Assembly (NCBI GenBank): GCA_030533235.1
Contig: JAUNJN010000027.1
Span: 1 to 32,828, forward strand
Source of the DNA: Eubacteriales bacterium
GTDB taxonomy: Bacteria; Bacillota; Clostridia; Lachnospirales; Lachnospiraceae
Length of the DNA stretch: 32,828 nucleotides
Direction: 5' to 3'
The number at the start of each line of letters is the position of its first letter. Within the stretch, counting starts at the first letter, position 1. Below are positions 1 to 32,828 of this stretch, piece by piece. A model generated the notes under the pieces. That model ran no database searches. It was not told where the DNA came from and was given only the letters and a program-made list of their open reading frames with translations. Position numbers and translations under genes: made by a program.

Positions 1-239
1 GAAACAATCAAAAAATCATAGTATAAGTTGCGATATTTAATAGCCAAAGTAATATCGAGCCCATAATCCTGCAAAATAGCTATATCACCGTAAATTCCTT
101 TACGTTCTGCGTGATACCCCCACTTTGCTCGAATCCGATCACAGATATCCTGTGCCGTAAGCGTATGCTGTGCATCTGTCTGCTCTAACAAAATTTCCAT
201 CACATACAAAAGCTTCAGTTTCGGATTACAATCTGCCAT
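1..239 (-). CDS. WYL-type HTH transcriptional regulator, 5' part only
   Basis: Only the first 79 codons are present; the gene runs off the left edge of the window. The product begins MADCNPKLKLLYVMEILLEQ and continues with a helix-turn-helix-like stretch (HTLTAQDICDRI), then AERKGIYGDIAILQDYGLDI. This pattern of a short winged helix followed by 'ERK-IY-DI--L---GLDI' is typical of the N-terminus of WYL-domain repressors in Clostridia. The start is the ATG at 239, preceded by an AGAGGG site. The ligand-binding WYL part is outside the window, so the family is inferred from the N-terminus alone and the regulated genes are unknown. It lies 49 bp after the stop of the next gene on the same strand and could be co-transcribed with it. 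Confidence 0.7.
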   Translation of the reverse strand, partial: MADCNPKLKLLYVMEILLEQTDAQHTLTAQDICDRIRAKWGYHAERKGIYGDIAILQDYGLDITLAIKYRNLYYDFLIV

Positions 240-288
240 CGTGCTACCATCCCTCTTTCATCCTACATAACAGTATACCACGAAGTAC

Positions 289-591
289 TTATGCTGCCAA
301 GAGATGACCATTTACGTCAAGTAAATAATGCACATGGTTCCAGTCATACAATTCAATCGTATCTCCTTTAATTTTAAACGGAGGATATTTTTGTATATCT
401 CTTGTACAAAATACTTCTCCGCCACCGGCAAATGACCAAAGCTCTCTTCCTTCACCATCAAACCGCAAAATATTAAATACACCATGCACCAAATATCCAT
501 CCTGGTAAGGATAAATACCATACAATTCCTCATTTGTTGCTCTAAAAATCAGTTCCAATACCTCAGCTTTTTTGTCTCTTTCCATAATCAT
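289..591 (-). CDS. Hypothetical protein, about 100 aa
   Basis: I do not recognise this protein. The start chosen is ATG at 591, which follows an AAGGAGAGGAG ribosome site (601-611); a second in-frame ATG at 585 is also possible. The open frame extends upstream to 687, but the extension has no better start signal. The product is soluble, without a signal peptide or membrane segment. An acidic helix (ERDKKAEVLELIFRATNEE) is followed by beta-rich sequence with aromatic residues (GIYPYQDGYLVHGVFNILRF, ELWSFAGGGEVF) and ends with DWNHVHYLLDVNGHLLA. The repeated 'strand-Gly-turn' pattern looks like a small beta domain or a couple of propeller-like blades. It sits between a regulator fragment and a MATE exporter but shares no clear function with either. 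Confidence 0.6.
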   Translation of the reverse strand: MIMERDKKAEVLELIFRATNEELYGIYPYQDGYLVHGVFNILRFDGEGRELWSFAGGGEVFCTRDIQKYPPFKIKGDTIELYDWNHVHYLLDVNGHLLAA

Positions 592-739
592 AATAAAGTC
601 TCCTCTCCTTATATATCCCGAAGGATTTATCCTGCTTTTCTTTTCTGACTCTATTAAACCACAACGGATGTACCATTTATCGTACAACCATCCTTTTTTA
701 TTGTTTTTTTAAATATTTAAAAATTTGACACCCTAATCT

Positions 740-772
740 AAAAAAAAAAAGGAAATGCATTCTTGCACTCCC
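740..772 (-). terminator. Rho-independent terminator of the MATE gene
   Basis: Read on the minus strand, GGGAGTGCA and TGCATTTCC form a 9-bp stem (two G-U pairs) with an AGAA loop, followed directly by eleven T residues (750-740). It lies 52 nt past the MATE stop codon and separates that transcript from the hypothetical gene downstream. Confidence 0.85.
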
Positions 773-824
773 TCATAATAATCTTAAAAAATGTATAACA
801 ATCTTTGTGACAAAAGAAACGTCC

Positions 825-2216
825 CTACGACACGATATTGTTTATCCAGATTCCTTTTTTCACAAGTACGGAACCGATGATTACCTTAATAATATCAACC
901 GCCTGTACACAAAAATACATCGGGATAACCGATATGCTCGTCTTCCGGCTCAGCAAATATGCAACTGTATATACAACGCACCACATGTACACGCTGTCAA
1001 ACAAAAACGTTACGAATGTTTTTCCTCCTGAACGAAGGGTAAAATAGATTGCATGCGTCAGTCCCCAAACAGGGATAAAAATAGCTGCCACCCGCATAAA
1101 CGATACCGCCAACTGTTTTACCTCATCGGTTGTATTATAGAAGGTCGGGAAAATCGGTGCGAGCGTAAATAGCAAGATGCCAAGTCCTACACAGAGCAAT
1201 CCCGAAAAAACTATCAGTTTCCGGTCAGTATCCTTAGCTTCTTCAAACTCTCCGGCCCCAAGCTGCTGCCCTACGACAATCGCAATCGCATCTCCGAGCG
1301 CAACAAACGCAACATTAAATAAATTGTTAATCGTTGATGAGATATTAATTGCAGCTACGGCATCAAGTCCGCGCAACGAATAACACTGATTCATCATCGT
1401 AATACCGGCTGACCAAAGAACCTCATTTACAAGAAGCGGAAGTCCCTTCATAATAATTTTGCCTGCCAGAGATGCCGGAATTCGAAGCGACTTATAAGCT
1501 CCAACGATAAACGGCATTTCCTTGCTATGTCGATGTGTCCAAAAAATAACAACGGCAACCTGTACATATCTTGATACAACTGTTGCTATCGCAGCACCCT
1601 CAACACCCAGGCAAGGTGCTCCGAATTTTCCGAAAATCAATACATAATTCAATATCAAATTTACAACAATTGCCGCAATACCGGCTTTCATTGATACAAC
1701 CGTCTGTCCGCATTCACGCAAAGTTCCGCTATATGCCTGCTCAATTGTAAACGGAAGCAGACCAAGAAGCATAATCTTCATATAACGTTTTCCGTACATG
1801 AGCGCATCCTCAATCGATAAGCCCTTGTCGTCCCCTTTAAGAAACATTTGAATCAAATTATCTCCAAATAATGACAACACCAATATTCCTAAAGCCGTAA
1901 TTCCGACACAAATATAAAGCTTGAATCGAAATGAATATCGAACACCCTCATGATCTTCTTTTCCGTAAAACTGTGCAGAATAAATACCGGCTCCGGCTAC
2001 CGCACCGAAAACGGCAAGATTAAATACAAAGAAAAACTGGTTGACAATAGCAATTCCGGACATCTGTTCTGTTCCTGTCTGTCCTACCATAATATTATCC
2101 AAAAGTCCGACAAAATTGGTAATACCGTTTTGGATCATAATCGGAAGCGCTACCATAAGTGTTTTTTTATAAAAATCTTTTGTTCCAAAATACTTTTTGC
2201 GAAATGTTTGTCCCAT
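825..2216 (-). CDS. MATE family multidrug/cation efflux transporter
   Basis: Integral membrane antiporter of the MATE family, expected to export cationic drugs or metabolites in exchange for Na+ or H+. About 463 aa, the usual family length, with twelve hydrophobic segments arranged as two six-helix halves. The N-terminal half contains ALPIMIQNGITNFVGLLDNI followed by MVGQTGTEQMSGIAIVNQ, a hallmark MATE stretch, and the second half repeats the pattern in GLPLLVNEVLWSAGITMMNQ. The start is ATG at 2216, 11 nt after AAAGG; a GTG nine bases upstream sits too close to that site. It follows nfo by 59 bp but an inverted repeat (2240-2272) lies in between, so co-transcription is uncertain. The substrate cannot be read from sequence. 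Confidence 0.9.
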   Translation of the reverse strand: MGQTFRKKYFGTKDFYKKTLMVALPIMIQNGITNFVGLLDNIMVGQTGTEQMSGIAIVNQFFFVFNLAVFGAVAGAGIYSAQFYGKEDHEGVRYSFRFKLYICVGITALGILVLSLFGDNLIQMFLKGDDKGLSIEDALMYGKRYMKIMLLGLLPFTIEQAYSGTLRECGQTVVSMKAGIAAIVVNLILNYVLIFGKFGAPCLGVEGAAIATVVSRYVQVAVVIFWTHRHSKEMPFIVGAYKSLRIPASLAGKIIMKGLPLLVNEVLWSAGITMMNQCYSLRGLDAVAAINISSTINNLFNVAFVALGDAIAIVVGQQLGAGEFEEAKDTDRKLIVFSGLLCVGLGILLFTLAPIFPTFYNTTDEVKQLAVSFMRVAAIFIPVWGLTHAIYFTLRSGGKTFVTFLFDSVYMWCVVYTVAYLLSRKTSISVIPMYFCVQAVDIIKVIIGSVLVKKGIWINNIVS

Positions 2217-2239
2217 ATATATCACATCCTTTTTTTTAC

Positions 2240-2272
2240 CAATCAGTGATATAAATGTATTATCCCTGATTG
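2240..2272. repeat. Inverted repeat between nfo and the MATE gene
   Basis: CAATCAG (2240-2246) and CTGATTG (2266-2272) are perfectly complementary, with a further GATA/TATC pairing inside after one mismatch. There is no T-tract on either side, so this looks like an operator or an mRNA-processing hairpin and not a canonical terminator. Confidence 0.45.
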
Positions 2273-2275
2273 TCT

Positions 2276-3175
2276 TTACTGATTCGCAAGTTCCAATATG
2301 CGATTTGCATCATAGCATCCACTTCTTAACATATCGATTTCGACTTTGTACGGTGGATACGAAACCTTATCATTCGATGCTTTTTTCACGTACGGAGTTT
2401 CCAAAATCTTCGGTATGTTCTCAAAATCTTTGTGCATCACAATGCGATGTAATGCATCAAATCCGATTTCTCCAAGACCAAGATTTTCATGTCTGTCTTT
2501 TGCAGCTCCTTTTACATTTTTACTGTCATTAATATGGAAAACCGCAATCTGATTCTTACCAAGCACCTTATCAAACTGTGTCATAACACCATCAAAATCA
2601 TTTACAATATCATACCCGGCATCATTTGTATGACAAGTATCAAAGCACACACGAAGCTTATCGTTATAGTTTACTTTATCGTAAATCATAGCAAGCTCCT
2701 CAAAACTACGACCAACTTCACTGCCCTTACCTGCCATTGTTTCGAGAGCAATTTTAACCTTTGTTTCTTTTGTCAGCACTTCATTTAACCCTTTTGCAAT
2801 GCAGTCCACACCGGACTCAACTCCTGCGCCGACATGAGAACCCGGATGCAAAATAAGCACGTCAGATCCCATTGCTTCCGTTCTCTCAATCTCAAACCGA
2901 AGAAAATCAACCGCAAGCTGATAGGTTTCCGGTTTTACCGTGTTCGCAAGATTAATGATATACGGTGCATGAACAACAAATTCTGTAATATTATTTGCAC
3001 GCATCAGCTCCCACGCCTCGTCAATACGAAGCATGGAAATATCCTTGCGAACAGTATTTTGCGGTGCACCTGTGTATAACATAAATGTATTGGCATCGTA
3101 AGAAAGTGCCTCCTTCACAGAACCAAGCATCATTTCCTTACCACCCATACTGACATGACTACCTATTTTTAACAT
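2276..3175 (-). CDS. nfo: Deoxyribonuclease IV (AP endonuclease, Nfo family)
   Basis: Cuts the DNA backbone 5' to abasic sites in base excision repair, using three zinc ions in a TIM barrel. 299 aa, close to E. coli Nfo. All nine metal ligands of the family can be placed: H69 (HAPY), H110 (LHPGSH), E145 (ALETMAG), D179 and H182 (CFDTCH), H214 (FHINDSKN), D227 and H229 (DRHENLG) and E259 (ILETP). The start ATG at 3175 has a GGGAGGG site upstream. It is divergent from the methyltransferase operon and has its own promoter (3254-3282). Confidence 0.96.
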
Positions 3176-3253
3176 AAATTACCCTCCCATATCCGACAAA
3201 TTTGCCGTTTCAACCGATGAATATGTATTGTTTTCATACAACAGAGTATATGA

Positions 3254-3282
3254 ATTCTAGCAATGCCGAATTCGAAAGTCAA
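3254..3282 (-). promoter_or_regulatory. Sigma-A type promoter of nfo
   Basis: On the minus strand TTGACT (3282-3277), a 17-nt spacer and TAGAAT (3259-3254), close to consensus. Two GAATTC hexamers lie within and next to it. The leader would be about 70 nt. Confidence 0.65.
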
Positions 3283-3324
3283 CCCCCAAAATAAAAATAA
3301 CATATAGCTTTTTATTTGCCTGTA

Positions 3325-3353
3325 TTGTCTAATTTATATTTATGCTTTATAAT
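3325..3353 (+). promoter_or_regulatory. Sigma-A type promoter of the methyltransferase-hslO operon
   Basis: TTGTCT (3325-3330), a 17-nt spacer and a perfect TATAAT (3348-3353). The transcript would begin near 3360, which rules out the upstream in-frame start at 3356 and supports the ATG at 3386. Confidence 0.75.
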
Positions 3354-3385
3354 CTATGGAGCAAACAATAAAAGGAGGTTTTGAC

Positions 3386-4198
3386 ATGGCAGAGGCATAT
3401 TCGGATTTTGCCACCGTATACGACAATCTCATGGATAATATTCCATATGACGAATGGTTTACGTATCTTCATTCTCTTTTACAGGAATATTCGATTACAG
3501 ACGGCATTATCGCTGAGCTTGGATGTGGTACCGGAAATATTACCGAACGCTTATCAAAAGCCGGATACGATATGATTGGCATCGACTATTCCCCTTCCAT
3601 GCTGGATATTGCAGGTCAAAAAAAAGCAGAAAACAATTCAAACACATTGTATCTATGTCAGGATATGCGCGAGTTTGAACTGTTCGGTACGGTTGCCGCT
3701 ATTGTTTCCATATGCGACAGCGTAAATTATATTACAGATCCTTCGGATTTGTTGAAGGTTTTTCGGCTTGTTAATAATTACCTTGACACAAACGGTATTT
3801 TTATATTTGATTTCCACACAAAATATTACTATAAAGAAATTGTCGGTGATGCAACGATTGCCGAAGACCGGGATACAATCAGCTTTATCTGGGATAATTA
3901 TTATGATGATGAAACCGATATTTGCGAGCTTACCTTGAGCCTTTTTATTCAGGACACCGACGATACTTCACTTTATCGCAAACACGAAGAGTTCCACGAA
4001 CAGCGTGGCTATACGCTTGCGGAAATGCTTTCTCTCGTTGAACAATCCGGTATGACATTACTTGCGTCATATGATGCATTTACTCATTGTCCGGCCACCG
4101 AGGAAAGTGAGCGTGTGTATATGATTGCAAGAGAACACACTACAACCGGTGACAAAAAACGAATTGCAGATACATTTCTTAACAGCAACGAAGCTTAG
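3386..4198 (+). CDS. Class I SAM-dependent methyltransferase
   Basis: Soluble methyltransferase of about 270 aa. The SAM-binding motif I (AELGCGTGNITERL, residues 43-56) and the acidic motif II end (GIDYSPSMLDIA, from residue 65) are clear; CDSVNYITDPSDLLKVF follows as the motif IV region. Residues AYSDFATVYDNLMDNIPYDEW resemble the N-terminus of the YdaC/Methyltransf_25 class common next to hslO in Clostridia. The substrate (small molecule, RNA or protein) cannot be predicted. The start ATG has AAAGGAGG seven bases upstream. It is the first gene of an operon and ends nine bases before hslO. Confidence 0.88.
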   Translation: MAEAYSDFATVYDNLMDNIPYDEWFTYLHSLLQEYSITDGIIAELGCGTGNITERLSKAGYDMIGIDYSPSMLDIAGQKKAENNSNTLYLCQDMREFELFGTVAAIVSICDSVNYITDPSDLLKVFRLVNNYLDTNGIFIFDFHTKYYYKEIVGDATIAEDRDTISFIWDNYYDDETDICELTLSLFIQDTDDTSLYRKHEEFHEQRGYTLAEMLSLVEQSGMTLLASYDAFTHCPATEESERVYMIAREHTTTGDKKRIADTFLNSNEA

Positions 4199-4207
4199 GA
4201 GGTTTTT

Positions 4208-5077
4208 ATGAACGATTATATTATTCGAGGGATGGCGGCAGGTAACCAGGTACGTTTTTTTGCCTGTAATTCTACAGAAACCGTCGAAAAGTCACGAATT
4301 ACACATAATACAAGTCCGGTAGTTACATGTGCACTCGGTCGTTTGCTTACCGGCGGTGTCCTGATGGGTGCAATGTGCAAAAATGACAATGACAAGCTTA
4401 CGATTCGAATTCAGTGCCAAGGACCGATTCAGGGATTACTTGTAACCGCTGACTCCAAAGGTAATGTAAAAGGTTATGTTAGTGAACCTGAGGTTCTGCT
4501 TCCCGCAACCGAGGTCGCAAAAGCAATTGACCTTGGTGTTATGAGCGTCATTAAGGACATCGGACTTAAAGAACCGTATGTTGGGCAAACCCATCTTGTA
4601 AGCAGTGAAATTGCAGAAGATCTTACCTATTATTTTGCAACAAGCGATCAGATTCCTTCTTCGGTCGCACTTGGTGTTTTACTGAATGATGATACATCTG
4701 TTAAAAATGCAGGAGGTTTTATCATCCAGCTGCTTCCATTTGCTGAGGAATCTGTCATTTCCTCCCTTGAACAACGCCTGAAGGATTTCTCATTTACACG
4801 TATGCTCGAATCCGGCATGACTGTGGAACAGATTATTGACAAATTATTTGAAGGATTTGAGCCGGTAATTACTGACCGCATGCCTTGTGCTTACGTATGT
4901 GACTGCAGTAAAGAGCGCGTAGAACAGGCAGTCATCAGCCTCGGTCGTAAGGAAATTGCTTCGATGATTGATGATAATGAGCCGGTTGAGGTTGTTTGCG
5001 ATTTCTGTCATACAAAATATACATTTTCAACAGAGGAATTGTTAAACATTCTTCAGGAAGGAAAAACGACTCGCTAA
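4208..5077 (+). CDS. hslO: Hsp33 redox-regulated chaperone
   Basis: Cytoplasmic holdase chaperone activated by oxidative unfolding. 289 aa, the usual length. The N-terminal core begins DYIIRGMAAGNQVRFFACNS, and the C-terminal redox switch has the zinc-binding CDC motif and the CDFC motif separated by about 30 residues (CDCSKERVEQ... VVCDFCHTKY), which coordinate zinc in the reduced, inactive form. The start has a TAGGAGG site. It is translated from the same message as the methyltransferase (9-bp gap). Confidence 0.97.
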   Translation: MNDYIIRGMAAGNQVRFFACNSTETVEKSRITHNTSPVVTCALGRLLTGGVLMGAMCKNDNDKLTIRIQCQGPIQGLLVTADSKGNVKGYVSEPEVLLPATEVAKAIDLGVMSVIKDIGLKEPYVGQTHLVSSEIAEDLTYYFATSDQIPSSVALGVLLNDDTSVKNAGGFIIQLLPFAEESVISSLEQRLKDFSFTRMLESGMTVEQIIDKLFEGFEPVITDRMPCAYVCDCSKERVEQAVISLGRKEIASMIDDNEPVEVVCDFCHTKYTFSTEELLNILQEGKTTR

Positions 5078-5137
5078 CAAGCGAATCATGAAAGAATTTT
5101 CAGAAAGGAAAGCCGACAAGCTTAGATTTCTATAGAT

Positions 5138-5968
5138 ATGATTGATTTACATGTACATTCGAATGCATCCGACGGTTCTTTGACACCAAGCGAAGTCGCC
5201 GATGAAGCGCTTCGTATGAATGTATCTGCCATCGCACTCACCGATCACGATACAATTTCCGGTATACCGGAGATTATGGAATATACAAAGGATAAACCGC
5301 TTACCGTCATTCCCGGTATCGAGTTATCCTGCTACTACAAAAATCGCGAGATTCATATACTTGGATACTATATTGACTATCAAAACGAAGAACTTGCAAA
5401 CGAGCTTACAAAGCTAAAAGATGCACGAAACACAAGGAACATCCAAATGGTTGAAAAAATGCAGGCAGACGGACTACCTGTCACAATGGAAAAGCTTCTT
5501 CACGGCAATCCGAACAGTGTCATTACACGTGCCCATTTTGCAAGAGTTTTAGTCGAGGAAGGCGTATGTAAAAACAAAGACGTTGCCTTCAAAAAATACA
5601 TCGGAATCGGTTGTAAGTACTATCTCCCTAAAACCCAGGTAACTTGCGAGCATGCCATGCGAATACTGACAACCTACTGTAAGACCGCATACCTTGCACA
5701 TCCACTGCTCTATCATCTCGGCTATAATCAGATCGAAGAGCTGCTCACATATTTAAAATCGCTTGGATTAAAAGGTATCGAAGCATACCACTCTTCAAAC
5801 AACATGTACGAAAGTGACAAGCTTCGCTCGATTGCAAAAAAAATGAACCTTTCAATTTCCGGCGGATCTGATTTCCACGGTGTTGTGAAACCAAACATCA
5901 AAATCGGCATAGGACGCGGAACCATGTATGTGCCTGACACCCTGTTAACCACTTTACTCCATACGTAA
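5138..5968 (+). CDS. PHP-domain phosphoesterase (TrpH/RNase AM-like)
   Basis: 276-aa member of the polymerase-and-histidinol-phosphatase family, metal-dependent phosphoesterases acting on nucleoside bisphosphates or on RNA 5' ends (E. coli YciV/RNase AM and relatives). The metal-binding motifs are all present: HVHSNASDGS at the N-terminus, LTDHDT, GIELSC, TRAHFA, AHPLLYH and GGSDFHG. The ATG at 5138 is forced, because the PHP fold starts at MIDLHVHS and an in-frame stop lies five codons upstream, yet no Shine-Dalgarno site is close by; the nearest purine run (AAAGGAAAG) ends about 27 bases upstream. Translation may be weak or depend on the hslO transcript. Confidence 0.88.
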   Translation: MIDLHVHSNASDGSLTPSEVADEALRMNVSAIALTDHDTISGIPEIMEYTKDKPLTVIPGIELSCYYKNREIHILGYYIDYQNEELANELTKLKDARNTRNIQMVEKMQADGLPVTMEKLLHGNPNSVITRAHFARVLVEEGVCKNKDVAFKKYIGIGCKYYLPKTQVTCEHAMRILTTYCKTAYLAHPLLYHLGYNQIEELLTYLKSLGLKGIEAYHSSNNMYESDKLRSIAKKMNLSISGGSDFHGVVKPNIKIGIGRGTMYVPDTLLTTLLHT

Positions 5969-5973
5969 ACAAA

Positions 5974-5996
5974 GGACAAAGCAATCAGCTTTGTCC
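5974..5996 (-). terminator. Hairpin terminator at the converging ends of the PHP and MetH-activation-like genes
   Basis: GGACAAAGC (5974-5982) and GCTTTGTCC (5988-5996) form a perfect 9-bp stem with a five-base loop. On the minus strand it is followed by TTTGTTTACG, a usable U-tract; on the plus strand by A-rich sequence. The minus-strand gene's stop codon lies in the loop, so this mainly serves that gene. Confidence 0.7.
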
Positions 5997-6662
5997 AAAA
6001 ATGCGCATATATCCATAATTCACCGGTTGCTCCGTCGACAAAGATTTCTCATCCTTATCCGAAATTCTGTAATTATCACACGATGTGTTACTGCAATTTA
6101 CACAAATTCCTTCACATACCTGATTCGGATTTTCAGTCAGAATTGCATAAAACACAACACTTTTTGACGGAGTTAAGACTCCATATTCGTTCGAACAGAT
6201 TTCTTCGGTATCTTTATTTCCCCGAATATCATTTAATATTATCGGTATCTCTGTCGGAGAAATCTCATCTCCGACAAATACATAACGCTTTACATAGCGC
6301 CTGTGAAACTTCGCATACGATTGATTAAATTCCTGGTACAAATCAAGTAAAATTTCATTTGCCAGACAATCAACCATATATGCTTCAGTAAGCTGTTCCT
6401 TTGACAAATAGCGTTCTTTTAATCCATCAATCCCGCTTCCTAATGTCATCGCAACAATCGCAACCTGCGCATTATCAATCATTGCAAGTCCCGTCATACG
6501 GTGATTTAGACGATACGTTGCCGACGGCTCTAAAACCGCTTGCACCTGTTCATATATTTTACCTAACAAACCATAATCCGTTGATTCAAAATGATATTTT
6601 TCTATGATGCGATAAATCCAATTTGTAGGATCCGAATTTTGAACGGACAATCTAATTTTCAT
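5985..6662 (-). CDS. Vitamin B12-dependent methionine synthase activation-domain-like protein
   Basis: About 225 aa, soluble. The central part (AMIDNAQVAIVAMTLGSGID, then YMVDCLANEILLDLYQEFNQ) and the later LTPSKSVVFYAILTENPNQ resemble stand-alone proteins of the MetH activation-domain family, which help reduce and remethylate cobalamin cofactors. The C-terminus has a cysteine cluster (CEGICVNCSNTSCDNYR, pattern C-x4-C-x2-C-x4-C) that could bind an iron-sulfur cluster or zinc, as seen in relatives that support corrinoid enzymes. The start is ATG at 6662, with GGGAG eight bases upstream; an ATG at 6683 lacks such a site. It follows nth by 54 bp and probably shares its transcript. No corrinoid protein is nearby, so the role is inference. 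Confidence 0.5.
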   Translation of the reverse strand: MKIRLSVQNSDPTNWIYRIIEKYHFESTDYGLLGKIYEQVQAVLEPSATYRLNHRMTGLAMIDNAQVAIVAMTLGSGIDGLKERYLSKEQLTEAYMVDCLANEILLDLYQEFNQSYAKFHRRYVKRYVFVGDEISPTEIPIILNDIRGNKDTEEICSNEYGVLTPSKSVVFYAILTENPNQVCEGICVNCSNTSCDNYRISDKDEKSLSTEQPVNYGYMRIFGQS

Positions 6663-6716
6663 AGCTTCTGCTCCCATTTGCAAACATATCTTGTTTATAC
6701 CCTATATATACTGATT

Positions 6717-7349
6717 TTATACATGCTTCCTGCAAATATCCTTCAGACAACAATGTTCGCAATCCGGTTGCTTTCTTGCAGAGCAAACTGCCCTTCCGTG
6801 CATAACAAAACGATGACACAAATCTGACCCTTCCTCCGGTGGAACTATCTTCCATAATGCCATCTCAACCTTCTTCGGTTCTTTTATATCTTTTACCAGA
6901 CCGATTCGATTGCACAACCGAATACAATGGGTATCTGTCACAATGGCAGGCTTATGAAAAATATCTCCCATAATTAAATTTGCGCTCTTACGTCCAACTC
7001 CCGGAAGCTCTAACAGTTTGTCAAAATCATCCGGAATCTGTCCGTCATATTTTTCATGAAGGATACACATACATGCATGAATATCCTTAGCCTTACTTTT
7101 TCCGAGACCACACGGCTTTACAATTACTTCGATTGCCTCCGGTGTTGCATTCGCCAGTGCTTCTACCGTCGGGTATTTCTTATACAAATCCTGTACAACA
7201 ACATTGACACGTTCATCCGTACATTGCGCAGCAAGCCGAACCTCAACCAGAAGCTTCCACGGCTCATCATATAAAAGTGTGCATTCCGCCTTTGGATACT
7301 CCTTTTTCAGGCGTTCTATTACTTCGATTACAAGTTCCTTCTTTGTCAT
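6717..7349 (-). CDS. nth: Endonuclease III (DNA glycosylase/AP lyase)
   Basis: Removes oxidised pyrimidines and nicks the abasic strand. 210 aa, the standard size. The helix-hairpin-helix ELPGVGRKSANLIMG contains the catalytic lysine K121, the catalytic aspartate is D139 (VTDTHC), and the early AAQCTDERVN motif is conserved. The C-terminal [4Fe-4S] loop has C189, C197, C200 and C206, giving C-x7-C-x2-C-x5-C; the usual first spacing is six, so this is a one-residue variant. The start overlaps the stop of the upstream HD gene by four bases (ATGA), implying translational coupling. Confidence 0.95.
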   Translation of the reverse strand: MTKKELVIEVIERLKKEYPKAECTLLYDEPWKLLVEVRLAAQCTDERVNVVVQDLYKKYPTVEALANATPEAIEVIVKPCGLGKSKAKDIHACMCILHEKYDGQIPDDFDKLLELPGVGRKSANLIMGDIFHKPAIVTDTHCIRLCNRIGLVKDIKEPKKVEMALWKIVPPEEGSDLCHRFVMHGRAVCSARKQPDCEHCCLKDICRKHV

Positions 7350-7786
7350 TTGTTTTCTCCCAACAAAAAGGCTTTGGCCTTGGCATATCGTGCATGAAGC
7401 TTTTCATTATAATTCTGATCATCACTCGGCAGTCTTGTTTTGTCACTGTTATGTTCCAAATCCGCAAGCTTTACCCTTGTTGCAATTGCATTTGTACTGA
7501 CAACACGAATATAATCCATGTATGGTTGGTCCTTTTCTCTCGTAAGACAGGCTACTGCAACTATGATTTCTTCCGGAAAGCCTTCTGCCCGTATATCATC
7601 TAACGTATAATTTGTGTCCTCAACAACATCGTGTAACAAGGCGGCGCAAATATCATATTCGCATTCCATCTGCTCTGCAACATGGTATGGATGAAACACA
7701 TATGGTACTCCCGCTTTATCAAATTGTCCATGATGTGCGTAATAACAAAACTTCATCGCCTTACATGTCAGCTCTGTGTAAATCAT
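7346..7786 (-). CDS. HD-domain protein resembling a small alarmone (ppGpp) hydrolase
   Basis: 146-aa single HD domain of the RelA/SpoT hydrolase type. Visible active-site residues are H19 (AHHGQ), H52-D53 (LLHDVVEDT), E56-D57 and D109 (KLADLEHNSD, the equivalent of KLADRLHN in Rel). No synthetase or TGS/ACT domain follows, so it is like Mesh1/SAH proteins that hydrolyse (p)ppGpp or related nucleotides; other phosphohydrolase substrates are possible. The ATG at 7786 has GGGAG seven bases upstream. It is the first gene of an apparent operon HD-nth-MetH-activation-like, with a promoter at 7824-7852. Coupling a nucleotide hydrolase to a DNA repair enzyme is unexplained. Confidence 0.85.
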   Translation of the reverse strand: MIYTELTCKAMKFCYYAHHGQFDKAGVPYVFHPYHVAEQMECEYDICAALLHDVVEDTNYTLDDIRAEGFPEEIIVAVACLTREKDQPYMDYIRVVSTNAIATRVKLADLEHNSDKTRLPSDDQNYNEKLHARYAKAKAFLLGENK

Positions 7787-7823
7787 GATTTTCTCCCTCA
7801 TTTTGTTTACAAATAATAAAATC

Positions 7824-7852
7824 AATATAACATATGTATTCTTTTAAGTAAA
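7824..7852 (-). promoter_or_regulatory. Sigma-A type promoter of the HD-nth operon
   Basis: Minus strand TTTACT (7852-7847), 17-nt spacer, TATATT (7829-7824). It lies just downstream of the small-RNA terminator and 37 bases before the HD start codon. Confidence 0.5.
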
Positions 7853-7884
7853 TGATTGTTATTTTCATTTCGAATTAAAAAAGA

Positions 7885-7917
7885 CAAAGAAAAAATCCGC
7901 CTTGGGGAAAGGCGGAT
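7885..7917 (-). terminator. Rho-independent terminator of the candidate sRNA
   Basis: Nine perfect base pairs (7917-7909 with 7903-7895), five-base loop, then TTTTTTCTTTGTC on the minus strand. No annotated minus-strand gene ends here; the nearest upstream gene on this strand starts beyond 8940, with an oppositely oriented gene in between. Confidence 0.85.
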
Positions 7918-7996
7918 CTCTGCGTTAACTAAAACGCGAAGGAGAAATGTGTGTCATCTGACACATATATGAATCTTGGGGGGATTCCTTAAATCA

Positions 7997-8015
7997 TGTA
8001 AACAAAGCGTTTACC
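7997..8015. promoter_or_regulatory. cre-like palindrome (candidate CcpA site)
   Basis: TGTAAAC and GTTTACC flank five bases. This fits the flexible cre form reported for clostridia, TGTAAA-Y-N(x)-R-TTTACA, with one mismatch at the last base. It lies inside the 5' part of the candidate sRNA transcript (roadblock position) and about 160 bp before the araC-type gene. The same bases could alternatively act as an RNA hairpin. Confidence 0.4.
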
Positions 8016-8054
8016 TTTGTTCTGTAATTAATTTAACATATTTTATTCGACAAA

Positions 8055-8083
8055 ATCTTATATTTATATGTCTTTTTTTTCAA
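8055..8083 (-). promoter_or_regulatory. Possible promoter of the candidate sRNA
   Basis: Minus strand TTGAAA (8083-8078), 17-nt spacer, TAAGAT (8060-8055). An alternative -10, TATAAG at 8062-8057, matches the consensus better but with a 15-nt spacer. The region is AT-rich, so chance matches are likely. Confidence 0.35.
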
Positions 8084-8172
8084 ATATGTGTTATGCTATA
8101 CACAAAGTATCCAAAAAAATTTGTGCACTTCGCACAACATCCAATTTTGATTCATAAAAAGGAGGTCTTCAC

Positions 8173-8940
8173 ATGGATATCAAAAGAGAATTAAATCATA
8201 AACTTTATGCACCTCACGAGGATCGTATCCGTCATATAAAATATGAACAGGAATCTGCTTTTTACAAGGCAATCGCATCCGGAAATCTCAAACGCGTTGA
8301 AGAAGGACTAAAAAATTGGGAGAACACCAACGGATTTACCACATCCGAAAACAAATGCGGCATATTATCCAAGGATCCCCTTCAAAACCGAAAGTATCAC
8401 TTTGTTATTCTGACAGCTCTTATCACAAGATTTTGCATCGATTCCGGTCTCAATCAGGAAATTGCATACAATATGAGTGATATTTATATCCTACAGACCG
8501 ACTCATGTACATCCATCCGACAAATTGAAAAGCTTACCCGCAGCATGGTAATAGGTTTTGCAGAAAAAATGCGCGAAGACAAAAAGAAGCATATCTACTC
8601 CAAGCAGATTATCAAATGCATTGATTATATCTATGATAATTTAAATCAAAGTCTTCATGTGGATGAAATTGCCGCTGTTTTGAACGTTACACCATCTTAT
8701 CTGTCCAGACTGTTCTCAAAAGAAGTCGGAGTTTCGCTTTCCTCATACATCAAAAATCTGCGATTGGAAACTGCCGCTCAGATGCTGATTTATTCCAATT
8801 ATGAAATCTCCGAAATTTCTGCATACCTGCTTTTTTCATCGCAAAGTCATTTTACAACCGCTTTTCAAAAAAAATACGGACAAACGCCAAAGCGGTACCG
8901 AAACGAAAACGCAAGTTCAAAGATGCCTACAGGAAACTAA
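8173..8940 (+). CDS. AraC-family transcriptional regulator
   Basis: 255 aa. The C-terminal 100 residues form the two helix-turn-helix AraC DNA-binding domain: IKCIDYIYDNLNQSLHVDEI, then AAVLNVTPSYLSRLFSKEVG, and the second HTH ending in HFTTAFQKKYGQTPKRYR. The N-terminal part lacks the usual cupin; it has a helical domain with KYHFVILTALITRFCIDSGL followed by NQEIAYNMSDIYI, found in clostridial AraC proteins related to the YSIRK-type regulator. The inducing signal is unknown. The start has AAAAAGGAGG eight bases upstream. The gene ends in a terminator hairpin and is flanked by minus-strand genes, so it is monocistronic; the upstream sRNA/cre region may be regulatory for it. Confidence 0.9.
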   Translation: MDIKRELNHKLYAPHEDRIRHIKYEQESAFYKAIASGNLKRVEEGLKNWENTNGFTTSENKCGILSKDPLQNRKYHFVILTALITRFCIDSGLNQEIAYNMSDIYILQTDSCTSIRQIEKLTRSMVIGFAEKMREDKKKHIYSKQIIKCIDYIYDNLNQSLHVDEIAAVLNVTPSYLSRLFSKEVGVSLSSYIKNLRLETAAQMLIYSNYEISEISAYLLFSSQSHFTTAFQKKYGQTPKRYRNENASSKMPTGN

Positions 8941-8953
8941 TTTCTGTAGGCAT
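8923..8953 (+). terminator. Hairpin terminator after the AraC regulator
   Basis: ATGCCTACAG (8923-8932) pairs with CTGTAGGCAT (8944-8953); the TAA stop lies in the loop. A modest T-rich tail (TCCATTTTC) follows on the plus strand. It could also stop transcripts of the converging dehydrogenase gene. Confidence 0.65.
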
Positions 8954-8975
8954 TCCATTTTCGCTCTCAAACATC

Positions 8976-10031
8976 CTATACTAATATTTCTTTTAGGCGC
9001 GCATCCTCATAAAGAAGTTGTTTTGCTCGCTCGCGATACATTTCTTCATGTAAATAGGTATGGCGGTGCGGCTTAATACTTGGAGCAAGCTCAACTGCAC
9101 GTTCAAAATCCTCACGTTTCATTTCTAACGTCTTTACATAATCCCAAAAACCGGTCGATGTAAATATCGTATCCACACGTTTATACCGATGCTCCTGAAC
9201 TAGGCACATCAAATAGGTTGCAATTCCAACCTGCACTCCGTGTAATTGCGGCTGCTCCAGTAATTTATCCAAAGCATGCGAAATAAGATGCTCACTTCCG
9301 CTTGTCGGAGCACTACTGCCCGCAATTTCATTTGCAATTCCACTCATTGCAAGCGAATCAACCAATTCTTTTAAGAATAAATCATCCTGAATGCTGTCAA
9401 ACGGCGTTCGAACAAAACTGTTTACTGCCTTTTTTGCTATCATCATCGCGCAATCATTTAGCACAGTATAGCCACCTGCATCCTCATACACCCAGTCATA
9501 CAAAGCCGATATCTTCGACACCAGATCTCCGATTCCGGAATACAAAAACTTTGGTGGTGCACTCTTTAACACCGCTGTATCTACAACAATACCATATGCA
9601 AGACGTGCCGGCACCGAGGTTCTTCTTCCATTTACAATCAAAGATGCCGATGCACTTGAAAATCCATCACTCGATGCCGAGGTTGGAACACTGATAAAAT
9701 GTAATTTACGAAGATATGCCGCGTACTTCGCAACATCGATCACCTTGCCGCCACCAACGCCTATAATCCCCTGTACTTTACTGTCAATCGAAAAAGCAAG
9801 CTCAATAATATCCTCAATCTTTGTCGTGTCAAGTTCACAGTATGCCGACACCTTCACACCGGCTTCCTTTAAGGAACTCATAACCTTATTCCCAAACATA
9901 TCAACCAAACCGTTTCCGAAATAAATGACGACATTGTCAATCCCGCCGCTTTTTAAATATTGACCGATATGTTCCAACATACCGTTTCCGATTTTCAATA
10001 TCGCCGGAATTTCGATTGATCGTTTATTCAT
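8976..10031 (-). CDS. sn-Glycerol-1-phosphate dehydrogenase-like, iron/zinc alcohol dehydrogenase family
   Basis: 351 aa, NAD(P)-dependent dehydrogenase of the EgsA/AraM branch, which reduces dihydroxyacetone phosphate to sn-glycerol 1-phosphate. The nucleotide-binding GVGGGKVIDVAKY (91-103) and the substrate loop SVPTSASSDGFSS (114-126) match that branch. Metal ligands can be placed at D169 (GDLVSK), H248 (SGSEHLISH) and H264 (LHGVQ). The start has AGGAGGG in the end of the upstream gene, and the first eight bases overlap that gene's stop. In Bacillus the product feeds a prenylated glycerol lipid; here the pathway partner is not in the window. A general glycerol dehydrogenase is the main alternative. 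Confidence 0.85.
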   Translation of the reverse strand: MNKRSIEIPAILKIGNGMLEHIGQYLKSGGIDNVVIYFGNGLVDMFGNKVMSSLKEAGVKVSAYCELDTTKIEDIIELAFSIDSKVQGIIGVGGGKVIDVAKYAAYLRKLHFISVPTSASSDGFSSASASLIVNGRRTSVPARLAYGIVVDTAVLKSAPPKFLYSGIGDLVSKISALYDWVYEDAGGYTVLNDCAMMIAKKAVNSFVRTPFDSIQDDLFLKELVDSLAMSGIANEIAGSSAPTSGSEHLISHALDKLLEQPQLHGVQVGIATYLMCLVQEHRYKRVDTIFTSTGFWDYVKTLEMKREDFERAVELAPSIKPHRHTYLHEEMYRERAKQLLYEDARLKEILV

Positions 10032-10359
10032 CCTCTATCCCTCCTAATATAGGCACAACCCACCGGCAGTGCTTCATATCTACATATTCACCTATAAATT
10101 CTACGCCTTCCTCAAGCAAAAGCTCTCTTTGGCGATTACCGCCTCCAAAGGAAAATGCGTCTGATACGCGTCCTTCCCGATTTACAACTCTGTGACAAGG
10201 GATGGAACCCGGATCGGGATTTACGTGTAGCGCATACCCAACAACTCTTGCCCAGCGCTTGTTTCCCGCAAGTTCTGCAACCTGTCCGTAGGTCATCACG
10301 TACCCTTTTGGAATTTGCTTTACAACTTCATATATTTTTTGAAACGTTGATTGTTGCAT
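10024..10359 (-). CDS. MGMT-family (O6-alkylguanine DNA alkyltransferase-like) protein
   Basis: 111 aa, only the DNA-binding and active-site domain; the N-terminal domain of Ada/Ogt is absent, as in alkyltransferase-like proteins. The motif IPCHRVV has the acceptor cysteine (C55), unlike the classic ATL proteins in which it is Trp or Ala, so activity as a true alkyl acceptor is possible. The arginine-finger region NKRWARVVGYAL and the helix-turn-helix TYGQVAELAG are conserved. The start ATG at 10359 has GGGAG nine bases upstream. It overlaps the dehydrogenase start by eight bases, suggesting coupled translation. Confidence 0.9.
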   Translation of the reverse strand: MQQSTFQKIYEVVKQIPKGYVMTYGQVAELAGNKRWARVVGYALHVNPDPGSIPCHRVVNREGRVSDAFSFGGGNRQRELLLEEGVEFIGEYVDMKHCRWVVPILGGIEDE

Positions 10360-10490
10360 GAAATCATATCTCCCGAAAACGTTTTGATTTGTTTCTTTCT
10401 ATCATATCAATCCAGAATATTTTTTTCTACCGATTTTCGGAAAAAAAATGAAGAATTTAATCTAATATTACCCACACCTTGTTCATTTTA

Positions 10491-10499
10491 TGCTATAAT
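10491..10499 (+). promoter_or_regulatory. Extended -10 promoter of uraA-upp
   Basis: TGCTATAAT is an extended -10 element with a perfect TATAAT (10494-10499). No good -35 lies 17 bases upstream. The leader would be only about 20 nt, leaving no space for an attenuator. Confidence 0.6.
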
Positions 10500-10527
10500 G
10501 CAAAAAAATGAAAGAGAGGACTTTTTT

Positions 10528-11838
10528 ATGTCAAAAAAGACAACAAATGCCATCCCGGAATCCGGCATCTATGATGTCAAAGTTCTCGGTGTCGGCAAAA
10601 CGGCATTGCTCGGCTTACAGCATACCTTTGCAATGTTTGGTGCCACTGTGCTTGTTCCACTTTTAACAGGCTTAAGTGTATCCACAACACTTCTTATGGC
10701 CGGACTCGGAACTCTACTCTTCCACCTCATTACAGGCGGGAAAGTTCCTGCATTTCTCGGCTCTTCATTTGCATTCCTCGGTGGTTATGCAGCGGTCGCA
10801 CCACTCGATAAAAACGGTGTTGCAGACCCGGAACAGCTTGCATACGCATGCGGTGGTGTATTTGTAGCAGGTCTTGTCTATTTGGTTGTAGCAGGCCTCA
10901 TCAAATTGTTCGGTGTAAAACGTGTTATGCGTTTCTTTCCGCCGGTTGTTACCGGACCGATTATTATTGCGATCGGATTAAACCTCGCACCATCAGCGCT
11001 AAACAACTGTGACACCAATTGGATTATTGCTTTATCCGCAATTGTTATTATTGTTGTATGTAATATCTGGGGTAAGGGAATGATAAAAATAATTCCGATT
11101 ATGCTTGGTGTTCTTGGTGCATACATTGTAGCGCTCTGCCTTGGTGAGGTTGATTTCACTGCCATGAAAGAGGCTGACTGGTTTGGCATTCCGGTTCATA
11201 CAGGCAGCTTTGCCAAATTTGAAATTAACTCCATCATCACCATCATGCCGATTGCACTGGCTACCATGATGGAGCACATCGGCGATATATCCGCGATCGG
11301 AGCCACAACGAAACGCAATTATATTGCAGATCCGGGTCTTCACAGAACCTTGCTCGGTGACGGTCTTGCAACAAGCTTCTCCGCATTTTTCGGTGGTCCT
11401 GCAAATACGACCTATGGTGAGAATACCGGTGTTCTTGCACTTTCAAAGGTATATGATCCACTTGTAACAAGACTTGCTGCTTGTGCGGCAATTATTCTTT
11501 CCTTCTCTCCAAAATTTGCAGCATTAATCAACTCCATGCCGGCAGCCGTAATCGGAGGTGCATCTTTAGTTTTGTATGGTATGATTTCTGCAATCGGTAT
11601 GCGAAACATTGTTGAGAATAAGGTTGACTTTACAAAATCCAGAAACCTGATTATCGCTGCGATTATTCTTGTATGCGCACTCGGTGTTGAACACAAGGCG
11701 AATCCGGGTGTTTCCTTCGATTTATTTGATATCCATATCCGTTTGTCCGGTCTTGCAGTTGCTGCAATTGCAGGTATTTTGCTAAATGCAATTCTTCCGG
11801 GAAAGGATTACGAGTTTAAGGTAGAAACAAACGATTAA
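10528..11838 (+). CDS. uraA: Uracil permease (NCS2 family)
   Basis: Imports uracil with protons. From the ATG at 10528 (GAGAGGA upstream; the longer open frame back to 10351 contains the promoter) the protein is 436 aa, normal for UraA/PyrP. It has the NCS2 QH motif in [17 protein letters not shown], the glycine-rich [11 protein letters not shown] half-helix, the substrate-site glutamate motif in [15 protein letters not shown], and [10 protein letters not shown] in helix 10. About fourteen membrane spans are expected. It forms an operon with upp, 13 bp downstream, giving uptake and immediate trapping of uracil. Confidence 0.95.
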
Positions 11839-11851
11839 AGGAGGTCTTTCC

Positions 11852-12484
11852 ATGAATTCTAATGTTCACATTTTTGAGCATCCACTCATTAAGCATAAGA
11901 TATCTATGCTTCGCGACAAAAATACCGGTACAAACGAATTCCGAAGATTAATTGAAGAAATTGCAATGCTTATGGGCTATGAAGCTTTGCGTGATCTTCC
12001 GCTTATGGATGTTGAAATCGAAACACCAATCGAAACATGCATGGCTCCGATGATTGCCGGAAGAAAGCTTGCCATCGTCCCGATTCTTCGTGCCGGACTT
12101 GGCATGGTTGGCGGACTTCTTGCCCTCACTCCGACTGCAAAGGTCGGGCACATCGGTATGTACCGCGATGAAGAGACCCATGAGCCACAGGAGTATTACT
12201 GCAAGCTTCCAAACCCCATTGAGGAGCGTACAATCATTGTAACAGATCCAATGCTTGCAACCGGCGGTTCGGCAGTAGATGCAATTAACCAAATCAAGGC
12301 ACACGGTGGCAGAAATATCAAGTTTATGGCGATTATTGCTGCACCGGAAGGGTTGAAAAAGCTTTCCGAAGCACACCCGGATGTACAGATTTATGTTGGT
12401 CAGCTGGATCGATGCTTAAATGAAAATGCTTACATTTGTCCCGGACTTGGCGATGCCGGGGATCGAATTTTCGGAACAAAATAA
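11852..12484 (+). CDS. upp: Uracil phosphoribosyltransferase
   Basis: Converts uracil and PRPP to UMP in pyrimidine salvage. 210 aa, family length. The PRPP loop is [16 protein letters not shown], and the uracil-binding C-terminus is [20 protein letters not shown]. The N-terminal [13 protein letters not shown] is typical. AAAGGAGG precedes the ATG. It shares a transcript with the permease and ends in a terminator. Confidence 0.98.
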
Positions 12485-12502
12485 TTAATACCTTTTACGA
12501 AT

Positions 12503-12547
12503 AAACAGGAGGTTCTAACGTATTATCACGTTAAATCCTCCTGTTTT
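12503..12547 (+). terminator. Two-part hairpin terminator after upp
   Basis: Outer stem AAACAGGAGG (12503-12512) with CCTCCTGTTT (12537-12546), inner stem TAACGT/ACGTTA (12516-12521 with 12528-12533). The T-tract is short (TTTTATG). It sits between the converging upp and purA. Confidence 0.8.
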
Positions 12548-12571
12548 ATGTTATTTCACTTTGTATATGTA

Positions 12572-13855
12572 TTATTTTGTACGGTAAATGATATCACTGC
12601 GGCTTGGTCCGTTGGAAATCATCGTAATCGGGAAACCAATCTGTTCTTCAATAAACTCAATATAGTTTCTGCAATTTTCAGGAAACTCGTCGTAATTCTT
12701 GATTCCGCGAATATCCTGCTTCCAGCCCGGAAGAACCTTGTAAACCGGCTTTGCCTTTTTTAGCTTTGCAGTTGTAGGGAAATCCGTTGTGATTTTACCG
12801 TCAATTTCATAACCTACACAAACCGGTATTTCATCCAGATATCCGAGTACATCCAATACGGTAAACGCAACATCGGTCGTTCCCTGAATACGGCAGCCGT
12901 ATTTGGATGCCACACAATCAAACCATCCCATACGTCTCGGTCTTCCGGTTGTTGCACCATACTCACCACCATCACCGCCACGGCGACGAAGCTCATCTGC
13001 TTCCTCTCCAAATATCTCACTTACAAATTCTCCGGCACCGACAGCTGATGAATAAGCCTTACAAACCGTAACAATCTGTTTAATTTCATATGGCGGAATC
13101 CCTGCACCGATAGCACCATATGCAGCAAGTGTCGAAGATGATGTAACCATCGGATAGATACCGTGATCCGGATCCTTCATAGAACCTAGCTGTCCCTCTA
13201 ATAAGATTGTTTTACCTGCCTTGATTGCCTCATAAAGATATGCAGACACATCGCATACATACGGTTCTACCATCGTCTTGTATTCCATTAATGTGTTATA
13301 CACCTCATCTACAGTAAGCAATGGCTTCCGGTATAAATGCTCAAGCAAAACATTCTTAGATGCAATTACCCTTCCAATCTTATCCTTCAAAGACTCCTCA
13401 TCATCAAAAAGCTCACTAACCTGAAATCCGATTTTGGCATACTTATCCGAATAAAACGGAGCAATTCCTGATTTTGTTGATCCAAAGGATTTACCTGCCA
13501 GTCGCTCCTCTTCATATGCATCAAAAAGGATGTGATAAGGCATAACCATCTGTGCACGATCCGATACCAGAATCTTAGGTGTCGGAACTCCTTTATCTGT
13601 AATTGATTTGATTTCCTGAAACAACACCGGAATATTCAGTGCCACACCATTGCCGATAATACTTGTCGTATGATTATAAAATACGCCGGATGGCAATGTG
13701 TGCAATGCAAATTTTCCGTAATTATTTACAATCGTGTGCCCTGCGTTTGCACCGCCTTGAAAACGGACGATGACATCTGCTTTTTCTGCAAGCATATCGG
13801 TAATTTTACCTTTTCCTTCGTCACCCCAATTGGCTCCGACAACTGCCTGTACCAT
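12572..13855 (-). CDS. purA: Adenylosuccinate synthetase
   Basis: GTP-dependent ligase that joins IMP and aspartate, the first step from IMP to AMP. 427 aa from the ATG at 13855, which has GGAGG eight bases upstream; a TTG five codons earlier would overlap that site. The N-terminal GANWGDEGKGKITDML is the GTP/IMP-binding P-loop, followed by FQGGANAGHT; GATTGRPRRMGWFD and the GPSRSDII end are also conserved. purB, the next AMP step, is about 3 kb upstream on the same strand but is separated by unrelated genes. Confidence 0.98.
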   Translation of the reverse strand: MVQAVVGANWGDEGKGKITDMLAEKADVIVRFQGGANAGHTIVNNYGKFALHTLPSGVFYNHTTSIIGNGVALNIPVLFQEIKSITDKGVPTPKILVSDRAQMVMPYHILFDAYEEERLAGKSFGSTKSGIAPFYSDKYAKIGFQVSELFDDEESLKDKIGRVIASKNVLLEHLYRKPLLTVDEVYNTLMEYKTMVEPYVCDVSAYLYEAIKAGKTILLEGQLGSMKDPDHGIYPMVTSSSTLAAYGAIGAGIPPYEIKQIVTVCKAYSSAVGAGEFVSEIFGEEADELRRRGGDGGEYGATTGRPRRMGWFDCVASKYGCRIQGTTDVAFTVLDVLGYLDEIPVCVGYEIDGKITTDFPTTAKLKKAKPVYKVLPGWKQDIRGIKNYDEFPENCRNYIEFIEEQIGFPITMISNGPSRSDIIYRTK

Positions 13856-13904
13856 ATTATATACCTCCAATACTTTTCGATTTCCTATGAAACGAATTTA
13901 GTAT

Positions 13905-13933
13905 ATCTTACATTGCATCATAAATAAAATCAA
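13905..13933 (-). promoter_or_regulatory. Possible promoter of purA
   Basis: Minus strand TTGATT (13933-13928), 17-nt spacer, TAAGAT (13910-13905); a nearby TATACT (13905-13900) is an alternative -10. Confidence 0.4.
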
Positions 13934-13948
13934 TATTATTTATGTATG

Positions 13949-13967
13949 ATATAAGAATTTCTTATAT
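13949..13967. repeat. Near-perfect palindrome between the xylanase and purA genes
   Basis: ATATAAGAA and TTCTTATAT flank a single base. It starts two bases after the xylanase stop and lies upstream of the predicted purA -35. Without a loop or T-tract it resembles a dimeric repressor operator more than a terminator. Confidence 0.45.
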
Positions 13968-13968
13968 A

Positions 13969-15225
13969 CTATTTTAAGGTAATACGCTGTTCTTTCATAT
14001 CAGTATCCAATACAAAGCTTCCTTTTCTTGCATCCTCCTTAATTTCGTAGCTACCACGATAGCCGGTAATCTCTGCATAACCATCTTCATCCGTCACAAG
14101 CGTTTTTGATGTGTGCCATTTATTATGTACATAGTCTTTCAATGTATGGTATACAGGCTTTATGCTGCCATCCTCATGAATAATTCCGCTTGGTGCCTTA
14201 AGCCATGCACCGTCTGCAAAATCCCAGGCAGTGATTGCCTCCACGAGAGGTTCGTTAAACAACCTAACGTACATCTCTTCCCATTCCTTTGCCTGTCTTT
14301 GTTCTCCTTCCGGAGTAGACGGCCATTCGTCAACCACATAATCATTTAAATCAACGATATGTGCCGGCATAATTTCACCGGAAACAAGAGTATTTTCCGT
14401 AAAATGAAGCGGCAGTCCAAATACCGAAAACCGCTTCAGTACATCGTCTAACCAAGCCATTCCCTTATAACCCTGATGCTGATGCGTCTGAATGCCTATG
14501 GCATCAATCGATACACCTGCATCCAAGCAATCACTAATCAATTTTCTGTAATCATCCGACAAATTGAAATCATTAATCAAAAGAGTTGCCGACGGATTTG
14601 CTGCTCGTGCTGCCGCAAACAACTCTTTGATTAACGGAACCCGACCATATTCCTTACAGATTCTTGTAATCGCATTATCATAGCGATCATAAACAGGCAT
14701 AATCACTGCCTCATTCACCACATCCCACTTATCAATCTTTCCCTTAAAGGCAGTAACCTCTCTCTCAATACGAGCAAGCTGCTTGTTTAGAATTGTCTTG
14801 TTGTCATATTCCATAAGCCATGGTGCACATACTGTATGCCAGCAAAGCGGATGCCCTTTCAATGTCACATTATGCTCCAACATAAAATCTGCTGCATTCA
14901 TACGTGTTTCGTATTGCGGATTTCCCTCTGTTGGTTCATAATCACCCCAATAAAACGGCAATGTTGCATAATTAAATATATCAAGCCACTTTCTCATACG
15001 ATCGGCATAATATTCCTTGTCATTCGTACGCTTATAATCATAGAATGGAAGCATTTCATCCGAAATATCATTTGTAAGCGGAATCGAATCAAAAGCGCCG
15101 CATCCAAATAAAAACCTGTGTTTCTTCAGTTCAAAATGAACATGTTTATTTGCAATTGCATTCCCTGCCTGATCTACGAATTTTACACGTGCAGTCGTGC
15201 ATCGATGCTTTACTGTTTGCTCCAT
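13969..15225 (-). CDS. Glycoside hydrolase family 10 endo-beta-1,4-xylanase, apparently intracellular
   Basis: 418 aa without a signal peptide, so it likely acts on imported xylo-oligosaccharides. Residues 1-35 form a short Ig-like strand region, about 40-365 the GH10 barrel, and the last 45 another small beta region. The acid/base glutamate is E172 (WDVVNEAV) and the nucleophile E277 (LHFTENTLVSG). The loop after FNYAT reads LPFYWGDYEP in place of the usual ENxMKW, and the nucleophile strand reads FTENT in place of ITELD; both mark a divergent GH10 subgroup. CWHTVCAPWL is conserved. GGAGGAG precedes the ATG. No sugar transporter is adjacent; the nearest co-directional gene encodes DUF4867. 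Confidence 0.88.
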   Translation of the reverse strand: MEQTVKHRCTTARVKFVDQAGNAIANKHVHFELKKHRFLFGCGAFDSIPLTNDISDEMLPFYDYKRTNDKEYYADRMRKWLDIFNYATLPFYWGDYEPTEGNPQYETRMNAADFMLEHNVTLKGHPLCWHTVCAPWLMEYDNKTILNKQLARIEREVTAFKGKIDKWDVVNEAVIMPVYDRYDNAITRICKEYGRVPLIKELFAAARAANPSATLLINDFNLSDDYRKLISDCLDAGVSIDAIGIQTHQHQGYKGMAWLDDVLKRFSVFGLPLHFTENTLVSGEIMPAHIVDLNDYVVDEWPSTPEGEQRQAKEWEEMYVRLFNEPLVEAITAWDFADGAWLKAPSGIIHEDGSIKPVYHTLKDYVHNKWHTSKTLVTDEDGYAEITGYRGSYEIKEDARKGSFVLDTDMKEQRITLK

Positions 15226-15260
15226 AGTATCTCCTCCGTCTGATTCTTTTTAATTCAGCT

Positions 15261-15290
15261 AAAAAACGCGCAGACATATTTGTCTGCGCG
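15261..15290 (-). terminator. Rho-independent terminator of the DUF4867 gene
   Basis: Perfect 10-bp stem CGCGCAGACA/TGTCTGCGCG with a four-base loop, then TTTTTT on the minus strand. It separates the DUF4867 gene from the xylanase. Confidence 0.92.
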
Positions 15291-15301
15291 AATACGAAAA
15301 A

Positions 15302-15916
15302 CTAAATTGAAAGGTTCTCGCCCTTTAATCCAATGAAGCTTCCTTCCGGAAGACCGCCTTCGGCATGTCCGATCAGCCATTTATTAGTTGCGGCAAGAAG
15401 TGCATCCTCACCACCTGCATGCTTTTCTGCAAGCGGATAATTTGTTCCCTTCGGAAGTACGATTACAACCTTGAAACCATCATCTCCCGGATTGCATGGT
15501 GCATAATGAAGTGTTGTAGCAAACACCTCAACTCCAACACCTGCAGGTAAGAAAAATGCTTCCATCTTTGATGTATCGTATGTATTATCCTCTTCAACAT
15601 CTTCTTGTTTCCCAAGAATCAGTACGGCATCCTTACATGCAATATTAAGCTCTGAACTTCTATGATATTCTGCTGCATTAAGCTTCTTGTTATGTCCGTT
15701 ACAAAATCCTACCTGAACATCAAGCTCTCCGTATGCACGCACCTTAAACTCTTGTGCAATCGGAAGTGACTCAAGATAATCAATGGATGGCTCATAGATG
15801 ACATCCTCCGGAAGCGGTGACTTTTCCATTGCCTCAATCAACTGAGAAAAATCATAGTTCTCAAGCACACGTCCATACTTTCTGAATGCAGGGTCTGTTA
15901 CCTTTTTAATTTCCAT
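15302..15916 (-). CDS. DUF4867 family protein
   Basis: 204 aa, soluble, no signal peptide. It matches from memory the DUF4867 family, common in Lachnospiraceae and related to ureidoglycolate-lyase/cupin-like folds. Notable stretches are the histidine-containing YHRSSELNIACKDAVLILGK, then MEAFFLPAGVGVEVFATTLHYAPC and FKVVIVLPKGTNYPL, consistent with a cupin barrel. It may act on a sugar or keto acid; the neighbouring xylanase gives a weak hint at carbohydrate use. The ATG at 15916 has GGAGG nine bases upstream; the longer frame to 15979 contains the promoter. It is a single-gene transcript with its own promoter and terminator. Confidence 0.8.
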   Translation of the reverse strand: MEIKKVTDPAFRKYGRVLENYDFSQLIEAMEKSPLPEDVIYEPSIDYLESLPIAQEFKVRAYGELDVQVGFCNGHNKKLNAAEYHRSSELNIACKDAVLILGKQEDVEEDNTYDTSKMEAFFLPAGVGVEVFATTLHYAPCNPGDDGFKVVIVLPKGTNYPLAEKHAGGEDALLAATNKWLIGHAEGGLPEGSFIGLKGENLSI

Positions 15917-15953
15917 TTTACTACTCCTCCTTAATAAATTATTCTTTACGTGT

Positions 15954-15983
15954 ATTATAACACACGAATCCTTATACAAACAA
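15954..15983 (-). promoter_or_regulatory. Promoter of the DUF4867 gene with operator-like repeat
   Basis: Minus strand TTGTTT (15983-15978), 18-nt spacer, perfect TATAAT (15959-15954). The -10 is framed by the inverted repeat CGTGT/ACACG (15949-15953 and 15962-15966), a possible repressor site. Confidence 0.55.
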
Positions 15984-15994
15984 CAATATAACTC

Positions 15995-16897
15995 CTAATT
16001 TAACATCCCCGGTCCGGAATCGAGCATCGCAAGTAAAGTTTTTGCAGCCTTCGACATCGGTGTCTTCCTGTCTGCTATCACACAAATCTCCCTCGCCGGG
16101 ATTTCCTTTTCAAACTTTAGTCGAAACAACTTTCCGGATGCAATTTCCTCTTTTGCAAAATCCTCTACCACACAACCGATTCCAAGATTTCGAACCGCAA
16201 ACTGTGTGACGATTGCACTTGTCGCAAGCTCAAATTCAGGATTAAGCACAACCTGATTATTCTGTAAAAACATATCCACATACTGTCTCGTGCTCGTATT
16301 TTGCTCCAGCAAAATAACAGGATAATTTTTGAGTACCGAATACGACAGTATTTTATTTTTTAATTCGGCAAAACGTTCACCTGCTACAAAGACATCCTGA
16401 ATAAAACGTCCTTTATACACAAGCATACGTTCATCTGTGTCAAATGTTGTGCTAACGACGCCGAAATCAATCCGCCCTGCCTTAAGATGCTCGATGGTAA
16501 GCGGCGTAGGTGCATTTGTCACATGAATTTTTATGTTCGGAAATGTACTGTGAAACTGTTCCAAATACGGAAGCAAATAAAACTGCAACGTCATGTCAGA
16601 GGCTCCGATACGAATTTCGCCGCCTTCCATATTTTGCATTTCTAAAAGCTTTGTCTCGCCCATTTTGATATGTTCATACCCATTTCGCACATAATCAAAC
16701 AGCGTCTTTCCTTCTGTCGTAAGCACAACCCCTTTTGAACATCTCACAAAAAGAATTGTTCCAAGCTCATCCTCCAAAAGCTTTATTGTCTGACTGACCG
16801 CCGGCTGAGAAAGACATAATTCTCGCGCCGCTTTTGTTATACTTCCGTAGGATGCCACATAATAAAATATTTTGTAGTACTCTAAGCTAATATTCAT
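15995..16897 (-). CDS. LysR-family transcriptional regulator
   Basis: 300 aa, typical LysR length. The N-terminal winged HTH is clear (YYKIFYYVASYGSITKAARE, then LCLSQPAVSQTIKLLEDELG), followed by the linker helix and a periplasmic-binding-like effector domain from about residue 90 (GGEIRIGASDMTLQFYLLPY). It starts three bases after the purB stop with only a weak AGAG site, so translation probably relies on ribosomes finishing purB. The target and effector are unknown; the DUF4867 gene downstream has its own promoter with an operator-like repeat and is a reasonable candidate. Confidence 0.93.
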   Translation of the reverse strand: MNISLEYYKIFYYVASYGSITKAARELCLSQPAVSQTIKLLEDELGTILFVRCSKGVVLTTEGKTLFDYVRNGYEHIKMGETKLLEMQNMEGGEIRIGASDMTLQFYLLPYLEQFHSTFPNIKIHVTNAPTPLTIEHLKAGRIDFGVVSTTFDTDERMLVYKGRFIQDVFVAGERFAELKNKILSYSVLKNYPVILLEQNTSTRQYVDMFLQNNQVVLNPEFELATSAIVTQFAVRNLGIGCVVEDFAKEEIASGKLFRLKFEKEIPAREICVIADRKTPMSKAAKTLLAMLDSGPGMLN

Positions 16898-16900
16898 ATA

Positions 16901-18355
16901 CTATACATTAATCTCTGCCTTTACTCCGAGAATATCCTTATTTTCTTCCAAAATCGGCTGAATAATCTCCTGTAAAAATTCTTCTGTCTGCTCCGGCGCA
17001 CGTCCTACAAAGTTAATCGGCTCAAGCAATGCAACGATTTCTTCTTTGCTCATACCGAATGCCGGGTCCGCAGCAATTAAATCAACAAGGTTATTTTCAT
17101 TTCCGTTTTTCTTAACCTCATTTCCCGCTTCCATTGAATATTGACGAATCTTCTCATGAAGTTCCTGACGGTTACCACCACGTTTTACGGCATCCATCAT
17201 AATATTTTCCGTAGCCATAAACGGAATCTCCTTCATAAATCTCTGGTAGATTACTTTATCATATACAACAAGACCGTCTACAACATTCAAATACAAATCT
17301 AAGATTCCATCAATTGCAAGGAATGCTTCCGGGACAGAAATACGCTTATTTGCAGAATCATCCAATGTTCTCTCAAACCACTGCGTTGCTGCTGTAATTG
17401 CAGGATTCAGGGCATCGACCATCACATAATTTGCAAGCGATGCAATACGCTCACTACGCATCGGATTGCGCTTATATGCCATAGCAGAAGAACCAATCTG
17501 ATTCTTTTCAAACGGTTCCTCGATTTCCTTTAAGTGTTGCAGCAAACGGATATCATTTGAAAATTTATGTGCGCTCATTGCGATACCGGAAAGAACATTT
17601 AATATTCTTGCATCCACCTTACGGGAATAGGTCTGTCCGGATACCGGATAACATGCATCAAAGCCCATTTTCTTTGCAATCATGCCGTCAATCTTTCGAA
17701 CGGTCTCATGGTCGCCGTTAAACAACTCCAAAAAGCTTGCCTGTGTACCTGTCGTCCCCTTGGAACCAAGTAACTTCTGCTCGCTGATCATGTATTCTAT
17801 ATCATGTAAATCGAGCAAGAGTTCCTGCATCCAAAGAGTCGCTCTTTTACCCACGGTTGTCGGCTGTGCCGGTTGAAAATGTGTAAATGCAAGCGTCGGA
17901 AGCTCCTTGTACTTCTCTGCAAATCCGGCAAGCTCTGCAATCACATTGATAAGTTTCGTACGAACAAGCTTTAATGCCTCCGTCATAACGATGACATCTG
18001 TGTTGTCTCCAACATAACAGCTGGTTGCCCCAAGATGGATAATTCCTGCTGCCTTCGGACACTGTAACCCATATGCATGCACATGACTCATAACATCATG
18101 ACGAACGATTTTTTCCTGTTTCTTTGCATCTTCATAATTTATATCATCAATATGTGCTTTTAACTCTTCAATCTGTTCATCTGTAATACGAGGCTTACCG
18201 TCTGCATCTAAAAGTCCTAATTCCTGTTCGGTCTCTGCAAGTGCAATCCAAAGTTTTCTCCACGTACGAAACTTCATATCCGGGGAAAAAATGTACTGCA
18301 TCTCCTTGCTTGCATATCGCTCTGACAACGGGCTTACATACTTATCGTTACTCAT
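16901..18355 (-). CDS. purB: Adenylosuccinate lyase
   Basis: Fumarase/aspartase-superfamily enzyme that releases fumarate from adenylosuccinate and from SAICAR in purine synthesis. 484 aa from the ATG at 18355 (GGAG seven bases upstream). The superfamily signature GSSAMAYKRNPMRSERI is present with its mobile-loop serines, as are the substrate-site motifs LGATSCYVGDNTDV and FTHFQPAQPTTVGKR. It belongs to the longer, eukaryote-like PurB group common in Clostridia. It is followed within three bases by a LysR regulator and driven by its own promoter (18417-18445). Confidence 0.97.
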   Translation of the reverse strand: MSNDKYVSPLSERYASKEMQYIFSPDMKFRTWRKLWIALAETEQELGLLDADGKPRITDEQIEELKAHIDDINYEDAKKQEKIVRHDVMSHVHAYGLQCPKAAGIIHLGATSCYVGDNTDVIVMTEALKLVRTKLINVIAELAGFAEKYKELPTLAFTHFQPAQPTTVGKRATLWMQELLLDLHDIEYMISEQKLLGSKGTTGTQASFLELFNGDHETVRKIDGMIAKKMGFDACYPVSGQTYSRKVDARILNVLSGIAMSAHKFSNDIRLLQHLKEIEEPFEKNQIGSSAMAYKRNPMRSERIASLANYVMVDALNPAITAATQWFERTLDDSANKRISVPEAFLAIDGILDLYLNVVDGLVVYDKVIYQRFMKEIPFMATENIMMDAVKRGGNRQELHEKIRQYSMEAGNEVKKNGNENNLVDLIAADPAFGMSKEEIVALLEPINFVGRAPEQTEEFLQEIIQPILEENKDILGVKAEINV

Positions 18356-18416
18356 CTTGTGTCTCCTCTTTCTTTTGAAATATATTAAGCATTTATAACG
18401 CAAAAATTCATCTTAA

Positions 18417-18445
18417 ATTATGACGCACTTCGGTCAAACTGTCAA
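18417..18445 (-). promoter_or_regulatory. Sigma-A type promoter of purB
   Basis: Minus strand perfect TTGACA (18445-18440), 17-nt spacer, CATAAT (18422-18417). The spacer repeats TTTGAC and contains CCGAA, the core of the PurR PurBox of Bacillus, but a second box in the required arrangement was not seen. Confidence 0.7.
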
Positions 18446-18479
18446 ACCTTTTATTTCTATCATATGCAAAATGAATTTG

Positions 18480-18508
18480 TTGATTCTCATTCAGGATTTT
18501 GATATAAT
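18480..18508 (+). promoter_or_regulatory. Sigma-A type promoter of the PilZ gene
   Basis: TTGATT (18480-18485), 17-nt spacer, perfect TATAAT (18503-18508). The transcript should begin near 18515, which excludes the open frame's upstream start and supports the ATG at 18573. Confidence 0.75.
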
Positions 18509-18572
18509 AATCTCATATTTACTGAACAGTTTTCAAAAAAATAAGGCTTTGTGTCATTTTGGAGGATTCGAT

Positions 18573-18917
18573 ATGAACGAAAAAAGAAAATACGAACGAC
18601 TTCCAATCAAACTTGTTTTGGAGGTTTCCAATCTGTTTAAGCAGGACGGCATACAGATTGATATTAATCAAGCGGAAATCGAGGTTTTTGATATATCAAA
18701 AGCCGGCATCGGCTTTATGTCCGAAACTAAATTTCCGGAGGGCTACTATTTTAATGCGCGAATCGAGTTCGAAACCACTGACGAGATTATTTTGTCTGTC
18801 ATAAAGGTTTTATATTCATGTCCGATCGGTTCTGCCGGATACCGATATGGTTGCGAGTTCGTTGGTCTTCCGTCTATGTACGATCACTTTTTTGATGAAT
18901 ACAAAGCAAAGCTATAG
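18573..18917 (+). CDS. PilZ-domain protein (candidate c-di-GMP receptor)
   Basis: 114 aa, a single PilZ domain. Both c-di-GMP contact motifs are visible: the N-terminal RxxxR (RKYERLP, R5 and R9) and D-x-S-x-x-G (DISKAGIGF, D40, S42, G45). The rest is the expected beta barrel ending with RYGCEFVGL. The GGAGG site lies seven bases before the ATG. It is monocistronic with its own promoter and terminator, facing the polysaccharide genes that converge on it. A role in motility or envelope polysaccharide control is inference; no diguanylate cyclase is in the window. Confidence 0.9.
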   Translation: MNEKRKYERLPIKLVLEVSNLFKQDGIQIDINQAEIEVFDISKAGIGFMSETKFPEGYYFNARIEFETTDEIILSVIKVLYSCPIGSAGYRYGCEFVGLPSMYDHFFDEYKAKL

Positions 18918-18980
18918 AAAAAAGAAAGAGTTTCATTGATACGATTGTTTAATCGCAACGAAACTCTTTCTTTTTCTATA
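18912..18980. terminator. Bidirectional terminator between the PilZ and rfbD genes
   Basis: A long stem pairs TATAGAAAAA-GAAAGAGTTTC (18913-18934, one bulged A) with GAAACTCTTTC-TTTTTCTATA (18960-18980), capped by a CGATT/AATCG hairpin. The arms are A-rich and T-rich, giving U-tracts in both directions. It serves the two converging transcripts. Confidence 0.9.
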
Positions 18981-18999
18981 CTGTCCGATTGCAGAACCT

Positions 19000-19839
19000 C
19001 TAATTATTTATCATATATTCGCGAAGCGCGTCCTCCCACTGCGCAAAAGTAAAATCCGTAGTCATACGCAGCATATAGTTATCAAGGACGGAATATGCCG
19101 GCCTCTTTGCCGGTGTCGGATACTGATCGGTTGTAAGATGATTGACTTTTACATCCATCCCTGCAAACTCAAATATCTTTTCTGCAAACTCTGCCCATGA
19201 ACAAAATCCCTCACAAGTACCATGATACAGGCCATAGTTTTCTGTCGGTTCCAATGCATGAATCATCTTTGCAAGTTCTTTCGCACTTGTCGGAGATCCA
19301 ATCTGATCACAAACAACACCAACCTCACCGCGTTCTTTTCCGAGCGAAAGCATTGTCTTTACGAAATTCTTACCATCTCCGTACAACCATGCTGTACGAA
19401 CAATATAAAACTTATCCGAAAACTGCTTTACAAATTCTTCACCTGCAAGCTTTGTCTTTCCATATGCACCAAGCGGACACACCGGAGACAATTCCGTATA
19501 TGGCTCACTTGCACTGCCGTCAAACACATAATCCGTTGACACATGAATCATCTTTGCACCAACTTTTCTTGCGGCAATACTTAAATTTCTTGGTCCAATC
19601 GCATTTATACGAAATGCCAAATCAAATTCAGACTCACATGCGTTGACATTTGTATGTGCCGCACAGTTAATAATTACATCCGGCTGCTCTTTTTCCGCAA
19701 AAGCCACCACCTGCGCAACATCTGTGATATCAAGCTCTGCAACATCCGTATTAATCAATGTCACATCATCCGTTTTGTATTCTTCATTGATTGCTCTCCC
19801 GAGCTGACCATTACATCCGGTCACTAAAATACGTCTCAT
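19000..19839 (-). CDS. rfbD: dTDP-4-dehydrorhamnose reductase
   Basis: Extended short-chain dehydrogenase of the RmlD/RfbD type, 279 aa. The NAD(P)-binding motif GCNGQLG starts at residue 8, DYVFDGS and the catalytic YGKTKLAGE (Tyr-x3-Lys) follow, and RTAWLYGDGKNF and the end YSVLDNYML are characteristic. It makes dTDP-L-rhamnose for surface polysaccharide. The start is ATG at 19839 with GGAGG upstream. The other rhamnose genes (rfbA, B, C) are not in the window. It is the last gene of the envelope run, 22 bp after the glycosyl-phosphate transferase. A related sugar reductase is a minor alternative. Confidence 0.9.
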   Translation of the reverse strand: MRRILVTGCNGQLGRAINEEYKTDDVTLINTDVAELDITDVAQVVAFAEKEQPDVIINCAAHTNVNACESEFDLAFRINAIGPRNLSIAARKVGAKMIHVSTDYVFDGSASEPYTELSPVCPLGAYGKTKLAGEEFVKQFSDKFYIVRTAWLYGDGKNFVKTMLSLGKERGEVGVVCDQIGSPTSAKELAKMIHALEPTENYGLYHGTCEGFCSWAEFAEKIFEFAGMDVKVNHLTTDQYPTPAKRPAYSVLDNYMLRMTTDFTFAQWEDALREYMINN

Positions 19840-19861
19840 AATATCCTCCACCTATATCGTT

Positions 19862-21274
19862 TTAATCAGCTTCCATTTCAGAAGGTTCCTCCGTATCCGG
19901 TTCATATTCTTCAAACACATACTCCGGGCATTCCTCATTTACACGGAACGGCTCTGTACTGTCCTTCTTAAACAAAATAATAAGCGTCTGAAACATTAAC
20001 TTAATATCAAGCCAAAAACTGTATTCCTCAATATATAACAAATCGAGTACCAATTTATCCTTCGGCGATGTATTGTACTTTCCGGCAATTTGCGCATATC
20101 CCGTAATACCCGCCTTTACACGCAAACGATATTCGTATTCCGGTAACACCGACGTGTAATTAAATATATTAACCAGCATCTCCGGTCTCGGGCCCACAAT
20201 GCTCATTTCACCCTTTAACACATTAAAAAACTGTGGAATCTCATCAATTCGGTATTTACGCAGGAACTTTCCGACACGTGTAATTCGTTCATCGTCCTCT
20301 ACCGCATTGTAATTTTGAACGTCCTCTTTCATCGTACGGAATTTGTACACAGAAAAAATCTTACCGTCCCGTGTCGCACGATTTTGCTTAAATATAATAC
20401 TTCCGCCATCATCAAACTTAATGAGCAGTGTTGCAATCAACATAAGCGGTGATGTCAAAATAATTGCCACCGTAGAGATCACAAGATCCATTGCCCGCTT
20501 GACAAAGCGTTGCTCCAAAGTAAGACCTCCCGCATAGCTGCCGTACATCGATACATCATCCAGAATTACATGCTTTGCACTCTGCTCGATTACATCATGC
20601 ATGTCAGGATTAAAATAGACATTCTTCATGTTTTGATAGCAATATTCAACAATCGCCGATCGTTCCTTGACCGGTACATTATATATAAACACTGTATCAT
20701 GCTCAACAATATAATCTCGAAGCTTTGGATCCTTATAATCCGCAATCTTCGAAATATGATACTGAAGCTTATACTTTAATACTCCTTTTACAATCTCATT
20801 TAAGCTGCGTTGCGAAGATGTGATAATGAGACATTCTTCCGGTTCATACAGCTTAAAGTAGAGTGCATTTCCCCCATAAGAAAAAATAAAAATGAGTACA
20901 ATCTGAATCGCTAATATTGGAATCAACAGCTGCGGTTTTTCCAGCATGAATGAATGATTATTCTTTTCATTCGTATTCATAAGAGAAAGCGCAAGCATAG
21001 ATATAATATCCGTAAATGTAATCATCAACACGAGAGAATACACAATCGGACGACTCTTTTTCTTACCAATATCATATCTTCCGTATATATTATAAAACAT
21101 ATACGACATCGCAATATAGGACGCAATCGTAACAACAGCAGTTCTCGACGGGCGAAGCAACTGCCAGTTATCAATCGCATAAATACGATAAAATGTCCAG
21201 AACAGCAGAATATTTAATATAGCTTTCATCAAAAAGATAAAGCTCGTTTCCAGTTTTCTAAGTGTTTTTTTCAT
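19862..21274 (-). CDS. Polyprenyl-phosphate sugar-1-phosphate transferase (exopolysaccharide initiation)
   Basis: 470-aa membrane protein that would load the first sugar-1-phosphate onto undecaprenyl phosphate. The N-terminal half has four to five membrane spans (about 10-125) and a cytoplasmic CoA-binding-like domain; the C-terminal half, from about residue 255, is the bacterial sugar-transferase domain: KRAMDLVISTVAIILTSPLM, then FKQNRATRDGKIFSVYKFRTM, RKYRIDEIPQFFNVLKGEMS and IVGPRPE, the catalytic signature. The tail ends in an acidic stretch. The start ATG at 21274 follows AGGTTGGAG. It lies between glmM and rfbD with 18- and 22-bp gaps, hence one operon. The donor sugar is unknown. Confidence 0.92.
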   Translation of the reverse strand: MKKTLRKLETSFIFLMKAILNILLFWTFYRIYAIDNWQLLRPSRTAVVTIASYIAMSYMFYNIYGRYDIGKKKSRPIVYSLVLMITFTDIISMLALSLMNTNEKNNHSFMLEKPQLLIPILAIQIVLIFIFSYGGNALYFKLYEPEECLIITSSQRSLNEIVKGVLKYKLQYHISKIADYKDPKLRDYIVEHDTVFIYNVPVKERSAIVEYCYQNMKNVYFNPDMHDVIEQSAKHVILDDVSMYGSYAGGLTLEQRFVKRAMDLVISTVAIILTSPLMLIATLLIKFDDGGSIIFKQNRATRDGKIFSVYKFRTMKEDVQNYNAVEDDERITRVGKFLRKYRIDEIPQFFNVLKGEMSIVGPRPEMLVNIFNYTSVLPEYEYRLRVKAGITGYAQIAGKYNTSPKDKLVLDLLYIEEYSFWLDIKLMFQTLIILFKKDSTEPFRVNEECPEYVFEEYEPDTEEPSEMEAD

Positions 21275-21292
21275 AAACTCCAACCTGTAACC

Positions 21293-22648
21293 CTAGGCCT
21301 CAAATCCAAGGTCCTTAATCACTTGTACAACCGCATCTGCATGCTGTTTACATAATGCATCTGTCTTCGCCTCTACCATGACACGAATCAACGGCTCCGT
21401 ACCACTTTCCCGAAGCAAAATTCTTCCCTCATCGCCAAGTGATGTCTCTACCTGTTTTGCAGCAGCAAGCACCTGTTCATTCTGCATAACCAAAGCCTTA
21501 TCCCTGACCCTAACATTTACAAGAAGCTGCGGATATATCTGAAGTCCCCGAACAAGCTCTGACATCTTTGTCTTCCGCTCAATCATAACCTCCATAAGCT
21601 TAAGAGAAGTAAGAACACCGTCACCGGTTCTTGCATTTTTCGCAAAAATGATATGACCACTTTGTTCTCCGCCCAAAATATATCCGTTTTCCATCATGCA
21701 TTCATATACATACTTATCTCCAACAGCCGTTTTCATATAATTGATTCCGGCAGCATCAAACGCTTTATACAGTCCAAGATTAGACATAACCGTCGTCACG
21801 ACCGTATTGTTGATAAGCTTTCCCTGCTCCTTAAGATACGTACCACAAATGTATAGTATCATATCTCCGTCAATCAAATTTCCTTTTTCATCGACTGCAA
21901 GACATCGGTCTGCATCTCCGTCATAAGCAAATCCGGCATCCAACTGATTTTCAAGAACAAACTTTTTTAAGCTTTCAATATGTGTTGAACCACAATCACG
22001 GTTGATATTCGTTCCATCCGGTTCATTGTGAATCACGTACGTCTTCGCCCCTAATGCATCAAATACTGCTTTTGCAACAGTCGAAGAAGCACCGTTTGCA
22101 CAATCCAACCCGATTTTTAAGTTCTTAAATCCACGTGTCGGAACCGTCATCAAATACCCGATATATCGATTACGTCCCATAGAATAATCAGTAGTACGTC
22201 CGATATTTTCTCTGGTTGCATATGGAATCTCAGGAATCAATCCATCAATATACTTCTCAATTTCTTCCTCCACAGCTGCATCCATCTTGGAACCCTGATT
22301 ATTGATGATTTTGATTCCATTGTCATAGAACGGATTATGGCTTGCAGAAATCATAATACCACAGTCAAATTCATCTGAACGAACAATATATGAAACACTC
22401 GGTGTCGGTGTAACATGCATCAGATATACATCTGCACCGCTTGCCGTAAGTCCTGCAACAAGCGAATACTCAAACATGTAACTGGAACGTCTCGTATCTT
22501 TACCAATTACAATACGCGCATGTTCTGACTCCGGCTTATCCTTACCGAAATAATACCCTAAATATCGACCTACCTTATAGGCATGCTCCACCGTCAAGTC
22601 AATGTTAGCTTCACCGCGAAATCCGTCTGTACCAAAATACTTACCCAT
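21293..22648 (-). CDS. glmM: Phosphoglucosamine mutase
   Basis: Interconverts glucosamine-6-phosphate and glucosamine-1-phosphate for UDP-GlcNAc and peptidoglycan. 451 aa, the family length. The phosphoserine motif ISASHNP has the catalytic S103, the metal loop is DGDADRCL, and the sugar- and phosphate-binding motifs GGEQSGHI and RESGTEPLIRVM are present. AAGGAG lies 12 bases before the ATG. A promoter (22689-22717) suggests it can be transcribed apart from the que genes upstream. Confidence 0.97.
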   Translation of the reverse strand: MGKYFGTDGFRGEANIDLTVEHAYKVGRYLGYYFGKDKPESEHARIVIGKDTRRSSYMFEYSLVAGLTASGADVYLMHVTPTPSVSYIVRSDEFDCGIMISASHNPFYDNGIKIINNQGSKMDAAVEEEIEKYIDGLIPEIPYATRENIGRTTDYSMGRNRYIGYLMTVPTRGFKNLKIGLDCANGASSTVAKAVFDALGAKTYVIHNEPDGTNINRDCGSTHIESLKKFVLENQLDAGFAYDGDADRCLAVDEKGNLIDGDMILYICGTYLKEQGKLINNTVVTTVMSNLGLYKAFDAAGINYMKTAVGDKYVYECMMENGYILGGEQSGHIIFAKNARTGDGVLTSLKLMEVMIERKTKMSELVRGLQIYPQLLVNVRVRDKALVMQNEQVLAAAKQVETSLGDEGRILLRESGTEPLIRVMVEAKTDALCKQHADAVVQVIKDLGFEA

Positions 22649-22688
22649 AACAGGTATAATCTCCTTTCAGAAACACAATATTATTTTG

Positions 22689-22717
22689 ATTATATTCCTT
22701 TTTTAGCCAAAAGTAAA
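22689..22717 (-). promoter_or_regulatory. Promoter of glmM
   Basis: Minus strand TTTACT (22717-22712), 17-nt spacer, perfect TATAAT (22694-22689), placed directly after the stop of the lipid kinase gene. Confidence 0.6.
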
Positions 22718-22721
22718 GAAT

Positions 22722-23708
22722 CTAATCATTGTAATACGTATCCTCATCCTGTTCCTCATCGACACTCGCTGCAAGCTCATTAAACGCCTCGGTAATTCCT
22801 TCCAAAACTGCAGAATTTTCAAGGTAAATACCAACTGCCTGTTTTTGATTGGATATTGTAAGATTTTGATAATCCCCCGCAAATTCACCATCAATCGTCC
22901 ACGGAATTATCTCCTCACTAATTACCGATATCTTTGACGCTTTACAATCAAAAAACATCTCATTTCCTTCAATATTGTTCGTTACAATTCCCGAAAGAAT
23001 CTGCTGAAATTCTGCAACATTTTGGGGACTCTTAATAAACAGGCAATCAAATTTACCATCATCTAGCGCAACATGTGCGGAACCTCTCACACGAAAACCG
23101 GCTACCGAATAAGAATTTGTTATCATACCAAAAATGTAATCGCCGGTAATTACCGCGCCGTCAAAATCAGCTTTCAATCGATAGGATTTAAAATTACCCA
23201 GATTTCGAACCGCCTCGAGTAAATACGCAGAATGTCCGATTACCTTTTTCAAAGACTGCTTTGTGTTATAGGAAATATCCGTAAATATACCAAATGCCGC
23301 AATGTACATAAAATATTTCTCGTTTAGTTTACCTACGTCAATAAAACATTCTTCACCTTTTACAATCTGTATTGCCGCCTCCAAAGGTTTCCTCGAAATC
23401 CTAAGACTGCGCGCAAAATCATTCGTCGTCCCAACCGGAATATATCCGATCGGAACCTTTTTTGTTCCCATATTCATATAACCGGAAATCGTATTTTGCA
23501 ATGTACCGTCCCCTCCGGCACACACAACCAAGTCATACAAAGCGCCTTCCTCACTCATTTTACGTTCAGCATCGGTAGGTCCGGTTGTCGGATAAACAAC
23601 GACCTCATATCCAGCCTTCGAAAATGCAACGATAATTTCAAATAAATCATTTCGGACCGCTGTACGACCGGCTTTCGGATTAATTATGAACAGCAGCTTT
23701 TTTTTCAA
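22722..23708 (-). CDS. Diacylglycerol kinase-family lipid kinase, TTG start inside queC
   Basis: About 328 aa, DAGK catalytic fold (YegS/DgkB type) that phosphorylates diacylglycerol or a related lipid at the membrane. The N-terminal [12 protein letters not shown] and the nucleotide motif [17 protein letters not shown], then [13 protein letters not shown], are diagnostic; WTIDGEFAG is the C-terminal signature. The fold must begin just before KKLLF, where no ATG or GTG is available: TTG at 23708, with GGAGG six bases upstream, fits best. This places the start inside queC with a 29-base out-of-frame overlap. An ATG at 23765 would add a non-homologous tail translated from queC's zinc-site region and has no ribosome site. 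Confidence 0.88.
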
Positions 23709-24351
23709 GATATGCCTCCAATCCCTTCTTGCGAAGCTTGCAGGATGGGCAATTTCCGCATCCATCCCCTAATATGCCATTATAGCAGGTAAGCGTCTCG
23801 TTTCGAATCAAATCAAATCCCCCAAGCTTATCTGCCATCTCCCATGTTTGTTCTTTGTCAATCCACATTAGTGGCGTAATTATGTCAAATTCATAATCCA
23901 TTGCTAAATTAAGCGTCACATTTAGTGATTTAATAAATATATCGCGACAATCCGGATACCCTGAAAAATCACTCTGCGATACCCCTGTAATCAAATCCGT
24001 AATTCCGAGCTGTTTTGCGTAAACAGCCGCAAATGTAAGAAATATCATATTTCTTCCGTCTACAAAGGAATTTGGTGTGCCCTGCAAAGGCGCACTCTCA
24101 TCCACCTTTATATCCATACGTGTCAGAGAATTTGGTGCAATCTCATTTAATAGCCCCATATCCATAATCTTATGGGTAACTCCAAGCTTTTCACATATTT
24201 TCTTTGCACATTCAAGCTCTAATCTATGTCTTTGACCGTAATCAAAGGAAATTGCATATACAGTCTTATAGTTTTCTTTTGCCCATAAAAGACAAGTTGT
24301 ACTATCCTGTCCTCCACTAAAAACAACAACTGCAGCCTCTTTATTCTTCAT
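23680..24351 (-). CDS. queC: 7-Cyano-7-deazaguanine (preQ0) synthase
   Basis: ATP-dependent enzyme turning 7-carboxy-7-deazaguanine into preQ0, the last step before tRNA-directed queuosine synthesis. 223 aa. The PP-loop FSGGQDSTT is at residues 11-19 and the zinc site is C189, C198, C201 and C204 ([17 protein letters not shown]), matching the E. coli spacing. It is 78 bp after folE and overlaps the lipid kinase downstream. Confidence 0.97.
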
Positions 24352-24429
24352 TCAAAGCACTCCTTTCTTTATTATACAGCGTACTCGTATCAAAAATGTA
24401 TCAATCAACAGCCTTCAAATCATATTTTC

Positions 24430-25008
24430 TTATTTTAACATCGTAAGCAGGCGATTCTGCAACGATACTTCATCGCAAAATCTCCCGAGAAATGTCGTTG
24501 TAACCGTTTTGGCGTTTTCTTTTCGAATCCCTCTTGCCGTCATACAACTGTGGCAACCTTCTATCACAACCGCAACATTGTCCGTTTCCGTTACCTTCGA
24601 AATAATCGATGCGATATCGGTCCCGATTCGTTCCTGTAGCTGCAAACGTCTTGCAACCATATCTGCAATTCTTGCAATCTTACTAAGACCGATTACCTTT
24701 TTATCCGGCAAATATGCCACAGACACCTTCATATCATACATTAGCGCTAAATGATGTTCACAATAGCTGAAAACCTCAATGTCCTTTACAAGCACAATAT
24801 CCTCTGAATCCGCCTTAGGCTTTTCAAAGGTTTTATTGAACATAGCGGCAATTTCATCATTTGTGTAATTCATTCCCATAAATACTTCCTCATACATACG
24901 GGCAACACGATCCGGTGTATCCTTCAGGCCTTCACGCTCCGGATCATCCCCTAATGCTACGAGGATTCCTCTTATATGTTCCCTGATTGAATCTTTATCA
25001 ATTGCCAT
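24430..25008 (-). CDS. folE: GTP cyclohydrolase I
   Basis: Forms 7,8-dihydroneopterin triphosphate from GTP, the entry step for queuosine (and folate). 192 aa from the ATG at 25008, with GGGAG nine bases upstream; this start is four bases after the queE stop. Zinc ligands are C83 and H86 ([11 protein letters not shown]) and C155 ([10 protein letters not shown]). Its position between queE and queC shows it serves the que pathway here, even if a second folE exists elsewhere. Confidence 0.96.
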
Positions 25009-25012
25009 TTCT

Positions 25013-25681
25013 CTATACTCCCTTTCTATTTGGATCCCAAATATATTTGTGTAGCTGTAGCTGCATTTTTTCACGCATCATCTGATGCTCAATCATATAA
25101 TTGACAATTTCCGTAGGCTCAACCCGGGAAAATGCCGAACTGATATATACGGTTGCCCGGTCGTTTAAACAATATTTTTCGATGATTTCTCTCGCATAAT
25201 CCAAATCCTGTCTGTCAGACACAACAAATTTTACACTGTCTGACTGTTTTAAATACCGGTAATTCGAAACCTTCATCGCTTCATGCATCCCACTTCCCGG
25301 CAACTTATAATCCAGAGTAAAAACAATATTTCCCGGAATGTTGACAAATGGTGCGATGTCAATCGAACCATTCGTTTCGATTTCGATACGAAGAGACGGA
25401 TCCTTTCCCAACATCATTAACAACCGATCCATATTTGTTTGCATCAAAGGTTCTCCCCCCGTAAGTGTAACATTACAGACTCCGGAGTCCTTAATAAATG
25501 CATAGATTTCTTCCTCACTTAAAATTTCATACGGCACATTCTTTTCATTCGCCCATCTTGTATCGCAATAACTGCAATTTAAGTTACACCCCGCAAACCG
25601 GATAAAAGCTGCCAGTGCACCGGCTTGTCTTGCTTCACCGTTAATACTTACAAATTTCTCCACTACATGAAACTTTCCCAT
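25013..25681 (-). CDS. queE: 7-Carboxy-7-deazaguanine synthase (radical SAM)
   Basis: Radical SAM enzyme that contracts 6-carboxytetrahydropterin to 7-carboxy-7-deazaguanine. 222 aa. The cluster motif CNLNCSYC (C32, C36, C39) has the standard C-x3-C-x2-C form; [20 protein letters not shown] precedes it, and [11 protein letters not shown] is the SAM-binding GGEP motif. It starts eight bases after queD and ends four bases before folE. Confidence 0.96.
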
Positions 25682-25689
25682 ACAATCAC

Positions 25690-26106
25690 CTACTTATAAG
25701 ATGCGCAATTATTCGGAGTCTCATATACTGTCGTGACAATTACATGATATCCTTTTTTCTGCATCTTCTCGTAAAAATATTTTGCGAAGTTTTCTGCCGT
25801 CGGACGAAAATCGACTTCAATTATGCGAAACTGTTCTTCCTTCAAGGCATCCATCGTTTTTGGTCTTAAGCTCCCTTTCTCGATGATGAAACTATGATCC
25901 AAATCTTCGGTCATCTCGTTCAGGTCCTTTTTCAGCTTTGAGAAATCTACAATCATTCCCCGATTGGTTCCTGTTTCATTTAAGCTCTCTCTTCCGACCT
26001 CAACCTCAATTTTCCATCGGTGTCCGTGAATATTTGCACACTTTCCCTCATACCCATGTAAAAAATGGGCGCTGTCAAAGCATGCATTTGTTTTTAATGT
26101 ATACAT
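25690..26106 (-). CDS. queD: 6-Carboxy-5,6,7,8-tetrahydropterin synthase
   Basis: Converts dihydroneopterin triphosphate to 6-carboxytetrahydropterin. 138 aa, family length. Zinc ligands are H14 (FDSAHFL) and H27 and H29 (IHGHRW); C23 is the catalytic cysteine. The C-terminal YETPNNCASY contains the substrate-binding glutamate. It is the first gene of queD-queE-folE-queC, with AAAAGGAGAG before the ATG, and is preceded by an attenuator-type leader (26151-26245). Confidence 0.96.
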   Translation of the reverse strand: MYTLKTNACFDSAHFLHGYEGKCANIHGHRWKIEVEVGRESLNETGTNRGMIVDFSKLKKDLNEMTEDLDHSFIIEKGSLRPKTMDALKEEQFRIIEVDFRPTAENFAKYFYEKMQKKGYHVIVTTVYETPNNCASYK

Positions 26107-26150
26107 AGTCTCTCCTTTTCATGATTTGATCGCATTTTCTCGTATAAAGC

Positions 26151-26184
26151 AAAAACCCGCAAGCACAACAACGTACTTACGGGT
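26151..26184 (-). terminator. Leader terminator (attenuator) before queD
   Basis: Twelve contiguous pairs (two G-U) between ACCCGTAAGTAC (26184-26173) and GTGCTTGCGGGT (26166-26155), a six-base loop, then TTTT-GC-TTT. It is 45 bases before the queD start and about 70 after the thrC stop, so it can end thrC read-through and act as the expression platform of the leader. Confidence 0.85.
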
Positions 26185-26245
26185 AATTATCCATAATTGT
26201 TGTCCGAGTTTTATTTATAGACAGGATGGTACAAATGAACTGTCT
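26185..26245 (-). promoter_or_regulatory. Candidate preQ1-type riboswitch aptamer and antiterminator of the queDE-folE-queC operon
   Basis: The stem AGACAG/CTGTCT (26245-26240 with 26224-26219) closes a 15-base loop that begins TTC and contains ACC. It is followed by TATAAATAAAACT, very like the A-rich tail of preQ1-I aptamers. The loop TTGT (26234-26231) can pair with ACAA (26203-26200), giving an H-type pseudoknot with the A-rich segment as its third loop. The same ACAACAA (26203-26197) can instead pair with TTGTTGT (26171-26165) in the terminator, an antiterminator. The P2 helix and the loop lengths do not match the class I consensus exactly, so class assignment is uncertain; the location and mutually exclusive pairings support a riboswitch. 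Confidence 0.55.
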
Positions 26246-26246
26246 T

Positions 26247-26278
26247 ATTATATTATATGCCTAAAAATTCCTTAACAA
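26247..26278 (-). promoter_or_regulatory. Promoter of the queD operon overlapping the thrC stop codon
   Basis: Two overlapping perfect TATAAT hexamers (26257-26252 and 26252-26247) contain the thrC TAA stop. TTGTTA (26278-26273) lies 15 or 20 bases upstream, not the ideal 17. Initiation would fall at the first bases of the predicted aptamer. Confidence 0.5.
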
Positions 26279-27740
26279 CTAACGGCATATCTTCCTTGTC
26301 ACATACGGTTGTATGACGAACCGGTGCCGTACGAATATCTTCAATTGCCTGTGGAATCTTCACTCCCGAAAGCTTGTTTAGCTCATCCACGAGCTCAAAA
26401 TCTGTCCTGCTGTCATATGCACCGTCAATCGCATTCATAACGCTACGGGTAAACTTGTATGGACTTGCCGTAGAAGCAATGACCGTCGGTGTCTGATCGT
26501 TCGTATCCTTCATATATTTCTCATATACTGTCGCAGCAACAGCCGTATGAGTATCCATAATGTACCCATCCGATACATAAATCTTCCGAATCGTCTCAGC
26601 GGTCTCTTTCTCGGATGCATAATTACCATAAAAATCTACGAGTTCTGCCTTCATCTCATCCGTGATTGTATATTCACCCTTGCTTGTCAAGTCGGACATC
26701 ATAGCTTTATTCTTATTCGCATCATTGCCGGCAATACGATAAATCAAGCGCTCCAAATTGCTGGAAATCAGAATATCCATGGAAGGGGACGTTGTCAGAA
26801 TAAAATCACGATTTCGATCATACTTACCCGTCACAAAAAAGTCATACAATACTTTATTATCATTGGAAGCACATATAAATTTGTGAATCGGAAGTCCCAT
26901 CTGCTTTGCGTAATATGCTGCAAGAATATTGCCAAAGTTACCTGTAGGAACAACGACATTAATCTCATTACCGGCCTTAATTACTCCGTCTGCCACAAGT
27001 CTTGTATATGCATATACGTAATAAACAATCTGCGGAACCAAACGTCCGATATTAATAGAGTTTGCGGAAGAAAACTGGAATCCGTTTACAGCAAGGTATG
27101 CTCCAAACTCTGCATCAGAGAACATCTTCTTTACACCTGTCTGTGCATCATCAAAGTTACCTGTAATACCGACTACGAATGTATTGTCACCCTTTTGGGT
27201 AATCATCTGCTTCTCCTGAATCGGGCTAACACCATTTTTCGGATAAAATACGATAATACGTGTACCCGGTACATCCGCAAATCCTGCAAGCGCTGCCTTG
27301 CCGGTATCTCCTGAAGTTGCCGTCAGAATTACAATTTCATTTTTAATATTATTTTTCTTAGCAGAGGTTGTTAACAAATATGGAAGAATGGAAAGCGCCA
27401 TGTCCTTAAATGCAATTGTGGATCCATGGAACAGCTCTAAATAATATGCACCGGCCTTATGAACAAGTGGAGCAATCTGCTTTGTGTCAAATTTGTCATC
27501 GTATGCACTGTTGATACAATAGCGAAGCTCTTCCTCCGTAAAATCTGTGAACATGAGCTTCATAACCTGATATGCCACCTCACGGTAATCCAACTTTGCA
27601 AGCTCATCCAAAGACATATCCAATTTCGGCAACTCATCCGGAACAAAAAGCCCTCCTTCATTTGCAAGGCCCTTCAAAATCGCCTCAGAGGCAGTTGCTG
27701 TTTCATTTGCGTTTCTTGTACTTCTGTAGATCAGTTCCAT
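26253..27740 (-). CDS. thrC: Threonine synthase
   Basis: PLP enzyme that converts O-phosphohomoserine to threonine. 495 aa, the long fungal/E. coli-type form. The Schiff-base lysine is K112 in HGSTIAFKDMA; the N-terminal YRSTRNAN and NEGGLFVPDELP, the phosphate-binding TATSGDTGKAAL and VPTGNFGNILA are conserved. GGAG lies seven bases before the ATG. No hom or thrB is adjacent. Its stop codon is embedded in the queD promoter, so the two transcription units are packed without spacing. Confidence 0.97.
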   Translation of the reverse strand: MELIYRSTRNANETATASEAILKGLANEGGLFVPDELPKLDMSLDELAKLDYREVAYQVMKLMFTDFTEEELRYCINSAYDDKFDTKQIAPLVHKAGAYYLELFHGSTIAFKDMALSILPYLLTTSAKKNNIKNEIVILTATSGDTGKAALAGFADVPGTRIIVFYPKNGVSPIQEKQMITQKGDNTFVVGITGNFDDAQTGVKKMFSDAEFGAYLAVNGFQFSSANSINIGRLVPQIVYYVYAYTRLVADGVIKAGNEINVVVPTGNFGNILAAYYAKQMGLPIHKFICASNDNKVLYDFFVTGKYDRNRDFILTTSPSMDILISSNLERLIYRIAGNDANKNKAMMSDLTSKGEYTITDEMKAELVDFYGNYASEKETAETIRKIYVSDGYIMDTHTAVAATVYEKYMKDTNDQTPTVIASTASPYKFTRSVMNAIDGAYDSRTDFELVDELNKLSGVKIPQAIEDIRTAPVRHTTVCDKEDMPLVVKEFLGI

Positions 27741-27840
27741 TCAAAAACTCCTCGCTTCTCTCTATAATCTTATACTTTATTCTTGTATTTGCGTCATCAT
27801 GATATCACATGTTATGTTCAAAAACAACTATTTTTCGGAA

Positions 27841-27869
27841 AAGAAAAAGGACACATGCTTGATGTGCCC
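27841..27869 (-). terminator. Rho-independent terminator of the 3D-domain gene
   Basis: Stem GGGCACAT/ATGTGTCC (eight pairs, one G-U), five-base loop, then TTTTTCTTTTCC on the minus strand, 17 bases after the stop codon. Confidence 0.9.
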
Positions 27870-27885
27870 TCTAATATCATAATGC

Positions 27886-28641
27886 TTACTCTACTAAACG
27901 GAATACCTGAACCGTTTGTCTGCCAAACGCAACTGCTTCTTCGTGTGTATTGAAGTAAATATCCAAGCGATTTCCGTTGATTGCGCCGCCACGATCCTCC
28001 ACAACATACATCACACCGTTGATATTAAGCTGTGTACCAAATGGCATGTTCGAAGGAGCTGCAACCGTGTGACCTGCTGTCGGTGTTACCCCACTCGCAG
28101 TTCTTGGATTCTCGGTATTGCTGTATGCACCACAACATACGGAACAAGGACAATAGGCAGTCAGCTCAAAATCTCCGATATATTCGTATGTGCCATTTGC
28201 ATCTGCATATGTATAAGTAACAGGCTGTGTAGCCGGAGTACTTACAGGTGTTGTCTCGACTTCCTCTACATAATTTGCAGCTGTGAGTGCATCTAATGTC
28301 GCCTGATCCTTACGGTCCGGTCGCTCAGAGGACAGTACATCGTCAACCTGCTTATCAGCAAGCTCCAATCTTGCTAACTGCTCTGTCTGAAAATTAACTT
28401 CCATCATCTCCTCGTGACTGATACCTGCAATTGCAAATGTCTCTGTCACATTTTCCCCATTGACATCCGAAACAGACATCATCACTCCGGTCGGAATGTT
28501 TTTCTCCTGTGCACGGTCAACAAGGGATGTCGCACAAACAACAACCATGGAAGCAACAACTACAGAAGAACCAATCTGTTTACGATACTTACCAAGCGTC
28601 GTCTTCGCATTTGTTTTGATTTTGTTAATGTCAAATTTCAT
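27886..28641 (-). CDS. 3D-domain cell-wall protein (secreted or membrane-anchored)
   Basis: 251 aa. A basic N-terminus and one hydrophobic segment (about 24-42) form a signal peptide or anchor. A helical or linker region rich in acidic residues follows, a Thr/Pro-rich stretch at 130-141, and a C-terminal 3D domain (about 158-251) of the double-psi barrel fold shared with lytic transglycosylase MltA and Bacillus YocH/YabE. The domain shows LTAYCPCSVCCG with four cysteines, TASGVTPTAGHTVAAP, and the conserved aspartates in VVEDRGGAINGNRLDIYF (D216, D227). It likely cleaves or binds peptidoglycan. A consensus promoter and two WalR-like boxes lie upstream. Confidence 0.9.
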   Translation of the reverse strand: MKFDINKIKTNAKTTLGKYRKQIGSSVVVASMVVVCATSLVDRAQEKNIPTGVMMSVSDVNGENVTETFAIAGISHEEMMEVNFQTEQLARLELADKQVDDVLSSERPDRKDQATLDALTAANYVEEVETTPVSTPATQPVTYTYADANGTYEYIGDFELTAYCPCSVCCGAYSNTENPRTASGVTPTAGHTVAAPSNMPFGTQLNINGVMYVVEDRGGAINGNRLDIYFNTHEEAVAFGRQTVQVFRLVE

Positions 28642-28676
28642 TTTACACCTCTGTGTGAATGTTTGTTTTCAAATTT

Positions 28677-28693
28677 GTTACAAAATAATTACA
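28677..28693 (-). promoter_or_regulatory. WalR-box-like repeat downstream of the 3D-gene promoter
   Basis: Minus strand TGTAAT-N5-TGTAAC, a perfect match to the WalR (YycF) consensus TGTWAH-N5-TGTWAH. It lies at about +10 to +27 of the predicted transcript, a position expected for repression. Confidence 0.5.
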
Positions 28694-28709
28694 TTTATCA
28701 CACAAGGCG

Positions 28710-28738
28710 ATTATATTTTATATACTGCAGAATGTCAA
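28710..28738 (-). promoter_or_regulatory. Consensus sigma-A promoter of the 3D-domain gene
   Basis: Minus strand TTGACA (28738-28733), exactly 17 bases, TATAAT (28715-28710): a perfect match in all twelve positions, the best promoter in the window. Start expected near 28703, leader about 60 nt. Confidence 0.92.
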
Positions 28739-28761
28739 GTCCTTTTTTGATGTCAAATTCC

Positions 28762-28795
28762 GACAAAAATGTTACATCAATTTAACATTTTTGTC
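28762..28795 (-). promoter_or_regulatory. 13-bp inverted repeat containing a second WalR-like box
   Basis: GACAAAAATGTTA and TAACATTTTTGTC form a perfect 13-bp repeat around eight bases. Centred in it on the minus strand is TGTTAA-N5-TGTAAC (28787-28771), again a perfect WalR consensus match, at about -68 to -84 of the 3D-gene promoter, an activating position. There is no clear U-tract, and the upstream gene already has its own terminator at 28825-28852. Confidence 0.55.
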
Positions 28796-28824
28796 ACAGC
28801 GTGTCAAAATGCCGTTCGCACATG

Positions 28825-28852
28825 AAAAAAGAAGGACGATTATTCGCCCTTC
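28825..28852 (-). terminator. Rho-independent terminator of the large fusion gene
   Basis: Stem GAAGGGCGA/TCGTCCTTC (nine pairs, one G-U) with loop ATAA that holds the stop codon, then TTTTTT on the minus strand. Confidence 0.9.
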
Positions 28853-31800
28853 TCCTTACGTGCCTCTACTTTCTTGCTTACGGCACTGAAAATATATTTT
28901 GCGCCGATTTCAGCCGCTGTACCATGATTATATACATACGTTTCCGTAAATTTTGTAATCTTTTCCTTATAGCTTGCTGACTGACAAATCAGTTCTTCCG
29001 CCCGTTCCTTCACTGTTGCAATCTGATCAAGCGAAACCGCACAACCAAGCTCTTCACGAATTAAAATATTAAGCGGAACCGTATCGATTTCCTTATATTC
29101 CGGATTCATAACCTTCATCGGTGTATCGACAAACAATACCGGTTTTTTTGTTGCATATGCATATTCGTATGCAATACCCGACCAATCGGTAATCAACAAA
29201 TCCGCTTGGAACACAGAACTGTTTGATGAAAAATCAGTCTGTATTTCAATATTCTCATTGTCTGCAAATCTGGCCTTAAGCTGCTCCATTTTTTCCTTGC
29301 GGTGACGTACATGCTGCGGATGCGGACGTACAATCACATGATAATCGGACGATTTCAATGTATCCAGAATATCATCCAGACAGCTGTCAACAATATTATC
29401 TTCCTGCCAAGACGGTGCAATTAATATCGATTTCGTATCGGATGCTTCTTTCTGCTCCGCCTCATAGGAAGCAACCATATCATCAAACAGGCTGTATCCC
29501 CATTCCACCAGATGCTTCTTCTTTGACTGATATGCAATCTCGGTTTTCTCAATTTCTTCCTTTTGATGCGGACCGACACATAATACTGTGTCATAGTGAT
29601 CCATAGATCCTGTTCGCATCGTAAGATTCAAGCTGTCCATTCCATGCGGAACATAAATGTATTCCACATCATTGCTCACATAGCTTCGTTTAATGTGGAA
29701 GTTTTCAAGATCCGGCATTGTCATCAAAACAACATCCGCTTCCATCTTCATAAATAATGTAATCAGCTTCTTTTCTCCAATATAATATGGCTTAATCTTT
29801 GATTGTGTTTTTGCAAGCTCAAAAATGGCATCGTTCGGATCACTCGTAATGTAATGAATATTTAAGTTTGTATGACCGAGCAAATATTCTATTATTCCCT
29901 TATAGTATTTGTAAAACCCGGTATTTTCGGAATAAAAGACAACATGCTTATTTCCAATACTAAAGAATCGCTTGTAATCCTCTTTTTCACGCTTTGCATA
30001 CTTATTCAGTTCTTTATTTTTATCCCCGCCTACACTCTTTAATGCCGACAGTTCCCGCTTTGACATTTCAAGCTGACTGTAATCCACATATTTCTTCGGA
30101 TTAATAAAGAAATTCAAAATATACATCTGCGCAACAGACATAAGATTACTTGCAATCCAATACACAACGACACCAACAGATACAAACCATCCAAGAAACA
30201 GTGACAAAGCAACCGATAATATCATTGCCCCGTACTGCCCGAATTTTCCTTGTTCAGACTGGAGTACATTGCTCCTATTTTGCGTATAACACATTACCCA
30301 CGCAGACAACGCGGCAAGAATCGGTGAAATAATAGCCGGTCCTCCATAGATCTTCGGAATGATCCGAAGATCAATCCCAAAAAGTAATGTATCAATTCCA
30401 ATCCCGTTCATTGCACCCTTGATTGCATCGATTACAATCATAAGAAGTACAAGCTGAATGACCATAGGGATAACCGAGACAAGCGGATTATACTTTTCTT
30501 TCTTATATAGTTGCGCCTGTCTTTCGGATATTTCCTCCTTATCACCATAATACTTTGCGTTGATTCGGTTGATTTCCGGCTGCATTTTCACCATCTTAAT
30601 GGAATTAAATTGTACCCAGATTGACACCGGAAGCAAAATGAGCTTCGTAAGCAAGGTAAACAGAATAATTGCGAGTCCCATATTACCGACCTGATCGTAA
30701 ATCCATGCAATGATACGCTCAAACGGTATCGCGATCAGACTTCCGAGCCCCTTCTCTTTCTCAAGCTCATAGACAGTTCCCGTCTCACGCATGGTCAACA
30801 TATCCCTTGCATGACCGGTTTGTATATATTCATACATAACAGCCTTGTTATTTAACGCATATAACAGATATCTGCGTTCTCTTACATCGCCGTCCTTATA
30901 AGGAAAAACCTCATCCGATTTGCAATCATCCAAAAGCTTTACATAACCGTCCTGTAAATCAGCATATGAAATCGGGGCATCCGAATACTGAAGCGGATGA
31001 TGCTCATCTACACCCTTGATAAACAGAATCGGATTCTGACGATCAACGCCTTGTGCCTTTCCACCCTCGTATCCGTGATCCGACATAATGAGAATCACTG
31101 AATTATCATACACGCCACTTTCCTTTAGCATATCAAGGTATTTTCTTGTAATTGTCATACAAGCCTGCACGTTCGTCTCATAGGTTGCATCTTCTATCAT
31201 TTCTACCGCCTCGTTATAACGATACGGCGAATGCGCTCCCTGAATATGAATAAACTTAAATGCACGCTGTTGTTTTGTTGTAACGGATCCGGATTTCAAA
31301 AAATTATAAAAGTCTAAATCCACATCCGAAAATGCCTGAACATTTGTATCAAAGTGACGCACATTTTTAAAATCGTCATTATCATATTCGCAATATTCCT
31401 TTACACCATATGGAAGGTATTTAAAACCTGTCGTCCGAAGCAGAAGCTTTGCAAACTGCACTTCCTCAAAGGAAGAATCACCTGTATAGAAAATGTTCTC
31501 AAACCGTTCTGTATTTTCTGCTCTTGGAATTTCGGTCTCATATATACCAATGCTGTAATCCCGCGCTTCTAATTCATGGAATAGCGGTGAATTATTCAAG
31601 GCATTTACGTAATACTCCTCGTAAGGCTCTCCGTTTTCATACCATTGTCCTGTCATAATATACGGAATTGACTGTGATGTATACGGATATGTACTCATCG
31701 TATTTGTATAGTATGTAAAATCATCAAACAATTCGATATAATCCGGACGGTCGTTCATCATTTTACTCATGACACGTGCATCAACACAATCGAGAACAAG

Positions 31801-32418
31801 AATAACAAAGTTTTTGTCCTCTGACATATTTAACATCTGCTCTTCATTTACAAACAGATTGTTTTCCTTTTTCTTATTAGCGCCTTTGACAAAATATACA
31901 ACCGTAAGTGAAATCGCAAGCATCGCAAATACAATCACACAAACGACACGGACAAATGTATAATAGCCGTCTGTTTTCGCAAGCTTATACACAAAGAATG
32001 CCACAAGTGCAAGTATAATCCATAAAATAACCGTCTTAATATTTTGAGAACGAAAAGCACTCCAATCAACAGGTGTACCATCGACCACCGGAATATCCTT
32101 TGCCATGAAGTTACCCTGAATATAAGTTGCCAAAAATGCTACAAAATATATAAACATAGCCAGATTATAGAGCTTGTCGTTAATTAAATATAATACAAAC
32201 AGTGCAAATACACTTGCAAACAGACAAACCAAAAATGTCTTAAATACGACCGGTACAATCATCGTCGCATCAAATACAAATTCTCCTAAGTTATTTGAAA
32301 ACAGCTCAAGCGGTGCATAAAAGCATAGCATAAAGCTCGCTACAACCGAAAGCATGATTCCGGCAAAAAATCGATTTCTTTTATGTTTCCCAAATTTATC
32401 CTTCAAACGTTCCTTCAT
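28840..32418 (-). CDS. Fusion: sulfatase/LTA-synthase-like + YidC/Oxa1-like + CDP-glycerol glycerophosphotransferase-like
   Basis: 1192 aa in one unbroken frame. Residues 16-176 hold five hydrophobic segments after a basic N-terminus. About 203-475 is an alkaline-phosphatase-superfamily (sulfatase/LtaS-type) domain: VILVLDCVDARV (D210), a Thr-rich nucleophile region TYPYTSQSIPYIMTG (T247 likely), H396 (QGAHSPYR) and SDHGYEGG (D447, H448). About 559-775 is a five-helix YidC/Oxa1 domain: LFTLLTKLILLPVSI with K592 where many homologues have the groove arginine, YNPLVSVIPMVIQLVLL, and VVYWIASNLMSVAQ. A lysine-rich linker leads to a TagF-like domain (822-1180) with YVPHGMD (H925), RPHP (1031-1034), TDFSSNSSV and ITDWSGIAYEYA. 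Topology places the sulfatase outside and the transferase in the cytoplasm. Domain assignments are by recognition; substrate and joint function are inferred. Confidence 0.88.
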   Translation of the reverse strand: MKERLKDKFGKHKRNRFFAGIMLSVVASFMLCFYAPLELFSNNLGEFVFDATMIVPVVFKTFLVCLFASVFALFVLYLINDKLYNLAMFIYFVAFLATYIQGNFMAKDIPVVDGTPVDWSAFRSQNIKTVILWIILALVAFFVYKLAKTDGYYTFVRVVCVIVFAMLAISLTVVYFVKGANKKKENNLFVNEEQMLNMSEDKNFVILVLDCVDARVMSKMMNDRPDYIELFDDFTYYTNTMSTYPYTSQSIPYIMTGQWYENGEPYEEYYVNALNNSPLFHELEARDYSIGIYETEIPRAENTERFENIFYTGDSSFEEVQFAKLLLRTTGFKYLPYGVKEYCEYDNDDFKNVRHFDTNVQAFSDVDLDFYNFLKSGSVTTKQQRAFKFIHIQGAHSPYRYNEAVEMIEDATYETNVQACMTITRKYLDMLKESGVYDNSVILIMSDHGYEGGKAQGVDRQNPILFIKGVDEHHPLQYSDAPISYADLQDGYVKLLDDCKSDEVFPYKDGDVRERRYLLYALNNKAVMYEYIQTGHARDMLTMRETGTVYELEKEKGLGSLIAIPFERIIAWIYDQVGNMGLAIILFTLLTKLILLPVSIWVQFNSIKMVKMQPEINRINAKYYGDKEEISERQAQLYKKEKYNPLVSVIPMVIQLVLLMIVIDAIKGAMNGIGIDTLLFGIDLRIIPKIYGGPAIISPILAALSAWVMCYTQNRSNVLQSEQGKFGQYGAMILSVALSLFLGWFVSVGVVVYWIASNLMSVAQMYILNFFINPKKYVDYSQLEMSKRELSALKSVGGDKNKELNKYAKREKEDYKRFFSIGNKHVVFYSENTGFYKYYKGIIEYLLGHTNLNIHYITSDPNDAIFELAKTQSKIKPYYIGEKKLITLFMKMEADVVLMTMPDLENFHIKRSYVSNDVEYIYVPHGMDSLNLTMRTGSMDHYDTVLCVGPHQKEEIEKTEIAYQSKKKHLVEWGYSLFDDMVASYEAEQKEASDTKSILIAPSWQEDNIVDSCLDDILDTLKSSDYHVIVRPHPQHVRHRKEKMEQLKARFADNENIEIQTDFSSNSSVFQADLLITDWSGIAYEYAYATKKPVLFVDTPMKVMNPEYKEIDTVPLNILIREELGCAVSLDQIATVKERAEELICQSASYKEKITKFTETYVYNHGTAAEIGAKYIFSAVSKKVEARKEKGE

Positions 32419-32425
32419 AGTTCCT

Positions 32426-32695
32426 CTACCATATCCTTATATCATCTGACTCCGTTTCTTTTTTGGAGTTTTCTGAAAGACCAAGCTTTTTCGCAAGTAT
32501 TTTTTTTATGCGTCGTCCGTACACACCAACAATCGCCCCCATAGATATCACAATTCCCGAAAGTATCTGAATCAAATATGTAATAACCGACGGATCAATA
32601 TATGCATATCCGTTTAATCCAAACCACAGCATAAATCCTCCAAACAAAAACATGGAAGATAACGCTGTAAATAATATTTTCCGTGCCTTCTTCAT
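32426..32695 (-). CDS. Small two-span membrane protein, partner of the fusion protein
   Basis: About 89 aa, of unknown function. Two hydrophobic segments (about 7-30 and 36-60) are joined by the short external turn GYAYIDPSV, followed by a very basic RRIKKILAKK and an acidic C-terminus, implying both ends in the cytoplasm. Small proteins with a 'YIDPS' turn are, from memory, often found beside alkaline-phosphatase-superfamily genes in envelope-polysaccharide loci. It ends seven bases before the fusion gene, so the two are co-transcribed. The ATG at 32695 has GGAG ten bases upstream; a GTG at 32704 with AAGGAG seven bases upstream is a real alternative. Confidence 0.75.
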   Translation of the reverse strand: MKKARKILFTALSSMFLFGGFMLWFGLNGYAYIDPSVITYLIQILSGIVISMGAIVGVYGRRIKKILAKKLGLSENSKKETESDDIRIW

Positions 32696-32769
32696 AACGT
32701 ACACTCTCCATCTCCTTTTTTATGCCGAAGCACATACTGTAGTAGTTTACTATATATTCATCAAAATTT

Positions 32770-32815
32770 GAAGTGATATTACTTCGGCTGTTAAATGTCA
32801 CAATATTTAACAGCC
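32770..32815. repeat. Two adjacent inverted repeats upstream of the fusion operon
   Basis: GAAGT/ACTTC (32770-32774 with 32781-32785) directly abuts a perfect 11-bp repeat GGCTGTTAAAT/ATTTAACAGCC (32786-32796 with 32805-32815). There is no T-tract on the minus side. They lie 75-120 bp before the small membrane protein, so they may be operators, or a hairpin from a gene beyond the window. Confidence 0.5.
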
Positions 32816-32828
32816 ATATATTTCAATA

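Follow-up and report, generated by a model that had tools for sequence, protein, structure and literature searches.

The DNA analysed here (the window; the whole 32,828 nucleotides of contig JAUNJN010000027.1, from a gut bacterium of the Lachnospiraceae) carries on its minus strand a gene for a three-domain protein, with a small gene upstream whose product is referred to as YIDP. The domains were designated S (LtaS-like domain of the alkaline-phosphatase superfamily), Y (YidC domain) and T (TagF-like domain). The features are as follows:

28840..32418, minus strand: S-Y-T fusion gene (P0001), 1192 residues; same architecture in L024/L005 and L025
30784..32418, minus strand: S module, residues 1-545; N-terminal spans and a predicted outside LtaS-like domain (Pfam Sulfatase)
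30034..30750, minus strand: Y module, residues 557-795; YidC/Oxa1-type five-span domain (Pfam 60KD_IMP, 107.9 bits)
28843..30003, minus strand: T module, residues 806-1192; TagF-like transferase (Pfam Glyphos_transf, 51.8 bits)
32426..32704, minus strand: YIDP gene, 92 residues from the listed GTG (ATG is the fourth codon); motif-picked alignment of 26 rows

The fusion is encoded in a single, unbroken frame with an ATG start (ORF listing of the window), and the stop codon of the YIDP gene lies 7 nt before that ATG. A 3D-domain gene and others also adjoin the fusion, and the housekeeping arrangement rnpA-yidD-yidC-jag was not found around it.

All three domains scored above their Pfam cut-offs: Sulfatase over residues 230-454 (28.9 bits, just above the cut-off of 25), 60KD_IMP/YidC over residues 580-769 (cut-off 35) and Glyphos_transf over residues 821-1099 (cut-off 22.1). 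The NCBIfam model yidC_oxa1_cterm was matched at 98.1 (cut-off 84.3). The observation of three domains in one polypeptide, made in an earlier sequence-only reading, was confirmed. Eight Lys or Arg residues were found within residues 1-16, followed in the N-terminal part by five strong hydrophobic spans and a weaker one at 43-59. An amphipathic stretch (557-573) precedes the five spans of the YidC part, of which the fifth is weak; other weak hydrophobic stretches lie at 204-220, 672-688 and 885-901. This pattern of charges and spans is consistent with the topology proposed in that reading, in which S is predicted to lie outside and T in the cytoplasm.

Another genome of the genus has this order of domains too (L005 and L024, taken as one contig; 77% identity, C-terminus lost where the contig stops), as does a third genome, the MAG L025 (52% identity). 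The three S-Y-T fusions occupied two places in the tree, and a single origin was not rejected (p-AU 0.367). These three genomes account for all S-Y-T joins among the 83 Y-T loci, whereas the Y-T fusion was present in all 80 loci kept from the homologue search. Of the 397 family genomes sampled, 21 carried it, among them that of the window; these 21 have 23 Y-T frames, of which only the window's exceeded 800 residues, with two further frames truncated where their contigs stop. S was near or fused at 61/83 Y-T loci (57 on the same strand) and YIDP lay within 8 kb at 77/83 (75 on the same strand); an evenly drawn family sample of 22 Y-T loci gave 12 and 18, respectively, and 23 control windows gave one S and no YIDP. 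What is common is the Y-T fusion accompanied by an S gene; joining S to it as S-Y-T is a rare additional step, and on this point the sequence-only reading was not supported as worded. That the three families are normally encoded separately is generally true, but these lineages are an exception.

Other joins of the same parts were found. YIDP was fused to S in 11 type-1 loci, and type-2 loci carried a YIDP-T' fusion together with Y'-S' (15 intact Y'-S' frames over nine loci); in four loci Y'-S' was repeated in tandem, as two or three copies that each keep a Y' of their own. S, Y, T and YIDP form a four-part set that is joined differently between genomes (Y-T, S-Y-T, YIDP-S, YIDP-T' and Y'-S'), and their gene linkage is well supported. 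No description of this combination of modules was found in the literature searched.

S rows and Y-T rows were aligned separately (A2 and A3), as S rows were misplaced in a joint alignment. The closest PDB entry to S by profile was LtaS (2w5q), aligned over about 90 residues. Its key residues are D210, T247 (the putative nucleophile), H391, H396, D447 and H448; position 247 was Thr in 35 and Ser in 3 of the 38 rows, and the other five residues were kept in all 38. Presumably D210, T247, D447 and H448 have the metal-site and nucleophile roles. Equivalents of the metal-site Asp and His residues and of the Thr were each found in 16/16 rows of the divergent S', in which H391 was not kept. The relatives of S at L103, L096 and L141 scored below the Pfam cut-off. 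In T, H925, R1031-Q1035 (RPHPQ) and D1078-S1080 (DWS) were invariant (54/54 rows), and the His, RPHPQ, Asp and Ser remained so with the divergent T' included (24 rows). T has the Glyphos_transf domain and a conserved pair of histidines, H925 and H1033, which we take to correspond to those of TagF. Catalytic residues were near-invariant, in line with the sequence-only reading. The closest PDB entries to T were Cps3D (8qoy) and TarL (8va1), over about 145 residues.

Y matched positions 1-162 of the 163 in the 60KD_IMP profile, that is, its full length, and its closest PDB entry by profile was E. coli YidC (5mg3, 5.4e-21), with which it aligned across the hairpin following the first span. K592, which was Lys in 53 and Arg in 1 of 54 rows, paired with the arginine of VRGIMYP in E. 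coli YidC, an arginine that we assume to act in the groove. Positive groove charge was considered as a mark of an insertase and rejected, since the groove lysine fails to separate a scramblase from an insertase. In the YidC tree Y formed its own clade (support 100/99), and Y and Y' fell in separate clades; the placement of the Y' clade is unsure because of a long-branch warning. In the first YidC tree the 'canonical' rows included L008 and L015, which fall with Y' and come from loci that have Y'-S', and the tree omitted the majority of odd-numbered Y-T loci.

Among 29 genomes the median pairwise identity was 58.8% for the fused Y, 58.6% for T and 31.4% for stand-alone YidC, and columns of at least 90% conservation made up 26% of Y and 28% of T; by these values the constraint on the fused Y equals that on T. 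The genome of the window also keeps a stand-alone yidC (on C14, amid rnpA-, yidD-, jag- and mnmE-like frames), and rnpA-, yidD- or jag-like frames also stood alongside in ten stand-alone yidC windows; these frames were recognised by eye. At least two 60KD_IMP matches were found in 38 of the 40 Y-T genomes tested.

YIDP consists of a hydrophobic N-terminus ending in GYA, the motif YIDPS, one span and a basic C-terminus. No match was obtained in a Pfam search, and no description of the motif was found in the literature searched. YIDP was a separate gene on the same strand in 66 cases, and in 55 of these at most 50 nt lay between it and Y-T. The gene at 32426-32704 does not appear in the sequence-only reading.

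Genes near the Y-T loci were compared by similarity, on which the labels of suppliers of the donor are based. Cytidylyltransferases were counted at the domain level, as whole-protein matching takes in PLP-only proteins. Such a domain was found near 59/83 loci (54 at 60 bits or more), and PEP mutase or its decarboxylase near 19/83; the 22 loci of the family sample gave 18 (16 at 60 bits or more) and, for AEP genes, 9 (8 strict), and the 23 control windows gave none of either. The domain was absent nearby at 24/83 loci, many of them short-flanked, including all three S-Y-T loci (window, L024 and L025). In the window's species a cytidylyltransferase-PLP gene adjoins the second locus (T'-Y'-S', on C3), and in the S-Y-T congener G061 LicD adjoins the cytidylyltransferase-PLP gene. 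One representative each of PEP mutase, phosphonopyruvate decarboxylase and AEP aminotransferase scored above the NCBIfam cut-offs. The cytidylyltransferase tested had LicC as its top PDB match, and of the 8 supplier proteins examined 5 had choline/ethanolamine kinase domains; the supplier at L188 resembles the sugar-nucleotide type, and a choline-family transporter lies near the most distant Y-T. TagD-like cytidylyltransferase fusions occurred near 8/83 loci. Close transferases (85.8% identical) had differing suppliers. Among Lachnospiraceae carriers in culture, locus L089 (KE159527) is accompanied by AEP genes and locus L042 (KE159630) by the cytidylyltransferase-PLP gene. Genome-wide, PEP mutase was not enriched (7/44 Y-T genomes, 9/36 relatives without Y-T). 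Cytidylyltransferases of the amino-alcohol phosphate or phosphonate type are linked to the transferase, with substrates assigned by similarity, and the neighbours appear to supply CDP- or CMP-activated amino-alcohols more often than glycerol phosphate. From these neighbours we infer the chemistry of the donor, for the window's species from the gene beside its T'-Y'-S' locus.

The fusion may belong to a four-part relay that passes head groups from inside to outside, of which it would be the most extensively joined version. T would transfer a phospho- or phosphono-amino-alcohol (candidates are phosphoethanolamine, phosphocholine, 2-aminoethylphosphonate or similar) from a CDP or CMP donor to a putative lipid or lipid-linked acceptor in the cytoplasm. 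Y, as a dedicated scramblase or flippase and not a general insertase, would give the charged head group a path across the bilayer through a lipid-facing hydrophilic groove. LtaS/EptA-type enzymes work through a threonine-phospho intermediate, and S would by this means remove the group from the lipid outside and hand it to a putative surface glycan or protein acceptor. YIDP would be a membrane subunit of the complex, or could instead be a client of an insertase. As a whole this relay is the best explanation of the sequence comparisons, with a chance that we put just short of even. It accords with the earlier suggestion of YidC as a lipid conduit, the best-supported reading given the partner genes, the alternative fusions and the equal constraint on Y and T; overall the earlier interpretation was partly supported.

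A different role for Y would be that of a dedicated protein insertase for YIDP or for the spans of S, the fusion merely co-localising assembly and catalysis. Short N-out proteins are of the type inserted by YidC, and at Saccharibacteria-labelled loci few residues precede YIDPS in YIDP, as in such clients; the frequent proximity of the YIDP gene, the aligned hairpin and the groove lysine also fit. However, a free YIDP client is unnecessary, since YIDP is built into T' or S at some loci, another insertase is usually present, as the 60KD_IMP matches indicate, and tandem Y'-S' copies each with a Y' go beyond the need for one insertase. We regard this role as unlikely. That Y is a mere membrane anchor or scaffold joining T and S is compatible with fusion and linkage alone; a single span anchors T in YIDP-T', and T can do without Y, as a close T without it exists (L213, 389 residues, the last gene of a complete AEP gene set). 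The conservation of Y to the level of T and the tie of two separate YidC-domain clades to the same enzyme types make an anchor very improbable.

The glycerol phosphate cargo of the sequence-only reading, with T making an LTA- or teichoic-like polymer or primer, Y moving it and S extending it with phosphatidylglycerol, is quite unlikely, although T belongs to the CDP-glycerol transferase family with Cps3D and TarL nearest, S is nearest to LtaS, and some loci have TagD-like fusions nearby. The suppliers are mostly of LicC-like, choline-kinase, PLP or AEP types, and separate frames elsewhere in the window's genome fit the TagF family (C59, C54) and the sulfatase family (C30, C23) much better. An alditol cargo is possible, because T matches polymerases of the CDP-glycerol/ribitol-phosphate type. 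The source genome is a draft (67 contigs, 87% complete), but assembly error is very unlikely given the same domain order in the L024/L005 genome and L025; with the Y-T fusion recurring in the homologue search and the family sample, an artefact or random fusion has practically no probability and was ruled out.

More generally, two separate clades of YidC-family domains may each have been taken over as the dedicated lipid scramblase of a pathway of surface decoration, covalently placed between a cytoplasmic transferase that would load amino-alcohol phosphates or phosphonates onto a lipid and an outside enzyme that would unload them; this is put forward tentatively, at somewhat less than an even chance. 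Scrambling of lipids by E. coli YidC in vitro has been described (PMC10491306). If Y acts as proposed, this in vitro activity of insertases would have a physiological use, which would bear directly on whether Oxa1-family proteins scramble lipids as a function or as a by-product. Gut Firmicutes and Saccharibacteria would then have candidates for the transfer that follows CMP-aminoethylphosphonate or CDP-choline/ethanolamine, the small orphan protein YIDP would gain a place, and the fusion would be a natural construct tying YidC-fold lipid scrambling to a measurable product.

The set was compared with known systems. As in the Pnt pathway for 2-aminoethylphosphonate tailoring, PEP mutase, its decarboxylase, AEP aminotransferase and a cytidylyltransferase are found near Y-T; the main text of the Pnt paper names LicD-like enzymes and is without the terms YidC, sulfatase, TagF and glycerophosph* (PMC6697681). 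The Lic pathway comprises a kinase (LicA), a cytidylyltransferase (LicC) and a transferase (LicD), and the choline-kinase and LicC-like genes in the neighbourhood of Y-T would likewise provide the donor. LicD was found somewhere in 24/43 Y-T genomes, about 6 kb or less from Y-T in G086 and G093, but no match was obtained in 19/43, and T-Y-S would do the job of LicD in two steps. The LTA pathway comprises a glycolipid synthase, the flippase LtaA (an MFS protein) and LtaS; synthesis inside, flipping and an LtaS-type enzyme outside would be shared, whereas the LTA genes are separate and the YidC domain is here covalently joined. With YidC/Oxa1 insertases Y shares the full-length domain match, and it differs in its own clade, the enzyme at its C-terminus and a gene setting unlike that of the stand-alone yidC windows. 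MprF is a lysyl-phosphatidylglycerol synthase fused to a flippase, with aminoacyl-tRNA as the donor. It is described as combining in one protein a cytoplasmic head-group enzyme and a domain by which the lipid reaches the outer leaflet (PMC5898192). The chain here contains an enzyme of transferase type by sequence and would likewise combine it with a flippase if Y acts as one; the folds are other ones and MprF is without an outside transferase.

Domains are abbreviated S (LtaS-like, alkaline-phosphatase superfamily, outside), Y (YidC/Oxa1-type) and T (TagF-like transferase, cytoplasmic); YIDP denotes a tiny one-span protein. The genes concerned in the window are:

28840-32418, minus strand: S-Y-T fusion gene, an uninterrupted 1192-aa frame with no stop
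7 nt upstream of the fusion: YIDP gene, 92 aa, containing the motif YIDPS

The three families proposed by the sequence-only reading were all matched above the Pfam cut-off in the one frame (Sulfatase, by just 3.9 bits; 60KD_IMP; Glyphos_transf); the adjacent YIDP frame was absent from its list. The nearest solved structures by profile were LtaS for S (~90 residues), E. coli YidC for Y, and Cps3D and TarL (~145 residues) for T. The same architecture, which that reading had marked for a survey of genomes, recurs in a second genome of the genus (L005 and L024, taken as a single contig since each is on a contig of 12557 bases; 77% identity) and in a third MAG (L025; 52% identity). No prior description of the S/Y/T combination or of the YIDP motif was found among the mostly open-access papers searched. 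Neighbouring frames at 23680-26106 of the window resemble, by eye, a queuosine-precursor cluster (QueC-, FolE/GCH-, QueE- and QueD-like) and are unrelated to the fusion.

Relatives were collected by a pattern-based scan of genome contigs; Y and T shared one chain in all of the best 80 of 137, some of these ending at contig ends. Together with two further loci (L136 and L137) and the window they form a set of 83 Y-T loci, which includes near-copies (L032/L033, L061/L068 and L090/L092). A match spanning both Y and T was found in 2 of 398 genomes of an evenly drawn Bacillota sample and in 21 of 397 genomes (21 of 334 genera) of an evenly drawn Lachnospiraceae sample, the window's own included. 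Among the 23 Y-T frames of the latter genomes only the window's exceeded 800 aa, two (in G708 and G743) being interrupted by contig ends. Y-T loci also occur in MAGs labelled Saccharibacteria, four of which, when tested, were 0.7-0.9 Mb. Two unannotated human-stool records labelled 'Bacteriophage sp.' (L162, MT838376; L163, MT836777) carry Y-T, S and YIDP genes, with the motif YIDV in L163, and are probably bacterial contigs. At L136 (7978-8560), a congener encodes an 821-aa Y-T with ~190 additional N-terminal residues that have no Pfam match.

YIDP was present near 77 and S near 61 of the 83 loci, arranged as S-Y-T with YIDP (3), a YIDP-S fusion (11), YIDP with a separate S (45), YIDP without S (18), S without YIDP (2) or neither (4). 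With supplier genes (putative sources of the activated donor for T) assigned by similarity to one representative per type, a cytidylyltransferase-type domain lay near 59 loci (at least 60 bits in 54) and a gene like those of the 2-aminoethylphosphonate (AEP) pathway near 24 (PEP mutase or decarboxylase in 19). Since similarity to the window's protein had been the criterion for finding the 83 loci, the count was repeated on 22 Y-T loci of the even family sample (four shared with the 83), giving YIDP at 18, S at 12, a cytidylyltransferase domain at 18 (16 at 60 bits or more) and an AEP-like gene at 9 (8 by strict assignment). The corresponding counts in 23 control windows were 0, 1, 0 and 0; 14 of these lay elsewhere on carrier contigs and 9 around stand-alone yidC, a tenth yidC window (L146) being excluded for extending into a Y-T locus. 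It is very probable that S, Y, T and YIDP work together. Signal peptidase I was encoded near 29 of the 83 loci (17 on the same strand), and might process YIDP; a small gene of this type lies near Y-T and YIDP at L138 (3561-4046) and at L025, L026, L027, L046, L049, L051 and L054.

The catalytic residues, whose loss had been raised as a test of the fusion, are almost invariant. In S, D210, H391, H396, D447 and H448 (fusion numbering) were present in 38 of 38 rows and T247 in 35, with Ser in 3; in T, H925, RPHPQ (1031-1035) and DWS (1078-1080) were present in 54 of 54. In 29 genomes with both YidC types available (of 40 tested, picked from the 80 loci), median pairwise identity over 406 pairs was 58.8% (fused Y) and 58.6% (T), against 31.4% for stand-alone YidC; Y versus T is the cleaner comparison, since gene transfer may have widened the gap to stand-alone YidC. 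Judged from sequence, Y does not behave as a passive anchor.

A second locus type encodes divergent versions (T', Y' and S'). On contig C3 of the window's genome these lie with a 604-aa cytidylyltransferase-PLP protein, and T' carries a YIDPG span inside its N-terminus. Y'-S' is a single chain of 849-944 aa in congeners and at L141; 15 intact frames were found across nine loci, with as many as three tandem copies next to one T'. At L164 and L165 (congeners G034 and G011) three tandem Y'-S' fusions lie beside one T', an arrangement in which a single inside enzyme might serve several outside ones. The C3 copy (L134) is split over two overlapping frames (13309-14262 and 14202-15878), whereas its congener copy (L139) is one 849-aa chain; either the gene is disrupted or the sequence contains an error. 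S' keeps D210, T247, H396, D447 and H448 in 16 of 16 rows, H391 not being kept, and at L141 falls below the Pfam cut-off; the H, RPHPQ, D and S of T stay invariant when T' is added (24 rows). A tree of 88 YidC domains placed all 46 included Y-T fusions in one clade (100/99; recovered in all 200 bootstrap trees) and Y' in a separate, long-branched clade (100/100) of unsure position. YidC domains of two clades have therefore been wired, by different joins, to the same two enzyme types. The joins appear mutually consistent in topology: YIDP (N-terminus outside, C-terminus inside) precedes S or T'; S, ending outside, runs into Y, which starts there; and Y and Y', both ending inside, lead into T and S', respectively.

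Lipid scrambling in liposomes is reported for E. coli YidC and other insertases (PMC10491306), and in MprF a head-group enzyme and a flippase are reported to share one chain, a precedent for such a fusion (PMC5898192). In Y-T a transferase-type enzyme is joined to a membrane domain for which scrambling is hypothetical. In a relay, T would load a head group onto a lipid inside, Y would scramble the lipid and S would unload it outside. Such a relay would use all four parts, YIDP included, and would account for Y being joined sometimes to the inside and sometimes to the outside enzyme; it is put forward tentatively, as a hypothesis a little short of probable.

The suppliers bear on the cargo. For PEP mutase, phosphonopyruvate decarboxylase and PhnW-AepZ aminotransferase, the representatives near Y-T scored 409, 446 and 463 bits against cut-offs of 320, 313 and 361, and the LicC-like cytidylyltransferase representative had 1jyk as best PDB match (5.8e-38). 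Cytidylyltransferase and choline/ethanolamine-kinase domains were fused in 5 of 8 chosen supplier proteins, one of the 8 (L188) resembling the sugar-nucleotide type; the most distant Y-T (L137) has a LicC-like gene and a BCCT choline-family transporter nearby. The supplier type varies among closely related transferases: labels change 14 times by parsimony (53-row tree, 39 rows labelled), although they still cluster (shuffled mean 19.0), and Y-T proteins 85.8% identical (L040 and L038) have AEP enzymes beside one and a PLP fusion beside the other. The common denominator of most suppliers is an amino-alcohol phosphate or phosphonate, in place of the glycerol-phosphate-like cargo supposed earlier (TagD-like fusions lay near 8 of 83 loci), and an amino-alcohol cargo is probable for the family. 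The clearest connection between a T and CMP-AEP comes from L213 (3194-8967, same phylum), where a complete set of AEP genes (for PEP mutase, the decarboxylase, the cytidylyltransferase and the AEP aminotransferase) ends in a stand-alone T (389 aa, no Y) close to the Y-T transferases (382 bits in the phylum-sample search); no S or YIDP match was found in the 14 kb seen, and the locus shows that T can do without Y.

There is also evidence to the contrary. No cytidylyltransferase domain lay near 24 of the 83 loci, including all three S-Y-T loci, and PEP mutase was no more frequent in Y-T genomes (7 of 44, counting separately G002 and G061, probably one genome) than in relatives without Y-T (9 of 36). 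LicD, present in 24 of 43 Y-T genomes, could use the same donors; it lies within ~6 kb of Y-T in two (G086 and G093) and adjoins the cytidylyltransferase-PLP gene of the S-Y-T congener G061, where that gene is on a different contig from T'. Suppliers lie near Y-T in 12 of the 19 genomes that gave no LicD match (by a weak match only in one case, L050), though most of these genomes are drafts.

No PEP mutase match was found in the window's genome, which has one cytidylyltransferase-PLP gene, the PLP part of which best matches a threonine-phosphate-decarboxylase-like enzyme in the PDB; phosphoethanolamine or a close relative is thus the likeliest candidate for the cargo there. The fusion is unlikely to be the main teichoic acid enzyme, because separate, better matches to the TagF (C59 and C54) and sulfatase (C30 and C23) families are present in that genome. 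Elsewhere, choline-kinase/cytidylyltransferase proteins at L197 (10191-12077) and L087 (4016-5770) carry an N-terminal winged-helix domain, which suggests a self-regulated head-group supply.
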